A DNA stretch of 64,000 nucleotides, from assembly GCA_029213265.1 (NCBI GenBank), contig JARGNG010000002.1:1-64000 (forward strand), read 5' to 3'. The position numbers and the translations under genes are program-made. The stretch comes from Verrucomicrobiales bacterium (GTDB taxonomy: Bacteria > Verrucomicrobiota > Verrucomicrobiia > Verrucomicrobiales > DEV007). A model generated the notes under the pieces. The model was not told the origin of the DNA. It made no database searches and saw only the letters and a list, made by a program, of their open reading frames with translations. Below, piece after piece: positions 1 through 64,000 of this stretch; the stretch's first letter is position 1; the number at the start of each line of letters is the position of its first letter.

Positions 1-869
1 GATCTCTCGTCGGATTGAATCAGATCATGGAAATGGATGTCGAGCGCGACGAACGTGGCGCGGGATACCTTTCGGTTCAGGAATTTAAACCTGAGATCCG
101 AATCGAAAATCTTCGCTTTGGATACGACCCGGACAGTGCGCCCGTTCTCGATGGGATCAACCTCTCGATTCAGCCTGGAGAACGGGTCGCCATCCTTGGA
201 AAGATCGGGTCCGGAAAAAGCTCTCTCCTGCGCCTCTTGATGAAGTTGGAGCAACCGATCGATGGAGGAATCTCCGTTTCCGGAATTGATTTGCGTCAGT
301 TTGACCCCGCAGAGATTCGCCAACACATGGGATACCTTCCCCAGGACCCGACATTGCTCTATGGGACCTTGCGTTCCAATCTCAAGGCGGGTTGTCCCTG
401 GATCGAAGACCAGGCTTTGCTGGAGGCGATCGATGCCGCCGGACTCGCCGGCTTCATTCGTTCGCTTCCCCGCGGCATCGATCATCCAGTAGCAGAAGGC
501 GGACGTTCACTTTCCGGGGGACAGCGTCAGTCCGTTGCCGCCGCCCGTGCCTTAGTGGAAAAGCCCGAATTGCTGGTCTTCGATGAACCAACCAGTTCGA
601 TGGACACCTCCAGCGAAAAACGGTTTCTCTCGAAACTGGACGAGTATCTATCCGCAGATACCGGCCGCACCATGATCGTCGCCACCCATCGCCGAACTGT
701 TCTCTCGATTGTCGACCGGGTAGTGGTCATTGAAAATGGGAAAGTCATCGCAGACGGGCCCAAAGAAAAAGTGGTGATGTCGAAAAAGGTGACTGAACCG
801 GACTTTCAACGGGAAACGATCCCCACTCCAAAACCTTCCTCAGCCTCCGAAATCGGAATGCTTTCGTGA
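1..869 (+). CDS. Type I secretion ABC transporter, ATPase part (LapB/HlyB type), 5' end cut by window
   Basis: The open frame runs from base 3 without a clear start, so the gene begins upstream and only the end of the membrane domain and the nucleotide-binding domain are seen. Numbering from the TTG at 15: Walker A GKIGSGKSS at 62-70, Q-loop Gln110, signature LSGGQ at 166-170, Walker B ELLVFDEP at 185-192, and the H-loop His at about 225. The motif GLNQIMEM..ER just before the ATPase domain is typical of the last helix of LapB/bacteriocin-type exporters. The protein would sit in the inner membrane and power one-step export of a large protein. The HlyD-type adaptor gene follows 3 nt later, so the two form an operon. 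All catalytic motifs are intact. The family is clear; the substrate is unknown. Confidence 0.9.
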   Translation, partial: SLVGLNQIMEMDVERDERGAGYLSVQEFKPEIRIENLRFGYDPDSAPVLDGINLSIQPGERVAILGKIGSGKSSLLRLLMKLEQPIDGGISVSGIDLRQFDPAEIRQHMGYLPQDPTLLYGTLRSNLKAGCPWIEDQALLEAIDAAGLAGFIRSLPRGIDHPVAEGGRSLSGGQRQSVAAARALVEKPELLVFDEPTSSMDTSSEKRFLSKLDEYLSADTGRTMIVATHRRTVLSIVDRVVVIENGKVIADGPKEKVVMSKKVTEPDFQRETIPTPKPSSASEIGMLS

Positions 870-872
870 ACG

Positions 873-2108
873 ATGAATCCTTCCGTACCCCAATCTAACG
901 AGTCTCTTAATCCTGTCCCGCGGGACGATATCGAGTATGTCAGAAGCGCCCGTGCCGCGATCCGGGGCGATCGCCTCGTTGGTGCGAATCTTCTCCTCTT
1001 TGCCATCGTCGGAGTGGTTGCCGCCTTCGTCTTCTGGGCTTCCCGGGCGGAGATTGACGAAGTGACGAAAGGGGATGGAAAAGTGATCCCCTCCTCCTCG
1101 ATCCAGACCATTCAGAATCTCGAAGGTGGAATCGTGGCGGAGATCATGGTTTCAGAAGGAAGCCGCGTTGAGGAAGGGGACATCCTTCTCCGGATCGATG
1201 ATACCCTGAGTGCCGCAAGTTACCGCGAGAATTTGACGAAAAGCCAGGCCCTACGAGCCCTGTTGGCGCGTCTCGCAGCGGAGGCGAATGGATCCGGGAT
1301 CATTGCCTTTCCTGAAGAATTGAAAAAGGATCGTCCCGATTTGATTGCCCGGGAAATCGCGCTGTTCGAGAAGCGTGAAAGAGAACTGGCCGAGCAAAGT
1401 CACATCATCGAACGAAGCCATCGCCTCGCCTCCGACGAATTGACTATGACCATTCCGCTGGTCCAGAAAGGAATTGTTTCCCGCGTCGAACAGCTTCGTC
1501 TCGAACGAGAAGTGAATGAGCTGGAGGGAAAGCTTCGCGAACTCGTGGGGGGGCGCCAGCAGGAAGCCATGGAGAAATTCAACGAGGCAAAGGGGCAGAA
1601 TGAGGAACTGAAGGCAGTACTGGACGGCCGGGAAGACCGGGTCAAACGGACTCTGGTTCGTTCACCGGTGGCCGGAACGGTCAATAAGCTTTACATGAAT
1701 ACGATCGGTGGAGTCGTCCAGGGTGGCGAGCCCATGGCGGATATTGTCCCGAATAACGAAACGCTTCTCGTAGAGGCAAAAGTCCGTCCGTCAGATATTG
1801 CCTTTCTCCGCCCCGGCCAGGAAGCGACTTTGAAGTTTTCCGCCTACGATTTCGCCATCTATGGAGGACTGAAAGGAACGGTCGAACACATCAGCGCGGA
1901 TACGATCGAAGACGAAATCGACAAACAGCATTATTACATGATTAAAGTGCGGAATGCGGAGGGGAGATTGATGAAAGACGGGGAAGAACTCGACATCATT
2001 CCCGGCATGACCGTGGAGGTCGATGTGCTGACGGGTCGAAGAACTGTTTTGCAATATCTCATGAAACCCTTCCACCGGATGCGTTTCAATGCATTGCGTG
2101 AACGCTAG
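873..2108 (+). CDS. HlyD-family type I secretion periplasmic adaptor
   Basis: 411 aa, the usual length for HlyD/LapC adaptors. A short cytosolic N-terminus is followed by one membrane helix at about residues 36-56, then the first half of a lipoyl-like domain (VIPSS...QNLEGGIVAE at 71-90, EGDILLRID near 101-109). A long charged coiled-coil hairpin spans about 115-245, and the second lipoyl half plus beta-barrel fill the rest (RSPVAGTV near 265; the PGM.VEVDVLTGRR ending is typical). It would bridge the inner-membrane ABC transporter and an outer-membrane TolC-like channel. The start lies 3 nt after the ABC gene stop, indicating cotranscription. No TolC homologue or RTX-type substrate is visible downstream, so partners are either upstream or elsewhere. 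Confidence 0.93.
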   Translation: MNPSVPQSNESLNPVPRDDIEYVRSARAAIRGDRLVGANLLLFAIVGVVAAFVFWASRAEIDEVTKGDGKVIPSSSIQTIQNLEGGIVAEIMVSEGSRVEEGDILLRIDDTLSAASYRENLTKSQALRALLARLAAEANGSGIIAFPEELKKDRPDLIAREIALFEKRERELAEQSHIIERSHRLASDELTMTIPLVQKGIVSRVEQLRLEREVNELEGKLRELVGGRQQEAMEKFNEAKGQNEELKAVLDGREDRVKRTLVRSPVAGTVNKLYMNTIGGVVQGGEPMADIVPNNETLLVEAKVRPSDIAFLRPGQEATLKFSAYDFAIYGGLKGTVEHISADTIEDEIDKQHYYMIKVRNAEGRLMKDGEELDIIPGMTVEVDVLTGRRTVLQYLMKPFHRMRFNALRER

Positions 2109-2132
2109 GGAATCGTTGCCACAAAAAACGAA

Positions 2133-2336
2133 ATGATGGAAATCGAGACAGAAGTCTTCTTTACCGAAGCTGGCACAGTCGAGGGATACGAGTGGGATTC
2201 ACGCACGGTTTTCGATGGAAATGTAAACTCCGCTTTCGGGGAGGAAGTGAAAGTCGAATTTAAAACGGTCTCGCATCATTCCTTCGCGAAAGAGCATTTG
2301 GAAACGGACTGTTCCATTTTTTCGAGCGTCTCGTAG
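2133..2336 (+). CDS. Possible small protein, unknown
   Basis: A 67-codon frame starting ATGATG 24 nt after the adaptor gene. The product is acidic, rich in Glu, Phe and Val, with no signal peptide or recognised domain. Codon use is not unlike that of neighbouring genes, but no good ribosome binding site precedes it and I recognise no family. It may be a real small gene of the secretion operon or just open leader sequence. Confidence 0.25.
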   Translation: MMEIETEVFFTEAGTVEGYEWDSRTVFDGNVNSAFGEEVKVEFKTVSHHSFAKEHLETDCSIFSSVS

Positions 2337-2341
2337 ACTTT

Positions 2342-2391
2342 TGACAGAGCCCGCTTATCCAACAGGGTTGACTCTGTCAGGATACCCTGTT
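2342..2391 (+). promoter_or_regulatory. Two interleaved inverted repeats upstream of a small gene
   Basis: Arm A TGACAGAG (2342-2349) is complementary to A' CTCTGTCA (2372-2379). Arm B AACAGGGT (2361-2368) is complementary to B' ACCCTGTT (2384-2391). Both stems are 8 bp and perfect. The order is A-B-A'-B', so as RNA the two stems are either mutually exclusive or form an H-type pseudoknot. B' ends 11 nt before the ATG at 2403. Arm B is copy 1 of the palindrome family also found at 19745 and 46939. The structure is seen directly; a regulatory role is inferred. Confidence 0.45.
2361..2391. repeat. Dispersed palindrome AACAGGGT..ACCCTGTT, copy 1
   Basis: Inverted arms AACAGGGT and ACCCTGTT are separated by 15 nt. 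The same core recurs at 19745-19775 and 46939-46968 with unrelated loop sequences. This copy lies between two plus-strand frames and has no T-tract. Confidence 0.6.
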
Positions 2392-2402
2392 GAGTTCCCG
2401 GC

Positions 2403-2666
2403 ATGGCATCAAGTGGACTTTCCCCGGAAGAATTAAGTGAGCTGATTCAACTCCTGGAGCGGAGACTTGCTGTGATCGGGGATGCGGAGATGCGGGAAAA
2501 CGATCCGGACGGTCAACTGCGGCAGTTGCAGGAAGTTTCGGAAGCGATTCAAGAATTTTCCAAAACGAAGCAGGAGCGCATTCCAATCCGGCTCCGTCAC
2601 TTTCTCGAAAACAGCAGCCTCAACAAGGCTCTGGATTGGGCCAAGGAGGCAATGGCGGAAGCGTAG
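2403..2666 (+). CDS. Small helical protein, unknown
   Basis: 87 aa, strongly charged and predicted mostly helical, with Leu/Glu/Gln-rich runs (LSPEELSELIQLLERRLAVI, then QLRQLQEVSEAIQEF), no signal peptide and no Cys. I do not recognise a family. It starts 11 nt after an interleaved inverted repeat and faces the 3' end of the DUF1501 gene. The regular heptad-like pattern and normal codon use favour a real cytosolic protein, possibly coiled-coil; function cannot be said. Confidence 0.5.
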   Translation: MASSGLSPEELSELIQLLERRLAVIGDAEMRENDPDGQLRQLQEVSEAIQEFSKTKQERIPIRLRHFLENSSLNKALDWAKEAMAEA

Positions 2667-2714
2667 TGGATCGCGGAAACAGCCTGACTGCGAGCCGGAC
2701 TCTCCGGAGTGCCT

Positions 2715-4145
2715 CTACGAGCTCGAAAAGATGGGTTTGTGCACGTGTCCTTCATTGAGGTCAATTCGCTCGGGCCGTCCTTTATGCATGTAAACGACTT
2801 CGGTGTGATCTAGGCCCAGCATCGCCATCACGGTCGAGTGGACATCGTGAACGTGCATTTTATCTTCCACCGCAAAAAGACCAAGTTCGTCCGTGGCACC
2901 AATGGTCTGGCCTCCTTTGGCTCCGCCGCCCGCCATCCACATGGTGAAGCCGGTCGGGTTGTGATCACGGCCGTCGCCTTTTTCGCTCATGGGAGTGCGT
3001 CCGAATTCTCCCCCCCAGATGATCAGGGTTTCGTCGAGGAGTCCGCGCTGCTTCAGGTCCTGAATCAATCCAACAATGGGAACGTCGACGTTGCGACAGA
3101 GGCGGCTGTGGTTGGTTTCCATTTTGGAGTGCGAATCCCACTTGCTGCCGGCTCCGTGGTAGAGCTGGATGAAGCGAACTCCGCGCTCCACCAGTCTTCG
3201 GGCCATGAGACATTGCCGACCGTAGACCTGGGTGTCTTTGTGATCGAGTCCGTAGAGTTTCTTGATGTGTTCCGGTTCGCTCTCCAAATCGATCGCTTCA
3301 GGCGCCTCCGCCTGCATTCGGAAAGCGAGTTCATAGCTGCGAATACGGGCCTCCAGATCGGTGTTGGATTCGCGGGAGTCATAGTGGGACTCATTGAGCT
3401 GGCCCAGGAAATCGAGTTTTTGCTTCTGTCGTTCCGTTGTGATTCCCCCGGGATTGTTCAGATTACGAATTGGTTCGGCACTGTTTTCGAGAAGGACACC
3501 CTGATGGATCGCCGGAATGAATCCCGAGCCCCAGGCGCGGGCTCCATTCACGACCATTGAGTTGGAGTCTTTGATCACGACAAATCCGGGGAGACTCTGG
3601 TTTTCAGATCCAAGACCATAGGAGATCCAGGAGCCGAGTGAAGGACGTCCTCCGAAAACGGAACCGGTATTCATCTGGCAAACGCCGCCCGCGTGATTGA
3701 TTCCGTCGGAAACACAGGAACGGATCACACAAAGATCATCCGCGATTCTGGAATGCTCGGGAAGCCAGTCCGAAATCCAGAGGCCGCTCTCCCCGTGTTG
3801 GTCCCATTTTCGCTGGGAAGCAAGGAGAGGGGAATTGACTTCACCCATGGCGGTGACCGGTCGCTCGAAGCTGTCCGGCAGCTTTTGACCGGCCAATTCG
3901 TTGAGGAGCGGCTTCGGATCAAAAAGATCGAGGTGGCTGGGGCCTCCTTCCATAAAAAGCCAGATCACATTCTTGGCCCGACCCATTTGATGGGGGATCT
4001 TTGCCTGAACCGGATTCGGCTTTTTCTGGGCCCCAAGCAAATTTTGACCGGTGAGTGCCGAGAGGGCAACGGCACCAAAACCGGCGCCGGCTTTTCCGAG
4101 GAATTCTCGTCGGCTGTTCGGGAGTTCGATTCGATTACAGGACAT
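2715..4145 (-). CDS. DUF1501 protein, Tat-exported, sulfatase-like fold
   Basis: 476 aa. The N-terminus has a twin-arginine motif SRREFLGK at 11-18 followed by a hydrophobic stretch ending near ALTGQ, so it is exported folded. The DUF1501 hallmarks are present: WLFMEGGPSHLDLFDPKP at about 62-79, WGGEFGRTP, and DGRDHNPTGF..W.AGGG near the C-terminus. The family belongs to the alkaline-phosphatase/sulfatase superfamily but its reaction is not established. It starts 57 nt after the stop of a DUF1549/DUF1553 gene. That pairing recurs throughout planctomycetes and verrucomicrobia, where the two are assumed to act together, perhaps on complex polysaccharide. It is the last gene of the operon transcribed from about 9.4 kb. 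Confidence 0.93.
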   Translation of the reverse strand: MSCNRIELPNSRREFLGKAGAGFGAVALSALTGQNLLGAQKKPNPVQAKIPHQMGRAKNVIWLFMEGGPSHLDLFDPKPLLNELAGQKLPDSFERPVTAMGEVNSPLLASQRKWDQHGESGLWISDWLPEHSRIADDLCVIRSCVSDGINHAGGVCQMNTGSVFGGRPSLGSWISYGLGSENQSLPGFVVIKDSNSMVVNGARAWGSGFIPAIHQGVLLENSAEPIRNLNNPGGITTERQKQKLDFLGQLNESHYDSRESNTDLEARIRSYELAFRMQAEAPEAIDLESEPEHIKKLYGLDHKDTQVYGRQCLMARRLVERGVRFIQLYHGAGSKWDSHSKMETNHSRLCRNVDVPIVGLIQDLKQRGLLDETLIIWGGEFGRTPMSEKGDGRDHNPTGFTMWMAGGGAKGGQTIGATDELGLFAVEDKMHVHDVHSTVMAMLGLDHTEVVYMHKGRPERIDLNEGHVHKPIFSSS

Positions 4146-4202
4146 GAGCGGGAGCGCCTTCGGCGCAGTAAAGGGTGGAAAATGAAAGAGGAAAGGCGGG
4201 TG

Positions 4203-7200
4203 TCAGTGGAGGTAGAGAAATTCGTTGGAAGAGAGAAGGGCATGGCAGAAGTCGGTCACCGCTCCGAGAAGCTGCGGTGGATAGCCCGATTTGGGTGATG
4301 CCGAAGGGCTGCGGAGCCAGGCGGTGTAGGGCTCGGGTTGGGCTCCGTTTTCTCCGTTGAACTGGAAATCGAAAACACGCTCGGCGGTCCCTCCATTGAT
4401 GAGAAGTTGTTTCTCTGTTAGGCTTCCTTTACTCACGGTGATGCGGGCGAGTTGGCCGTCCCAGAGATGTCCTTTTTGATCCCGGCCTCCGAGGAGTGCT
4501 TTGACACTCTCCTTTGCCGAGAGGCCCCCGACAATCTGGTGCGATACCGTCTTCGACTGAAGGGGGGCTTTCAGATCGGAAAGGTCCTTCAGGTAGAACG
4601 TCACCGATCCGCCGGTTGGATTGTCCGGCTGTTGTTTTGCGGAAATCGAGGCGGCGATGTAGGTGGGGCTTTGAAGAGGAAAGCGTAGATCGGATGCCAC
4701 CACTTCATAGATCACATTGTGCTGAAAGTCTTCGCCGATCAGTTGCATGATGAAATTGCGAGGTTCGTAGCGGGACTTTTCACTCGTGACTCCGAAGGAC
4801 CAGCCAACGTCTTCCTGGGAACCGCTCCACCGGCCGGCCAGCGTGTTGACCGAGGCATCCTTGTGCAGGCTGTCGATATTGGCGACCGCCTCGATCGTGA
4901 ACTCCTCTGCCGGCCAATTGACCTCAGTGATTTCGAGTCGCTCAAAACGGCTTCCGGGCTGCAGCCAGAGTGCGTTCTTTCCTAGAGCGGGTGATTCGAT
5001 CCCTTTGAAAACCTGATCAATCGGGCGAAGTCCGGTTTCGCCCGGGAATTTCGGTTTGGGTGGAGCGGGAGCACCCACGGCTGTCGATTGAGACTGGATG
5101 AAAGCAAGGGCACCCTCCACTTCTGAGGTGAGTGGTTCCCGCCCGTAGGCGATTTGATAGGCGGATCGAATCTGGTCAGCACCGATGGTCTGGCTCCCCG
5201 CCAGGATTCGCCTGGCGAAAGCAGTCGCCCGATCCATGGCCCATTCGCCGTTCACAAGAAGGAGGGACTGGGTCGGAGTCGTCGTCGAAGTTCGTGTCGG
5301 TGCCGAACTGAAGCCATTGGGTGCGTCGAAGCCGCCGATCATGGGATCCTTGGTGTTCCTCCGCTTGCTTACATAGACGCTTCGGTTGTGGGAGGACCCG
5401 CTTACGGAGGATCCGCCTTCGCGATGGGTGAGTTCACCTGAGGAAGTGAGCATCGCGTCGCGAATCTGCTCGGCGTCGAGTCGGCGGGGGGGGAATCGCC
5501 AGAGAAGTCGATTTTGTGGATCGGTGATGGTTTCGGCCGAAGTGGGCTCGCGCCGCGCCGTTTGGCGGTAGGTCGCACTGGTCATGAGAAGCCGATGGAG
5601 CGATTTGATTTTCCATCCGCCTTCCAAAAACTGTTCCGTGAGCCAGTCGAGCAATTCCGGATGACTCGGCTCTTCCCCGAGGCGCCCGAAATCGTTCGGG
5701 GTCGGGACCAGTCCCTGATGAAAATGCCGCTGCCAGACGCGGTTGACGATGACCCGGGTCGAGAGCGGATTTTTTTCGTCGGTGATCCAGTTCGCGAGGG
5801 CGGTGCGGCGACCGGTCGTCTGGCCCGTTGGTTGGATCTCAGGTTCGGGAAGGTCAAGCAGGGTGAAAAAAGCAGGTTCGACCGCGACTTTTTCCCCTCG
5901 CTTCTCGAAAAATGTCGTCGCCGGATTGGGTTTCACGTCGGTCGAGACAAAGGCGGAAGGGAGTGGCTGCGGCTTGCGATCTTCAAATTCTTTCAGCTTC
6001 GCGGTGAGCTCTTTGTATTGGGTCAGGATCTCCGGCTTCTTTTCGAACTCCTTCTCCCAATTCAGCTTCTGGTGCTTGTTGTCGACCTGACGCTGCACCA
6101 GTTGAGCCAGTTGCTCCTCATACGCGGTGCGTTCAGCTTGGGGCTTGTAGTAAAGTTTTTGAACGTCCTCGGGAAACTGCTTCACGATAAAGGTGACGTC
6201 GGAGTCCAGTTTGGGTTGTTGGAGAGCCGTGATTTCCGAGCGGATAGCGGCTGTTTCCTTCTCCCATGCGGTCATGGCAGCGTCGTATTCTTTTCTTTGC
6301 TCCGGATTCGCAAGGGTGGCGTCTTCGGGCCACCAGGTCGTGTTGAGAAAGGCCTGCAAGGCAAAGTAGTCTTTCTGAAGGATGGGATCGAATTTGTGAT
6401 CGTGGCATTGGGCACATCCGACGCCGAGTCCGAGGAACGCTTCCCCGGTGACGTTGGTCATCTCCGTCATGATGAGGTCCCATTGCATTCGGGCATTGCG
6501 CTGATTCCATTCGTAGATGCCCAGTCGGAGGAATGCGGTCCCGATGAGTTTCTCCGGATCGTCCGGGGAAAGTTCGTCTGCGGCCAACTGCTCGCGAACA
6601 AACTGGTCGTAGGGCTTGTCTTCGTTGAAGGAGCGAATCACATAGTCCCGGTAGCGCCAGCTCTCGGGACGGAGGTCGTCGGCGCGATACCCGTCGCTTT
6701 CGGCGTAGCGAACCACGTCGAGCCAGTGCTGTCCCCAGCGTTCGCCATAGCGGGGACTGTCGAGCAGGCGGTTGACTGTTTCGGAAACCGCTTTGTCCGG
6801 GTTCTCTTGATACGCCTGGATGAATTCGGCGGCTTCTTCTGCCCCGGGCGGAAGGCCATGCAAGTCAAAGTAGATCCGTCTCACGAGCTCTGCTCCACTG
6901 GCAACCCCGGCTGGCTCGAGATGATTTTCCTCAAGCTCGCGGGCGATGAAGTGGTCAATTTCGTTTTTTGCCCAGCTATCTCCGCTCGAAGGGGGCTGGA
7001 CTTTCGCGAGTGGTTGGATCGCCCACCACTTGCGGTCTTCCGCCGTAAAGCCGTTTTCATCCGTTTCTTCCCGATGAACCGACTCCGCCGGCCAGGGGGC
7101 GCCGAGTTTGATCCACTGCTCGAGGAGTCCGACCTGTTCCGCGGTCAGTTCCGACTTTGGCGGCATCGCAAAGTCGGGGTCCTCGCGCCGAACGACTTGC

Positions 7201-7451
7201 ATGAGAAGCGATTCGTCCGGATTTCCGGCCACCAATGCGGGTCCGGTGTCGCCACCTTCGCGGATGAAATCGATGTGATCGAGCCTCAGCCCGCCCTTTT
7301 GTTTTTCTTCTCCGTGACACTCAAAGCATTCCGCGGAGAGAAGGGGTCGGATTCTGTTTTCAAAAAATTTCAGGTGCTCCACGTCGGCGGTGTTTCCCCG
7401 CAGGGGGAGAAGAGCAATGGCAAAAGCGAGACTGGAAAGGAGGGCTTTCAT
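4203..7451 (-). CDS. Planctomycete-type cytochrome / DUF1549 / DUF1553 protein with LamG-like insert
   Basis: The start is placed at the ATG 7451-7449, which overlaps the upstream stop as ATGA and begins a signal peptide (MKALLSSLAFAIALLPL), giving 1082 aa. A PSCyt1 heme-binding domain carries CFECH at 42-46 with DFAMPP near 94-98 as a likely Met ligand. DUF1549 follows at about 165-375 with a second CxxCH (CAQCH, 346-350), then DUF1553 from about 560. Between roughly 810 and 1010 a concanavalin/LamG-like stretch interrupts the DUF1553 region, whose typical ending (DFCHALLSSNEFLYLH) is at the very C-terminus. The protein is exported and heme-binding; its enzymatic role is unproven in the family. 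It is third in the sigma-FecR operon, ahead of the DUF1501 gene. Confidence 0.92.
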   Translation of the reverse strand: MKALLSSLAFAIALLPLRGNTADVEHLKFFENRIRPLLSAECFECHGEEKQKGGLRLDHIDFIREGGDTGPALVAGNPDESLLMQVVRREDPDFAMPPKSELTAEQVGLLEQWIKLGAPWPAESVHREETDENGFTAEDRKWWAIQPLAKVQPPSSGDSWAKNEIDHFIARELEENHLEPAGVASGAELVRRIYFDLHGLPPGAEEAAEFIQAYQENPDKAVSETVNRLLDSPRYGERWGQHWLDVVRYAESDGYRADDLRPESWRYRDYVIRSFNEDKPYDQFVREQLAADELSPDDPEKLIGTAFLRLGIYEWNQRNARMQWDLIMTEMTNVTGEAFLGLGVGCAQCHDHKFDPILQKDYFALQAFLNTTWWPEDATLANPEQRKEYDAAMTAWEKETAAIRSEITALQQPKLDSDVTFIVKQFPEDVQKLYYKPQAERTAYEEQLAQLVQRQVDNKHQKLNWEKEFEKKPEILTQYKELTAKLKEFEDRKPQPLPSAFVSTDVKPNPATTFFEKRGEKVAVEPAFFTLLDLPEPEIQPTGQTTGRRTALANWITDEKNPLSTRVIVNRVWQRHFHQGLVPTPNDFGRLGEEPSHPELLDWLTEQFLEGGWKIKSLHRLLMTSATYRQTARREPTSAETITDPQNRLLWRFPPRRLDAEQIRDAMLTSSGELTHREGGSSVSGSSHNRSVYVSKRRNTKDPMIGGFDAPNGFSSAPTRTSTTTPTQSLLLVNGEWAMDRATAFARRILAGSQTIGADQIRSAYQIAYGREPLTSEVEGALAFIQSQSTAVGAPAPPKPKFPGETGLRPIDQVFKGIESPALGKNALWLQPGSRFERLEITEVNWPAEEFTIEAVANIDSLHKDASVNTLAGRWSGSQEDVGWSFGVTSEKSRYEPRNFIMQLIGEDFQHNVIYEVVASDLRFPLQSPTYIAASISAKQQPDNPTGGSVTFYLKDLSDLKAPLQSKTVSHQIVGGLSAKESVKALLGGRDQKGHLWDGQLARITVSKGSLTEKQLLINGGTAERVFDFQFNGENGAQPEPYTAWLRSPSASPKSGYPPQLLGAVTDFCHALLSSNEFLYLH

Positions 7452-8824
7452 TTGTCGGAGGAATTCCGGAACCAAAGAGTCGGGGCGGGGCCGACGGGGT
7501 GTTCTTTCGAGGCAAAGGCATGGACCAGCCCCTGTTTGTCGAATTCGCCGGTCTCACGAACCAGAACCAGGGTGACGAGGGATTCAGGTGCCGCCAGAAG
7601 ATAGGAGGAGAGGGCTTCGGATTCGATTTCGATGAGGGGGTTGGAATTTCCTTTTTGGATTGTGAATTCGGCAAGGCGAACGAAGGCAACGGGATTCAAT
7701 TCAGGGTCCGTAAAGGTGCTGTTGTCTTTCCATAAGATACCGTCTTCTGACCATTCGTGAATGGCTGGATCAAGGACTCCGAATACCGCAAATTCCGAGT
7801 CGGGCACGAGGGAGGAAAAACCGAGGCCACTCGATTCGACTTTCAGGGCGAGTTTGGCCGAGGACAGCCGGGACCGGTCCAGTTCGCTCAGGTCAAAGGT
7901 GAGCAGGGCGCGGCGTTCGTTTCCGGGAGCCAGGTCGGTGTGTTTTACCATGAGAAGCGGATCGCCGCCGGTTTGTCCGCTGCCGTTCGTCCGTCGAAGA
8001 TAGACATCCTTTCCTTCGCCACGGGCCGTTGAAATCTGCGTCCATCCGGAGGTGGGTTGGAGCGTGGCATCCGAGCGGGTGATTTCCTGATCGGGGCTTC
8101 CCGGTGCAATTCCAAAGTGGAGCGACTTCCCTGTCAGGATGTGAGTGGCGGCTTCGGCATCCCCCTCCCGGACTTTGACTTCCCCTTCAAAAACGAAAAC
8201 ATGGGAGCCGCCCACCGGAGTGTTGGTTACACCGAACCGGGTTCCGAGATCGATGACTTCCATCTTGTCGGTATCGATCGTGAATCCATGAGCGGAGTCC
8301 GGGACATCGGCGACGACGGATCCTTCGAGGAGACGGCATCGCATCGCGGAATCGACTTGAAGAACGGTGGGTGCTTCCAGCGTCACCGTCGCCCCGCTAT
8401 CGAATTGGATCGTCGCCATGCCTTCGGCAAGAGCGAGAACGCCCGGAGTCAGCTTGGCGCCCTCTCTCGTCGGTAAATCGGATCCTTCCCAGCGGCAGCC
8501 TTCCGCTTCGATCAGCGTGGCGACCGCTTGAGGAGCGGAGGAGGGGAGAAGGAAATAGGAAGCGGTCGCGAGCAGCGCGACGGTTGCCGCAGCGGCCCAC
8601 CCGGCAAAGGCGCTCCGTCCGGCTTTCACATGGGAGGAGGTATCCTCAATCGCGAGACTTGCGAGAGCGTCCCGGTCGACCTGGAGCCTGGCGTGAAGCC
8701 ACCGTTGTTCAACATACGATTGGAGAAGTTTCGGATCAGAAAGGAGATCCTTCTGCAGAGACTCCCATTCGGCTTCGCTGAGTTGCCCATCGAAAGAGCG
8801 GTCGATTCGGTCGTCGGAGTTCAT
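7448..8824 (-). CDS. FecR-type transmembrane protein with DNRLRE-like outer module
   Basis: 458 aa from the ATG at 8824, which overlaps the sigma-factor stop as ATGA; the open frame extends further upstream but that part lies inside the sigma gene. Residues 1-70 are a cytosolic segment (the EAEWESLQKDLLSDP type found next to planctomycete ECF sigmas). One membrane helix lies at about 70-92, a FecR domain at about 100-220 (GVLALAEGMATIQFDSGA, VIDLGTRFGV), and about 275-455 resembles DNRLRE/CBM96 modules (RRALLTFDLSEL, SSAKLALKV, HEWSEDGILW). The family normally regulates or senses for the adjacent ECF sigma factor. The extra outer module could bind polysaccharide or surfaces, which is inference. 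It ends with a second ATGA overlap into the cytochrome gene. Confidence 0.88.
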   Translation of the reverse strand: MNSDDRIDRSFDGQLSEAEWESLQKDLLSDPKLLQSYVEQRWLHARLQVDRDALASLAIEDTSSHVKAGRSAFAGWAAAATVALLATASYFLLPSSAPQAVATLIEAEGCRWEGSDLPTREGAKLTPGVLALAEGMATIQFDSGATVTLEAPTVLQVDSAMRCRLLEGSVVADVPDSAHGFTIDTDKMEVIDLGTRFGVTNTPVGGSHVFVFEGEVKVREGDAEAATHILTGKSLHFGIAPGSPDQEITRSDATLQPTSGWTQISTARGEGKDVYLRRTNGSGQTGGDPLLMVKHTDLAPGNERRALLTFDLSELDRSRLSSAKLALKVESSGLGFSSLVPDSEFAVFGVLDPAIHEWSEDGILWKDNSTFTDPELNPVAFVRLAEFTIQKGNSNPLIEIESEALSSYLLAAPESLVTLVLVRETGEFDKQGLVHAFASKEHPVGPAPTLWFRNSSDK

Positions 8825-9405
8825 GGAGTCGAGTGGGAGAGTTTTTCCGTAACGCAGTCGTTGAGAGCGGCACGGATCCGGCTGAGGAGTCGATAGACCG
8901 CGCCTTCGGTGCGGGAGGTTCGATGAGCGATTTCGGCGATGTCGCAATCTTCAAAATAGCGGAGAAGAATGGTCTGACGTTGTCCCTCAGGAAGACGCTG
9001 GAGGCATTCGTGAAGCGCCTCGGACCGGGACGAGAGGGATTCCGACTGGCGGTCAATTTCCCCGGCAATGGCTTCGATCAGGGCCGGGTCCGTTGTATGG
9101 ACAGGCTTGCGCTTGGCCGCCCGGCGATGGTTCAGAACCTGGTGCAGAGCAATCTTCCGCGCCCAGGCGACAAAATGAGTCCCTTCTTCAAACTGATCGA
9201 ATTTTTTCCACATCGTGAGCCGGCAGGCCTGAAGAATATCTTCCGCGTCGGCCGGGTGATTCACGAGGGTGTGAACATAGGCGGCAATGCTTCGTTCATG
9301 CTGATTAAGCAGAACGAGATAGCGCTCAGCGGCATCTCCGGAAGGAGGTGCTGTGCCTGCCGTATATTCGGCGTCTTTGGACTGAAATTCGGACATCCCT
9401 GCCAT
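8821..9405 (-). CDS. ECF RNA polymerase sigma factor (Rhodopirellula/Verrucomicrobium type)
   Basis: 194 aa. Region 2 lies at about 28-95 (ERSIAAYVHTLVNHPADAED, then TMWKKFDQFEEGTHFVAWAR) and region 4 at about 135-185 (LQRLPEGQRQTILLRYFEDC, IAEIAHRTSRTEGAVYRLLS). This matches the ECF subfamily described for Rhodopirellula and Verrucomicrobium. It directs RNA polymerase to a specific promoter set, probably including its own operon. It is the first of four genes and its TGA overlaps the FecR-type start. The ATG at 9396 (residue 4) is an alternative start. There is no sign of truncation. Confidence 0.95.
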   Translation of the reverse strand: MAGMSEFQSKDAEYTAGTAPPSGDAAERYLVLLNQHERSIAAYVHTLVNHPADAEDILQACRLTMWKKFDQFEEGTHFVAWARKIALHQVLNHRRAAKRKPVHTTDPALIEAIAGEIDRQSESLSSRSEALHECLQRLPEGQRQTILLRYFEDCDIAEIAHRTSRTEGAVYRLLSRIRAALNDCVTEKLSHSTP

Positions 9406-9441
9406 CCTAAGGTCCGGAAATCGGAAAACTGGACAAAAAAG

Positions 9442-9459
9442 TGATAGAAACTCCTATCA
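9442..9459. promoter_or_regulatory. Short inverted repeat in divergent promoter region
   Basis: TGATAG and CTATCA are separated by AAACTC, 36 bp upstream of the sigma-factor start and 86 bp upstream of the divergent gene at 9546. It may be an operator or a weak hairpin. The stem is only 6 bp, so chance is possible. Confidence 0.2.
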
Positions 9460-9545
9460 GAATCCGTATTTGGCAGTAGCGACACACTCTTTCCCATTCT
9501 TTGGCACACACCGTGCTGTCCTTGGAATAAAGAAATCTACGACTC

Positions 9546-10118
9546 ATGAGCCAACCTCACTCACCCAGCCCTCGACCTATCCCGCCAGTTTCCACACCGG
9601 AGCCGGTTCCTGCAGAAGACCGGGCAATCGAGCCATCCTCCTCCTCGTCTGAGACGAGTGGGGTCCCGGGCATTCCCCGCGCCTTTCGAAGAGGGAGGCA
9701 GTTGATTCTTGAAAACGAGCCGTCCATTCCTACCCACATTTGCATCAAAAGCGGCCGACCGACCTATCGTGAACTCGAGGTGGCGCTGCGCAGCGCAAAG
9801 AATCCGCTGACCTGGTTTGGTAAGCGTCCCACTCTTCATGTTGGTTTGTGTCGAAAATCATTTGATGACTATCGGGTCGCGGTGGCGTTGACCTGGTCTG
9901 TACTCGGTATTGGAGTGCTGATGTTGGTAGCCGGTCTTGCAACATTGAGTTGGCTGACGATTGCGGTCGGAGTCATCGCGATCGGGATCTGCGGCGTCTT
10001 CCGGGCCACTTCACCGGTCACTTCCCCGGATGCCACGGAGGAGCGTGCCACGGTGATCGGCGCGTCGCCTTCCTATCTCAAGAAATTTGAGGAATATCCG
10101 GAACTGACTGTCGAATAG
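9546..10118 (+). CDS. Unknown two-helix membrane protein
   Basis: 190 aa. The first 45 residues are Pro/Ser-rich and probably disordered. A short conserved-looking part follows (ILENEPSIPTHICIKSGRP at about 54-72), then a helical hairpin of two membrane segments at about 115-150 (VALTWSVLGIGVLMLVAGLA, WLTIAVGVIAIGICGVF), and a charged tail. The CIKSGRP stretch recalls a planctomycete/verrucomicrobial family in which a CVKTG/CVKCN motif precedes two membrane helices, but here only one Cys of the possible knuckle remains. It is transcribed away from the sigma operon. Function is unknown. Confidence 0.7.
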   Translation: MSQPHSPSPRPIPPVSTPEPVPAEDRAIEPSSSSSETSGVPGIPRAFRRGRQLILENEPSIPTHICIKSGRPTYRELEVALRSAKNPLTWFGKRPTLHVGLCRKSFDDYRVAVALTWSVLGIGVLMLVAGLATLSWLTIAVGVIAIGICGVFRATSPVTSPDATEERATVIGASPSYLKKFEEYPELTVE

Positions 10119-10160
10119 TTGCTTTCGAATGTTGCCGGGTCATCGGGACGAATTTGCATC

Positions 10161-11330
10161 TCAGACCTCGGATTCAGTTCGTTTGGAAATCGCCTCTTTG
10201 CGAAGCGCTCCGGGCGTTTTTCCAGTCTCTTTCTTGATGATTTGCCCCAGGTATTCCTGGTGGCGGAATCCACTCCTTTCGGCGACTTCGGCGAGAGTGA
10301 CGTCGGTTGATTCGATCAGGAGCCGGGCCCTTTCGATCCTCCGCTGAAGAATGAACTCCCGGATCGATTGCTGCATGCACTCGCGGAACCGTTTTTGAAA
10401 CAGGGTTCGGGAGATCCCGGTGGCCCGTGCCACGGTATCATTCGTGATCGGAGCGGCCAGGTTCTCGCGAATGAACTGCACTCCGCGGGCTACGATAGGA
10501 TCCTCAATCGCCTGCACCTGTGAGGAGTCCCGTTCGACGATTCCATTGGGCGGAATCAGGATCGGCTCGCGGGGTGGTTTTTCGCCGGACAGTATCCTGT
10601 CGACAAGACGCGCAGCTTCATACCCGACCGCAAAATGGCCGCCTCTGACACTGCTGAGGGGCGGGGCACTGATCTCACAGAGAGCGAGATCGTTGTCGAC
10701 TCCGACAACCGCAATTTGTTCGGGGACGGGGATTCCCCCGGAACGGCACGCTTCGAGAAGTTCGAGCCCCCGCTGGTCGCTGCAGACCATGATGGCATTG
10801 GGTTTGGGCAGGTCGCGGATCCATTCACAGAGCTGGCCAAACCGATCCGGGTTTCCGGGGCGTCCTTTCCTCGGAGTGTGGAGCTCGTGAAAGCTGTCCG
10901 CTTCCCTGCAATTCTGCTGAAAGGATCGAGCCCGCTTTTCCGACCAGTTTTCGCCTTCGATTCCGTAGAAGCCAAAGTGTCGGAAATTCCGATCCAGAAA
11001 ATGGTTCGCAACCTTGGTTGAAATGGCAACATCATCCACGTGAACGAGAGGGAACCGATTTTCACAAACACCGAGTACATCAACAACAGGAATGTCGAGT
11101 CTTTCCAGTGCTTCGAGAATTTCCGGATTTTGAATTCGGGCGATAATGGCGTCGCCGTCCCAGTGCTGGATCCAGTCCGGAACGGCGTCAGCGAGGCCGC
11201 CTGCGGCGTGAAACAGTTGCCAGGTTCCCTTTTGACGGGCATAGCGCGCGATGCCACGCAGAATTTCTCGTCCGGAGCCCAGCGAGGTTTCAACGAGCAG
11301 AGCAATGCGTTTTCCGGGTTCAGGAGTCAT
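10161..11330 (-). CDS. XylR-like regulator: LacI-type sugar-binding domain plus AraC HTH
   Basis: 389 aa. Residues about 8-270 form a periplasmic-binding-protein-like ligand domain (IALLVETSLGSGREILRGIA at the start; NAIMVCSDQRGLELLEACR and VAVVGVDND in the middle, as in LacI and XylR). There is no N-terminal LacI helix-turn-helix. Residues about 285-385 are an AraC double HTH (VARATGISRTLFQKRFRE, then VAERSGFRHQEYLGQIIKK), the XylR layout. It is divergent from galactokinase, with 92 bp between starts and an imperfect palindrome at 11374-11389, so it most likely controls the adjacent galactose genes. Whether the ligand is galactose, xylose or another sugar cannot be told from sequence. Confidence 0.9.
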   Translation of the reverse strand: MTPEPGKRIALLVETSLGSGREILRGIARYARQKGTWQLFHAAGGLADAVPDWIQHWDGDAIIARIQNPEILEALERLDIPVVDVLGVCENRFPLVHVDDVAISTKVANHFLDRNFRHFGFYGIEGENWSEKRARSFQQNCREADSFHELHTPRKGRPGNPDRFGQLCEWIRDLPKPNAIMVCSDQRGLELLEACRSGGIPVPEQIAVVGVDNDLALCEISAPPLSSVRGGHFAVGYEAARLVDRILSGEKPPREPILIPPNGIVERDSSQVQAIEDPIVARGVQFIRENLAAPITNDTVARATGISRTLFQKRFRECMQQSIREFILQRRIERARLLIESTDVTLAEVAERSGFRHQEYLGQIIKKETGKTPGALRKEAISKRTESEV

Positions 11331-11373
11331 GGGGATTCACTGTCCGATCTCTACAAAGAATCACCCGCTTTCT

Positions 11374-11389
11374 CAACGTGTAAACATTG
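11374..11389. promoter_or_regulatory. Candidate operator for the divergent sugar regulator
   Basis: The 16-mer CAACGTGTAAACATTG is an imperfect palindrome (12 of 16 positions symmetric) containing TGTAAAC, similar to half-sites of LacI-family operators. It sits midway between the regulator start (11330) and galK (11423). Binding is inferred only. Confidence 0.3.
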
Positions 11390-11422
11390 CTGAATCGCGT
11401 CTCGTGTCGATACCTTCTCCAA

Positions 11423-12577
11423 ATGGATCGCGAAGCGTTTGCCCGACAGTTTGGAGATGCTCCGGAAGTGACGATCGTCGCTCCCGGTCGGATCAATCTG
11501 ATCGGGGAGCACGTGGACTATCTCGGTGGTGAGGTCATGCCAATTGCGATTGATCGCCAACTGGTGATTCACGCATCTCCGGTTTCCGGAGATCTCTGTG
11601 AAATCTTTCCGGTTGGTTTCGGGCATGATTCCCCGACGAAAATTTCCCTGAAGGACCTCCACCGAAGAGAGGCGCGAGCGGATGTGTGGCTCAACTACAT
11701 CATTGGTGTGCTTTCCGGGTATCGGGATGCGGGGGTCGAGCTCCCGGCGTTCCGCGCGACCATTCAATCGGACCTTCCCGCCGGTGCCGGTCTCAGCAGC
11801 AGTGCTGCGCTGGAGACTGCGTTTGCCCTCGTCGTAGAGGCCCTGACCGGGATTGAGCAGGACGTTGTCGATCGTGCGCTTCTGTGCCAGCGGGCCGAGC
11901 ACGAATTTGCCGGAGTCCCCTGTGGGATTATGGATCAGCTCGCCGTCGGGGCGGGAAAGAAAGACCATGTGATGCGACTCGACTGCAGTGATCTGACGAG
12001 AAGCTATGTTCCCATTCCGGAGGGCCTCTCGATTTTGACTGCGGATACCGGAGTGAAGCATGCCCTCGGAGACGGGGAATACAAAAAGCGCCGGTCGGAT
12101 TGCGAGGAAGCCTTGTCGATCCTGGAAATCGATTCGTTCCGGAATGCCACGCCGGAGCAGATCGGGGAAGCGGAGAAGGAACTCGGAGATCGCCTCTTTC
12201 GAAGAGCGCGGCATGCCGTCACCGAGATGGAGCGCGTCGAACGATTTTCAAAGGCACTCGTCGAGAACGATTTCGAAACGCTGAGCATATCGATGAAACA
12301 GAGTCACGAGTCCCTGCGCGACGATTACGAAGTCAGTTGTGAGGAACTGGATGCACTCGTCGATGCTGCCTATGAAGCTGGTTCCGGGGTCGGATTGATC
12401 GGGTCCCGCATGACGGGAGGTGGCTTCGGTGGCTCTACGGTCAGCCTTGTCGATTCCAGTTCCGCGTCCGATCTGAAGAAATATCTCGAAAAATTCTATC
12501 GCGAAAAGTTTGGACGCGAGCTGAATTGCTTTATAACAACAGTGGTGGACGGAGCACATGTTCTGTCACCGTCCTAA
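11423..12577 (+). CDS. galK: Galactokinase
   Basis: 384 aa from the ATG at 11423; the frame is open upstream but the signature begins soon after this ATG. GHMP-kinase motifs are complete: PGRINLIGEHVDY at 21-33 (galactokinase signature), DLPAGAGLSSSAALE at 118-131 (ATP loop), CGIMDQ with catalytic Asp171, and MTGGGFGGSTVSL near the C-terminus. The enzyme phosphorylates alpha-D-galactose with ATP in the first step of the Leloir pathway in the cytosol. Mutarotase and a sodium/sugar symporter follow in the same direction. The galT and galE genes are not in the window. Confidence 0.96.
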   Translation: MDREAFARQFGDAPEVTIVAPGRINLIGEHVDYLGGEVMPIAIDRQLVIHASPVSGDLCEIFPVGFGHDSPTKISLKDLHRREARADVWLNYIIGVLSGYRDAGVELPAFRATIQSDLPAGAGLSSSAALETAFALVVEALTGIEQDVVDRALLCQRAEHEFAGVPCGIMDQLAVGAGKKDHVMRLDCSDLTRSYVPIPEGLSILTADTGVKHALGDGEYKKRRSDCEEALSILEIDSFRNATPEQIGEAEKELGDRLFRRARHAVTEMERVERFSKALVENDFETLSISMKQSHESLRDDYEVSCEELDALVDAAYEAGSGVGLIGSRMTGGGFGGSTVSLVDSSSASDLKKYLEKFYREKFGRELNCFITTVVDGAHVLSPS

Positions 12578-12590
12578 CCCCCCACCGAAA

Positions 12591-13772
12591 ATGAAACCCC
12601 TTGTGAAACCCTTGTTTGTTGTCGCCATGTGTGCCGCCCTGTCTTCCTGCAGTGATGATTCGAGTCCTGATTCCACGTCCTCCGGATCGAGTGAATCGTC
12701 CGGACTGGTCGAGTCGGAGTTCGGAAAAATGCCGGGAGGTGAGTCGGTCAAAATTTTTACCCTGACCAATACCAACGGAATGGAGGCGAAGGTAACGGAG
12801 TATGGGGCGATTCTCGTTTCACTCCAGGTTCCGGATAAAGACGGGAACCTGGCCGACGTTACTCACGGCTACGATACCCTTGAAGGCTGGCTCACGAACA
12901 CATCCTACTTTGGAGCCACCGTGGGCCGCTTCGGAAACCGCATCGCCCATGGGAAATTTTCTATCGATGGAAAAGAATACTCTCTGGTGACCAACAATGA
13001 CCCCGGCGGAATTCCCTGCCATCTTCACGGAGGAACCAAGGGATACGACAAGGTTCTCTGGAAAGGGGAGGGATTTGAGTCTGGAAGTGAGCGCGGAGTC
13101 AAGCTGACCTACGTGAGTCCCGACGGCGAAGAGGGGTATCCCGGAACTCTCACTGTCGAAGTCACCTACACTCTAACAGATTCCAACGATTTTGTTTGGG
13201 AGGCCAAGGCAACCACGGATGCACCGACGGTCTTGAATATTGTGCACCACAGCTACTGGAATCTCAGCGGAGATGCGAATACCTCGATCAACGATCACGA
13301 GCTGAAGCTTTTTTCCGATCACTATCTCGCGACCGACGCCGGCCTCATTCCAACGGGAGAGAAAGCAGCGGTCACCGGCACTCCGATGGATTTTTCCTCA
13401 GCACACGTAATTGGCGCACGGGTCGAGGAGGACTTTGAAGCTCTTAAACTCGGAGGTGGCTACGATCACGCCTGGGTGCTGAACGGAACGAAGGATGGAG
13501 ATCTCGTCAAAGCGGCGAAACTGCGTGATCCGGAGACGGGGCGCGTCATGGAAATCTCGACGAATCAGCCGGCGATTCAGTTTTACGGAGGAAACTTCCT
13601 CGATGGAACTGCAACAGGGAAAGGCGGCGTCGCTTATCAGCATCGCACGGCACTCTGCCTCGAAACGGAAAATTATCCGGATGCGCCCAACAATCCCGAT
13701 GCCCCGTCGGCAGTTCTCCGACCCGGCGAGACCTACCATCACAAAATGGTCCATAGCTTTTCCGCAGAGTAA
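12591..13772 (+). CDS. galM: Aldose 1-epimerase (galactose mutarotase), lipoprotein
   Basis: 393 aa from the ATG at 12591. A lipoprotein signal ends at LSSC (about residue 19), followed by a Ser/Asp-rich linker, so the enzyme is lipid-anchored outside the cytosol. The galactose-mutarotase-like fold is shown by TEYGAILVSLQVPDKDG, GATVGRFGNRI, PCHLHGG, the catalytic-His region NIVHHSYWNLSGD, and the catalytic-Glu region CLETENYPDAPN. It interconverts alpha and beta anomers of galactose before uptake or phosphorylation. It starts 13 nt after galK and 19 nt lies before the symporter. A surface location is consistent with mutarotation before transport by the next gene product. Confidence 0.94.
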   Translation: MKPLVKPLFVVAMCAALSSCSDDSSPDSTSSGSSESSGLVESEFGKMPGGESVKIFTLTNTNGMEAKVTEYGAILVSLQVPDKDGNLADVTHGYDTLEGWLTNTSYFGATVGRFGNRIAHGKFSIDGKEYSLVTNNDPGGIPCHLHGGTKGYDKVLWKGEGFESGSERGVKLTYVSPDGEEGYPGTLTVEVTYTLTDSNDFVWEAKATTDAPTVLNIVHHSYWNLSGDANTSINDHELKLFSDHYLATDAGLIPTGEKAAVTGTPMDFSSAHVIGARVEEDFEALKLGGGYDHAWVLNGTKDGDLVKAAKLRDPETGRVMEISTNQPAIQFYGGNFLDGTATGKGGVAYQHRTALCLETENYPDAPNNPDAPSAVLRPGETYHHKMVHSFSAE

Positions 13773-13791
13773 TTCATCCTGACAAACAGCT

Positions 13792-15417
13792 ATGACTCTG
13801 TTCACTTTTCTATTCTTCACCGTGCTCGTCGCGGTTCTCACCTGGCGGATTACCAGAGGCAAAGGCACCAATACAGAGGACGGTTTTTTTCTCGCCGGAC
13901 GAAGCCTGACCGGCTTGGTCATTGCCGGATCACTCCTGCTCACCAACCTCTCCACGGAGCAACTGGTTGGGCTGAACGGCGGGTCGTTTGCGGAAGGGGT
14001 ATCCGTGATGGCCTGGGAGGTCGTCGCGGGGATGTCACTAGTGGTGCTCGCTCTTTTCTTTTTGCCGCGCTATTTGAAATCAGGCATCACAACGATTCCG
14101 CAGTTTCTCGAAGAGCGATACGACGCGAAGGTGAGGGCGCTGACAACTGCGGTTTTCATCATTGCCTACATGCTGATACTTCTTCCGTTTGTTCTCTTCA
14201 GTGGAGCCAGCGCGCTCGCCTACATGCTCGATTTGCCGGTGAAGTTGGGGCTTGGTGATACCGCTACGATCTGGGTTGTCGTGGCCTTCATTGCAATCGT
14301 GGGATCTGCCTACGCTATTTTTGGTGGGTTGCGTGCTGTCGCTGTTTCCGACACTTTTAACGGTCTTGGCTTGCTCATTGGCGGCCTTATGATCACATGG
14401 TTTTCGATCCAGTTTGCCAGTGGGGAAGGCGTTTCGATTTCCGGCCTTTTCAAAGAAATCAAAGCCGAGAATCCGGACGCGTTTGTATCCCTCGGAAAAA
14501 AGGGGGAAGATGTCTATTGGCCGACCCTGTTCACAGGGGTGCTCCTGTTGAACTTTTTCTACTGGTGCACGAATCAGCAAATCATTCAGCGAACCTTTGG
14601 AGCAAAGAACCTCGCCGAAGGACAGAAAGGTGTTCTTCTGGCTGCTTTCTTCAAGATTTTGGCACCCATTATTCTTGTCCTTCCGGGAATCATTGCTCTG
14701 TATATCGCGAATCAGAACGACGATTTCAACGCGGCTCTTCTAAACGATGCCGGAGAACGGGACGGCTCACGAGTCTACGGTTCGTTGGTTCGTTTTGTTC
14801 TTCCCGCTCCTTTGACGGGGTTCTTTGCGGCAGTTGTGGTCGGTTCGATTCTATCCACCTTCAACTCTGTTCTCAATTCGAGTGCCACGCTCTTTTCGCT
14901 TGGGGTGTACAAGAAGACGATCAATACCGCAGCCACACCGGAACAGGTCGTCAAGTCCGGCCGCTGGTGTAGTGCAATTGTTGCGGTCTGTGCTGCAATC
15001 GGCGCGCCTGTTATCTTTCTCGGGCAGGAAGGGATCTTCGGCTATTTTCAAAAATTGAACGGGGTCTACTTCATCCCGCTTCTTGCGGCGATTCTCGTTG
15101 GGATGTTTAACAAGCGGGTGGATGGCCATTCCGCTTTCATCTCGATTCTTGTCGGATTAGTCATCATGTTGTGGGGAACATTCTGGGGTAGTGATACGAC
15201 CGGGGAAATCTTTGGTTCCGGTTATCATTTTATGGGTGCGGTCTTTGTCGGGCTGATCATTTTGCAACTGATTCTCGGAACCTTCATGAAGCGGGATACT
15301 GATTACGTTCAGTCAGATGCCAAGGTGGTTGACCTGACTCCCTGGAAGCCCGCAAAGGTCGTGGGGGGAATCATGGTAACAACCGTACTGATTCTTTATC
15401 TGGTATTGGCGAGATAG
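13792..15417 (+). CDS. Sodium/sugar symporter (SSS family, SglT-like)
   Basis: 541 aa with about 14 membrane helices, the usual length for SLC5/SSS transporters. Features seen: N-terminal GRSLTGLVIAGSLLLTNLS..QL.G.NG, the sodium-site region near SGASALAYMLDLP, and YWCTNQQIIQRTFGAKN at about 258-274. That last motif is typical of the vSGLT subgroup that carries galactose or glucose with Na+. It sits third in the galK-galM cluster, so galactose is the likely substrate. The inner-membrane location is certain; exact sugar specificity is inferred from neighbours. Confidence 0.93.
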   Translation: MTLFTFLFFTVLVAVLTWRITRGKGTNTEDGFFLAGRSLTGLVIAGSLLLTNLSTEQLVGLNGGSFAEGVSVMAWEVVAGMSLVVLALFFLPRYLKSGITTIPQFLEERYDAKVRALTTAVFIIAYMLILLPFVLFSGASALAYMLDLPVKLGLGDTATIWVVVAFIAIVGSAYAIFGGLRAVAVSDTFNGLGLLIGGLMITWFSIQFASGEGVSISGLFKEIKAENPDAFVSLGKKGEDVYWPTLFTGVLLLNFFYWCTNQQIIQRTFGAKNLAEGQKGVLLAAFFKILAPIILVLPGIIALYIANQNDDFNAALLNDAGERDGSRVYGSLVRFVLPAPLTGFFAAVVVGSILSTFNSVLNSSATLFSLGVYKKTINTAATPEQVVKSGRWCSAIVAVCAAIGAPVIFLGQEGIFGYFQKLNGVYFIPLLAAILVGMFNKRVDGHSAFISILVGLVIMLWGTFWGSDTTGEIFGSGYHFMGAVFVGLIILQLILGTFMKRDTDYVQSDAKVVDLTPWKPAKVVGGIMVTTVLILYLVLAR

Positions 15418-15511
15418 ACTATTTGAGCATTTGCGAATGAGAGTTTGGCGCGATCCCCGCGAACCGAACACATCCAGCCGAATTGATCTGTCCATTGGAA
15501 ATCAATAAATC

Positions 15512-16282
15512 ATGAGTAAAAGCCTGGAGCCATCTGTCTGCATCGACGCCGTCTTCGAAGGGAAGAGTTTCGAGGAGGCTTGTCGTTCTGTCAGGCAGGC
15601 CGGAATCCCGGCGATTGAATTCTGGTCCTGGTGGGATAAAGATCTGGAGGGGCTGCTCTCGGAAGTCCAAAAGAACCATCTCTCGGTCTCCGCCTGCTGC
15701 ACGAAATTCATCAGTCTGGTCGATCCCTCCACGAGGGAGGCGTATCTCGAAGGTTTGCAGGAATCGATCGAAGCGGCCTCGCGAATCGGAACCTCGACTC
15801 TGATCTCCCAGGTGGGTGATTTTCTTCCCGGCGTTCCACGGGAGCAGCAACACCAATCGCTCGTCGATGGTCTCGCCGAGGCTGCGCCGATGCTGGAAGC
15901 AACCGGGGTTACACTCGTGATCGAACCGCTCAATGAGCTGATTGACCATGTCGGATACTATCTCGTGCGAAGTGAGGAAGCTTTTGAGATCGTCGGAAAA
16001 GTCGGTAGCCCGAATGTGAAGGTTGTCTTCGATATTTACCATCAGCAGATCAGCGAGGGAAGCCTGATCCAGAACATCACCTGTCATATCGACAAGATTG
16101 GTCACTTTCACGCCGCCGGGAATCCAGGGCGCAATGAACTTCAGCGGGGAGAAATCCACTATCCGGAAGTGTTTCGCGCGATCCGGGAATTAGAATACTC
16201 CGGCTACCTCGGTCTGGAATACTGGCCTCTGGATCCAGATCCGATTCGGTCGCTCAGCGAGGTGGCTCGCTGGCTTGTCTGA
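15512..16282 (+). CDS. Hydroxypyruvate isomerase-like TIM-barrel protein
   Basis: 256 aa, the usual length of the Hyi/OtnI group of the xylose-isomerase-like superfamily. Likely metal ligands are the Glu in VIEPLN, the Asp in VFDIYH and the Glu in GLEYWP. The loop GNPGRNELQRGEIHYPEVF matches the Hyi pattern (G.PGR.E...GEI.Y). Hyi converts hydroxypyruvate and tartronate semialdehyde; relatives act on other short keto acids or sugars. It follows the symporter after 94 nt in the same direction, so it may belong to the sugar operon, though it has no place in the Leloir pathway. No signal peptide; cytosolic. Confidence 0.8.
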   Translation: MSKSLEPSVCIDAVFEGKSFEEACRSVRQAGIPAIEFWSWWDKDLEGLLSEVQKNHLSVSACCTKFISLVDPSTREAYLEGLQESIEAASRIGTSTLISQVGDFLPGVPREQQHQSLVDGLAEAAPMLEATGVTLVIEPLNELIDHVGYYLVRSEEAFEIVGKVGSPNVKVVFDIYHQQISEGSLIQNITCHIDKIGHFHAAGNPGRNELQRGEIHYPEVFRAIRELEYSGYLGLEYWPLDPDPIRSLSEVARWLV

Positions 16283-16346
16283 CTTTCTTTCTGAATGACT
16301 CATCCCGGATGAATTCGAGCGGACGCGCAGGGGGCACAATGAAATG

Positions 16347-17237
16347 CTACGGAAGGCGCGAGTCGCGGCGAAGTAGCCCCAGAAGAAGTAGCGGCATCAT
16401 CCAGTGAGAGGACCGGACGAGGGTTTCCGCGAGCCAGGGATCCAGCGCCCATCCGGAAACGGAGAAGTTGAAATGGGAGACTACTCTCGCGAGGGCGGTG
16501 AGAAGACCCCAGCCAAGGCAGTAGAGAAGTGCCGGTCTGCGCAACGGAGCAATGAACAGCGCGATGGCAGCCATGATGTCGAGCCACCCGGCGATGAGCA
16601 GGAAACGCAAGGTCGCTTCCCCGCCCGTTCCCAGGAGCTTCGCCGTCATGGTTTGATACGAGAGTGGAACTGGATGAATGCCTGCGGCGTAGAAACCATG
16701 CCCAATAAAGGTGAGAGCCGTGGCGACCGCAATTCCGAGCGCGACGGCGCGAATTCGTTTCGGAAAGGAAAGGGCGAAGTACAGGGCGACCGGAGTGAAC
16801 ATTTGCAGAGAATGTTCGATGGCCATTCCGAAGTCGTAGTCCTTGCCCACCCAACGTGCCACGCTGTCGACCAGGAGAAGAAAGGCAGCCACCCAGAGGA
16901 GCCAACGGCCTTTCGGAAAGCGTCCGGCCAGCCACGGAGCGATGGCAAGCGCGATGAGAAGACATCCGATCAGGGCCAGCCCGCTCGTAATTACCGGATC
17001 CGATTTCTTTGCGAATTCCTCCCACGGAATCGAAAACTGTTTCTCGAGAAGGCCCGACCACCACTCCTCCTGCCAAACGAGCCCGCGAACCGGGCTGTCC
17101 CATTTCCAGGTGAGCCATCCTCTCGCAGCGAGAGTGGCGCTTACACAAACCTGGAGAAGAACGAGCCAGAAGCGCTCGTTTTTGCTTCGCCAGTCGGGCG
17201 CGAGCAAAGCCGCACCGTTTCCACAACAAGCTGCCAT
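16347..17237 (-). CDS. Polytopic membrane protein, unknown
   Basis: 296 aa with about seven to eight hydrophobic helices (examples: VITSGLALIGCLLIALAIAP, LLWVAAFLLLVDSVARW, AALLYCLG-type stretches near the end). The conserved-looking spots are RGWLTWKWDSPVRGLVWQE near the N-terminus and IEHSLQMFTPVALYFAL in the middle. I do not recognise the family. It lies downstream of the phosphatase fusion on the same strand, 49 nt away, so they may be cotranscribed. The first residues (MAACCGNGAAL) may be an over-extended start. Confidence 0.75.
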   Translation of the reverse strand: MAACCGNGAALLAPDWRSKNERFWLVLLQVCVSATLAARGWLTWKWDSPVRGLVWQEEWWSGLLEKQFSIPWEEFAKKSDPVITSGLALIGCLLIALAIAPWLAGRFPKGRWLLWVAAFLLLVDSVARWVGKDYDFGMAIEHSLQMFTPVALYFALSFPKRIRAVALGIAVATALTFIGHGFYAAGIHPVPLSYQTMTAKLLGTGGEATLRFLLIAGWLDIMAAIALFIAPLRRPALLYCLGWGLLTALARVVSHFNFSVSGWALDPWLAETLVRSSHWMMPLLLLGLLRRDSRLP

Positions 17238-17285
17238 AGACTACCGCCCGGCTTTTATCATCAATCGTATGGTTGGCGCAGCGAC

Positions 17286-19715
17286 CTAGTCAGGGAGAAT
17301 GCTGAAGTCCCACTGGCCCAGTTCCCCGAGAATCAGCTTTCGCTTCGGAGGCTCGAGGCCCTTGATGATCAGATTGAAGATGTCGGTAACGACGACCTTG
17401 TGACTGCCGTAGTAGCCGTGGCCCAGCATGCTGGTATCGATTCCCGAGGCGTTGATCGTGTCCATTCCCGGAGTGACGAGAAGTTGTTCCCCGGAAAGAC
17501 CAAGTCGACCATTTCCGTGGATCGTTTGCGAGAGCTTGAGGGCGGTGTCGTCCGACGAAGCATACATTGTCAGTTTGTCGGAAGCGGCGGTGATCTTGGG
17601 CAGGATTTGATCGGTAAAAACATCTTTGTCGATGTCGGGGGCAGCCAGGATGACATTGTGCAGATTGAGATCGAAGCCCTCATTTTTTGCATTTGCGAGG
17701 GCATAGCTGAGAACACGCGTGCCCATGCTGTGGGCAATGACATGGATATTCTCAATTTCGGTTTTTTCCTGCAGGTCGATCAGAAACTGGGTCAAATGGG
17801 GAACGGACCACTCTGCGTTCGCTTCATCGATGGTGTAGGCCTTCAATTCGCCCTGAGACGGCCAGCTGTAGGACATCGCAACACCCGAAAAGTCGAGGTC
17901 GAAAGCAATCTGGCCGGTTCTTCGGACCGCGTCATCAAAAGGGACGTTGAATCCGTGAATGAAGAGGAGGGCTTCGTTCTTGGGACGGTCCCCGGCCGTG
18001 TCGCTGACTTCAGAAAAGAAAGAGTCGGAGTTCAGTTTTTTCAGGTTGACGATGGTGACATGTTTTTTCGGATCTTCGGAAAACTCCAGCTTGTACCACT
18101 TGGGTCTTTCCACGACTCCAATCTTGTGGTGGCGGGGAATGGAGATGGTCGTGCGCCCGTATTCCATCGGGCCTTCCCGGTTCCGCTCCTGTCCGTATTG
18201 CTCATTGTTGCCTTCGCCCGGAGTCGGCTTTCGGTCGGTCCCGTAGTAGACATCGACGGTGTGGTAGTTCTGGGATTCCTCCTCTTTGGGAGCCTGACCG
18301 ACCGGCTTTGGCTTCGTCGTGACCGGCATCGGGGGAGTGCTCTTCTTACCGCCGGTAACGCCCCGGGTGCTGAAAATGCCCGGAGACCTGGGCTCGTAGT
18401 GGTCCGCGGCAATCGTCAGGATCGCAGCTCCTCCCGGTTCCCAGAGCTCAACTCCATCCGGGGTTTCAAAGGGGGCGGATGGATCGACCTCAGGAAAGTT
18501 GTCACTGCCCTGGACTTTCACGGTTTTGATCCGGATTTCCTCAGGAGTCACTTCAATCCAGTCAAACCCGTTAAAAGACTCGGTCGCGATCGTCCACGGC
18601 TTCGCGTCATCGGCGGCCCGAAGAGGAGCACCCCAACAGCCTTCGCCGATGTAGACGGTCGCGTTCGGATCTTCCGGCGCGGCGGAGAATCCTTCGTGCC
18701 CTGTCGCATCCGGCTTGAGGGGAAGCGTTCGCTTCATAACGTGGGAATCGGATTCCAGCGCAAGGTCGAGACCGTGTGCGTAGAAATTGTCCGCCCACTG
18801 CATCGGATTATCCCCCTCCTTCTTGGCGCTGACATGCGGTCGCATCGGCTTGTGGTATCCGGCGATAAGATGAGTGCGGGAATTCCGATGTTTTTTCAGG
18901 TCCGCGTCGAGCCAATTCTCCTGGTCCCCGGTGGCGGGAATCTCGCTGTTGAGGGTGTAGTAGCGACAGAGCGTCCCTCCGATATCGAAGGAAAAGTAGA
19001 CGTCGACCGGGGTATCGAAAAACTCGTAGATCGTTTCGATACGTCGCTCGTGATTCCCACGATGGGGAACGATGGGAATCATGCGGCCGTCTTCTGCGAC
19101 CGTTTCCTGCCAGTCGTCGAGCCACTCGACCCATTCCGGTGCCTCGTCCTTGTTGATCATATCTCCGGTGAATGAGATGAAAAGGGGGCGCAGTTTCGCG
19201 GCGAACTGGTTCGCGAGAATCCGGACATCCCGGAAATTACGGGAATCGCCGCCGGAAATGAAAGTAAAGGGTTGGGGTTTGTCGGGAGCAGTTCGAAAAT
19301 AGAATCGCTTGCTCGTCCCGCCTTCGTCCGAGAGACAGAAGTAATAGTTCGTGTCCGGGCTCAGTCCGGATAGACGAACGAAGCAGTTGCGCATTCCATC
19401 GTATTCGGAAACGCGGTCCGGAGCCTGGTTCTTTGCGTAGGCAGATGCGTCCCGCCCGTGATCGGTCGAGTCATAATGCAGCGTGGCCGGTTCACCTGCG
19501 GTCTGGTTCCACGCGATCGTTGCCTGCGTGGCCGGATCTTCGGTCCAGATGACTCGATACTTATCTGTGTTCGAGCTCGACTGAGCGGTCGCGAAAGAAG
19601 GTGCGAAAAGGATCGCCGCAAGAGCCCAGCCGATGGCAGGCAGTGAGGCGGAGAGGAGGGTAAAGAATTTTAGTTTCATCTGGGCGACGGGTGATTGTGC
19701 TTCCCTGTTTTTCAT
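17286..19715 (-). CDS. Secreted purple-acid-phosphatase-like metallophosphatase fused to DUF900 alpha/beta hydrolase
   Basis: Two starts are possible: ATG 19715 (809 aa, AGGA 10 nt upstream) or ATG 19679 (797 aa, cleaner signal peptide MKLKFFTLLSASLPAIGWAL). From the latter, residues about 38-130 form the Fn3-like domain of purple acid phosphatases. The metallophosphatase core has GGDSR 143-147, TGDM 171-174, GNHE 208-211 and GYHKPMRPH near 280. A Pro/Lys-rich linker precedes a DUF900 alpha/beta hydrolase from about 490: VYYGTDRKPTPG, FIHGFNVPF, YSWPSQGE and the nucleophile elbow AHSMG. Both active sites look intact. One polypeptide could therefore cleave a phosphoester and an ester on the same substrate outside the cytosol; this is inference. 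Confidence 0.9.
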   Translation of the reverse strand: MKNREAQSPVAQMKLKFFTLLSASLPAIGWALAAILFAPSFATAQSSSNTDKYRVIWTEDPATQATIAWNQTAGEPATLHYDSTDHGRDASAYAKNQAPDRVSEYDGMRNCFVRLSGLSPDTNYYFCLSDEGGTSKRFYFRTAPDKPQPFTFISGGDSRNFRDVRILANQFAAKLRPLFISFTGDMINKDEAPEWVEWLDDWQETVAEDGRMIPIVPHRGNHERRIETIYEFFDTPVDVYFSFDIGGTLCRYYTLNSEIPATGDQENWLDADLKKHRNSRTHLIAGYHKPMRPHVSAKKEGDNPMQWADNFYAHGLDLALESDSHVMKRTLPLKPDATGHEGFSAAPEDPNATVYIGEGCWGAPLRAADDAKPWTIATESFNGFDWIEVTPEEIRIKTVKVQGSDNFPEVDPSAPFETPDGVELWEPGGAAILTIAADHYEPRSPGIFSTRGVTGGKKSTPPMPVTTKPKPVGQAPKEEESQNYHTVDVYYGTDRKPTPGEGNNEQYGQERNREGPMEYGRTTISIPRHHKIGVVERPKWYKLEFSEDPKKHVTIVNLKKLNSDSFFSEVSDTAGDRPKNEALLFIHGFNVPFDDAVRRTGQIAFDLDFSGVAMSYSWPSQGELKAYTIDEANAEWSVPHLTQFLIDLQEKTEIENIHVIAHSMGTRVLSYALANAKNEGFDLNLHNVILAAPDIDKDVFTDQILPKITAASDKLTMYASSDDTALKLSQTIHGNGRLGLSGEQLLVTPGMDTINASGIDTSMLGHGYYGSHKVVVTDIFNLIIKGLEPPKRKLILGELGQWDFSILPD

Positions 19716-19744
19716 ACATTACAAATCCTACTTTTGACAGATCA

Positions 19745-19775
19745 AACAGGGTTAAGTCGGTCACGTAACCCTGTT
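19745..19775. repeat. Dispersed palindrome AACAGGGTTA..TAACCCTGTT, copy 2
   Basis: A perfect 10-bp stem, 19745-19754 with 19766-19775 and an 11-nt loop, followed on the plus strand by AGGTTTTTTG. It lies in the divergent region between the phosphatase fusion and the vWA-like gene. The T-run makes it look like an intrinsic terminator, but no plus-strand gene ends just upstream. TTGACAG stands a few bases before it (19734-19740), as it also does near copy 1. Confidence 0.6.
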
Positions 19776-19928
19776 AGGTTTTTTGTTTGAGCAATCGTGC
19801 GTAGTTTCTGAACAGAGAATCGAGTTGAGACCGCCCCTGATTGGGGAAATCGGGGGAGAATGTTGTCACAAACGGGGGCAAGTCGTGCGATACTCTCTGA
19901 ATCAGGCACTTGCTCTGGTTTCCTGTCC

Positions 19929-21782
19929 ATGAAGGATGCCGATTCCATATTCGAAGCGTTGGAGAAGACTCCGGAAGACTGGAATGTACGTATCCTCGCG
20001 ATCGAGGAGATGATTCAAAGAGGCGATGTTTTCGGGGCGAGGAAGCTCGTTCGAGAGGATCCTTCCGGATCAGCGACGCCTCCGGAGATTCAGGTGCGCC
20101 TCCATGAACTTCTCACGAAGGGTGCCGCTGCATTGGCGGAAAAACCGGAGCCCGGGCCGGAAGAGGCACCGCCTTCGACCCCCGAGCCTCCCGAGCCTCC
20201 CGAGCCGCGGGAAGAGCCAGTTGCGGAGGAATCAGACGCACCGGAGAAGGTAGAGAGCAAAAAGCCTTCCCCCTTCGAGGAATCCTACGGTGGTGGCCTG
20301 GGCGCGCTGATGGAAGGGGAGCCCGAAGCGAAACCGCTGCCGTCTGCGCCCCCCCTACCTGATGCTCCCGAAATTCGATTCGAGAAAGCCATCGCGCGGT
20401 GGCGGGAGTACGATGGGAATTTGAATCTTGTCCCCAATGAAAACGCCGTCCTACCCGATCGAATCTCGACCGCTCCGGATCGGGTTTCCTCGATTTCGCT
20501 GGCGCTTCTGGCTCACGCTCTGATTTTTTTTCTGATCGGCCTCGTCGCGGTGAACATGCCGCGTCCGAAGCCTCCTCAATTGGTGGTTTCGGTCGTGCAC
20601 GAGCGGCAGACCGAGTTGATCACACCACGCATCACCAAGCCGAATCTTGAGATCAAACCGGCCGCTGCAGCGGCTCAGGCAGTCGATGTGATCGCTTCCA
20701 TCGAGGGATCCACCTTTGAGATTCCCGACGTCGACAATTCCGAGAACACCTTCGTGAGTTCGATTCTCCCCGGCGTCCAGCCGAAAGGAATCGGAATGGA
20801 TTTCTTTACCGAAGCGACGCAGGCATCGGATGTCAATTTCTTCGGGATCTCCGGAAGCGGGCGGAAAATCGTCTTTGTAATCGATGCGACCCCCTTCATG
20901 CTGGTGGATGAAAAAGGGGGGATGACGGCCTACAACAACGTAAAGGACGAGGTCGGGGTCATGCTCGCGAATCTGAACCGGGCGACGCACTTCAATATCC
21001 TGCTCTATCACGGAAGAAAGGTAATCCCGTTCCGCAAAGAGCCGGTCCCTGGACTGCCCTCGAATCTTCGCCAGGCAATTGAATGGCTGACTCCTCTTAA
21101 TCGCGACTACGAAAAACTCGGGCTCACCAATGAGTGGGGATACTCCCTCGATGTCGCGGATCACGAAGACCTCCCGCTTCGATCGGTCGACCTGGCTCAC
21201 TACACGAAGGCGATTCAGAAAGCGGCGGAATGGCAGGCCAGTGCCGTCTTCTGCATCGTAAGTGGATACGGAAATATGACGCGATCCCTCACGCCGGAGA
21301 TGAAGAAAAAGATGGAGGAAAATCCTCCCACGCCCGGCACTCCAGGGACGATTGATCCGCAGGAAAAGAAAGCGTGGGACAAAGCCGTTGCCGAAACCCG
21401 TGCCTGGCTCACAAAGGAAAATGCGGCCCGGCAAGAGAAAGGAATCGACCCGAAAGTTGTGACGAATTTCAACCAGCTGGTCGTCGATCGCACCGGTGTC
21501 CGTCCGCCAAGGCGGAGAGGAGGCACCCCGGGAAGTGGTAATCCGCCCCGTATGCCGGGGATCGGTCCGGAAGATGTAGAAGATCAAATCGAGGAGCTCG
21601 TGAAGCTGCACTACAAGGAGCCCGGCCTCGATGAGCCGAGTGTCCACATGGTTCTTTTCCTGGGAGAAGACGAGCGGATTCAGAGCGAGGAGGATCACTT
21701 CCGGAGGCTCACGAGGAAGAATCGGGGGAAGCTGAAAGTACTGCGAGGGCTGTCTGCACTGCAGGATGTGACCGGGCAGTAG
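19929..21782 (+). CDS. Single-pass membrane protein with vWA-like C-terminal domain
   Basis: 617 aa from the ATG at 19929; an earlier in-frame start at 19860 would add an unlikely leader. Residues 1-70 are helical (DSIFEALEKTPEDWNVRILA, then GDVFGARKLVRE, TPR-like). About 71-145 is a Pro/Glu linker, one membrane helix spans about 188-208, and a beta/alpha region from about 311 begins GRKIVFVIDATPFM. That resembles the first strand of a von Willebrand A domain, but the metal-site DxSxS reads DATPF. A further linker (TPGTPGT, RRRGGTPGSGNPPRMPG) precedes a final strand HMVLFLGEDE. Function is unknown; an envelope scaffold or adhesion role is a guess. It is divergent from the phosphatase fusion. 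Confidence 0.75.
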   Translation: MKDADSIFEALEKTPEDWNVRILAIEEMIQRGDVFGARKLVREDPSGSATPPEIQVRLHELLTKGAAALAEKPEPGPEEAPPSTPEPPEPPEPREEPVAEESDAPEKVESKKPSPFEESYGGGLGALMEGEPEAKPLPSAPPLPDAPEIRFEKAIARWREYDGNLNLVPNENAVLPDRISTAPDRVSSISLALLAHALIFFLIGLVAVNMPRPKPPQLVVSVVHERQTELITPRITKPNLEIKPAAAAAQAVDVIASIEGSTFEIPDVDNSENTFVSSILPGVQPKGIGMDFFTEATQASDVNFFGISGSGRKIVFVIDATPFMLVDEKGGMTAYNNVKDEVGVMLANLNRATHFNILLYHGRKVIPFRKEPVPGLPSNLRQAIEWLTPLNRDYEKLGLTNEWGYSLDVADHEDLPLRSVDLAHYTKAIQKAAEWQASAVFCIVSGYGNMTRSLTPEMKKKMEENPPTPGTPGTIDPQEKKAWDKAVAETRAWLTKENAARQEKGIDPKVVTNFNQLVVDRTGVRPPRRRGGTPGSGNPPRMPGIGPEDVEDQIEELVKLHYKEPGLDEPSVHMVLFLGEDERIQSEEDHFRRLTRKNRGKLKVLRGLSALQDVTGQ

Positions 21783-21899
21783 ATTTCTGCCATATTACTT
21801 AAATGCGTTTTTCCGCCTGATTAGCAGTGCTCGTATCACGCGTTTTTGGTCCGATTTAACTTGGTTAATTAAGGCCAGGGTAGCGGATCATAAGTCGCG

Positions 21900-21927
21900 T
21901 TCCGCCGGTATCTACGGGCCGGCGGAA
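21900..21927. other. Strong perfect hairpin
   Basis: TTCCGCCGG (21900-21908) and CCGGCGGAA (21919-21927) form a perfect 9-bp G+C-rich stem with a 10-nt loop, 118 nt after the stop of the vWA-like gene. There is no T-tract on either side. It could end or stabilise that transcript, or be part of an RNA element. Confidence 0.45.
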
Positions 21928-22001
21928 GAGTCGTAATGAATGTTTACTGAGTTGTCGGCTCTGGAAGACGGGGGCAGGACGTAATTTCCTGTTCGGCCTG
22001 A

Positions 22002-22330
22002 TGCCCGGAGGTGGCTTATCTTGTTCTCGAGGACCTCGTGGGCAATTTGTCGATCGGGAATGTGTTAGTCAATGAGTGGGGCCGGATTCTGCCGGGTCAT
22101 ACGGGGCCGGTCCAGATTGTGGCCTGGCATCCCGAAGAAAATCGGATTGCTTCCGGTGGCAACGATCGAACGGTTCGTCTGGGGAACACTGAAAATGGAG
22201 ATGAGCTTTTCATCTTGCGAGACTACCAAGCGGTTGTTCGCGATTTCGCCTGAGATCCGTGGGATGATTTCCCTGTCCCGGGAGATGAGGCAGGCGTGAT
22301 CTGGAGCCGTTCCAGACTGAAAAAGTAGCG
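22002..22330 (+). pseudogene. WD40-repeat gene relic
   Basis: The frame from 22002, containing a GTG at 22011, encodes one recognisable WD40 blade: GHTGPVQIVAWHP, then IASGGNDRTVRLGNTENGDE. The usual Trp of the terminal WD is replaced by Gly. A TGA at 22251-22253 interrupts the frame just where the next blade should start, and no further blade is readable after it. WD40 propellers have at least four blades, so this is a fragment, not a functional gene. Confidence 0.55.
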
Positions 22331-22433
22331 CGAACGGGGAAACGAGGGGTTGTCAAAGATTGCCCGCCTGAATCATACTTTCGCCCTATGGTTGGCCGGG
22401 TGAATTCCCGATACCCGGGAACCATCAGTTGAT

Positions 22434-24791
22434 ATGAAGTTGTTCCTACCCTCTGCGATTGCCGCGGGCGTTTGCTCGTTGGTCGCCCCGGTAATGGCGG
22501 GTCGGGATACGTTTGTGGCCGGCCATTGCCTGGAATGCCATGACAACGATGTGCAGAAAGGCGGGTTGAATTTCGAATCCCTGCTCGATAAAGGGAAGGA
22601 AGGTGAGGTGGACACCTGGGAGCGGATTCTCCGGCAAATCGATGCACGCCAGATGCCTCCTCTGGGGAAGGATCGTCCCGGGGAAGAGGAATACAGCAAC
22701 GCGGCCGCCTCCTTGACGGGGGAACTCGATGCGATCGTGCAGGAGAGTCCGAATCCGGGGCGCACCGATTCTCTCCGACGGTTGACCCGAACTGAATATG
22801 GAAATGCAATCCGCGACCTGCTCGGGCTGGACGTGGATGTGAAAGAGTTGCTGCCGGCGGATGAGGCGAGCGACGGCTTTGATAACGTCACAGTGGGTGA
22901 GCTGTCTCCCTCGCTTCTGGACCGGTATTTGAGTGCTGCGCAGAAAATTTCCCGTCTCGCCGTGGGAATTCCCCTTTCGCAACCGGATAGCAGGACGATT
23001 CGAATTCGACCGGATATTACGCAGGAACATCATATCGAGGGTTTGCCGCTGGGAACGCGCGGTGGAACCCTGGTGTCGCATACATTCCCGCGGGACGGGG
23101 ATTACGAAGTCCGGATCTTCCTGACTCGTGATCGAAATGAATTGATCGAGGGCCTGACAAGGCCTCATCAGATGGAGATCCTGCTTGGTGGAGTGCCCGT
23201 GGCAGAGCTCGATGTGAAGCCCCCACGGAATCGAAAAGATCACACCCGTGCGGATGCCAATTTGAAGGCGAGGATTCGTGCCACCGCCGGTCCCGTCGAA
23301 CTCGGGGTGACCTTTCGCGAAGATCATAATTCTCTCGCCGAGACTTTGCGCCAGCCTTACGAATCGCAATTCAACTTCCATCGTCATCCACGTGTTTCCC
23401 CTGCGATTTACCAGATCACGATTACGGGGCCGTTTGACGATCAAGGTCCGGGTGATACTCCGTCCCGGAGACGGGTCCTCGCCTTCTCCCCGGGCGAAAC
23501 ACGGAGCCCGGTCGAGGCCGCCCGCCAAAACGTGAAGGCACTCCTCCGACTTGCCTGGAGACGGCCGGTCACCGGCGAAGACGTCGAGCGCATCCTCCCG
23601 TTTTTTGAAACGGCTTTCGAGTCGGACGGAGATTTCGAGGCCGGGATGGAGTCTGCTTTGTCCGCTATTCTCGTGAGTCGCGAATTCCTCTTTCGAACGG
23701 AATCCGATCCTGATGACGTCGCACCCCAAACTCCCTATGCGTTGGGGGCGGAAGACCTGGCTTCCCGACTCTCCTTTTTTCTCTGGAGTAGTCTGCCGGA
23801 TGAAACTCTGATCTCCGCAGTGGAACAAGATGTCCTAACAGACCCAAAACAATTGGTCTCGCAAGCACGGCGAATGTTGCAGGATTCCCGGGCCGGGGCT
23901 CTCGTTCAGAATTTTGTCGATCAATGGCTCTACCTGAGAAATCTGGATTCGATTACTCCGGACGGACGACTGTATCCTGACTTTGATCACAATCTCCGGG
24001 AGGCGATGAGAAAGGAAACGGAGCTTTTGATTTCCGATGTGATTCGCGAAGATCGAAGCGTTCTGGATCTGTTGAAGTCGGACCGGACCTGGCTGAATGA
24101 GCGTCTCGCGAAGCACTACGGAATTCCTCACGTTTACGGGAGTCGTTTTCGCGGGGTCCGCGTGGCTCCGGAATCCAATCGCGGGGGACTGTTGCGACAC
24201 GCGAGTATTTTGACGGTGACTTCCTATGCCACGCGGACTTCACCGGTGATTCGCGGAAACTGGATTCTGGAGAATCTGTTAGGAACGCCGCCCCCGCCGC
24301 CCCCGCCTGATATTCCGGCGTTGGAGGACGTTGCGGTCTCGGCTGACCTTCCGATCCGGGAGCGCCTTGCGGCGCATCGGGAAAAAGCAGCCTGCGCCAG
24401 TTGTCACAATCTCATGGATCCGATTGGGTTTGCGCTGGAGAACTACGACGCGATCGGGCGTTGGAGAGAATTTGAGAACGGAACTCCGGTCGATGCGACG
24501 GGCGCTCTTCCCGGGTCAGTTTCGTTTACCGGAGTGGCGGGATTGGAAAAGGGAATGGTGGAACGCCCCGAGCGGTTTGTCCGAACCCTGACGGAAAAAC
24601 TTCTCATCTATGCTCTGGGTCGGGGGCTGGAACCGACCGATGCGGCGGCGGTGCGAAAGATCGTTCGGGATGCTTCGGAAACGGGCTGTCGCTTCTCCGA
24701 TCTGGTTTCCGGAATCGTGACCAGCGAGCCGTTTCGCATGCGCATGAGCGCAGGTGGGGAGGTTGACGAACACGGTCGAGACGAATTATAA
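22434..24791 (+). CDS. DUF1592/DUF1588/DUF1585-type exported cytochrome-like protein
   Basis: 785 aa with a signal peptide (MKLFLPSAIAAGVCSLVAPV..A). A planctomycete-type cytochrome segment has CLECH at 32-36 and QMPP near 75. The DUF1587 region begins LRRLTRTEYGNAIRDLLGLD (about 115). DUF1595/1592 lie in the middle (LLRLAWRRPVTGEDVERILP; LASRLSFFLWSSLPDETL). DUF1588 carries RHASILTVTSYATRTSPVIRG and a second heme motif CASCH at 654-658 with MDPIGFALENYDAIGRWRE-like context. DUF1585 closes the protein (LLIYALGRGLEPTDAAAVRK). The biochemical role is not established; these proteins almost always pair with a DUF1552 protein, which follows here after 13 nt. Confidence 0.93.
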   Translation: MKLFLPSAIAAGVCSLVAPVMAGRDTFVAGHCLECHDNDVQKGGLNFESLLDKGKEGEVDTWERILRQIDARQMPPLGKDRPGEEEYSNAAASLTGELDAIVQESPNPGRTDSLRRLTRTEYGNAIRDLLGLDVDVKELLPADEASDGFDNVTVGELSPSLLDRYLSAAQKISRLAVGIPLSQPDSRTIRIRPDITQEHHIEGLPLGTRGGTLVSHTFPRDGDYEVRIFLTRDRNELIEGLTRPHQMEILLGGVPVAELDVKPPRNRKDHTRADANLKARIRATAGPVELGVTFREDHNSLAETLRQPYESQFNFHRHPRVSPAIYQITITGPFDDQGPGDTPSRRRVLAFSPGETRSPVEAARQNVKALLRLAWRRPVTGEDVERILPFFETAFESDGDFEAGMESALSAILVSREFLFRTESDPDDVAPQTPYALGAEDLASRLSFFLWSSLPDETLISAVEQDVLTDPKQLVSQARRMLQDSRAGALVQNFVDQWLYLRNLDSITPDGRLYPDFDHNLREAMRKETELLISDVIREDRSVLDLLKSDRTWLNERLAKHYGIPHVYGSRFRGVRVAPESNRGGLLRHASILTVTSYATRTSPVIRGNWILENLLGTPPPPPPPDIPALEDVAVSADLPIRERLAAHREKAACASCHNLMDPIGFALENYDAIGRWREFENGTPVDATGALPGSVSFTGVAGLEKGMVERPERFVRTLTEKLLIYALGRGLEPTDAAAVRKIVRDASETGCRFSDLVSGIVTSEPFRMRMSAGGEVDEHGRDEL

Positions 24792-24804
24792 CTGCCCCGT
24801 AGAA

Positions 24805-26130
24805 ATGAATTTTATTACGAAGCGATCTCTCTCCCGCCGAACGGTGCTTCGGGGAATGGGCGCGAGTCTGTCTCTCCCCCTGTTGGATGCGATGGTGCCT
24901 GCGGCAACGGCCCTCGCGGCAACCGCGGCCAAACCGGTGAAGCGGCTCGGCTTTGTCTTTATGCCAATGGGCGCGGACATGACCCGATGGACGCCGCGGT
25001 CAGAAGACACCCTCGACGAACTTTCCCCGATCCTCGAGTCACTCGCTCCGGTTCGGGACCGGGTCACTGCTTTCACCAACCTGGAATTGCAGCCTGCCTA
25101 TCCCGGAAGCCACGCGACTTCGAACTCGGCCTTTCTCAGTGCCGCCCGGGCCAAGCTCACGGAAAGTACGGACTACTTTCTCGGCACGACGGTGGACCAG
25201 GTTGCCGCCAAGGCTATCGGGCAGGAAACGCAACTTCCTTCGCTGGAATTGGCAATGGATCTGATGCAGACCGTCGGGCAATGCGACAATGGATATGCCT
25301 GTGTCTATCAAAACAACCTTTCCTGGTCTTCCCCGACGACACCGCTGCCGGCGGAGGCTCATCCGCGCCTTGTCTTTGAAAAGCTCTTTGGTGAGGGGGG
25401 GAGCAAGTCCGAACGGCAGGCTGCGTTGCGGAAGCAGGCCAGTCTTCTCGATTTTATGAGAGACGACTTAGCCCGGGTGAGGAAAGAACTCGGGCCTGCG
25501 GATCGCGAGAAGATCGATGACTATCTCGATTCTGTGCGAGAAGTGGAACGGCGCATTCAGCGGGCGGAGTCCGGGGTACAGGAAAATCCCGAGCCGGACA
25601 TGGACCGGCCGATCGGGGTGCCGGCCTCGTATGGAGAGCACGCCCGGTTGATGTTTGATCTGCAGTTGCTTGCGATGCAGGGAGATGTCACGCGCGTAAC
25701 GACGTTTCAACTGGCTCGCGAAACGAGCAATCGAACCTACCCGGACGCAGGAGTTTCTGAACCGCACCACCCCTTGTCTCATCACGGAAACGATCCCGGA
25801 AAAATCGAGCGGATGTCGAAGATCAATGCGTTCCACGTATCACTCTTCGCGGAGTATCTCGAAAAGCTGGCCGCGACTCCGGAAGGAGAGGGGACTTTGC
25901 TGGATCATTCGCTTCTTCTCTACGGAAGCGGAATGGGAAATCCGAATCTTCATGATCATACGAATCTTCCGGTGTTGGTCGCGGGGGGCGCTTCGTCCGG
26001 GATCCAGGGGAACCGCCACATTCGTTATGAAAATGCCACGCCGCTGGCAAATCTCCACCTGACCCTGTTGGACCGCGCCGGTGTTCGAATCGACCAGTTT
26101 GGGGACAGCGACGGCATGGTTTCCCTTTGA
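24805..26130 (+). CDS. DUF1552 protein, Tat-exported
   Basis: 441 aa from the ATG at 24805, 13 nt after the DUF1592-type gene. The twin-arginine signal SRRTVLRGMGASLSLPLLDA is complete. Family features include FVFMPMGADMTRWTP, SHATSNSAFLSAA, SLELAMD, the YGSGMGNPNLHDHTNLPVLV motif and GNRHIR near the C-terminus. DUF1552 is a sulfatase/phosphatase-like fold of unknown reaction and the standard partner of DUF1592 proteins. An upstream in-frame start at 24754 would overlap the preceding gene and bury the signal, so it is rejected. The stop touches the ankyrin gene, indicating one transcript. Confidence 0.93.
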   Translation: MNFITKRSLSRRTVLRGMGASLSLPLLDAMVPAATALAATAAKPVKRLGFVFMPMGADMTRWTPRSEDTLDELSPILESLAPVRDRVTAFTNLELQPAYPGSHATSNSAFLSAARAKLTESTDYFLGTTVDQVAAKAIGQETQLPSLELAMDLMQTVGQCDNGYACVYQNNLSWSSPTTPLPAEAHPRLVFEKLFGEGGSKSERQAALRKQASLLDFMRDDLARVRKELGPADREKIDDYLDSVREVERRIQRAESGVQENPEPDMDRPIGVPASYGEHARLMFDLQLLAMQGDVTRVTTFQLARETSNRTYPDAGVSEPHHPLSHHGNDPGKIERMSKINAFHVSLFAEYLEKLAATPEGEGTLLDHSLLLYGSGMGNPNLHDHTNLPVLVAGGASSGIQGNRHIRYENATPLANLHLTLLDRAGVRIDQFGDSDGMVSL

Positions 26131-26144
26131 GAAAAAGAATTTCC

Positions 26145-27545
26145 ATGACGCCGCTCTATCGAATTATCGCGATCTATGGAGTGCTGGCGTCGACGGGCTA
26201 CGCAACCGATCCCACAGGAACGACGGATCTGCATCGCGCGGTGTATAACGACGACATCGTGGAGGCAGGTAGTCTCATCACATCGGGAGCTGATGTGAAT
26301 GCTCGGAACCGATACGGAATCTCGAGCCTTTCCCTCGCCTGTGAAAACGGAAGCGCGGAAATGGCTGCAAGGCTCCTTCAGGCCGGAGCGGATCCTAACG
26401 TGGCACGAAACGGCGGGGAAACGCCCCTGATGACAGCCGCCCGTGTCGGACGTCTTTCTGTTGTCCGGGAACTGGTGGAGGCAGGTGCGAAGGTCGATGC
26501 GACGGAGAGGAGCGAGCAGACGGCTTTGATGTGGGCCGCTGCGGAAGGGCATGCTGAGGTGTGCGACTTCCTGATCGGAGCGGGAGCGGATCCGAATCGT
26601 GCTCTGAAATCCGGATTTACCCCCCTGCTCTTTGCCGCCCGGAACGGCAAAACCGGAGCGGTGAGAGTTTTTCTCGCTCACGGGGTGGATGTGGATGCGG
26701 CTACGGAGGTAGAGCGTCCCGGAGGGAAGTCTCCCAAGTGGGGGACCTCGGCACTTCGAATTGCGGTCGAGAACGGACACTTTGAAACGGCGGTAGCGCT
26801 TTTGGAAGCGGGAGCCAATCCGAATGATCAGCGGTCTGGCTACGCACCCCTGCACGTTCTCACCTGGGTGAGAAAACCCAATCGCGGCGACGGCCCGGAC
26901 GGAATGCCTCCTCCACGTCAGTCGGGTGCGATGACGAACCTGGATTTTGCGAGGCGGCTCGTAGAGGAGTTTGGCGCAGATGTGAATCTCCCGCTGAAAA
27001 ACGGTTCCTCCGGTGGGCCGCGGTTCGGGATCAAGGGAGCAACGCCGGTGTTGCTGGCAGCGAGGAAAGCGGACCTGTCCTACCTGAAAGTTCTGGCAGA
27101 GCTGGGCGCTGATCTGAATACAACGAATCAGGACGGAACCACGCCACTGTTGGCAGTTTCCGGAGTGGGAAGCACTGCTCCGGAAGAGGAGGCTGGTGTC
27201 GAATCGGAGGCGCTTGAAACGGCAATGTGGCTCGTCAAAAAGGGAGCGAACGTGAATGCCGTCAACAAAAACGGCGAAACGACGATGCACGGAGCGGCCT
27301 ACCGGAACTGGCCGGAGATAGTTGCCTGGCTCGATGAGCAGGGAGCGCAAATTGAACAGTGGAATCAGAAGAACAAACACAAGTGGACACCGCTTTTGAT
27401 CGCGCAGGGATTTCGTCCGGGTAATTTCAAGCCATCTGTGGTGACGGAGGAGAAAATCAAAATGGTCATGAAAAAGGCTGGAGTTACGATCCCGCCGGAT
27501 CCACCCTTACCAACAACCGACAAGCCTAAAAAGTATGTGCCTTGA
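26145..27545 (+). CDS. Exported ankyrin-repeat protein
   Basis: 466 aa from ATG 26145. A TTG at 26127 that overlaps the DUF1552 stop would add MRKRIS and give the signal peptide a better positive end, so either start is possible. A hydrophobic signal (YRIIAIYGVLASTGYA) precedes at least seven ankyrin repeats, for example TDLHRAVYNDDIVEAGSLIT, GISSLSLACENGSAEMAARL and GETPLMTAARVGRLSVVREL. They continue to GETTMHGAAYRNWPEIVAWL near residue 375. A Pro-rich tail ends in PPLPTTDKPKKYVP. It would be a periplasmic binding scaffold; the location directly behind DUF1592/DUF1552 suggests it works with them, which is inference. Confidence 0.88.
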   Translation: MTPLYRIIAIYGVLASTGYATDPTGTTDLHRAVYNDDIVEAGSLITSGADVNARNRYGISSLSLACENGSAEMAARLLQAGADPNVARNGGETPLMTAARVGRLSVVRELVEAGAKVDATERSEQTALMWAAAEGHAEVCDFLIGAGADPNRALKSGFTPLLFAARNGKTGAVRVFLAHGVDVDAATEVERPGGKSPKWGTSALRIAVENGHFETAVALLEAGANPNDQRSGYAPLHVLTWVRKPNRGDGPDGMPPPRQSGAMTNLDFARRLVEEFGADVNLPLKNGSSGGPRFGIKGATPVLLAARKADLSYLKVLAELGADLNTTNQDGTTPLLAVSGVGSTAPEEEAGVESEALETAMWLVKKGANVNAVNKNGETTMHGAAYRNWPEIVAWLDEQGAQIEQWNQKNKHKWTPLLIAQGFRPGNFKPSVVTEEKIKMVMKKAGVTIPPDPPLPTTDKPKKYVP

Positions 27546-27572
27546 AAAACAACCTTTGGAGGAAACTGCGAA

Positions 27573-28583
27573 ATGAGTGACGAGAAATGGTTTTGGGAAA
27601 ATGAGGGGGAACGTCGCGGGCCGGACACGGCAGAGACGGTAATTGCCAAACTGCAGGCAGGGGAGATCGGTCAAGAAACCCTTGTGTGGCGGGAGGGAAT
27701 GACGGATTGGAAGCCTCTATCGGCGACCGAACTGGCCCCGAGCAGGGGCGCCCCGCCAGCACTTCCGCCCAAAAGTGAAGCTACGCCACCACCGCCACCA
27801 CCGGCTTCTTCTGAGTCGGCTGTTTTAACCCCTGTGGCAATGGCTCCGGAAGCTCCGATTCGTCAGGCGGTTTTGCGAAGTGATTTTCGGCCGGCGATTC
27901 GATTTTCCTTCGGTCGCGCCTGGAATCTACTCAAGGCTGACTTCTGGCCCTACGTGGGGTTCTTCACCCTGATGATGGTGCTCACGAGCATCGCCAGCCA
28001 GCTTCTCGTGCCCATCTTTTTCCTGATGTTGCCTTTGATGGTTGGCTTCAACTGGTATGTGCTGAATCGTCTACGGGGAAGGGCAGCATCCATCGACGAT
28101 CTGTTTTTCGGCTTTAAGCGCGGCTTTGGTGATCTTGCGTTGATTAACCTCGTTCTCTACGCGCCGATTATGATTATCGTAATGGTGGTTTCGTTTGCTG
28201 CCGTTTTCGGAATCGCGTTCTCAATGGAAGGCGGAAGCGGCCCCAATGAGGTGTTTGCCATTTTCGCAATCGGAGGCGGCTTGCTCGCGATGCTGATCCT
28301 GACGATCGTTTTCAGCGTGATCTATGCCGTTTCCAATTTCGCCTGCCTCCTCGTGGTTGATTGCGGATTGAAATGGAAAGAAGCGATGGGTCTCGGGTGG
28401 CAGGCCTGCAAAGGTCACATGGGAAAAATTATCGTGTTCTTTATTTTCGCCTCGTTTGTTTCCTCGCTTGGTGTGATCGCTCTTTACGTTGGGGTGCTCG
28501 TAACCGGGGCCTGGAGCATGATGGCTATGACCTACCTCTACGAGGATGCGTTTGGGGAATCAGAATCCGGACTAGGCGGCTGA
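27573..28583 (+). CDS. GYF_2 (DUF4339) domain membrane protein
   Basis: 336 aa with GGAGG 12 nt before the start codon region. Residues 5-55 match the GYF_2 domain (WFWENEGERRGPDTAETVIA, GEIGQETLVWREGMTDWKPL). A Pro-rich linker (PPALPPKSEATPPPPPPAS) follows. From about 105 there are five to six membrane helices with FSFGRAWNLLKADFWPYVGF, and WKEAMGLGWQACKGHMGKII, a pattern of DUF975/GDPD-membrane-domain-like proteins. The GYF_2 head is likely cytosolic and may bind proline-rich partners. It lies 27 nt after the ankyrin gene on the same strand and its stop abuts the stop of the convergent gene. Confidence 0.85.
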   Translation: MSDEKWFWENEGERRGPDTAETVIAKLQAGEIGQETLVWREGMTDWKPLSATELAPSRGAPPALPPKSEATPPPPPPASSESAVLTPVAMAPEAPIRQAVLRSDFRPAIRFSFGRAWNLLKADFWPYVGFFTLMMVLTSIASQLLVPIFFLMLPLMVGFNWYVLNRLRGRAASIDDLFFGFKRGFGDLALINLVLYAPIMIIVMVVSFAAVFGIAFSMEGGSGPNEVFAIFAIGGGLLAMLILTIVFSVIYAVSNFACLLVVDCGLKWKEAMGLGWQACKGHMGKIIVFFIFASFVSSLGVIALYVGVLVTGAWSMMAMTYLYEDAFGESESGLGG

Positions 28584-29522
28584 TTATTTGAGCGCCCCTT
28601 CCGGGGTTCCGTTCGTGGTGATCACGTGCACTTCGTGAGCCCGGAGCGCCGGGTGGAAGAACTCCCAGACCACTTCTTTCTCAGGAGTAATCTCAAAGAG
28701 TTTCGGCATTTTTCCGTTCTTCTGCCCGTAGCTGCAGACGATCGTATTGCCGTTGGCGAGTCTCTGGCCTCCGCAGGGATCCGCGAAGCGGCCTCCGACA
28801 TCCTCGTTGGTCACCTTCCAGGTTACCTTCCCTTCTGAATCGAATTCCACGATTTTGTTCCCGTGGGTCAGGTTGACGAGTGTGTTTCCGTTCGCGAGAC
28901 GGATTGCGGTAAAGGGCCAGTTCTCGGCTGCGCGCCCTCCGAGATCTTCCAGGTCAGTGGAGAAGGTTTTTACGATGCTTCCATCGGGAGCATATTCCTT
29001 TACGGCAAAGGCGAGCAGATGCGGGACGAGATAGTTGCCGGAAGGAAGTTTCCGCGCCATCCTCGTCTGCATGTGGGCGTTGTCCGTGTCAGGTTGGAGG
29101 GGGACTTCGACGAGGATTTTTCCTTCTTTGGAAAGTTCGAGGAGCCGAGGTTTGACTCCGCGTTCGACAACGAGAGTATTTCCGTCGGCGAGTCGAACTG
29201 CGGTTCCCAGTTCCTTGTTTTCCCTGGCGAGGGAATAGCTCCAGACTACTTTTCCATCGCGGGTGATTTCTTTCGCCTGATTCTTAACCGAAACAAGGAC
29301 GTTTCCATTCTCGAGAACGAATCCATCTCTCGCCTTGCCGGGCGTTTCCCATAGGATCGTGTCGTCTTCGCCGACGATCACGGTCTTCGTTCCGGCAACG
29401 AGAAAGGAATGCCGGATTCCGGAGGCGCTTTTTTGCGTCCCGAAGGTTTGAGATTTTGCCTCTTCACCGTTTGCCGCTAAGAGAACCAGAAAAGAAAGGG
29501 AGAGTAACCAGGAATGATTCAT
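28584..29522 (-). CDS. Exported beta-propeller protein (PQQ/arylsulfotransferase-like repeats)
   Basis: 312 aa with a signal peptide (MNHSWLLSLSFLVLLAANGEE). Repeated blades of the form V.LENGNVLVSV, AVRLADGNTLVVE, KLPSGNYLVPH, AIRLANGNTLVNL and QRLANGNTIVCS alternate with W-containing strands (DGKVVWSYS, EGKVTWKV, EKEVVWEFF). This is a six- to seven-bladed propeller resembling arylsulfotransferase and PQQ-like proteins. No catalytic residues can be assigned. It is convergent with the GYF gene with no base between the stops, and about 65 bp downstream of the helicase gene on the same strand. Confidence 0.8.
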   Translation of the reverse strand: MNHSWLLSLSFLVLLAANGEEAKSQTFGTQKSASGIRHSFLVAGTKTVIVGEDDTILWETPGKARDGFVLENGNVLVSVKNQAKEITRDGKVVWSYSLARENKELGTAVRLADGNTLVVERGVKPRLLELSKEGKILVEVPLQPDTDNAHMQTRMARKLPSGNYLVPHLLAFAVKEYAPDGSIVKTFSTDLEDLGGRAAENWPFTAIRLANGNTLVNLTHGNKIVEFDSEGKVTWKVTNEDVGGRFADPCGGQRLANGNTIVCSYGQKNGKMPKLFEITPEKEVVWEFFHPALRAHEVHVITTNGTPEGALK

Positions 29523-29587
29523 ACCGGATGTTGTAACGATCCGGGATGAATTTGGCTACCATTCTCTGAGGCCTTTTAGCGGACGGT

Positions 29588-30919
29588 CTATACCGAAGAG
29601 GCTTGACGTCCCGGACGCCGGCGGTTGCGGGAATTGCGGTTACCACCTCCACCAGAGTTTCCGCCGCGGGAATTTCCTCCCCGTGAGTTGCCACCCCTGG
29701 AATTTTGACCGCGACCGCCCTGGCCTCTTCCCCCGCGATTTCCGCCGGAACGTTTTTCATCACGGTCCCCGGGTTGAGGATCACGATGGAAGTCGTGGGT
29801 GGTATCGATCGGAACCGAAGTGCGAATGTTCTTTTCGATCTGGCGAAGGAGTCCCTGGCTCTTTTCATCGCAAAGAGAAATGGCGCGGCCTTCCGATCCG
29901 GCCCGTGCCGTTCTTCCAATTCGATGGACGTAGGAGTCAGGTTCGTTGGGGAGGTCGTAGTTGACGACCAGATCGATTCCTTTGACGTCGATGCCCCGCG
30001 CTGCGATATCGGTCGCAACAAGGATGCGGATCTTGCCACTTCGAAAATCTTCGAGAGCACGAACGCGGGCGCTTTGTGACTTGTTGCCGTGGATTGCGGC
30101 GGCCGGCATTCCCTCCTTGGTCAGGTGTTCCGAAATTCGATTCGCGACGTGTTTCATTCCGGTGAAAACGAGAGCGAGTCCAGAGCCCTGCTCCTTCAAG
30201 ATCTCTGTGAGCAGGGATCGTTTGTTGTCGCTCGCGACATGGCAAACACTCTGATCGATTTTCTCCACTGTCGTAGCGGGTGGAGTTACTTCGACATGCT
30301 TGGGGCTTCTCAGAATCGTGCCGGCCAGTTCGATGATGGAATCCGGCATCGTGGCGGAGAAAAAGAGAGACTGCCGTTGTTTCGGAAGCTCACGGATGAT
30401 TTTTTTCACATCGTGGATAAAGCCCATGTCGAGCATTCGGTCCGCTTCGTCGATGACGAAAATTTCGAGAGTGCGGAGGGAGATGTGCCCCTGGCCAATC
30501 AGGTCAAGAAGACGACCGGGGGTGGCGACGAGGATTTCAGGACCCTTCTGGAGAGCGCGGACCTGCGGGTTCTGTCCGACGCCGCCAAAGATGACTTCCG
30601 ATCGAAACGGGAGTTGTTTGCCATAGGCACCGAAGCTGTCGTGAATCTGAATGGCCAGTTCCCGTGTCGGTGCAATAACGAGGACACGGGGACTTTTGGG
30701 CTGTCGCTTGCGCTCGTTTTTGAGGAGATGCTCGAGAATGGGAAGAGCGAAGGCGGCTGTTTTTCCGGTTCCGGTCTGGGCGCAGCCCATCACGTCGTGG
30801 CCCTCGAGAACGAAGGGGATAGTTTGCTCCTGAATGGGAGAGGGTACCGTGTAGTCGCGGCTGCGAAGAGCACTCTGAATGGGTTCGCTGAGGGCGAGGG
30901 AGTCGAATGTAATAGACAT
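29588..30919 (-). CDS. DEAD-box RNA helicase (RhlE-like)
   Basis: 443 aa from the ATG at 30919; the upstream extension of the frame lacks helicase features. Motifs in order: Q motif FDSLALSEPIQSAL...PSPIQ (5-30), motif I AQTGTGKT (47-54), PTREL (84-88), TPGR (133-136), DEAD (157-160), SAT (188-190), VATDIAARGID, and HRIGRTARAG (about 341). The C-terminus after about 390 is an RGG/GGNSR-repeat tail, typical of RhlE-type proteins and likely to bind RNA. It unwinds RNA with ATP in ribosome assembly or mRNA decay. A 313-bp gap to the divergent PIG-L gene leaves room for a long leader. Confidence 0.95.
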   Translation of the reverse strand: MSITFDSLALSEPIQSALRSRDYTVPSPIQEQTIPFVLEGHDVMGCAQTGTGKTAAFALPILEHLLKNERKRQPKSPRVLVIAPTRELAIQIHDSFGAYGKQLPFRSEVIFGGVGQNPQVRALQKGPEILVATPGRLLDLIGQGHISLRTLEIFVIDEADRMLDMGFIHDVKKIIRELPKQRQSLFFSATMPDSIIELAGTILRSPKHVEVTPPATTVEKIDQSVCHVASDNKRSLLTEILKEQGSGLALVFTGMKHVANRISEHLTKEGMPAAAIHGNKSQSARVRALEDFRSGKIRILVATDIAARGIDVKGIDLVVNYDLPNEPDSYVHRIGRTARAGSEGRAISLCDEKSQGLLRQIEKNIRTSVPIDTTHDFHRDPQPGDRDEKRSGGNRGGRGQGGRGQNSRGGNSRGGNSRGGNSGGGGNRNSRNRRRPGRQASSV

Positions 30920-31232
30920 AAAAAAGTTGGGTTGGGTGGAGTGACACAGAGTTCCACGCGAAATTGCTCGCGCCGGATTGCGATCACAGTGACCCTTGCG
31001 TTCCAGCAAAGGTGGGTAGGGTCGATGAAATCAAGTGTGCCCGGACCTATCCTCACCGTAGAAATCGTGCGGGCTATTCGGGGTGCGAGAAGCCGTTAGC
31101 CCCGAAATAAGTGAGGCGATGGTCGGCTCAATCGTTGGAAATGCAAATGATTTCCGGATCGCCGCATTTGCATTCCGTTTTCGCGGAGCCCTTTTTTCTT
31201 CCCTTTCGGGGAGGAAACGAAAAGATGGTTCC
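30920..31232. other. 313-bp divergent intergenic region with inverted repeat
   Basis: This region separates the helicase gene and the PIG-L gene. The plus strand holds GGA(A)ATGCAAATG at 31137-31149 facing CATTTGCATTCC at 31165-31176. The 9-bp core ATGCAAATG/CATTTGCAT is perfect, with a 15-nt loop, and a C/T-rich run with TTTTTT lies about 15 nt beyond. This may be a hairpin in the PIG-L leader. No coding frame in the region resembles a protein. Confidence 0.45.
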
Positions 31233-32138
31233 ATGACCATTCGCTCTCGGATTCTGCCAATTTTCGCCTTCGTTTTTCTTTTTCAATCGGCTACGGCTCA
31301 AAATAAGGAAATCAAAGACACCCTCCGAATCATTGCCTTCGGTGCTCATCCGGATGATCCGGAATTTCAAATGGGCGGAACGGCCTTGAAGTGGGCAAAG
31401 TTGGGACACAAAGTGAAGCTGGTTTCCTGCACCAACGGAGACATAGGGCATTGGGAGATGTCGGGCGGCGAACTGGCAAAACGCAGAACGGCGGAAGTGC
31501 AGGAAGCGGCGAGGCGAATGGGAACCGAGGTCGAGGTTCTTGATATCCATGATGGGGAACTCCTCCATACCCTTGAGAATCGGAAAACGATCGTGCGTCT
31601 CATTCGCGAATGGAAAGCCGATCTTGTATTCTCTCATCGTCCCTACGACTACCACCCCGATCACCGAAATGTAGGTTTGTTAGTCCAGGATGCCGCCTTC
31701 ATGGTAATGGTTCCCAATTTCTGCCCCGACGTCCCGCGCCTGACAAAGAATCCGGCGTTTTTTTTCTTCCCTGACAATTTCACCAAACCTTACCCATTCA
31801 CTCCGACAGTTTCGGTGTCGATTGATGATGTCTTCGATGAAAAGGTGAATGCGCTCGATGCATTGGAATCACAGGTCTACGAGGGCGGGGCGCTGGGGAA
31901 TGCAGAGACTCGCACGAAGCGCTGGGGCGATGACCCCGTTCGGCGCGTCGAATTTCTAAAGAAGAGTTGGTCGAATCGCCATGGACGGATTGCCGATAAG
32001 CACCGTGAATCGTTGATCGAGTGGTATGGGGAAGAGAAGGGGGGGGCCGTAAAGCACGCCGAAGCATTCGAACTTTGTGAATACGGATCGAAACCCTCCA
32101 AAGATCAATTGAAGCGTCTCTTTCCCTTCTTTGACTAA
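31233..32138 (+). CDS. PIG-L family deacetylase, exported
   Basis: 301 aa from the ATG at 31233, where a signal peptide begins (MTIRSRILPIFAFVFLFQSA). The zinc-binding motif AHPDDPE is at 38-44 and the partner His motif is in HRPYDYHPDHRNVG. The family removes acetyl groups from N-acetylglucosamine-type sugars (GlcNAc-PI, mycothiol or chitooligosaccharide pathways). A secreted form suggests extracellular or periplasmic amino-sugar substrates. An endonuclease/phosphatase-family gene follows after 18 nt in the same direction. Confidence 0.9.
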   Translation: MTIRSRILPIFAFVFLFQSATAQNKEIKDTLRIIAFGAHPDDPEFQMGGTALKWAKLGHKVKLVSCTNGDIGHWEMSGGELAKRRTAEVQEAARRMGTEVEVLDIHDGELLHTLENRKTIVRLIREWKADLVFSHRPYDYHPDHRNVGLLVQDAAFMVMVPNFCPDVPRLTKNPAFFFFPDNFTKPYPFTPTVSVSIDDVFDEKVNALDALESQVYEGGALGNAETRTKRWGDDPVRRVEFLKKSWSNRHGRIADKHRESLIEWYGEEKGGAVKHAEAFELCEYGSKPSKDQLKRLFPFFD

Positions 32139-32156
32139 CCAAAATACCAAATCAGA

Positions 32157-32957
32157 ATGAAAATTCTTTTCTCTCTTTGCCTGTTTCTTCTTGGATCCCT
32201 TGCCGGGTTCTCCCAGGAGAACTCACGGGACACCCTCCGCATCCTTTGCTACAACATTCACTATGGTCAGGGAAATGACGGGGTTTACGAGCTGGAACGC
32301 CTCGCTGAGGTCATCCGGGAATCGAAGCCTGATATTGTGGCATTGCAGGAAGTGGACGTCGTTGTGGAGCGTTCCGGCAAGGTGCATCAAGCTAGGAAAC
32401 TCGGGGAATTGACGGGGATGGCAGTCCGTTACGGACCGACGCAGCACTACCAGGGGGGACTCTACGGAAACGCCGTGCTGACCAATCTGCCCATTCTCGA
32501 TGTTCTGATTCATCCTCTTCCCTATACCGAAGCCACTCCCGAAAAGACAACCTACCCGAGAGCGGCGATTGCCGTGACCGTGAAGGGGCCGGAAGGAAAT
32601 CCGGTTCGATTCATCAGTACTCACTTTCAGCACAACGTGGAGGAGGATCGGATTGAGCAGGCGAAGGCAATTAATCAGCTGTTTGCCGGAGATGAGATTC
32701 CATCCATTCTCGCCGGGGACATGAATGCGGTGCCCGGTTCCGAGCCCATCAATTTATTGGAGAAAAAGTGGATTCATGCCGGAAAAGAACCGTTTGCCCC
32801 GACGGCTCCTTCGAAAGATCCGCGCTCCCGCATTGATTACATTTTTTACCGCCCTGCTTCCAGCTTTGAAGTCATTTCGGAGAAGGTGATTGATGAGCCG
32901 ATGGCCTCAGATCATTGTCCGGTTTTTTCGGAGCTCAAGCTGCGCCCTTCGAATTAG
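32157..32957 (+). CDS. Secreted endonuclease/exonuclease/phosphatase family protein
   Basis: 266 aa with a signal peptide (MKILFSLCLFLLGSLAGFSQ). Family motifs are complete: LRILCYNIHYGQG, IVALQEVD (metal Glu), FISTHFQHN, ILAGDMNAVPGSEP, SRIDYIFY and the final ASDHCPV. The superfamily cleaves phosphodiester or phosphomonoester bonds with Mg2+, with substrates from DNA to sphingomyelin and inositol phosphates. Export argues against DNA repair. It appears cotranscribed with the PIG-L deacetylase. Confidence 0.9.
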   Translation: MKILFSLCLFLLGSLAGFSQENSRDTLRILCYNIHYGQGNDGVYELERLAEVIRESKPDIVALQEVDVVVERSGKVHQARKLGELTGMAVRYGPTQHYQGGLYGNAVLTNLPILDVLIHPLPYTEATPEKTTYPRAAIAVTVKGPEGNPVRFISTHFQHNVEEDRIEQAKAINQLFAGDEIPSILAGDMNAVPGSEPINLLEKKWIHAGKEPFAPTAPSKDPRSRIDYIFYRPASSFEVISEKVIDEPMASDHCPVFSELKLRPSN

Positions 32958-33011
32958 AGAGAGGGAGGGGTTGGAGATCTCAGAAAGAAGGGTAGGCTGG
33001 GGCCTCATTCT

Positions 33012-33206
33012 ATGAAGCTCAGACAAAATCAATTGTGGCGCAGCGGTGGCGAACACTATCGAATCGTTCGCCTCGAGCGCCTTTCGGTCGACTACAAAAC
33101 CGTCGACCTAAACGATCCTGATGGCGGGACACACCACACCGTCACCAAAAAGGAATTCTGCCGACTGATCAAGGGTGCTACCGAGGTCGAAGAAAAGGCG
33201 TCTTGA
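33012..33206 (+). CDS. Small cytosolic protein, unknown
   Basis: 64 aa, basic, with no signal peptide. The pattern RQNQLWRSGGEHYRIVRLER, DYKTVDL and TKKEFCRLIKGA suggests a small beta-barrel-like domain with a helical end. I believe similar short proteins occur in verrucomicrobia but have no named family. A 6-bp inverted repeat GAGAGG/CCTCTC lies after the stop (33218-33239), between this gene and the convergent dksA-like gene, possibly a weak shared terminator. Confidence 0.55.
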   Translation: MKLRQNQLWRSGGEHYRIVRLERLSVDYKTVDLNDPDGGTHHTVTKKEFCRLIKGATEVEEKAS

Positions 33207-33261
33207 GGTCTGCCTGAGAGAGGATTGATTTACCCTCTCGTGAAATCAGCGCGCGGTGCGA

Positions 33262-33606
33262 TCATGCCTCGTGCGCTTCCTGGCAGGGAAGGCAGAGGGA
33301 AACGCTGGGCTTTGCTTCAAGGCGCGCCGTTGGAATTTCCCCCTGGCAGCCTTCGCAAATTCCGTAAGTGCCGTTGTCGATGCGTTCGAGAGCATGTTGA
33401 ATCTTTTTCGCCAGATTAATTTCACTCTCGGTAACGGAGGCATCAACTTCGAGGTTTTCCAACTCCGCCGCGCGATCCGCACCGACGAAGTCGCGGACGG
33501 TATGGCTTTCGCCGATCTGTTTCTCGTGATCGAGATGGGCTTCCGTCAGTTCGGAAAGCTGGGCCGTAAGTTTTTTCCGAAATTCTTCGTGTGCTTCCGC
33601 TTTCAT
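33262..33606 (-). CDS. TraR/DksA-type zinc-finger protein
   Basis: 114 aa from ATG 33606 (an upstream ATG at 33615 adds three residues). The N-terminal helical part is followed by the C4 zinc finger with Cys84, Cys87, Cys105 and Cys108 (GICEGCQGEIP...SLCLPCQ). The spacing is that of the DksA/TraR family. Members bind the RNA polymerase secondary channel and tune rRNA or stress promoters; the coiled-coil tip here lacks an obvious DxxDxA motif, so true DksA function is uncertain. It lies about 20 nt behind the DUF465 gene in the same direction. Confidence 0.88.
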   Translation of the reverse strand: MKAEAHEEFRKKLTAQLSELTEAHLDHEKQIGESHTVRDFVGADRAAELENLEVDASVTESEINLAKKIQHALERIDNGTYGICEGCQGEIPTARLEAKPSVSLCLPCQEAHEA

Positions 33607-33626
33607 AAGAATCAAATAGGTGAAAA

Positions 33627-33872
33627 TCAGGCTTCCGCGTCGGAAATCATTTTGGCGATCTCATCTTTGAGGAGGAGACGCTTTTTCTTTTCCTCGGTCA
33701 GAACAGCATCTTCAGGCGTTTCGATACCTTCCTCCATGCGGTAGATCTCTTTGTCGATCTCTTCGTATTGCGCCATGAGGCGCTGAAAGTGCGCATTGTT
33801 CTCCTTTAGCTTATGAATTGCATCGAAGTGATCAGGAAACTCGCTGTGCAATGGGTGATGATTGATTGGCAT
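33627..33872 (-). CDS. YdcH/DUF465 small protein
   Basis: 81 aa from ATG 33872; four more codons upstream are possible. The sequence follows the DUF465 pattern closely: HHPLHSEFPDHFDAIHKLKE, F..LM..Y.E.DKEI.RMEEG near the middle and the KKKRLLLKDEIAKMI ending. It is a short helical hairpin found across Gram-negative bacteria, role unknown. It is upstream of the DksA-like gene, forming a two-gene unit of small cytosolic proteins. Confidence 0.85.
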   Translation of the reverse strand: MPINHHPLHSEFPDHFDAIHKLKENNAHFQRLMAQYEEIDKEIYRMEEGIETPEDAVLTEEKKKRLLLKDEIAKMISDAEA

Positions 33873-34062
33873 ATGTATACTCAATCGTTCATTCCCTCAT
33901 TGGTCGAGTCAATTCTGACCGGGGAATCTTAACTTGCGCGCTGGTTGTCAGCTTCGTGCGCATGGATTGGCGAAAACGCTCTGTCGGGGTGTTCCTCGAT
34001 TCGGGTTCCGCGCGAACACGGGAGAGACGGCAGCTTCCTGAACCCACTACAATCTGACTGTT

Positions 34063-35487
34063 ATGCGCTTGTTTTTTACCTTCGTGGTTACTTTGATTTT
34101 CGTGTTGGATTGCCGGGCCGATTCTGGTTGGAAGGCTGCCGTCTTCACAAAGAATATCACCCCGGAGGAACCGATGTGGATGGGTGGATACGCTGCGAGA
34201 AAGGGGCCTTCGGAAGGAGTTCTGCAGCCGCTCTTTATGAAAATGGTCGTGGTGGAGGACTCGGAGGGGCATCGGGCTGTCATTGTCACGGCAGACCTCA
34301 TCGGAATCCCGAAACCATTTCGTGTCGTGTTGGAGGAGTTGGCTCGAACGAAACACGCCATCAAGCCGGGGGAGCTACTGCTCAATGCGTCTCACACGCA
34401 CAGTGGACCAATGATCCGGGCGTATCAGCCTCCGGGGGGAGGGGCGAAGAAACCGTCCTATTCTGCAATTCCGGAAGATCAGCATGAGATGCGGGTCGAG
34501 CAGACGGAGAAGTATCAGGAGCGACTCGAAAAGTCGTTTGTTGATTTGTTAGACAAATGTATGAGCAGCCTTCAGCCGGTTACGGTTTCGTATTCGAAGG
34601 CTCGATGCGGGTTTGCCATGAACCGGCGAACTCCAGCCGGGCCCGGAGTTTGGAAGAACAGCCCGAATCCCGATGCACCGGTCGATCATGATGTGCCGGT
34701 TCTGCAGATTAAGGGGGTGGAAGAGGGCGATTTGCTTGCTGTGCTCTTCGGATATTCCTGCCATGCCACCGTGCTTTCCGGAATGGAGCTCAACGGTGAC
34801 TGGCCCGGTTATGCTCAGCAGTATTTCGAAGAGGATCATCCGGGTGCCGTGGCTCTTTTTCTGAACGGTTGCTCCGGCGATCAGAATCCATACCCGCGGC
34901 GACTTTTGCGCTACGTGGAAAGACATGGTCGAAGTATGGCGACGGCGATTGAAGCGGCTTTGCAATCTCCGGCGACTCCGATTGAGGGCAGGTTGAGTTC
35001 AGCGATTGCCTGGGAGGAGATTGAATATCAGCAGCCGCCTTCCCGCAAAGAATTGGAGGAGAAGGCGAAGTCGAGTGATCGCTACGACGCCCGCTATGCT
35101 CAGTTTCTTCTGGATGTGTTGGACTCCGGGGAATCGTTCCCGACAAGCTATCCGGTGCCGGTTCAGGTAATTCGATTTGGAAAGGCTCTCACCTTGGCGA
35201 CGATGGGGGGAGAAGTCGTGGTCGACTATTCCCTTCGCCTCAAGCGCGAGTTGGGCGCGCTGACGGGAGCGTCGGTCTGGGTGGCCGGCTACAGCAACGA
35301 TGTCATGACCTACATTCCCAGCAAAAGAGTACTGGAGGAAGGGGGATACGAAGGCGGAGGCGCGATGCGTTATGTCCGGTCTACCATTCACCCGGCCCAG
35401 TGGGAACCGGCGATCGAAGACAAGCTGATCAGGCGGATTCATTCACTGACGGAGCAGTTGCTGGAGGGGGAGAGTGCGGCGAGGTAG
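34063..35487 (+). CDS. Neutral/alkaline ceramidase-like hydrolase, exported
   Basis: 474 aa with a signal peptide (MRLFFTFVVTLIFVLDCRAD). The N-terminal ceramidase-family region is shown by WKAAVFTKNITPEEPMWMGG and IVTADLIGIP, the zinc motif NASHTHSGP (two His), GYSCHATVL and LNGCSGDQNPYPR. The C-terminal half of true ceramidases is shortened, as is common in the many planctomycete/verrucomicrobial members. These are amidases in the tested cases, but for this short type the substrate is unknown. It is convergent with the parvulin gene; a minus-strand terminator lies between. Confidence 0.88.
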   Translation: MRLFFTFVVTLIFVLDCRADSGWKAAVFTKNITPEEPMWMGGYAARKGPSEGVLQPLFMKMVVVEDSEGHRAVIVTADLIGIPKPFRVVLEELARTKHAIKPGELLLNASHTHSGPMIRAYQPPGGGAKKPSYSAIPEDQHEMRVEQTEKYQERLEKSFVDLLDKCMSSLQPVTVSYSKARCGFAMNRRTPAGPGVWKNSPNPDAPVDHDVPVLQIKGVEEGDLLAVLFGYSCHATVLSGMELNGDWPGYAQQYFEEDHPGAVALFLNGCSGDQNPYPRRLLRYVERHGRSMATAIEAALQSPATPIEGRLSSAIAWEEIEYQQPPSRKELEEKAKSSDRYDARYAQFLLDVLDSGESFPTSYPVPVQVIRFGKALTLATMGGEVVVDYSLRLKRELGALTGASVWVAGYSNDVMTYIPSKRVLEEGGYEGGGAMRYVRSTIHPAQWEPAIEDKLIRRIHSLTEQLLEGESAAR

Positions 35488-35504
35488 TTTCACAGGCCGG
35501 ACAC

Positions 35505-35535
35505 AAAAAAACGCGCCGGGAAATTCCGCGGCGCG
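35505..35535 (-). terminator. Intrinsic terminator of the parvulin gene
   Basis: Read on the minus strand, a perfect 7-bp stem (35535-35529 with 35518-35512) encloses GGAATTTCC-like complementary sequence and is followed by seven T residues (35511-35505). It lies 36 nt beyond the stop of the gene at 35571. On the plus strand it could also slow transcripts from the ceramidase-like gene, but only CTTTC follows there. Confidence 0.85.
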
Positions 35536-35570
35536 CTTTCGAATTGAGTGATCTTGTCAAAATTCCCGCT

Positions 35571-36695
35571 TTATTGCTCAGGTGCATCTCCGGGGAGTTC
35601 TTCCTGCGCAGAAGGCGGAAGCAATGACTCTCCGGGAGGAACGACCGGCTCGTTCGGGTTGACGATCTTGGCCGTGTTGCGGAGCTTGGCAAGGTAGGAC
35701 TCGACTTCAGCACCTTTCGCCTTTTCGAACAGGTTCGTGGCCAACTCTTCCTGCACTTCCGTGAAGGGCAGAGTCTTGGCTTCCTTTTTGTCGGTCACTT
35801 TGATGATGTGATAGCCAAACTGGGTTTTAATGAGATCTCCGATCGTGCCCACTTCCTGAGAAAAGGCAGCTTCTTCAAATTCGGGAACCATCTGGCCGCG
35901 GCCGAATTCACCGAGACTTCCGCCCTGTGCTTTGCTCGGGCAGTCGGAATGCGCTGTGGCAAGGTCCTCGAAGGATTTCCCGTCTTCCTTGGCCAATTCC
36001 TTTTGAAGATCTTCCGCCTCGGTCTTCTTGGCAGCGATTTCCTTTTCGTCCGTGATATTCTGGGTCGACAGAAGAATGTGAGAAGCTGCGACGCTCTCTT
36101 TCTGGGTGAACTCATCTTCGTGTTCGTCGTAGTATTTCTTCACCTCTTCATCACCGGGCTGCTTGATGTCTTTCGTGATCTTGTCGATCAGCTTACGAAT
36201 CTTGGTATCGTCAGCGATCTGCTCTTTGATTCGATTTACGTCAACACCGGCAGATTGGGCAAATTTCTCAAATGAAGTGCCGTCCGGAATGCGCTTGGAG
36301 ATCTCTTCGATCTCTTTTGCGACATCTTCGTCGGTTGCTTTGAAGCCGTCTTTGTCGGCGGCGTTGAGAAGAAGGGCCTTGGAAATCAGATCACCAATGA
36401 TCATCTGCTGCATTTGCTGCTGCACCATGGCGAGCTGCTCGGGCGGCATTTGCTGAAGCTGGCGCCCGAAACGGGACATCATCATTTCTCGAATGTCGTT
36501 TTCCTTGATGGGCGTCCCATCGACGGTGAGGACGACATTGTTCGTAGGTTCCGGAGCAGCGGCTCCCGGAGCTCCCGGAGCGGCAGGAGCGGCAGGAGCG
36601 GCAGGAGGTGCGTCCTGCGCAGGTAGGTAGCCCGGAATGGACAGGCTCAGAGCGAGCGTCAAGGCTGCTACGATTCGGTTGGTTTTGTTTTTCAT
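35571..36695 (-). CDS. Parvulin-type peptidyl-prolyl isomerase (SurA/PrsA-like)
   Basis: 374 aa with a signal peptide (MKNKTNRIVAALTLALSLSI) and an Ala/Pro-rich linker encoded by short tandem repeats at about residues 28-50. A SurA_N-like chaperone part follows (VDGTPIKENDIREMMMSRFG). A long helical segment leads to the PPIC domain at about 205-305: ASHILLST, AKTEAEDLQKEL, AHSDCPSKAQGGSLGEFGRG, EFEEAAFSQEVG, QFGYHIIKV. It would help fold exported proteins in the periplasm. It has its own terminator downstream and a 310-bp region upstream. Confidence 0.93.
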   Translation of the reverse strand: MKNKTNRIVAALTLALSLSIPGYLPAQDAPPAAPAAPAAPGAPGAAAPEPTNNVVLTVDGTPIKENDIREMMMSRFGRQLQQMPPEQLAMVQQQMQQMIIGDLISKALLLNAADKDGFKATDEDVAKEIEEISKRIPDGTSFEKFAQSAGVDVNRIKEQIADDTKIRKLIDKITKDIKQPGDEEVKKYYDEHEDEFTQKESVAASHILLSTQNITDEKEIAAKKTEAEDLQKELAKEDGKSFEDLATAHSDCPSKAQGGSLGEFGRGQMVPEFEEAAFSQEVGTIGDLIKTQFGYHIIKVTDKKEAKTLPFTEVQEELATNLFEKAKGAEVESYLAKLRNTAKIVNPNEPVVPPGESLLPPSAQEELPGDAPEQ

Positions 36696-37005
36696 AAGAC
36701 AGGTTTAAGTAAAGGAGAGAAGAGGCCCACGAGGTTCAAGCGCGACGAGTGCGATCTGTAGGAAGTGGGCAAAAAGCGCAGTGAATTGCAAAGTCGGGTA
36801 ATTTGACCGGAAATTGCCGGAGAAACAACCGCAATCTTTCGCCACATTTGCGGGACTGATACGATCTAAGAATCAATCTTTTATGGGTAAAACAGGGGGG
36901 CGCAAGGTAGCCGCCTTCGCGAGAAGGCGGTCTTCGGGTAGGTGCGTCCGCGCTCCCGGCAGTGCCACTACAACTCTGAATCCTGCTTTCCCAGGCTATC
37001 GTGTC
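36696..37005. other. 310-bp intergenic region with a GNRA-like hairpin
   Basis: This region holds the promoter of the parvulin gene and the 3' end of the Gfo/Idh transcript, both on the minus strand. CCGCCTTC (36911-36918) and GAAGGCGG (36923-36930) form a perfect 8-bp stem with a GCGA loop on the plus strand. It lies about 76 nt beyond the oxidoreductase stop. No T-tract directly follows on the minus strand, so termination is possible but not certain. No coding frame is convincing. Confidence 0.45.
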
Positions 37006-38361
37006 TCAAGCGAGACTCCAACCTTCGCGGTAGGAACGGGCGAGGAATCGCTCTGCTTCGGGAGCATTGGGAAACTTCATGTTGTCACGATCCCATTCCA
37101 GTTTTTTTCCGGCGCGGAACGCGACGTTGCCGAGATGATTCGCCTCCGTCAGCGGGCCGGAGTAGCCGAAGTGACAGAGTGGTTTCGGACCTTCTCCTTT
37201 GCAGGCGAGAATGAATTCAGCCTGTTGCCCCGGCGAGGGATCGATATAAGGAGCGGGACGTTTGAAATTCTCAAACTTCTCCTCGGGGAGGAGCACATTT
37301 TTCCCGTAGTCGGCGAGCAACATTCCTTCTTCACCGATGAAAAGGCACCCTTCATTCCACTGGGGGATTTTGCCTTCGCTCCAGATCTGAGGCTTCACAT
37401 TGCCCTGATACCAGGTCAATTCCAGCGGGGGGTGACCTTCGCCGCGATCTCCGTAGGTGTATTTTACCGACATCGTTGCCGGCGCGATATCGTGGTGTGC
37501 TTTCGGACCGGAGACAGGTTCAATCGTGAGAGGGGCATCGAGTTTCAATGCCCACCAGGGAAGATCGTTTCGGTGGCTGCCGAGATCCGACATGGTGCCG
37601 TTCCCGAAATCCCACCAGCGATACCACTTCGGTCCGGGAAAGTAGAATTCGTGAAAGTCACGATAGGGAGCGGGGCCGATCCAGAGATCCCAATCGAGCC
37701 CTTCCGGCACCGGCATGGCGCGGTCCGGAGTATCGGGCGTGTAGACAATGTCTTTGTTGGCTTTGGCCTCTTCTTCCGTCTGCCAGCCCCAGGCCCGGCT
37801 CGTCCAGACGTGACATTCCGTGACCGGACCAATCGCCCCGGATTCGATCACTTCGACGACGCGGCGGAAATTTTCGGAGGAATGAACCTGGGTGCCCATC
37901 TGGGTTTGCACACCTGCCTTTGCGGCAGCTTCCGTGATAATGCGGCATTCATGCACGTCCCGGGTGAGTGGTTTCTCGCAATAAACGTGTTTCCCGGCTT
38001 GAAGCGGAGGCAGGGTGGCAAAGGCGTGGGTATGTTCCGTGGTCGAGACAAACACGGCATCGATGTCATCCATCTTGGCGAAGAAATCGCGAAAATCTTT
38101 GTGGCTGCGTGCTTTCGGAGCCTGAGCAAGTCCTGCACCGAGATTGTTCTCATTCACATCGACCATGGCGACGATCGGTTCACCCAGGTCCAGGGCTGCT
38201 TTGACATGAGAGCGTCCGCGCCCGCCTACTCCGATCAGACCGAGGTTCATTTTTGAATTCGGCGACTGGCAACTGGTGATAGCCGGGAACCCGAGAACGG
38301 CCGAACCGGTGGCGGCGGCTGAACCTAAAAATTGGCGGCGGCTTGGTAGCGGTTTCTTCAT
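37006..38361 (-). CDS. Gfo/Idh/MocA oxidoreductase, Tat-exported
   Basis: 451 aa with twin-arginine signal ([20 protein letters not shown]). The NAD(P)-binding Rossmann motif is [13 protein letters not shown], and the family's catalytic Lys is in the EKP motif [38 protein letters not shown]-like sequence and a final LEWD..N ending mark the planctomycete type with a bacterial C-terminal domain. It oxidises or reduces a sugar or polyol hydroxyl with NAD(P), with cofactor probably bound before Tat export. The substrate is unknown. It is divergent from the cytochrome lipoprotein gene. Confidence 0.92.
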
Positions 38362-38501
38362 ATTCAGGATCGTAGCGATCCGGCCCGAATCCAGGGAAGC
38401 GGAAAATATGGCGTATCACGGGACCATGGCCGGGCAGAATATGCTCGGTCTATGCCAGAATCGGCGTTGCTTCCATTGGCTCGAGTTCCTACACTGAGAC
38501 C

Positions 38502-38975
38502 ATGAAAAAGAGTTCAATTATGCTGGTGGGGATGATTTTTGTTTTTGCTTTGGGCGGATGCGAGCGGGAAGAACGGCAGCTTTCCAAGGGCTTTCGTCTT
38601 CCTGATGGTGATGAGGTGGTCGGTCAAGCCAACTTCGAGGCGATGCAATGCAATCGGTGTCATACTGTTGAGGGAGTGACCCTTGCGGATCGGAATTTGC
38701 CAGCCCTTCCTAAAATTCATCTCGGTGGTGAAATTTACCGCGTAAAATCGTATGGCGAGTTGGTCACTTCGATCATCAATCCGGACCACATCATCTCTCC
38801 TCAGTATCTAAAAACGCTCTCGGAAGCGGAGAAAGAGCGCAAAATTGAATCCCCCATGCTTGGATTCAATGAAGTCATGACGGTGAAGCAACTGACGGAC
38901 ATTGTGGCGTTTCTTCATGCCCGATATCGTCTCATCGATCCTTCGACGGATGAATATTTCTATGTGATGCCATAG
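38502..38975 (+). CDS. Monoheme cytochrome c lipoprotein
   Basis: 157 aa. The lipoprotein signal ends in LGGC (Cys20). One heme site CNRCH is at 50-54, and Met119 or a nearby Met in ESPMLGFNEVM is the likely sixth ligand. The C-terminal helix VKQLTDIVAFLHARYRL is typical of class I cytochromes c. It would carry electrons at the outer face of a membrane. A propeller protein gene and an Ig-like protein gene follow in the same direction with short gaps, so the three may form an electron-accepting unit; the donor is unknown. Confidence 0.88.
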   Translation: MKKSSIMLVGMIFVFALGGCEREERQLSKGFRLPDGDEVVGQANFEAMQCNRCHTVEGVTLADRNLPALPKIHLGGEIYRVKSYGELVTSIINPDHIISPQYLKTLSEAEKERKIESPMLGFNEVMTVKQLTDIVAFLHARYRLIDPSTDEYFYVMP

Positions 38976-39047
38976 CCGTCGAAGCGGCAGGATTGCGTGG
39001 CAGATCAGGCTTGTCGAAGGGCCGAATCATCGGAGAAGATGGCCACC

Positions 39048-40184
39048 ATGAAATTCACAGCCTGTTTCTTCGCTTCGCTTCTTTTCGCGTTGTCTGCCTT
39101 CGCAGATACCGCGGCTTCTCATTTCAAAAACGCTGAGTCAGGAGGACTCGAGCTCAAGTCGGCGGGAAAAATTTCCTTTGGGCCCGACGGGATGCTGCTC
39201 GTATCGGATCCCCGCTCCTCCTCCGTGGTCGCCATCGACACGGAAGAAAGTGGGCCGGTGGTCAAGCTCTCTTCGCGCATTGAGAATATCGAGGGGAAGC
39301 TCGCCGAAGCTGCCGGGGCGGAATCGGTTCTCATCATCGACATGGCAGTGAACCCTCTGTCCGGGACAAGTTGGTTCGCGGTAACCCGGCGCCCCGGAAA
39401 CGCTCCTGCGATTATGACGGTTGCCGGAAGCGGAAAAATCTCCGTGGTAGACCTTTCGCAAAAGCCCTACGTCCGGATGAATCTGCCGACTTCGGAAAAT
39501 GCCCAACTCAGAAATGTTACTGATCTCGCCTGGGGCGGAGATTCCGTCATCGTTGCGGGGCAGTCGTCTGAGGAGTTTGCCAATAAGATTTACCAAATCC
39601 CTGCTCCTCTTGAACACGGAGTGAATGCCCGCTTTGCCTCGGCGGAAACCTATCATGTCGCCCATAAACGATGGGAGACAAAGGCTCCCATTCAGAGTTT
39701 TATTCCCTGGGAGGAAGACGGGGATTTCTACGTGGTGGGTGCTTTCGCCTGCACTCCGATTGCCAAATTTCCGATCAGCGATATCGAAAGCGGATCGAAA
39801 ATCAAGGGAACGAGTGTGGTTGAGTTAGGAAGTGGGAATCGTCCCCGTGACATGTTCACGTACAAGAAAGGCGGGGAGGAATGGCTCGTCACCAATACGC
39901 AGAGATTTAAGCCCAACCTATTCGGACCGAGTAAATACTGGGCGGCACGCGTGAAGCTCGAATACCTCGATGCGGATGAGCCGACAGAGACAAACGAAAA
40001 TGCTGCCCGACGAAATGTGAATGCGGCAAACGGTCCCGATGCCAGGGGAATGGAAGTTGTTGAAGAGCTGTTTGGAGCTGTGCTCGTTAGCCAACTCGAC
40101 AATGCCGAGGTCGTGGTTCTCCGGGAGACCGATCCGGAGAACGCTGAGGCTCCTCATTCGCTGGAGTTGGTGACATTGCCATAG
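39048..40184 (+). CDS. Exported beta-propeller-like protein, unknown
   Basis: 378 aa from ATG 39048, where a signal peptide begins (MKFTACFFASLLFALSAFA); an ATG nine bases earlier is also possible. Blades are suggested by KISFGPDGMLLVSDPRSSSV, DMAVNPLSGTSWFAV, VTDLAWGGDSVIVAG and RDMFTYKKGGEEWLVTNTQR. The last resembles quinoprotein or NHL-type propellers. No heme motif. It lies 72 nt after the cytochrome lipoprotein gene and 17 nt before the Ig-like gene. A periplasmic dehydrogenase or binding role is possible, but no catalytic residue can be pointed to. Confidence 0.75.
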   Translation: MKFTACFFASLLFALSAFADTAASHFKNAESGGLELKSAGKISFGPDGMLLVSDPRSSSVVAIDTEESGPVVKLSSRIENIEGKLAEAAGAESVLIIDMAVNPLSGTSWFAVTRRPGNAPAIMTVAGSGKISVVDLSQKPYVRMNLPTSENAQLRNVTDLAWGGDSVIVAGQSSEEFANKIYQIPAPLEHGVNARFASAETYHVAHKRWETKAPIQSFIPWEEDGDFYVVGAFACTPIAKFPISDIESGSKIKGTSVVELGSGNRPRDMFTYKKGGEEWLVTNTQRFKPNLFGPSKYWAARVKLEYLDADEPTETNENAARRNVNAANGPDARGMEVVEELFGAVLVSQLDNAEVVVLRETDPENAEAPHSLELVTLP

Positions 40185-40201
40185 CTGCGGTCGCAGAGAA
40201 T

Positions 40202-41092
40202 ATGTTTGTTCGTGTCAGAAAGCGGAACCGGGCAAGGTGGAGTCGACCTCTCCAGTTTTCGGTTCTTGCCCTTCTCCTGCTGGCAGAGGGGCGCGCTGAA
40301 GATGCCGGAGCCACCTTCCGAATCGAGCCGTCGATCGATGAAGTGCCGGCGAACCATCTGAAGTTCTACCTGCACTTTTCGGAGCCGATGGAACGGGGCA
40401 GTGTGTTTCGTTATCTCAAGCTGCTTGAGATCGACGAACAGGGGAAAGCAATGAGCGAAGTTCCGGAACCTTTTCGGGAGGTGGAGTTGTGGAATGAAGC
40501 ATTTACGAGAATGACACTTTGGTTTCATCCGGGGCGACAGAAGCCGGGTGTGAATTTGAATGTCGAAATCGGTCCCATTCTGGAGGAGGGAAAACGGTAT
40601 CAACTGGAGATTTCACGGGATTGGAAAACAGAACGGAGCACTCGATTGGAAGGCCCTTTGGAGAAAGTATTCACTGCCGGGGGAATTGACAACGAACAAC
40701 CGGACCCGGGCCGATGGGGGAGTGGGTATCGGGTCGACTCAAAAGGACGCATAGAAATGCTGATTGGAACCCGGGAAGTTCTGGACCCCGAGTCTGCGAG
40801 CCGCCGGATCGAAATCTTTCAAGGGGAGAAGAAAATTGCGTTCGTGGTGGAGAACTATCAGATTTCGTTTCCCTGTCAGGAAAATCCGGAGAGTTCCTTT
40901 CGTGTGGTGGTGGATCCCCGTCTTGAGGATCTGGCCGGAAACAGCGTCGCGAGGCCATTCAACCTCGATCTGAATGAGCACCCGGATTTTGAAGAGCGGA
41001 CGAAGCCGGTTGTGCTCAGTTTCCCCAGGAAAATTGTGATTCCTGAGGGGGCGGAGTTTCCCGGTCTGCCGACAGAGAAAGAAAAGGAATAG
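40202..41092 (+). CDS. Exported protein with Ig-like (SbsA/Big_5-type) domains
   Basis: 296 aa with a basic start and signal peptide (RARWSRPLQFSVLALLLLAE). Residues about 35-145 read as a bacterial Ig-like domain of the SbsA type (LKFYLHFSEPMERGSVFRYL, then FHPGRQKPGV). A second similar part lies at about 195-275 (VVDPRLEDLAGNSVARPFNL). This pattern is seen in proteins exposed on the surface or working beside c-type cytochromes. It is the third gene of the cytochrome-propeller cluster. Function is unknown. Confidence 0.72.
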   Translation: MFVRVRKRNRARWSRPLQFSVLALLLLAEGRAEDAGATFRIEPSIDEVPANHLKFYLHFSEPMERGSVFRYLKLLEIDEQGKAMSEVPEPFREVELWNEAFTRMTLWFHPGRQKPGVNLNVEIGPILEEGKRYQLEISRDWKTERSTRLEGPLEKVFTAGGIDNEQPDPGRWGSGYRVDSKGRIEMLIGTREVLDPESASRRIEIFQGEKKIAFVVENYQISFPCQENPESSFRVVVDPRLEDLAGNSVARPFNLDLNEHPDFEERTKPVVLSFPRKIVIPEGAEFPGLPTEKEKE

Positions 41093-41201
41093 AGTTAGAA
41101 CTTCTATTCGGCGAGGGCTACGCAAATCAATTCAGTTGTCATGAAAGCAAACGGAGGGAATCTGTATCATTCGTAAATTTCGATATGCTGAAGCAATTGT
41201 G

Positions 41202-42251
41202 ATGGCCTCCTCTTTTCTTCCCCACTTTTGGCGAAAGCCCAGCTTCTATCGCCTGGTTGCCAGAGTGATGTCGGGAATTGGGATTATCGTCTCCTGCAGT
41301 TGCACGACCCTGCCCACTCGTGAAGCGTCACTTGCTGCGAAGCCGGGTCAGATTCTTTCAGAACCACCTGACGAGTCCCGCTTTGTGAAGCTGAAAGTGA
41401 GCATTCCCGGCGTAGAGGAGGCCTGCCCTGTCTGGCGCACGAGATCCCCGGGGAAGCCGGTTCTCTTCCTGCACCCGATCAATGGATTGAATCCCGGTCT
41501 TCTTCATCTCGCACTTGAAATGGAGAAGTGGGGATATCGAGTCTATCTGCCCAGTCTCTACGGCGATCCCATCATGGGGGAATCGGCGTATGGATTCGAT
41601 AAGGGAATTTCGGTGATTCGGTTTCTCAAGCAGGATGGTCGCTGGAATCCGGTGGCGACGGATACGATGGGGCCGATCGTCGAAGACGTCGCTTCCATCG
41701 CCCGCTGGGTCAGCCGGAAAGAGGGCGGGCGTCGCATCGCGGTGATTGGCAATAGTCTGACGGGAATGATGCCACTGGCCATTCTCGATGAACCTTCCGT
41801 CCGGGTCGCCGTTCTCGGTCAGCCTGCGACACCGGCACTTCGAATGCATGATATCGCATTTCGGATCCCGCAATCGAAGGAAAAGCGGGAAGCACTTTCG
41901 ATCTCGGAGGAGAAATGGGAATCGGTGGTGAGTGCGATGCGATCCGACTCCACGAAACGGATCATCGGTTTTCATTATGTGGAGGACCCACTCGCCTCCA
42001 TTGACCGCTTTGATTCCCTCAACCGGCGACTTGGTGAGGCAGGATTCCGGAACCGGTTTCGCGCTTATGTTCTCGGTCCGGTCGGAGATCCCTATGCCGA
42101 CGAAAGATCTGGATGGGTGAATGGAGGCACTACTGCAGAGCGTCCCCGGATGCTCCTGCCGCATTCTACCTACGGTGCTGCGGAAAATCCGGAAGACCAG
42201 GAATGGTTCCGGGAGCAACTCCGGAAATCACTGGGCAGTGTTTCGTTCTGA
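41202..42251 (+). CDS. Alpha/beta-hydrolase lipoprotein (dienelactone-hydrolase-like)
   Basis: 349 aa from ATG 41202 (a GTG directly before it is also possible). A lipoprotein-type signal ends around IIVSCSC. The oxyanion region is VLFLHPINGLNPG, and the nucleophile elbow reads VIGNSLTGMMPLA, where Ser replaces the Cys of dienelactone hydrolases and Thr replaces the usual Gly of GxSxG. A late His lies in LPHSTYG. This suggests a membrane-anchored esterase acting outside the cytosol. A sulfatase gene follows 118 bp later in the same direction. Confidence 0.78.
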   Translation: MASSFLPHFWRKPSFYRLVARVMSGIGIIVSCSCTTLPTREASLAAKPGQILSEPPDESRFVKLKVSIPGVEEACPVWRTRSPGKPVLFLHPINGLNPGLLHLALEMEKWGYRVYLPSLYGDPIMGESAYGFDKGISVIRFLKQDGRWNPVATDTMGPIVEDVASIARWVSRKEGGRRIAVIGNSLTGMMPLAILDEPSVRVAVLGQPATPALRMHDIAFRIPQSKEKREALSISEEKWESVVSAMRSDSTKRIIGFHYVEDPLASIDRFDSLNRRLGEAGFRNRFRAYVLGPVGDPYADERSGWVNGGTTAERPRMLLPHSTYGAAENPEDQEWFREQLRKSLGSVSF

Positions 42252-42369
42252 TTCCGGAGACCGGAATTCAGATCTGTCGGGTACGGGAAAGGGAGCCGCT
42301 TTCGCGGCGAAGGAAATTGAAAAGGCCGGTGCCTGCTGCTTAGTTGGGGCCCAACCCCTGATACCCATT

Positions 42370-43752
42370 ATGCGTCTGCTATCCCTGGTTTTGTTATTCG
42401 TTACCTTTTCGGCAAGTGCTGCTACGAAACCGAACATTGTTTACATTCTCGCTGACGATCTCGGGGTCGGCGATGTCGGTTGCTACGGACAGAAAATTCT
42501 CAAGACTCCCCGTATCGACCGGCTTGCTGCGGAGGGAATGCGATTCACTCAACACTATTCCGGCAGTGCGATGTGCGCGCCGACCCGGAGTTGTCTCATG
42601 ACCGGCCAGCACACCGGGCATGCCCGGATCCGGAAGAACGGGGCAGGCCCTCTTTTGCCAGGCGACGTCACGATCGGGGAAGTGCTGCAATCAGCCGGAT
42701 ACAAAACGGCTGCGATTGGGAAATGGGGAGTGGGGGAAGCGGACACCACAGGCGCTCCGTGGAAGCAGGGGTTCGATCTCTTCTTCGGTTACTTGAACCA
42801 GAGAAATGCACATCATCACTATCCACCGTTTCTGTGGAGAAATGAAGAGGAGCAGCTGTATCCTGACAATCCAACAGAGAAGACTCATTTCAGTCACGAT
42901 GAATTCACGAAGGAGGCGCTGAAGTTCCTTCGTGAAAACAAAGACAATCCTTTTTTTCTCTACGTTCCCTACACGCTGGTTCATGCCGATATCGATGTTC
43001 CTGAAGATTCCATGAAGCCGTGGATTGGAAAGATAGAGGAAAGCGAGCCGTACGGAACTCCCGGAGGGCAGCACTACGTTTACCAGGAGCGACCTCATGC
43101 CGCTTTTGCCGGTATGGTTTCCCGCCTCGATCGCGATGTCGGCCGGATCGTGGATTTGGTGGATGAGTTGGGATTGGCGGACAACACGCCGGTAATTTTC
43201 ACGAGCGACAACGGCCCGACTTCCGTGGGAGGCGCGGACCCGGAATTCTTTGACGGGAACGGTCCTTTTCGCGGGATTAAGTTTCATCTCTGGGAGGGTG
43301 GTATTCGCTGCCCGATGATTGCGCGTTGGCCCGGAAAGATCGAAGCAGGTACGGAAACCGATCATATCTCGGCGCATTGGGATGTCCTGCCAACCGCGGC
43401 TCATTTGGTTGGTGCGGAGGCGCCGGAAAATATCGATGGCATCAGCTTTCTTCCGGCTTTGCTCGGCAGGACAGCAGAGCAGGAGAAGCATGAGTATCTT
43501 TACTGGGAGACCAGCGGTGGCGGCGGATGGCAGGCCGTTCGCAAAGGCAAGTGGAAGGGCCATCGTGTGAAGACCCAGCGACCTCAGCAAACAGCGATCG
43601 AGTTGTTTGACCTGGATGCGGATATCGCCGAGTCAACGAATGTCGCAGAGCGGTATCCCGAAGTGGTCGCTGAAATGAAGAGAATCTTTGAGACCGGGCG
43701 CACGGTTCCCGATGGTCGGGACGATCTTTTTGAGTCGGCGAAGAAGAAGTAA
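42370..43752 (+). CDS. Arylsulfatase-type sulfatase, exported
   Basis: 460 aa from ATG 42370, the start of a signal peptide (MRLLSLVLLFVTFSASAATK); the upstream open frame lies partly in the previous gene and is rejected. The core is complete: NIVYILADDLGVGD, the modification motif CAPTR with Cys69 (to formylglycine), LMTGQHTGHARIR, AAIGKWGVG, and the second metal motif FTSDNGP. The enzyme hydrolyses a sulfate ester, usually from sulfated polysaccharide, and needs a sulfatase-maturing enzyme encoded elsewhere. Neighbours include esterases and oxidoreductases fitting algal or mucin-like glycan use. Confidence 0.94.
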   Translation: MRLLSLVLLFVTFSASAATKPNIVYILADDLGVGDVGCYGQKILKTPRIDRLAAEGMRFTQHYSGSAMCAPTRSCLMTGQHTGHARIRKNGAGPLLPGDVTIGEVLQSAGYKTAAIGKWGVGEADTTGAPWKQGFDLFFGYLNQRNAHHHYPPFLWRNEEEQLYPDNPTEKTHFSHDEFTKEALKFLRENKDNPFFLYVPYTLVHADIDVPEDSMKPWIGKIEESEPYGTPGGQHYVYQERPHAAFAGMVSRLDRDVGRIVDLVDELGLADNTPVIFTSDNGPTSVGGADPEFFDGNGPFRGIKFHLWEGGIRCPMIARWPGKIEAGTETDHISAHWDVLPTAAHLVGAEAPENIDGISFLPALLGRTAEQEKHEYLYWETSGGGGWQAVRKGKWKGHRVKTQRPQQTAIELFDLDADIAESTNVAERYPEVVAEMKRIFETGRTVPDGRDDLFESAKKK

Positions 43753-43804
43753 GGCGAGATTCAAAATGGGAGGGGACATCTCCGTACTACCCCCCGCCTA
43801 ACCG

Positions 43805-45010
43805 TTACCAGTCTGCGAACGCGTTCGTTCGATTTTCTAAAGGAATCTCGACTCTCTTTCCTCCGGCTTGGTGCGAAGCAAAAACCCCGAGGATCATTTC
43901 GGTAATCGTTCGTCCGTCTTCCTCATTGCAGAGTGTCGTTCGACCTTCTTCGATCGCGGCCATGAGATCCTGAGCCGCGGCGATGTGGCCTCCCACGAGT
44001 CGGGTGATGTCTTTGACAGGCTCCGGTTTCCCGATTCCGGCACTGGTGACAGGAACCCATTCACGGGCTTTGTCGGAAGGCAATTGAGGATTTCCGGCGA
44101 GGATATGCGCGAGGGGTTCGCGGTCTGCTCGCATGTCGATGATCCCTTCGGTTCCGACGAGCTGAAGGCCGAAGCCTGCTTCCCTCGATCCGGCATTTTG
44201 AAGGGAGTCAAAAAAGACCGGGACTCCACTCTGCGTTTCCCAACGGGCGTGCACTTCGTTTCCGGCGAGTGGACCGAGTCCCTCGGAACCGGCGATGAGA
44301 TCCTCTTTCGTGACGGGACGCCCATCCTGAAAGACTCCGGCGGTGCAGGCAGTTGGGTCTCCGGCAAAGTAGTAGGCAAGGTTGAGGAGGTGGGAACCGA
44401 GGACCCAAAGATCAAGGAGGCCGCCGCGCTGGTCTTCTTTTCCGCGAAGGCGAACTTCGAGAAGCTGCCCGATCCCTCCGTCATCAATCAGTTTTTGCAT
44501 CACGGGCAGGACGGGGTGAAAGCGATTCCGGTGAGCGATGGCGAGTTTGGTATTGGTTTCCTTGCAGGCCGATACAATGCGGTCGGCTTCGGCTAGGTCA
44601 CGGCAAAAGGGTTTCTCGATGTAGATTCCCCGGGCAGAAGAGTTGGCTGCGGCAACCGCCATATCATAGTGCTGGTCCGCATGGCGGGGCGCGACCGCGA
44701 CAAGATCCGGCTGCACAGACTCCAGCATTTTTCGATAGTCGGAGAACGTGCCTTCGGGTGCGAGCTGGAGTTGTTTGCGGGCCTTTTCCCTGCCCTTGCC
44801 ATCCGGATCGGAGACCCCCACGATGGCCGTTTCCGGAAGGGAGCGCCACAGGGTGTCGAGCCCATGGCCGAAGTTCCCCCGTCCCGTGTGTCCGATCACA
44901 GCGACCCGGAAGGGCTCTTCCGCAGCACGCGTGATACCGGAAAGAAAAGGAAAGGTCGATGCGGCCGCAGCGGAGTGAATCAGTTTACGTCGGGAAATCT
45001 GCATGTTCAT
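43805..45010 (-). CDS. Gfo/Idh/MocA oxidoreductase, Tat-exported
   Basis: 401 aa. The signal has ISRRKLIHSAAAAS with a Lys-tolerant twin-arginine core. The Rossmann motif is VAVIGHTGRGNFGHG and the catalytic-Lys motif is IYIEKPFCRDL. The AIAHRNRFHPVLPVMQKLID segment and the GSHLLNLAYYFAG substrate loop are typical. It is a second oxidoreductase of the same superfamily as the one at 37006 but of another subgroup. NAD(P)-dependent sugar oxidation is the family role; substrate unknown. It is convergent with the sulfatase gene (52 nt apart) and divergent from the secretin-domain-like pair. Confidence 0.92.
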   Translation of the reverse strand: MNMQISRRKLIHSAAAASTFPFLSGITRAAEEPFRVAVIGHTGRGNFGHGLDTLWRSLPETAIVGVSDPDGKGREKARKQLQLAPEGTFSDYRKMLESVQPDLVAVAPRHADQHYDMAVAAANSSARGIYIEKPFCRDLAEADRIVSACKETNTKLAIAHRNRFHPVLPVMQKLIDDGGIGQLLEVRLRGKEDQRGGLLDLWVLGSHLLNLAYYFAGDPTACTAGVFQDGRPVTKEDLIAGSEGLGPLAGNEVHARWETQSGVPVFFDSLQNAGSREAGFGLQLVGTEGIIDMRADREPLAHILAGNPQLPSDKAREWVPVTSAGIGKPEPVKDITRLVGGHIAAAQDLMAAIEEGRTTLCNEEDGRTITEMILGVFASHQAGGKRVEIPLENRTNAFADW

Positions 45011-45121
45011 GGAGTTGTCTCAAGCTATTCAGGCAGGCGCAGAAACTCGAATCAAAAAGCAGGCGTAATCGGGAGACTTTGCGATCGGAAATAGGCTGTG
45101 GTTCATGGTATTCTGACAGAA

Positions 45122-46000
45122 ATGGTTCGACTTCTCCCATGCTTCTTGTTGCCCGGATTGCTGCTGGTTAGCTGTGGTGATCGACAGGCTGATGGTAGTC
45201 CGCTCGCAGTCGAGCGGGAATATGTCACCATTCACGAAGAGGGGCTCGGAACGATCCGTTTTTTTGAGCCCCGCCAGATTGGTGAGGATCTCTGGGCCAA
45301 GTGCTTTTCGGTCCCCCCTACCTTTCTGGATTCGGCTGCCGGAACGGTCGGGGATGGTAGCGCAGATCCGTTTTCGGATTCTTTTCTACCGGGCACGCCC
45401 AGGGAGTCCAGACCCGATGCGCAGGAGGTGTTGGAGAATGCAGGGATTACTTTTGGTCCCGATCATTTCGCCCGCTACTACCCGGCGGACTCGGCGCTTG
45501 TCGTAGTCCTGCCTCTGGAGCAGCTCGAGCTGGTCGAAGCCTACATGTGTCATATCGGGCCCGGGCCTCCCCGTCCTATCTCAATCTATGCGGAGGTTTA
45601 TGAAGTGGGAGAAGCCCTTCACCTGCACTTACAGGAAAGCGTGAAAGGAGAAGCGGATCATACGCCAGAGCGGGATGCCTTGTTCGCCGCCGCAAAGCTC
45701 GGTGAGTGCAGTCTTGAGGAAGCAATGATCCTGACAACCCTAAGTGGGAAGAGAGCGAAGACGGAACAGACCGAAAGCGGTTCGAAGCTGGAAGTTGATC
45801 CCGTTTTGAGTGCGGACGGGAGCTATCTGGATCTGGTTCTGCGGTATTGGGATGAGAACGGGACGGAAGGCGTGGTCATCGATACCACTCTCGTAGCGGA
45901 GCGGCAGAAATATGTCGCAGTCAGCAGTTGGAAGATTGCTGGAGAGATTCCGTCCAGATATCGGCATCTCATGATCAAGGTGGAGGCCCCGGAGGAGTGA
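45122..46000 (+). CDS. Lipoprotein with secretin-domain-like repeats, unknown (first of tandem pair)
   Basis: 292 aa from ATG 45122; the lipobox is LVSC (Cys18). Residues about 110-150 follow a pattern common in verrucomicrobial PilQ/Amuc_1098-type proteins: an AQEVLENAGITFGPD stretch, then a strand L.VVLPLEQLELVEAYM. The C-terminal half (LTTLSGKRAKTEQTESGSKL, VDPVLSADGSYLDL) recalls the secretin beta-domain (SG..A......P..S.DG), but the protein is far too short to form a full secretin pore. It ends 3 nt before a paralogous gene. A role in an outer-membrane or pilus-type complex is possible; it is inference. Confidence 0.7.
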   Translation: MVRLLPCFLLPGLLLVSCGDRQADGSPLAVEREYVTIHEEGLGTIRFFEPRQIGEDLWAKCFSVPPTFLDSAAGTVGDGSADPFSDSFLPGTPRESRPDAQEVLENAGITFGPDHFARYYPADSALVVVLPLEQLELVEAYMCHIGPGPPRPISIYAEVYEVGEALHLHLQESVKGEADHTPERDALFAAAKLGECSLEEAMILTTLSGKRAKTEQTESGSKLEVDPVLSADGSYLDLVLRYWDENGTEGVVIDTTLVAERQKYVAVSSWKIAGEIPSRYRHLMIKVEAPEE

Positions 46001-46003
46001 GCC

Positions 46004-46939
46004 ATGAAGCGCATTCTCACGGCCTCATGTTTCACGGCCTTTTTCCTCACGACCCTTCTGCGCAGCGAGGAGTCAGGGTTTGACGATCCCTCTGAAAAGC
46101 GGGGGGCTTCCGGGGAACCGGGATCCGGGAAATTGATGGATGAGGTCCTTCGACCGGATGTGTTTGCCCGCTATGAAAGGCTCCCGGAGCTGGAAGACCG
46201 GGGGAACGGCCTATACCGGGCTCTGTATCGAATCCCGGAATCCGTGTATGGCTCCGGCTATTTCCATGAGTTGCCGGAAGTGAAGGAATGGTTGGAGGGG
46301 GAAGGGGTGGAATTTGGGAAAGGCTCCTCCGTTGCCTTTGATGCCGGGTCCCGAATCCTGGAGGTTGTACAAACGGTGCCGCAGCTCACCCGTGCGGAGT
46401 TGTTTTTGGCGCGCTTTGGCGGAATGCAGGAGATCCAACTCGATCTGGATATTTTCGAGCTTCCGTTGTTGGAAGGATGGGAACTGGTCGGAAATGCCAC
46501 CGGCCTTGTCGATCATAGCTCCATTCGAAAGGAGGTTCTTACCATGATCCGGAAAGGGGAGGGGAGAATTGTGGAATCCTTTTCCTCGCTCCTCAAAAGT
46601 GGAAGCCGTGGAAAGCTCGAAAGATCGGGAAGGAAGGTTGCTTTGGAAGTGGGGGCTGAAGCTGACACAACCCGATTCGAATTTGATGTGCTCAGTGGTC
46701 CGACCGGGATCAGTGGCGGGACGGAAAGTCAGATCCATGTGAATTTTTCCTACCGTCGTCCGGGCGGAGAATTTGAACCCAGGAACGTGGTTCAACAGTC
46801 GATCCTTCCCCATCAGGGAAGCGTGATCGCTGCCAGTTGGAAAGAAGGCGATTCGCTTCAGATTCTCTTCCTGAGTGCAGGTGTTCGGACCGTGAATGGC
46901 GTCACCCGCGTGCGCCGGGTCACAGAAGACCCGAAGTAA
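46004..46939 (+). CDS. Exported protein with secretin-domain-like repeats (second of tandem pair)
   Basis: 311 aa with GGAG upstream of the ATG and a signal peptide (MKRILTASCFTAFFLTTLLR). Its layout repeats that of the preceding gene: VKEWLEGEGVEFGKGSSVAF, then ILEVVQTVPQLTRAELFLA, and a later SSLLKSGSRGKLERSGRKV block matching TTLSGKRAKTE in its neighbour. It therefore looks like a diverged duplicate without the lipobox. The stop codon TAA overlaps the left arm of a dispersed palindrome that separates it from the convergent esterase gene. Function is unknown. Confidence 0.68.
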   Translation: MKRILTASCFTAFFLTTLLRSEESGFDDPSEKRGASGEPGSGKLMDEVLRPDVFARYERLPELEDRGNGLYRALYRIPESVYGSGYFHELPEVKEWLEGEGVEFGKGSSVAFDAGSRILEVVQTVPQLTRAELFLARFGGMQEIQLDLDIFELPLLEGWELVGNATGLVDHSSIRKEVLTMIRKGEGRIVESFSSLLKSGSRGKLERSGRKVALEVGAEADTTRFEFDVLSGPTGISGGTESQIHVNFSYRRPGGEFEPRNVVQQSILPHQGSVIAASWKEGDSLQILFLSAGVRTVNGVTRVRRVTEDPK

Positions 46940-46968
46940 ACAGGGTTGAATGCCTCACCAACCCTGTT
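46939..46968. repeat. Dispersed palindrome AACAGGGTTG..CAACCCTGTT, copy 3
   Basis: A perfect 10-bp stem, 46939-46948 with 46959-46968, and a 10-nt loop. It sits exactly between two convergent stop codons (46937-46939 plus, 46973-46971 minus), a position suited to a shared bidirectional terminator, but no T-tract follows on either side. Confidence 0.62.
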
Positions 46969-46970
46969 GA

Positions 46971-48080
46971 CTAGCGAAACAATAAGGGGGCGAGCTTTGC
47001 GAGGTAGTCCCGCCATACCGGCCAGCTGTGGCCGCCCTCCGTGAGGTGCCATTGATGTTCAATGCCGTTTTCCTCCAGCATGGCGATCAACTTCTTGTTC
47101 TCGCCGAGAAGGAAGTCGTCCTTGCCGCAGGCAATCCAGAGAAGGTTGAGCTGATGGTTGGTTTTGTCAGGGTTTGAGAGGACGGGATCGATGGCGCTCT
47201 TATCGGGAATGGCTCCACTGAAAGAGGCAACGGTTGAGAATGTATCCAACTCACCCAGTCCGATCGTTAACGCATGCATGCCGCCCATGGAGAGTCCGGC
47301 GATCGCCCGGTTCTCCCGCCCGGGGAGGACTCGATACTTTTCCTCCACCATCGGAAGGGCGGCTTCAAGCAAATCGCGGCGCAGTTCCTCTGTGTTTTCC
47401 GGCGAACGACCATTGCCGTAGGACTCAGGAATGGGGTGTCCATCGAGCATGAGAACAATCATCGGTCGCGCTTTGCCGGCGGCGATGAGATTGTCGAGAA
47501 TCCAGTGTGCTTTTCCGTAGGCGATCCAGGTGGCGAAACTGTCGCTGTGTCCGTGCTGCAGAACGAGAAGTGGATAGGCTTCCTTTCCCGTTTCATATCC
47601 GGGAGGTGTGTAGACCTGCATTTCCCGGAACCGGTCAATCGGATCAGATTGGTATCCATGATAGTGAACCGATCCGTGGGGGACATCCCGGAAGTCGAAG
47701 TCCTTGTCGCCGGGGATGTGGAGGATGCTGGTCTTCGGTGACCGCATCGGCTTGAGATTCGGATTGCCCGGGTCGAGCATTTTGACACCGTCGATGGAAA
47801 AGCTGTAGCCGTAGAGGCCGGGCTCGACCTCCTGGAGTCTGCCCTTCCAAATTCCATTTTCGCCTTTGGTCAGCTCCAGCTTCCCTTTTGTCATTTCCCC
47901 GGATACGGAAACTGATTTTGCGTTCGGTGCCTGGATCTGAAAGGTGATCGAACCCTCTTCCTGAAATAGAGGGGAAACAACGGGTGCAGGGCGGGGCTTC
48001 CGCTTTTTCTCTTCGCCCGTTGTCGGATAGGAAAAGGCGAGAAGAAAGGTGGTGATCCAAAAATATTTTCCGAAAAGCAT
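46971..48080 (-). CDS. Exported esterase with N-terminal E-set (CBM48-like) domain
   Basis: 369 aa from ATG 48080, where the signal peptide starts (MLFGKYFWITTFLLAFSYPT). Residues about 40-130 resemble the Ig-like E-set/CBM48 domain (ITFQIQAPNAKSVSVSGEMT, GIWKGRLQEVEPGLYGYSF). The esterase-D/feruloyl-esterase domain follows: MQVYTPPGYETGKEAYPLLV, QHGHSDSFATWI, nucleophile elbow GLSMGGMHAL, Asp in WIACGKDDFLLGEN, and His in TEGGHSWPVW. This architecture is usual for enzymes that deacylate plant or algal polysaccharides. It is divergent from the beta-helix gene. Confidence 0.92.
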   Translation of the reverse strand: MLFGKYFWITTFLLAFSYPTTGEEKKRKPRPAPVVSPLFQEEGSITFQIQAPNAKSVSVSGEMTKGKLELTKGENGIWKGRLQEVEPGLYGYSFSIDGVKMLDPGNPNLKPMRSPKTSILHIPGDKDFDFRDVPHGSVHYHGYQSDPIDRFREMQVYTPPGYETGKEAYPLLVLQHGHSDSFATWIAYGKAHWILDNLIAAGKARPMIVLMLDGHPIPESYGNGRSPENTEELRRDLLEAALPMVEEKYRVLPGRENRAIAGLSMGGMHALTIGLGELDTFSTVASFSGAIPDKSAIDPVLSNPDKTNHQLNLLWIACGKDDFLLGENKKLIAMLEENGIEHQWHLTEGGHSWPVWRDYLAKLAPLLFR

Positions 48081-48174
48081 GATGACAATCTGTAGCGCGG
48101 AGGATTCGATCCGCAAACAGGCGCGAACGGGGACTGGTAGGGTGGGACGATGAGCGTCACGCTGGTCACGTTCT

Positions 48175-49533
48175 ATGAAACTTCTCTGCTTCGGAATCGT
48201 GCTTCTTCCCCTGCTGCTGCCGGGAGCCGGGATCCGCGTGGATCCGGAGAAGGGTGATGATGGCGGTGACGGAGTTTCATCGCCGGTGAAAAGCATTGCC
48301 CGCGCGATCCGCTTGGCCGGGCCGGGAGATACGATTCATTTGAAGCCCGCTACCTACTACGAAAGCGCGGTCTTTATTGAAAAGCACGGCGAGCCTGACA
48401 AACCGATTATTCTAGACGGGCACGGCGCGGTGTTGGACGGAAGCGAACCTGTCACCACGGAGGAATGGGAGAAGGTGGGGGGCGACGTCTACCGAAGAAC
48501 TCGGCTTTATCCGGCAACCGATGATGCCATCGTCGGGCGGTGGTTCCTTCTCTGGGACGGGGGAATGATCCGGATGAATCGTTGTTCGAAGGGACCGAGC
48601 GAGCCGCTCAAGAAAGTCGGAGATCTCCAGCCGAAGGAATGGACCTACGTGAAAGAGGAGGATGCCTTTTATCTTCGCCTGTCGCCCGGTCAGGATCTCG
48701 ACCAGGCAAATATCCGCTACCCGGCCCGGAGCAGTTCGGTGATTTTTGCAAAGGCTGGATCCAACATCACGGTGCGAAACCTGACCGGAACGCATCCCTA
48801 CAATGACGGCTTCAATATTCATGGTGCGCAGCGAAACCTGGTTTTTGAAAACATCACTGCGATCGAATGCGGAGACGACGGATTCAGCGCGCATGAAGAC
48901 GCGACCTGCCGGATTGACGGTTTTACCAGCATCGGAAATGCGACAGGGCTCTGCGATACGGGAACAAGTCAAACCCACTACCAAAATGTTTTCATCAGGG
49001 AGTGCCATGGTTTCGACCTCTACTTTATCGGACTGGAGCACTCGCTTGAAAATGCGGTTATCGAAAGCAGCGCGGCGAAGACCTTCTGGCTCGACGGGAA
49101 TCATCTCGAAGAGGGCGGCCATTGCCGCCTGCGAATGAGAAATGTGCTGATTCGGCGGGTAGGGGAGGCCGCGCAGGAACTTCGAATCGGTCGGGGCGGC
49201 TCCCTGCACGCGATCCGGTGCACCTTTGAGGGAGTGAATGTCATGGTCACTCCCAGTGGGGCCGTCGACTTTCGAAGTTGCCTGTTCCGGAGAGGAAAGT
49301 TCCAGCCGGAGGCCCTCGTTTTTCCCAACTCGATCTGGCGTGGCGCAGGCAATCTCTACGATTTTAAGAGCCTTCGCATTGCACAGACGTTTTACCAGCC
49401 GGAGACCTTCGCCGACTTTCAAAAGGCTACCGCGAGCGAGTTCGACTCTTCCTGGCAAGTGCTGGAAGATATACCGCTGAAAATTGGTGCCGATGAAGCT
49501 TCCCTGCAATTTTTGAAACCTGAATTCAAATGA
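48175..49533 (+). CDS. Right-handed parallel beta-helix protein, exported
   Basis: 452 aa with a signal peptide (MKLLCFGIVLLPLLLPGAG). The DUF1565-type start (IRVDPEKGDDGGDGVSSPVK, SIARAIRLAGPGDTIHLKPA) is followed by beta-helix coils (NITVRNLTGTHPYNDGFNIH, NLVFENITAIECGDDGFSAH). This fold belongs to polysaccharide lyases and GH28-type hydrolases. Candidate acidic residues are the paired Asp in ECGDDGFSAHED, but no lyase family can be fixed. Its stop overlaps the next start as ATGA, so the two genes are translationally coupled. Confidence 0.85.
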   Translation: MKLLCFGIVLLPLLLPGAGIRVDPEKGDDGGDGVSSPVKSIARAIRLAGPGDTIHLKPATYYESAVFIEKHGEPDKPIILDGHGAVLDGSEPVTTEEWEKVGGDVYRRTRLYPATDDAIVGRWFLLWDGGMIRMNRCSKGPSEPLKKVGDLQPKEWTYVKEEDAFYLRLSPGQDLDQANIRYPARSSSVIFAKAGSNITVRNLTGTHPYNDGFNIHGAQRNLVFENITAIECGDDGFSAHEDATCRIDGFTSIGNATGLCDTGTSQTHYQNVFIRECHGFDLYFIGLEHSLENAVIESSAAKTFWLDGNHLEEGGHCRLRMRNVLIRRVGEAAQELRIGRGGSLHAIRCTFEGVNVMVTPSGAVDFRSCLFRRGKFQPEALVFPNSIWRGAGNLYDFKSLRIAQTFYQPETFADFQKATASEFDSSWQVLEDIPLKIGADEASLQFLKPEFK

Positions 49534-51107
49534 CAATACGAACGATTTTTCACCTCATCGTGGCTGGCTTGTTAGTCGTCCCTTCTTCTCAGGCCGGAGT
49601 CTCCGTCGACGGTGGACCCGAAACAAACGAAGCCGTATTCTTCTCCTTTGACGACCACGCGATTCCGTGGCGGAACAATGTTTTCGTCACTCCGGTGAGG
49701 GCAACGAAGCATCCCGCGAATCCTGTTCTCCGTCGGGGGCCGGAAGGGGCTCCCGATCATGGCCACGCGATTTTGTATGGAACGGTCATGAAGCAGGGCG
49801 ACAAATTCCGGATGTGGTATCTCGGTATGTTTGAAACGGAGGTTAAGGCCGGGCAGGCACCGGGATGGTGGCGCCCGATGTGCTACGCGGAGAGTGAGGA
49901 CGGCGTTACCTGGACGAAGCCGGACCTGGGCCTCGTGGAGTTCAAAGGTAACAGGAAGAACAACATCTGCCTGATCGAGTCGGAGGTGCCATCCCTCGCA
50001 AAAGTGAACGACTTTCTCTCCGTGATTCACGAGCCGGAGGATCCCGATCCGGAGCGACGATTCAAGTGTGTCTACATCGCCCATCCGGAGTTTGCTGATG
50101 TCAAAGGCGGACGCAGCACCATTGGTCCCGATGAGCGGCGCTGGGGGGCTTTCATTGCCGCGACCAGTGCGGATGGGTTGAGCTGGAAAGTGGTGGGCGA
50201 CCGCCCTATGAACGCCGGTAACGAACGCTTCGAAGTGTCCGCTCTCTACAAGTTCGGGAATTTCTACTATGCACCCGGACAGCTTATTTCCCCGTGGACC
50301 TGGCGAATGGATGGCAGTGAGGTGGGGCGCGTCACCCTCACCTATCGTTCTGCTGATTTCGATCAGTGGTCGGATTCGAAGGCGTTTGCGCTGGCCCGGC
50401 CCGGGCAGCTCACCTCGACTCCAGTCAAAGGTCAGCAGGGGCATATGGGGGCGGGTCTCTGGAATCGTGGAAATGTCATGGTGGGGCTCAATGGGCTTTG
50501 GCAGGACGCTCCTCAAAAACCTGAGGATGGAAAGTATTGGAACCAGGGGGTGAGGATCGACCTGGGGCTCGTGGTCAGCAACAACGGGATTCATTTCCGC
50601 GAACCGATTCCGGATCACAAAGTGATCGCACGGGGGGAGCCGGGTAAGTGGGATGACATCGCACTGTTGCAGGGGCACGCGTTCGTCAACGAAGGGGATA
50701 AGACGATGATTTGGTATTCGCACTGGGATACCGGCGGAAAGTTGAAGGATATGGAAATCGGGCTGGCGACCTTACGACGCGACGGATTTGGATACCTGTC
50801 CCGGAAGATTGCTGATTCATCGGCTCACGTAGAGACGGCGCATTTCCGATCGAGTTCTCCCGCAAAGGTATTTGTCAATGTGGAGGGTGTCACAGCAGCG
50901 TCACCACTTCTCGTTCAGCTGATCGATGAGTTGGCCCGCCCGGTCGAGGGGGCCTCTGGTGAGGTGACGACCTCGGGAACGCGGATCGAAGTTCCCTTGG
51001 CCAATCCGATTCCCGTCGGGAAGTCCTACGCCTTGCGCGTCAGGCTTCCTGATGGAAGCGATGCGAAACTCTACGCGATTTATGTGGAGGGAGAAGGGAA
51101 TCAGTAG
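49530..51107 (+). CDS. Exported five-bladed beta-propeller glycoside-hydrolase-like protein
   Basis: 525 aa with a signal peptide (MTIRTIFHLIVAGLLVVPSS). The blades carry FRMWYLGMFE, WRPMCYAESEDGVTWTKPDL, RWGAFIAATSADGLSWKVV, GLVVSNNGIHFREP and LQGHAFVNEGDKTMIWYSHW. These S.DG..W strands are typical of GH32/GH43/GH68-like and related furanosidase-like folds. A beta-sandwich fills about 410-525. It probably hydrolyses or binds an oligosaccharide released by the coupled beta-helix protein. The exact GH family is not assignable by eye. Confidence 0.82.
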   Translation: MTIRTIFHLIVAGLLVVPSSQAGVSVDGGPETNEAVFFSFDDHAIPWRNNVFVTPVRATKHPANPVLRRGPEGAPDHGHAILYGTVMKQGDKFRMWYLGMFETEVKAGQAPGWWRPMCYAESEDGVTWTKPDLGLVEFKGNRKNNICLIESEVPSLAKVNDFLSVIHEPEDPDPERRFKCVYIAHPEFADVKGGRSTIGPDERRWGAFIAATSADGLSWKVVGDRPMNAGNERFEVSALYKFGNFYYAPGQLISPWTWRMDGSEVGRVTLTYRSADFDQWSDSKAFALARPGQLTSTPVKGQQGHMGAGLWNRGNVMVGLNGLWQDAPQKPEDGKYWNQGVRIDLGLVVSNNGIHFREPIPDHKVIARGEPGKWDDIALLQGHAFVNEGDKTMIWYSHWDTGGKLKDMEIGLATLRRDGFGYLSRKIADSSAHVETAHFRSSSPAKVFVNVEGVTAASPLLVQLIDELARPVEGASGEVTTSGTRIEVPLANPIPVGKSYALRVRLPDGSDAKLYAIYVEGEGNQ

Positions 51108-51130
51108 CTGAGGCGGCTACAAGGAAACGA

Positions 51131-53467
51131 ATGAGCGAATCGGAATTCAATCCCTACCTCTGGGCCGTGGTCACTGATTATGACCTCGATTTGTGGGAGC
51201 GCCATCTCGCGGACTTTGTGCCGCCTGATTCCTTCGATGCGCACGCTCATCTCTGGCGAACGCAGGACCTCGGCGATCCCACTCCGGCTCTCGCAGCGGC
51301 GGGCCCGCCGGTCGTGACCCGTGAGGTGTACGATCAACGTCTGTCTCTATGGATGCCGAATCGCTGTCCCACGGGGGGGCTGTTCTTCCCCTTTCCGACC
51401 CGGGTTCTGGATGTCGATGGCGCCAACCGTCACCTCGCAGAGGAAATGGAAAAGGATCCGCATTCCCGCGGGCTTATGATTCTCACCCCCCGCCAGAATG
51501 CAGAGGATGTAGAGCGACAGGTCCTTGAGGACGGATTTGTCGGATTCAAGGTCTACCATCTTTTTGCGGAACGTGAGGATACGTTTTTTGCTCCCACAGA
51601 AGAGTTCATTCCCGGGTGGGCCTGGGAGCTGGCCCACCGCCGGGGTCTTGTCATCATGCTGCACATGGTGTTGCCCCGGGCTCTCGCTGAGCCGGAAAAT
51701 CAGAAATACATCCGCGAGAATTGTCTTCGTTATCCCGGCGCGAAGCTTGTCCTCGCGCATGCAGCCCGGGGATTCTGTGGAAAGAATACCGTGGAAGGAA
51801 TCGACTCCCTGCGTGGTATCGAGAATGTCTATTTCGATACTTCGGCGGTTTGTGAGCCGGAGGCCTTTGAGGCAATTCTCAAGGTGTTCGGACCAACCCG
51901 CCTGTTCTTTGGTGCGGATTTTTGTGTGACCGAAATGCGAAGCCGCTGTGTTGATCTGGCAGATGGATTTCTCTGGCTCGATGAAATCCGAGCTGACTTT
52001 GGCAGGTCCCGCTTTGCCCGCCCCACGCTTCTCGGAATCGAATCGCTCCTTGCCCTGAAGCAGGCCTGTCTCAACCAACACCTCACCGCTTGTGATGTGG
52101 AGGAAATCTTCTGCCATGGCGCCCGGCGAATGCTGGGACTGCCCCTGCCCCGAACGATGCCGGATGTTCAGGAAGCCTATCGCATTGCTAAAGAGCTGAT
52201 TCCCGGGGGCACCCAACTGCTCAGCAAGCGACCGGAGATGTTCGCGCCCGACCAGTGGCCGGCTTACTACCGTGAGGCGAGGGGATGCGAAATCATCGAT
52301 ATGGAAGGTCGGCGATTCATCGACATGAGTCTTAACGGGATTTTGTCGACCATTCTCGGCTTCAGTGATCCGGATGTGAATGCCGCGGTCATTCGCCGGG
52401 TTTCGCTTGGCCAGATGTCGACCTTGCAAACGTATGACGAGGTCGAACTCGCCTTGTTGCTTCTGGAGATTCATCCCTGGGCGGAAAACGCGCGCTTCAC
52501 CCGTGCCGGTGGCGAGTCCATGGCTGTGGCGGTTCGCATCGCGAGGGCGGGCACAGGACGCGATAAAATTGCGCTGTGCGGTTACCACGGATGGCATGAC
52601 TGGTATCTTGCCGCCAACTTGCAGGAAGCGGGTAATTTGAATTCCCACCTCCTTCCCGGCCTCGATCCCGCCGGAGTACCAAGTGGTCTCGCCGGGAACA
52701 CCCTGACATTTCACTACAATGATCTGGAAGAGCTGGATGCTTTGATTGCTGCGCATGGTTCGGAACTCGCCGCTGTCGTGATGGAGCCAACCCGGTTCGT
52801 CGATCCGGAACCGGGTTTTCTCGAAGGTGTCCGAGAGCGTTGCGACCGGATCGGGGCACGGCTGGTCTTTGATGAAATCTCGATTGGTTGGCGCCTCTGT
52901 CCCGGCGGTGCTCACTTGAAGTTTGGTGTCACTCCGGATATTGCCGTCTTCGCGAAGGCGCTCGGAAACGGGTTTCCGATTGGTGCGATCGTTGGCAGAA
53001 AAGAAACGATGCAGGCTGCGCAGTCCTCCTTTATTTCCAGCACTTTCTGGACCGAGGGAGTTGGACCGGCGGCGGCGCTTGCCTGTGTGAGAAAGATGCT
53101 TTCGGTCGACGTTCCCGCACATTTGCGAAAGATCGGTTTACTCGTTATCGCGGGATGGCAGGAACTGGGTGAAAAGTATGAGCTTCCGGTGAAGACACCC
53201 GGACGTCCCGAAATGGCAATCCTGGCTTTCGACCACCCGGAGGCGAGCGCGCTCACAACCTTGATGACCGCAGAGATGCTGAAGCGGGGCTATCTTGCCG
53301 CCGCAGGGTTCAACGCCACGCTGGCTCACGAGCCACGCCATGTTGCGGATTATCTTGCTGCGCTGGATGAAGTTTTCGAGATTCTTGCCGAGGCGATTGA
53401 AAAAGAGGACATCGCTTCCCGTATCGGCGGACCGGTCAAGCATTCGGGTTTTGCCCGGCTTACTTGA
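51131..53467 (+). CDS. Fusion: amidohydrolase (TIM-barrel) plus class-III PLP aminotransferase
   Basis: 778 aa, no signal peptide, AGGAAA before the ATG. Residues 1-340 are an amidohydrolase_2-type barrel with H38xH40 (DAHAHLW), Lys140, His178 (IMLHMV), His210 (LAHAARG) and Asp263 (FFGADFC), a full metal-site set. Residues about 345-778 are a class-III aminotransferase close to glutamate-1-semialdehyde aminomutase: LIPGGTQLLSKRPEMF, FTRAGGESMAVAVRIARAGT, YHGWHDWYL, VVMEP, Asp581 in VFDEIS, and PLP-Lys609 in FAKALGNGFPIGA. Both halves look active and cytosolic. The order suggests hydrolysis of one step feeding or following transamination on a sugar or keto-acid; the substrate is unknown. Neighbours are exported polysaccharide enzymes. 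Confidence 0.93.
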   Translation: MSESEFNPYLWAVVTDYDLDLWERHLADFVPPDSFDAHAHLWRTQDLGDPTPALAAAGPPVVTREVYDQRLSLWMPNRCPTGGLFFPFPTRVLDVDGANRHLAEEMEKDPHSRGLMILTPRQNAEDVERQVLEDGFVGFKVYHLFAEREDTFFAPTEEFIPGWAWELAHRRGLVIMLHMVLPRALAEPENQKYIRENCLRYPGAKLVLAHAARGFCGKNTVEGIDSLRGIENVYFDTSAVCEPEAFEAILKVFGPTRLFFGADFCVTEMRSRCVDLADGFLWLDEIRADFGRSRFARPTLLGIESLLALKQACLNQHLTACDVEEIFCHGARRMLGLPLPRTMPDVQEAYRIAKELIPGGTQLLSKRPEMFAPDQWPAYYREARGCEIIDMEGRRFIDMSLNGILSTILGFSDPDVNAAVIRRVSLGQMSTLQTYDEVELALLLLEIHPWAENARFTRAGGESMAVAVRIARAGTGRDKIALCGYHGWHDWYLAANLQEAGNLNSHLLPGLDPAGVPSGLAGNTLTFHYNDLEELDALIAAHGSELAAVVMEPTRFVDPEPGFLEGVRERCDRIGARLVFDEISIGWRLCPGGAHLKFGVTPDIAVFAKALGNGFPIGAIVGRKETMQAAQSSFISSTFWTEGVGPAAALACVRKMLSVDVPAHLRKIGLLVIAGWQELGEKYELPVKTPGRPEMAILAFDHPEASALTTLMTAEMLKRGYLAAAGFNATLAHEPRHVADYLAALDEVFEILAEAIEKEDIASRIGGPVKHSGFARLT

Positions 53468-53551
53468 TTTTCATTGCGGGGGAATGCTTTCCCGGGAAAT
53501 TTCTGGATCCGTAGTGATCGAAGTCTGTAGAGTCGGGCAACCAGCAAGCAC

Positions 53552-54454
53552 ATGCGTAGATTCATTCCCATACTCTCTTGTCTTCTTCTTGTGTTCTCTC
53601 CTGCGGGAGGAGAGGACCATCTCGCGGTTTACCTCCCGGACTATCGAGCAAGCGTAGCCGTGGATGCGGAGTTCTATGGAACCACCAACCTGATTCTGTT
53701 TTCCGCAGAGCCGGGAGAGGATGGTACGGTCAACTTTTCCCGCATCACGCCGGAGTTATTATCCGTCGGGAAAGTGGCGAAAGAGGAAAAGGGGATCGAA
53801 GTGACCGTTTGCGTCGGAGGCTGGGGACGTGGAAAGACCTTCGCAAATGCGGTGAGCAAGGAGGGGAATCGCGAACGGTTCGTAAAGGATCTCGTCACGT
53901 TTTGCCGGGAGCACCAGCTCGATGGTGTCGATATCGATTGGGAGTTTCCCAAGGGAGATCAGGAGCATGCTGATTTTGCCCTATTTCTCTCCAGTCTCGC
54001 GAAGGAACTGCGGGCCGAAGGTCGGATCCTGACCATCGCACTCGGGTATACACGACCGCTTCTGAAAGAGTGCTGGCCACACATTGACAGGGTTCATCTG
54101 ATGTCGTATCAACCTTGGAACGACCAGCCGTATGAGCCGTGGCTGCGGGAGTCGATTGAGTTGTTTCTGGAGTCCGGCTTACCGCCGGAAAAGCTACTCG
54201 CAGGGCTTGGGTTCTTTGCCAAGGAAAAGGCAGGGGAACGCAGTGCGGTCCCATGGAAAAAGATGGCGGCGCCGTCGAATCTACCTCTCAATTTCGCGAA
54301 CAGCTACTGGCCCGTCGGCAAAGGGACTTGTGATCTGCGTGTTAAACTGGCGGGGGAATACGGTCTCGGCGGAGTGATGGTATGGGAATTTGGTCATGAT
54401 ACTGTGCAGCCGGAGTCTTCCCTCCTCAATTACCTTTCAACGGCGCTGAAATAG
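53552..54454 (+). CDS. Glycoside hydrolase family 18 (chitinase-like), exported
   Basis: 300 aa with a signal peptide (MRRFIPILSCLLLVFSPAGG). The GH18 active-site motif DGVDIDWEF is at 124-132, with catalytic Glu131, and the second conserved strand is KGIEVTVCVGGWG (about 80-92). HLMSYQPWND and a late GVMVWEFGHD strand, where the substrate-binding Trp lies, are also typical. It would cleave beta-1,4 bonds next to N-acetylglucosamine in chitin, peptidoglycan or glycoproteins. No chitin-binding module is fused. It follows the amidohydrolase-aminotransferase gene after 84 nt in the same direction. Confidence 0.93.
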   Translation: MRRFIPILSCLLLVFSPAGGEDHLAVYLPDYRASVAVDAEFYGTTNLILFSAEPGEDGTVNFSRITPELLSVGKVAKEEKGIEVTVCVGGWGRGKTFANAVSKEGNRERFVKDLVTFCREHQLDGVDIDWEFPKGDQEHADFALFLSSLAKELRAEGRILTIALGYTRPLLKECWPHIDRVHLMSYQPWNDQPYEPWLRESIELFLESGLPPEKLLAGLGFFAKEKAGERSAVPWKKMAAPSNLPLNFANSYWPVGKGTCDLRVKLAGEYGLGGVMVWEFGHDTVQPESSLLNYLSTALK

Positions 54455-54520
54455 GAAATCATTTTCTGGAAATAATTTCTCCCGCCGTTTCGTTTCCTAC
54501 TTTGAACCCAAAACAAAGCT

Positions 54521-55229
54521 ATGAAAAAGTCTGCTCTTCTTCTCTCGGTCAGAGGCCTCCTTTCGTTCACTTCGCTTAGCGCGATGGAGTCTCCTTCCTG
54601 CCTTTTTCTTTCGGCTCCTTCAATCAAGGAAAACTACCACCGCCCGAAGTTCGATGAACTGATCCGTTTCTATGCGGCATTTGTGAAGAAGCAGGCACCG
54701 GGCGACAAAGTCATTGTGGTTGCCGATGCAGAAACCATCGCGGCGATTGGCAACCGGATTCCCCGGGGCGAACCTGCTGCAGGGGGAAAAGTTCCCGGTG
54801 CGGATTGGCCTTCACTCCAAATTGCGACGGTGAAATCACGAGATGCTTGGGGGAAGCGGATTTTTGTATGAGGCTGGGCACGCTCATCCAGTGGCATATC
54901 GTCAGTCTACTATTCCGATGGGGTGAAAACGGGGAAGGCGAGATTGCGCAGCCGGAACGGTCGCTGGTGGCTTGCAGCCCGGGCCAGCCGCAGCCGCCCC
55001 TCTCTCAAGCTGCGTGAGTATGCCTTCGACAAAAAGGGAAGCTTCTCTCTAAAATCAAAAACGATCCGGCGCCGATAGCGGATGATCGCAAACAGTCCAT
55101 CAGTTTCGGGACTCCTCCGATGCTTCCGCCTGAATGGAGCGAAAGGGTCAAGCTGGCAAAAATGAAGGCCGATCTAGAGAGGACCGGGAATATCGGTAAA
55201 AGAAGAAGCGCTGAGCTGGGCGGAAAGTG
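54521..55229 (+). pseudogene. Broken gene of an exported protein, possibly agmatine-deiminase-like
   Basis: A signal-like start (MKKSALLLSVRGLLSFTSLS) leads into a frame that stops at TGA 54869-54871. The same frame continues sensibly beyond the stop (SSVYYSDGVKTGKARLR, then LKLREYAFDKKG) to about 55040. The reading then shifts to another frame (KLLSKIKNDPAPIADDRKQS, then FGTPPMLPPEWSERVKLAKM) ending at TGA 55227-55229. One nonsense change plus one frameshift is the simplest account. The first 116 residues (SAPSIKENYHRPKFDELIRF, VKSRDAWGK) faintly resemble agmatine deiminase-like proteins, but the rest does not. Confidence 0.5.
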
Positions 55230-55251
55230 ATAGAGTGGAGAATATTGTTGA

Positions 55252-56004
55252 ATGAAGAATCGTATTTTCCCTGCACTCTGTGTTGTTCTTTTCTTTCCCG
55301 CGATGGGATGGGCTCAGGAAGGTGTCATCACGCCCGGCAAGGCTTCAATGAAAGTCCGCAAGTCGAACCCGGCCTTTGCCAGGGTGGTCGACGATCCCGC
55401 TTTGCCGAGAGTTCTGATCATTGGCGATTCGATTTCAATCAGTTACACCGCACCGACTCGCGACCTGTTACAAGGGAATGTGAATCTGCATCGAATTCCG
55501 GGGAATGCGGGGCACACCGGGATGGGGCTCGCCGGGCTCCCTAAATGGCTCGATGAGAAAAAGGGAACGTGGGACCTGATCTATTTCAACTGGGGGCTTT
55601 GGGACCTGTGTTATCGGAATCCGAAATCGAAAAATCAGGGGAATCGGGACAAGGTCAACGGGACCCTGACACATACCCCGGAGGTGTATGCCGCAAACCT
55701 CGAAAAGATCGTGAAAGGGTTGAAGAAAAGCGGGGCTGTTCTGATATTTGCAACGACGACCCCGGTTCCGGAAGGCGAACTGGGCAGAAAGGTCGGGGAC
55801 GATCTTGTCTACAACGAGGCCGCCATGGAGGTAATGAGTCGACATGGCGTCAAAATCAGTGACCTCCATTCGGTGATGGCCGGGAAAATGAACCAGTATG
55901 GAAAAGCGCCCGGTGATGTTCACTTCACCGAAGAGGGAGCGGCGGTGCTGGCGAGGGCGGTGGCTGAGTCGATCGAGGCGAATCTGTCGTTGAGGAAAGA
56001 CTAA
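55252..56004 (+). CDS. SGNH/GDSL-type hydrolase, exported
   Basis: 250 aa with a signal peptide ([20 protein letters not shown]). Block I is [12 protein letters not shown] with Ser60, block III is [13 protein letters not shown] (Asn of N-W-G), and block V is [13 protein letters not shown] with the Asp-x-x-His pair replaced by D-V-H. The family deacylates or de-esterifies polysaccharides and lipids. It starts 22 nt after the broken gene and overlaps the convergent DUF1080 gene by 4 nt at their stops. An acetylesterase role in the carbohydrate locus is likely but inferred. Confidence 0.88.
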
Positions 56005-56807
56005 TCCAGCGGCTTTACCGTGTTCTCCTCGTTAGCGAGTCCACCGGGAAGTTCCATGATCCGGATTTTTCGGAAGTGGATTTCCGCTCCTTCTGACTCA
56101 AGACAGAGATACCCTTTTCGAAAGGAGGCATCGCGGATCCCATTCACGAACTTGCCGTTTACGGAAAGCTTGACCGAACCGTCCACGGCGACAACGACAT
56201 AGCGATTCCAGTTGCCTTTTGGAAGACAACGATTTTCCCAGGACTTGCTGCGTGTTCCGCGTGGGTTTTCCGGTGTCGCGGTCATGCCCCCCGCGCCGAA
56301 CAACTCGCCGTGAACATAGGCGATGGGGCGAGGCACCCCCTTTTGTGCGTGGATGAAGGGCCACTCCAACTCTAACATTTGCACTTCCATGCCCAGGGGA
56401 AGACGGTTTCCCTCGGGACGGGCGTCGCTCCAGAGGAAGACTCCGGAGTTCCCTCCGGCTTCCATATGACGCCACTCCACAATGAGGATGAAGTTCTCGT
56501 ACATCCGGTCGGAGCGCATCACTCCGATGGGATGACCGGTGCAGACGAGATGGCCTTTCTCATTCACCGACCAGGTGTCCGGGGATGTGTTTACGTCGAT
56601 CCAACCGCTGAGGTCTTTGCCGTTGAAGAGGTCGACAAAACCGGGGTCAGGGCGGGTTTCCTCAAAGCTGGGGACGTCGACGGTCGGGAGAGCATTGGTG
56701 GGGTGCTCTACCTTCTCCGATTTTGGATCAGGGGCTTGCTGAGCCCGCAAATTTGGCGAAAGGATCGCGAGAAGTGCGAGGAGAGAGGTTCGGACTGCGA
56801 AATTCAT
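56001..56807 (-). CDS. DUF1080 (3-keto-disaccharide hydrolase-type) exported protein
   Basis: 268 aa with a signal peptide ([20 protein letters not shown]). The DUF1080 concanavalin-like fold is shown by [76 protein letters not shown] and [20 protein letters not shown]. Some members hydrolyse 3-keto-glycosides made by Gfo/Idh oxidoreductases, two of which lie in this window. It lies 21 nt beyond the PQQ-propeller gene on the same strand and is probably cotranscribed. Confidence 0.92.
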
Positions 56808-56828
56808 GATGGGGAGGGAAAGGCTTTC

Positions 56829-58058
56829 CTACTTCTCCTTCACGTCATAACAAAGGAGGATTCCCTGGTCGCGGAGATAGAGTTTTCCGTTGGCGATGAC
56901 CGGGTGGGCCCAGGCTTTATCCTTGCTGCGATCGGGTTGCTTGAAGCGGCTCTTTTCTTTCAGTTCGGAAGAGTCAGCTTCGATCAGAGCCACTTCCCCG
57001 TCCTCTCCCCGGAGGTAGAGATGCCCGTCGGCATAAATGGTGGATCCTTTGCCTGCACTGCGTCCTTTGAAGGCAAGATCACCGGTTTCTATGTCGACGC
57101 AGTTGAAGGTGCCTCCGCTTGATCCGAAGATGTGCCCATCGAGAAGGACGACTCCGCCGTGATGGTTGGCGCTGTTCTTGTTGGCGTAGAGTTCTTCGGT
57201 TTTCCATTTGTTACCGTTCTTGCTGATACGGAAGCCGTTGCAGCCGACTCCGTAGGCGGAGGTCACGAAAACAATGTCATCCTGAACGATCGGCGTTGTG
57301 ATGACGGCCGTTTTCCCGGGCCGGTCGGCAACCCACAGGATTTTCCCGGAATCAGGATCTATTCCGGCAACGCTTTTTCCGGTGAGTTGCACGTATTGGC
57401 GAACGCCATGGATCGTAGCAATGACGACGGAAGAGTAGCCTGCCGGATCGGTCCATTCTGACGTCTGCCAGATCTTCTTTCCCGTTTTTCGATCGAGCGC
57501 AAGCACGGTTCCCTGCTTGCCTCCCGGAGTGATGATCACTTTGTCGCCATCCAGGAGAGGGGATTCGCTGTACTTCCAGCCCGACATCATCTTGCCTCCG
57601 AAATCCTCTTCGAGATTGACCGACCAGATTGTCTTTCCGCTTTCCGCATCGAGGCAGAACAAATCGGAGTATTGGTTCAGGGCAAAGACCTGCCCGCCAT
57701 TAATAGTCGGCGTGCTGCGCGGGCCGGGATATCCTTTGTGCCCACCGGCATCACCAACTCGCGTTTCCCAAATGGGGGAGCCGTCCGACTCCTTGAGCGC
57801 GAGAGCGAACGTTCCTTCTTCTCTGTCGCCAAGAGTGAAAATCTTTCCATCCGTGATCGCCAGGCTCGAATAGCCTCCGCCGAGTCCGTCGACTTTCCAT
57901 GCCAGAGGAGGTCCGTCGGCGGGCCATTTTTTGAGGAGGCCGGTTTCGGCAGACTGTCCGTTTCGCTGGAGACCGCGCCACTGTGACCAGTCATCAGCGG
58001 AAGCACCGAGTGGGAGAAGGGACAGGGCGAGGGCGGGTAAAAGGCGTAGGTAATTCAT
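56829..58058 (-). CDS. Exported PQQ-binding-like beta-propeller protein
   Basis: 409 aa with a signal peptide ([20 protein letters not shown]). Propeller repeats carry the tryptophan-docking pattern: [14 protein letters not shown] at the start, then [40 protein letters not shown] and [13 protein letters not shown]. This is the planctomycete/verrucomicrobial outer-membrane-assembly/PQQ-like family. No PQQ ligand or catalytic residues are evident, so it is probably structural or ligand-binding. It is followed by the DUF1080 gene and divergent from the PqaA-like gene. Confidence 0.9.
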
Positions 58059-58229
58059 AATGGGGAGAGATTCAGGGGATGGGAATTCTCATTGCTTGTA
58101 TCGACTTTCCGAATTGTTGTCGACGATTCTGTGTCCCTCTTGAAGCCAGTTGGGGAGGCTTGTAGTCACCTGGTTCTGGCTATCAGGTTTCCCGGGTATT
58201 CATTTTCCAGCCAAACCAATTTAAAAGAT

Positions 58230-59678
58230 ATGATCCGTAGACTGTTGTTCTCTCATGGTATGGCAATTTTGTTAGGATTGGCTTCGACGAGTTTTGCGGC
58301 CGACCCTCTCTTTGACATTCAATCGATCAGGGATGCGAAGAGCCTCGAAGTGGTGGTTCTCGAGGATTGGAAGCCTTCGCCGAAGGATTCGTCGGTTCGA
58401 CAGAAGTTGATCGAGATTACGGTGTGCGAATGGTGGCCGGGGCAGAAAGTTCGTTTGCCGGTGACATTGAATGCACCTGCAGATGGTAAGGCCTGTCGAA
58501 ATATCGTGGTCGCGAATCAACCTCTCGCGAAACGGGCCGCTACTCCGACGGGCGGTCAGTTGTCGCTTCTGAAAAACTATGGCGTGGGCATCGTCCTGAT
58601 TGGTATGGGAACGATCGATGCGATGGAGCCGCCGGGCGAATTGCACCACGGCATGCGGGAGCAATTGCTGAAAACGAGGAACCCGCGGTATTCTCCTGCG
58701 TGGATTTGGGGAATGAGCCAGATGCGTGCACTGACGGCCGCGATGACGGAGCCGGAAGTGTTTCAGCCGGAGAAAGTGTTGACCACCGGAGGGTCAAAGC
58801 GGGGCGTCGCGGCTGCGGTTGCCGGCATCCATGATGATCGATTCACCGCCATCCTTCCCGTCGTGGCGCCTCCGCTCGGGAACCCGGGAGCAGCGGCGTA
58901 TGTCATGGGCACCGAGCCGAAGCGCCTCGGAGAAATCGATGAGGAGTTTTACAGGACTTCGGATTCCGGCATTGCCAAAGCAATGAGGGAGCGCGCGCAA
59001 CGCCGGGCTGACAATCGAGTTACCCTGACTCAGGCAGAAGAGGCGGGTTGGACGAAAGAGGAAATCGAGGGCATGACAGATCGGGTTTGGAATGCGTGCC
59101 GGATCACGGATTTTCTCCCGGCAGTTCAGGAGCGTGGGCTTGCGTTTTTTTACAATGTAGGCACGAATGATAGTGTGACTCCTGCTTTGGTTTCGCTGGG
59201 AGAGCATCATCCCGATTTCCCGATCTGCATCATCCCGGGGGGGCAGCATGGAGGTCCGGCGACGGCCGGATTTACGAGGCGGGTGCCGACGCTTCCGGAA
59301 GTGCAGGACAATTTTCTGAGTTTTGCCCGAGGGCACTTTTTCGGTGATCGGGAGTTTCCGGGGTCGCCGCAGATCGAATCGAAGTGGGATGCCGGGACAA
59401 AGGCACTTTCGGTCACAGTGACTTTTCCGGAAGGGGTTTCGCCGGAGGCTAATGCGCTCTGGTGGAGTAAGGGCCGCAGTAAGCCCTACACACTTCCGTT
59501 TGAGTATGACGAATGGGAGTCTGTCGAGATGGATTCAGATCCGAAGGGTCGATTGACCGCTTCGATCCGGCTGGAGACAATTCCGGAGATGCTAGATTTT
59601 CTCACGCTGCACACCGACACGGAGAATGGACTCCCGCTAACCGTTTCCAGTGCCTATCAAAGAATCACGACGAAGTAG
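58230..59678 (+). CDS. PhoPQ-activated pathogenicity-related (PqaA-like) alpha/beta hydrolase
   Basis: 482 aa from ATG 58230, where a signal peptide begins (MIRRLLFSHGMAILLGLAST). The family hallmark is the nucleophile region TTGGSKRGVAAAVAGI with Ser189, followed by DDRFTAILPVVAPPL. Near the C-terminus FYNVGTNDSVTPA supplies the Asp, GGQHGG the His, and a beta-sandwich end has NALWWSKGRSKPYTLPFEYD. PqaA-type proteins are exported hydrolases of unknown substrate, numerous in this phylum. Its end overlaps the convergent agmatinase gene by 14 nt. Confidence 0.88.
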   Translation: MIRRLLFSHGMAILLGLASTSFAADPLFDIQSIRDAKSLEVVVLEDWKPSPKDSSVRQKLIEITVCEWWPGQKVRLPVTLNAPADGKACRNIVVANQPLAKRAATPTGGQLSLLKNYGVGIVLIGMGTIDAMEPPGELHHGMREQLLKTRNPRYSPAWIWGMSQMRALTAAMTEPEVFQPEKVLTTGGSKRGVAAAVAGIHDDRFTAILPVVAPPLGNPGAAAYVMGTEPKRLGEIDEEFYRTSDSGIAKAMRERAQRRADNRVTLTQAEEAGWTKEEIEGMTDRVWNACRITDFLPAVQERGLAFFYNVGTNDSVTPALVSLGEHHPDFPICIIPGGQHGGPATAGFTRRVPTLPEVQDNFLSFARGHFFGDREFPGSPQIESKWDAGTKALSVTVTFPEGVSPEANALWWSKGRSKPYTLPFEYDEWESVEMDSDPKGRLTASIRLETIPEMLDFLTLHTDTENGLPLTVSSAYQRITTK

Positions 59679-60537
59679 CCATGGTCAGCAACCACTCGCG
59701 CAAAAGTTTTGCAGCGAGGACGGAGGAGATGCCGGAAGGGTCGAGGCCGGGGGCCAATTCGACCAGATCAAATCCGACGATATTTTTTCCTTCCAACACA
59801 GCGCGCATCGAGTCGGCTGTTTCCCAGGAAATACCACCTGCTTCCGGGGTGCCTGTCCCCGGGACTTCGGCGGGATCAAAGGCATCAATGTCGAACGTCA
59901 CGTAAATCGGGGAGTCCTGAAATCGACGGCCCTCAAGCGCTTTCGTAAGGGCGGCTGCGTTGGGAGCTACGTATCGCTCTTCGGCGTGCATTTCCCGATA
60001 CTCCTCCCGTGTTCCGGAGCGAATTCCAACCTGGAGGAGTCGATCAGAGGGAAGGAAGTCCAGGATTCTCCGCATCGCGCAGGCATGGGAATGACGAGAG
60101 CCTTCATATTCTTCCCGAAGATCTGCGTGCGCATCAATTTGAATCACGACGAGATCGGGATGGGCATCAAAGGCGGCTCGTACCGCACCGGGAGAAATGG
60201 AATGCTCCCCTCCCAGAACGATTGGAATACCTCCATTCCGATACATGGCTGCGACAACTCCGTTGAGCGCGGCAACGACCTCTTCGGGGGGCTGCGAAGG
60301 ATCCACCTCAAGATTGCCGAGATCGTGAAAATGTATCTCTTCGAGATCGCGGTCCTGGATGGGCGAATAGGTTTCGATTCCATCCTCACTGATGGTGCGA
60401 ATTCCATCCGGTCCCTCTCGGGTTCCTTTTCGAAAGGAGGCCGTTTTGTCATAGGGCACTCCGAGAAGCAGCGGGCATCCCGGTTTCGGTTCCCTTGCTG
60501 ATGCGAGGAAGGGAATCTCTGGAGGAATAATGGACAT
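59665..60537 (-). CDS. speB: Agmatinase (ureohydrolase)
   Basis: 290 aa, the normal length of agmatinases. The two-Mn site is complete: His112 in GGEHS, Asp135-His137-Asp139 in DAHADL, and Asp216/Asp218 in TFDIDAFDPAEVPGTGTPEA. The residue pattern SHACAMRR fits agmatinase better than arginase. It hydrolyses agmatine to putrescine and urea in the cytosol. It is the last of three genes with the carboxyspermidine decarboxylase and dehydrogenase, so the operon makes putrescine and converts it on. Arginine decarboxylase, which makes agmatine, is not in the window. Confidence 0.93.
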   Translation of the reverse strand: MSIIPPEIPFLASAREPKPGCPLLLGVPYDKTASFRKGTREGPDGIRTISEDGIETYSPIQDRDLEEIHFHDLGNLEVDPSQPPEEVVAALNGVVAAMYRNGGIPIVLGGEHSISPGAVRAAFDAHPDLVVIQIDAHADLREEYEGSRHSHACAMRRILDFLPSDRLLQVGIRSGTREEYREMHAEERYVAPNAAALTKALEGRRFQDSPIYVTFDIDAFDPAEVPGTGTPEAGGISWETADSMRAVLEGKNIVGFDLVELAPGLDPSGISSVLAAKLLREWLLTMATSS

Positions 60538-60545
60538 GTCAGGGG

Positions 60546-61799
60546 TTACCCAAGGCGGCTCTTGTAGTCATCGTAGCTGAACTCACGAACTACCTCGATG
60601 TCGCCGTCCTCCTGAAGAATGGCGATGGAGGGGAGTCGTACGCCGTTGAAGGTAGTATTCTTCACCATGGTGTAGTGAGACATGTCATGAAAGACAATCT
60701 GTTGCCCGATTTCGAGTGGTTCGTCGAAGCTGTAGTCCCCGATGACATCTCCCGAAAGGCAGGTCGGTGCTCCGAGGCGGTAGGTGTGGGGCTTTTCTCC
60801 CGGTTCGCCGGCTCCCTCCACATCGGGGCGGTAGGGCATCTCGAGGACATCCGGCATGTGGGCTGTGGCGGAGACATCGAGTACTGCAATTTGCATTCCG
60901 TTTTCAACCAGGTCGATGACGCGACCGACGAGGACTCCCGTTCCGGTGGAAATGGCTTCTCCGGGTTCGAGATAGATCTGCAAGCGGGGATAACGGGCCT
61001 GTAGTTCACGAATGACCCGGATGAGACGATCCACATCGTATCCGGGACTGGTGATGAGGTGGCCTCCACCCATGTTGAGCCACTTCATCCGCTTGAGGTA
61101 GGTATCGAATTTTGCGATGACATGCTCCAGTGTGCGCTCCAGAGCATCGGCTCCCTGCTCGCAAAGAGTGTGAAAGTGAAGACCTTCGATTCCCTCCATG
61201 TCTTCCTCATCCATCCGCGAAGAGAGGACTCCAAAGCGCGATCCCGGAGCGCAGGGGTTGTAAATCTCGGCGACCGCTTCCGCATATTCGGGATTGATCC
61301 GAAGTCCGGCAGAAACAGGGCGTTCGGCAGCGAGAAGCTCTTCCCGAAACCGCTTCCATTGGCTGAGTGAGTTGAACACGATGTGGTCGGAGATTTCCAG
61401 AAGAGCCGATATTTCCTCTTCCGTGTAAGCGGGAGAAAATACATGGACCTCGCCTCCGAATTCTTCGGCTCCGAGCCGGGCTTCGTGAAGCCCACTTGCG
61501 GTGGTCCCGGAGAGGTAATTTCTCAGAGTCGGGTAAAGATTGAAACAGGCGAAGGCCTTCTGCGCGAGAAGGACACGGGCCCCCGTTTCTTCTTCGACGC
61601 GTTTGAGGATGAGGCCGTTCCTGTGGAAGGCGGCGTGATCCATGAGATAGCAGGGAGTCTTGAGCGCATGTTTCTCCGCCGCGACCGTGAGGAGCGAAAA
61701 GGTGGTTTTCGGATCATCTGCCGATGGAAGGTCGAATTGCGGCACTTCAGGATTGGCGTTCAGGGAAAGTTCCGGTTGCTGGGTGGGCTTGATATTCAT
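60546..61799 (-). CDS. nspC: Carboxynorspermidine/carboxyspermidine decarboxylase
   Basis: 417 aa from ATG 61799 (an earlier start in the frame is less likely). It is a fold-III PLP decarboxylase: PLP-Lys81 in LLAQKAFACF, the glycine loop LNMGGGHLI, the diphosphate-binding LEPGEAI, and the catalytic Cys in PTCLSGDV. This short alanine-racemase-fold form, lacking extra domains, is NspC. It removes CO2 from carboxyspermidine (or carboxynorspermidine) to give spermidine or norspermidine. Overall order and strand match the dehydrogenase upstream (191 nt) and agmatinase downstream (8 nt). Confidence 0.93.
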   Translation of the reverse strand: MNIKPTQQPELSLNANPEVPQFDLPSADDPKTTFSLLTVAAEKHALKTPCYLMDHAAFHRNGLILKRVEEETGARVLLAQKAFACFNLYPTLRNYLSGTTASGLHEARLGAEEFGGEVHVFSPAYTEEEISALLEISDHIVFNSLSQWKRFREELLAAERPVSAGLRINPEYAEAVAEIYNPCAPGSRFGVLSSRMDEEDMEGIEGLHFHTLCEQGADALERTLEHVIAKFDTYLKRMKWLNMGGGHLITSPGYDVDRLIRVIRELQARYPRLQIYLEPGEAISTGTGVLVGRVIDLVENGMQIAVLDVSATAHMPDVLEMPYRPDVEGAGEPGEKPHTYRLGAPTCLSGDVIGDYSFDEPLEIGQQIVFHDMSHYTMVKNTTFNGVRLPSIAILQEDGDIEVVREFSYDDYKSRLG

Positions 61800-61990
61800 G
61801 GAAAAGGAAAATGTGAAAGAGAATGATTTGGGTCGACACGGGTACCCGGAAAACAAGGGGGATTAGAAAAAGCGCGAAGCGCGAAAGCTGAATGCAGTCG
61901 GTCTTGCGACGACGCTTCAGAAGTCAGACGACAGGATTTCCGGCGGAAATCGGTCTGCTGAACGGCACAGGTCGGAAAGCGACGCTGTGC
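61800..61990. other. 191-bp spacer in the polyamine operon with a small hairpin
   Basis: The spacer lies between the dehydrogenase stop and the decarboxylase start. GGCACAG (61964-61970) and CTGTGCC (61985-61991) form a perfect 7-bp stem that begins at the dehydrogenase stop. It could weaken readthrough, since the gap is long for this operon. No frame in it is convincing. Confidence 0.35.
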
Positions 61991-63208
61991 CTACGGTTCT
62001 AATAATTGATCTTCTTCACGGACATGCCAGGGGAGTCCCCAGGCATTGAGATCATCCATGAAGAGATCGGGGTCGAGCTGCTCGACATTCCAAACACCCG
62101 GTCGCAGCCACGCTCCGGACATCAGTTGGCGGGCACCAATCATAGCAGGCACACCAGCGGTGTAGCTGATGGCCTGACTTTTTACTTCTTCGAAGCAGGC
62201 CTGGTGATCGCAAATATTGTAAACAAACCGGGTTCCGATCTCTCCGGTCTCTTTGAGTTTTCCGGTGATGAGGCAACCAATACAGGTTTTGCCTTTCGTC
62301 AGTGGACCGAGAGAAGCGGGATCGGGAAGCACCTGCTTCAGAAACTGCAGCGGTGCGATCTGCTGTCCCTCAAATTCAATCGGCTCGATCGAGGTCATGC
62401 CGACGTTCTCGAGAACCTGAAGATGAGTGATGTATTTCTCCGAAAAAGTCATCCAGAAACGAATCCGCTCGAGCCCGGGAAGGTTCTTGGCGAGGCTTTC
62501 GAGTTCTTCGTGATAGAGAAGATAAATCCGGCGGTTGCCAACTTCCGGGTCGGGAAATTCGAAGTCCCGACTCACCGACAAAGCGGGAATCTCTTTCCAC
62601 TCCCCCTTTTCCCAATAGCGACCATTCGCGGTGATCTCCCGGATGTTGATCTCAGGATTGAAATTCGTGGCAAAAGGAAGCCCGTGATCCCCGGCATTGG
62701 CATCGAGGATATCCACTGTCGTGATTTCATCGAACCAATGTTTCAGGGCATAGGCACAGAAAACGTTGGTCACACCAGGATCAAATCCTGACCCGAGAAT
62801 GGCAGTGAGACCGGCGTCGCGAAAGCGGTCCTGATACTCCCACTGCCACTTGTATTCGAAATGCGGATCGTCGAGGGGCTCGTAATTTGCCGTGTCGAGA
62901 TAGTGCACTCCTGCCTCCAGGCAGGCATCCATCAGGGTGAGATCCTGATAGGGGAGCGCGATATTGAGCAGGATCTTCGGCTGAATGTCTTTCAGAAACG
63001 CAGCGGTCTCGGCGACGTTGTCAGCATCGAGTGCGGCGGTTTTGATTTCGACTCCGGTTGATTTGAGAATATCCGCCGCGATGGCATCGCATTTGGATTT
63101 GGTCCGGCTGACGAGCCAGATTTCTCCAAAGGTTTCTGCGTCTTGCGCACATTTGTGAGCAACCACATTCCCGACGCCTCCTGCGCCCACTATGACAGTT
63201 CGAATCAT
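61991..63208 (-). CDS. Carboxynorspermidine/carboxyspermidine dehydrogenase (saccharopine-dehydrogenase-like)
   Basis: 405 aa from ATG 63208; upstream frame is rejected because the Rossmann motif starts directly here (MIRTVIVGAGGVGNVVAHKC). The saccharopine-dehydrogenase family features continue with NIALPYQDLTLMDACLEAGV, YLDTANYEP and GSGFDPGVTNVFCAYAL. The LYS9-like protein next to NspC is the known carboxyspermidine dehydrogenase. It condenses putrescine (or diaminopropane) with aspartate semialdehyde and reduces the imine with NADPH. It is the first gene of the polyamine operon and is divergent from a carboxylesterase gene. Confidence 0.92.
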   Translation of the reverse strand: MIRTVIVGAGGVGNVVAHKCAQDAETFGEIWLVSRTKSKCDAIAADILKSTGVEIKTAALDADNVAETAAFLKDIQPKILLNIALPYQDLTLMDACLEAGVHYLDTANYEPLDDPHFEYKWQWEYQDRFRDAGLTAILGSGFDPGVTNVFCAYALKHWFDEITTVDILDANAGDHGLPFATNFNPEINIREITANGRYWEKGEWKEIPALSVSRDFEFPDPEVGNRRIYLLYHEELESLAKNLPGLERIRFWMTFSEKYITHLQVLENVGMTSIEPIEFEGQQIAPLQFLKQVLPDPASLGPLTKGKTCIGCLITGKLKETGEIGTRFVYNICDHQACFEEVKSQAISYTAGVPAMIGARQLMSGAWLRPGVWNVEQLDPDLFMDDLNAWGLPWHVREEDQLLEP

Positions 63209-63353
63209 CAAATTTTGAGGCGTGGAATTTGGCGGTTTGTCGTCCAAAGTCAACGGGAAAGAGAGGGCTTCGGAACGAGAAAAACCGGGCGTCACGCACA
63301 GTGCCTGCTTGTTTATGGCGAGCGGATTCGATACCCTCCGGATCTCGTCTGCC

Positions 63354-64000
63354 ATGAAAATCACTTCCTGCCTTTTCGGTCTCTTTTTTCTTGTCCTCAG
63401 CCAACCGGCACTGTCGGCGCCTGAGGTTCTGCGCGACATCGCCTACGACGATGAGCATGAAGCGCAGGTTCTGGATGTCTATCGGGTGGAGTCAAAGGAG
63501 CCGAGTCCCGTCATGCTCTACATTCATGGGGGAGGCTGGAGGGCAGGTTCGAAGAACAGGATTCCCGGGTTTTTGGCCCGGGGGGTGGAGGAAGGCATCT
63601 ATTCGGTGGTCTCGGTGGAATATCGCTTCACGGATGTGGCGGTTCATCCTGCTCAGGTGAATGACTGCGTCCGTGCAATTCAGTTTGTGAGATCGAAAGC
63701 TAAGAAGTGGAATCTGGATCCGGATCGGATCGGCGTGACCGGCGGATCGGCGGGAGCGCATTTGTCCCTGTGGATTGCTCTTCACGATGAACTCGCGAAT
63801 CCTGAATCAGAGGATCCGGTGGAACGCGAATCCTCCCGTGTTTCCTGTGCCATCGGATTTGCCGGCCCGACAGACTGGAGTCTCTTGAGCGAGCTTCGTC
63901 ATGATCACCCTGCCTATCGGCAGCTTCTCGGATACGAGCCCGGAACACCGGCGGAGAAAATGGAGGAAGCGAAAATGAAGAGCGTTTCACCGATCACCTT
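63354..64000 (+). CDS. Alpha/beta-hydrolase carboxylesterase, exported, 3' end cut by window
   Basis: 215 codons visible from ATG 63354, with a signal peptide (MKITSCLFGLFFLVLSQPAL). The oxyanion motif HGGGW is at 58-62 and the nucleophile elbow GGSAG is at 130-134 (Ser132), as in the lipase/esterase family IV (HSL-type) used on acetylated sugars. The catalytic Asp and His would lie past the window edge. It is divergent from the polyamine operon with 145 bp between starts. Confidence 0.9.
   Translation, partial: MKITSCLFGLFFLVLSQPALSAPEVLRDIAYDDEHEAQVLDVYRVESKEPSPVMLYIHGGGWRAGSKNRIPGFLARGVEEGIYSVVSVEYRFTDVAVHPAQVNDCVRAIQFVRSKAKKWNLDPDRIGVTGGSAGAHLSLWIALHDELANPESEDPVERESSRVSCAIGFAGPTDWSLLSELRHDHPAYRQLLGYEPGTPAEKMEEAKMKSVSPIT

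Follow-up and report, generated by a model that had tools for sequence, protein, structure and literature searches.

Why does one bacterial polypeptide carry both an amidohydrolase and a class-III PLP aminotransferase, and on what compound would the two act? The question is raised by a gene in the 64,000-nt stretch of a Verrucomicrobiales genome that we analysed (the window). A fusion of this sort commits two enzyme families that are promiscuous elsewhere to a single substrate. Our literature search returned nothing relevant on a fusion of this kind, and the protein reaches no NCBIfam family at cutoff.

The frame is uninterrupted over its whole length, with no stop between the two domains (Table 1), and both domains score above the curated Pfam gathering cutoffs: Amidohydro_2 (PF04909) matches residues 36-271 with 58.4 bits against a cutoff of 26.4, and Aminotran_3 (PF00202) matches residues 376-739 with 136.9 bits against 30.5. 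In an alignment of 32 fusions, which reaches down to ~40% overall identity, D36, H38, H40, K140, H178, H210, D263, D581 and K609 are identical in every sequence, and the D, HxH, K, H, H, D series is also invariant across 29 amidohydrolase domains, unfused ones included. The initial annotation had claimed an unbroken frame with two intact active sites, naming the HxH at 38/40, Lys140, His178, His210, Asp263 and the PLP lysine 609; all of these residues proved correct, and their conservation together with the domain scores bears out the claim. One protein joins a complete amidohydrolase to a complete aminotransferase. In the AlphaFold2 model of the fusion (mean pLDDT 87.8, pTM 0.86) the ligand residues lie where the barrel strands end, as expected: K140 ends beta4, H178 follows beta5 and H210 follows beta6. 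A carbamylated bridging lysine at K140 is plausible, but since neighbouring Amidohydro_2 proteins commonly carry Lys or Arg at this point of beta4, K140 alone is no proof of one.

Table 1. Features of the fusion locus and of a second locus in the same genome (window coordinates unless a contig is named).
Feature	Coordinates	Strand	Basis or content
Fusion gene (amidohydrolase-aminotransferase), 778 aa, no obvious signal peptide	51131..53467	+	ORF, Pfam, alignment, AlphaFold2 model
Amidohydro_2 TIM-barrel metal hydrolase domain, aa 24-338	51200..52144	+	ligand set D36, H38, H40, K140, H178, H210, D263
Class-III PLP aminotransferase domain, aa 345-778	52163..53464	+	D581, K609
win525, 525-aa exported-looking protein, probable five-bladed beta-propeller glycosidase	49530..51107	+	N-terminal signal-like stretch by eye
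Exported-looking beta-helix protein	48175..49533	+	signal-like N-terminus by eye
Second-locus cluster	G000:C176, 139-146 kb (L136:5014-11663)		BNR, HpaI aldolase, RraA-like, amidohydrolase, GFO, SDR

A frameshift or assembly artefact can be excluded, because the same fusion occurs at 76-85% identity in independent assemblies. Among 142 related genomes, 33 carry it in one piece, with both halves covered by a single open match, and three more carry it in pieces. GTDB contigs, mostly metagenome bins, place the fusion in about nine phyla (Verrucomicrobiota, Planctomycetota, Lentisphaerota, Bacteroidota, Spirochaetota, Acidobacteriota, Armatimonadota, Hydrogenedentota and Bacillota); cultured carriers include Chitinophaga alhagiae T22 and two strains of Membranihabitans marinus. 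No plasmid-borne fusion was found at 80% query coverage. The two halves also exist apart: unfused orthologues are adjacent genes in a planctomycete (L048) and a candidate-phylum bacterium (L088), lie side by side but divergently oriented in a Solibacteraceae bin (L085), and in L074 the unfused amidohydrolase lies ~8 kb from the aminotransferase. Trees of the two halves, built by quick search and supported by SH-aLRT only, agree in the three main fused groups that they recover. The fusions, the adjacent unfused pairs and the similar trees together argue for the functional coupling that had first been proposed from the fusion itself: judged from sequence, this is the pattern of two enzymes working together.

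The descent of the aminotransferase half bears on the question of substrate. In its tree every fused sequence falls in one clade of 60 rows (49 fused, 11 unfused; SH-aLRT 98), and the outgroups of this clade are unfused aminotransferases. PseF-, NeuB- or PseG-type genes are found in 28 of the 35 outgroup loci and in none of the 63 that belong to the fused clade. Because taxonomy confounds this contrast in part, we added the matched control regions described below. The class-III aminotransferases of nonulosonate loci are unfused homologues, 49-56% identical to the aminotransferase half, and share with it a C-terminal GFxRL motif and the start GGTQLLSKRP; however, they stand in synthesis clusters, whereas the enzyme of the window is fused and stands in a degradative setting. 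At locus L100, for example, the aminotransferase is accompanied by PseC, PseG and a NeuB/PseI-type synthase. The same arrangement is seen in the group I flagellin glycosylation islands of Aeromonas (PMC7874193) and in the O-antigen cluster of Legionella serogroup 6 (gene Lp6_764; PMC3694923); the two published genes were recognised as counterparts from their annotation and position alone, and not through sequence comparison. The aminotransferase half descends from a subfamily of pseudaminic/nonulosonic-acid biosynthesis loci. We also note that a class-III aminotransferase together with an aldo/keto reductase (AKR) or a GFO enzyme recurs inside pseudaminic-type clusters (L075, L099, L100, L111 and L115); the match between the AKRs of biosynthetic and catabolic loci is weak (~23-31%).

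What surrounds the fused enzyme is of another kind. Two closely spaced genes precede the fusion in the window, making it third in the row: the beta-helix gene overlaps win525 by 4 bp and the win525 stop lies 23 bp before the fusion; at a locus of the same genus (L117) the order is beta-helix, BNR, win525, fusion. The beta-helix gene is retained next to the fusion in 8 of the 21 loci. For the family of win525, which we call win525/c10, we scored the fused loci of related genomes and, with the same profiles, control regions taken from those genomes: 16 of 21 fused loci (the window and 20 related ones) have a member at most ~10 kb from the fusion, vs 1 of 20 matched controls (p 2.7e-6, for genomes that are not independent). 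Pfam gave no match to the family, NCBIfam no convincing one and a single-sequence search of the PDB none; its profile weakly reaches GH130 phosphorylases and its model resembles five-bladed propeller glycosidases. Since the confidence of that model is low (pLDDT 65), we treat the glycosidase match as a lead, and the family as a candidate for a new family of glycoside hydrolases. The setting of the fusion singles out this uncharacterised family of beta-propellers as the likely glycosidase. Members are ~500 aa long and probably secreted (L037:8385-9920, L058:5269-6735, L065 and others). A separate observation concerns the BNR gene of L117, to which a sequence outside the fusion operon in the window genome, G000:C80:235169-236296, is 60% identical; this match holds one in-frame TAG.

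Further partner genes recur across phyla. A Bacteroidota operon consists of the fusion, an HpaI-type aldolase, an aldo/keto reductase, a GFO/IDH/MocA dehydrogenase and an SDR, in that order, and the fusion loci of this phylum also hold MFS or Na+/solute (SSF) transporters, BNR and beta-propeller genes. HpaI aldolase, GFO and SDR genes accompany the fusion in a planctomycete (L057) and a closely related unfused aminotransferase in a verrucomicrobial locus (L070). Of the parts that a nonulosonate catabolic pathway would need (a sialidase-like hydrolase, a transporter, a pyruvate lyase and a deacylase), BNR_2 is present in 16 of 53 fused loci, SSF in 11, HpaI in 8 and a DHDPS-type aldolase in a few, figures that come from related and hence not independent genomes, many of them metagenome bins, and from profiles built on loci among those counted. 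HpaI, AKR and GFO genes adjoin the fusion in a minority of loci only. The window genome itself has such genes at a second locus: the cluster on contig C176 (Table 1) holds a BNR gene, an HpaI aldolase, an amidohydrolase sharing 65% identity with its L070 counterpart, and a GFO and an SDR 48% and 63% identical to those of L057, next to a protein that by eye is RraA-like in sequence. This genome therefore does have the genes that accompany the fusion elsewhere, but at another place, and the cluster looks like the missing part of the pathway of the fusion. A search of the window's genome for a DHDPS-type aldolase found none, and a true NanA did not turn up either.

The enrichment of the propeller family and the aldolase, dehydrogenase and transporter neighbours agree with the carbohydrate-catabolic setting, of an amino-sugar or acidic-sugar kind, in which the initial annotation had placed the gene. 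Its suggestion of a link to the GH18 gene that follows fared worse. GH18 was considered as a partner and rejected: such a gene is near the fusion in 1 of 21 loci, that of the window, and since none of the 20 related loci examined has one nearby, it is probably not part of the unit.

We propose, tentatively and with somewhat less than even confidence, that the fusion is a cytosolic bifunctional enzyme that carries out two catabolic steps on an N-acylated amino-sugar acid, nonulosonate-like or of a related kind. The connection of the aminotransferase to nonulosonates suggests a bacterial sialic-acid-like substrate, and a nonulosonic-acid-like compound of this type, or a closely related amino-sugar acid, is to our mind the most likely one on the sequence comparisons. 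The exported beta-propeller and beta-helix proteins would free this unusual acid from a polysaccharide or glycoprotein, with BNR sialidase-like proteins sharing the task in relatives, and a Na+/solute or MFS symporter would take it up. We infer that the amidohydrolase domain would act next, most likely taking off the N-acyl group to expose a primary amine (or else opening a lactone), and that the PLP domain would then transaminate the exposed amine to give a ketone. From there, dehydrogenases acting on sugars, of the GFO/IDH/MocA, SDR and aldo/keto reductase types, might complete the breakdown together with a pyruvate-type aldolase of the HpaI or DHDPS family; aldolases can act on sialic-acid-like substrates without a prior dehydratase. 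Several findings count against the proposal: the low share of loci with adjoining HpaI, AKR and GFO genes, the weak AKR match, the lack of a DHDPS-type hit and of a true NanA, and the distance of the amidohydrolase half from characterised enzymes. A bolder version, which we offer as speculation and think rather doubtful, is that the fusion marks an undescribed, widespread pathway for eating pseudaminic/legionaminic-type nonulosonates, in which a deacylase-transaminase would reverse the amination chemistry of biosynthesis. A literature search found no described catabolic route for bacterial nonulosonates, and the link from these sugars to the aminotransferase yields a concrete proposal for how the surface sugars that shield flagella and capsules could be recycled.

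How far does the amidohydrolase half allow a different first step? Like the hydrolases, lactonases and decarboxylases of Amidohydro_2, it has the barrel fold and the metal-ligand pattern; the fold was judged from the sequence profile and DSSP only, because the matches listed by the fold search with the complete model all fell in the aminotransferase half. However, it is distant from these enzymes: its best PDB profile matches (1e-7 to 1e-3) include decarboxylases and lactonase-type proteins as well as hydrolases, among which there is no close characterised relative (E 1e-7 at best) and none annotated as a PLP fusion. They include 2ffi (2-pyrone-4,6-dicarboxylate hydrolase) and 4dlf, listed as Amidohydrolase 2, which we take to be of the L-fuconolactonase type. 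Furthermore, lactonase-like Amidohydro_2 genes adjoin unfused aminotransferases in L070, L072 and L092, and for this reason the main rival to deacylation is a sugar lactonase. In that scheme an SDR or GFO enzyme oxidizes C1 of an amino sugar after its import, the amidohydrolase opens the resulting lactone, the PLP domain removes the amine of the aminoaldonate and the keto-deoxy acid so formed is cleaved by HpaI, which would suit the dehydrogenases and HpaI aldolases nearby. Against it, known lactonases are far in sequence, no sugar-acid dehydratase occurs among the neighbours examined, and the window genome has an extra amidohydrolase of this sort on C176 besides the fused one, so that the fused domain is unlikely to perform the same step; this last argument is a mild one. 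We regard the lactonase scheme as possible, with a chance clearly below that of deacylation.

The aminotransferase half bears on whether the substrate is a sugar at all. Its nearest solved structures are glutamate-1-semialdehyde aminomutases (GSAM), FumI and PctV, and FumI (6hbs/6hbv) gives the highest VIA Z (40.6 over 396 residues, rmsd 2.4 Å, 24% identity). FumI is an aminopentol aminotransferase of class III that removes an amine in a catabolic pathway, as we propose for the fused domain; it differs in being unfused and in its substrate, hydrolysed fumonisin. That fold relatives such as FumI, PctV and D-phenylglycine aminotransferase use diverse amines, and that a D-amino-acid-oxidase-like gene adjoins the unfused aminotransferase in Paenibacillus (L104), would fit a pair that acts on a non-sugar amide or lactam, or on an amino-acid-like compound, amid incidental carbohydrate genes. 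We consider this unlikely, since the propeller family is enriched against matched controls and the sugar-acid aldolase and dehydrogenase partners recur across phyla.

A role opposite in direction is less probable again. The fusion might modify a nonulosonic acid during biosynthesis of the cell's own surface glycan, as would be expected from its sister aminotransferases in pseudaminic-type clusters. However, the marker genes of those clusters are missing from all 63 fused-clade loci, and the fusion is surrounded by exported degradative enzymes, transporters and aldolases, so that we give this role only a slight chance and keep to the catabolic one.

The label 'glutamate-semialdehyde-aminomutase-like' given to the aminotransferase half is right as to fold but not as to family. 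The PLP lysine is shared with GSAM (HemL) and PRK06209, and GSAM supplies the top fold and HMM matches; on the other hand, the domain stays below the NCBIfam cutoffs (185.8 vs 527.3 bits for TIGR00713, 199.5 vs 398 for PRK00062 and 217.2 vs 486 for PRK06209), and its gene context is another. In addition, the 'EAG' segment, which we take to hold the GSAM-specific Glu, is lost by a three-residue deletion in the window's aminotransferase and in all family members aligned. That the fusion could nevertheless be the GSAM of tetrapyrrole synthesis with an accessory domain, as its best matches might suggest, is hardly credible given these scores and this deletion, and given a second, true HemL-like gene in the genome (L002, a 449-aa frame), whose product retains the EAG segment.

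Two minor observations concern genes outside this argument. Upstream of the unfused pair in L088, the stretch L088:4393-5841 holds a sulfoquinovose-isomerase-like protein and an IclR regulator, and a gene of the same cluster as these upstream genes lies near the unfused pair in L074. In the window, agmatinase-like, carboxynorspermidine-decarboxylase-like and saccharopine-dehydrogenase-like genes stand in a row at 59665-63439 on the minus strand, a group that from its sequences probably serves polyamine synthesis.
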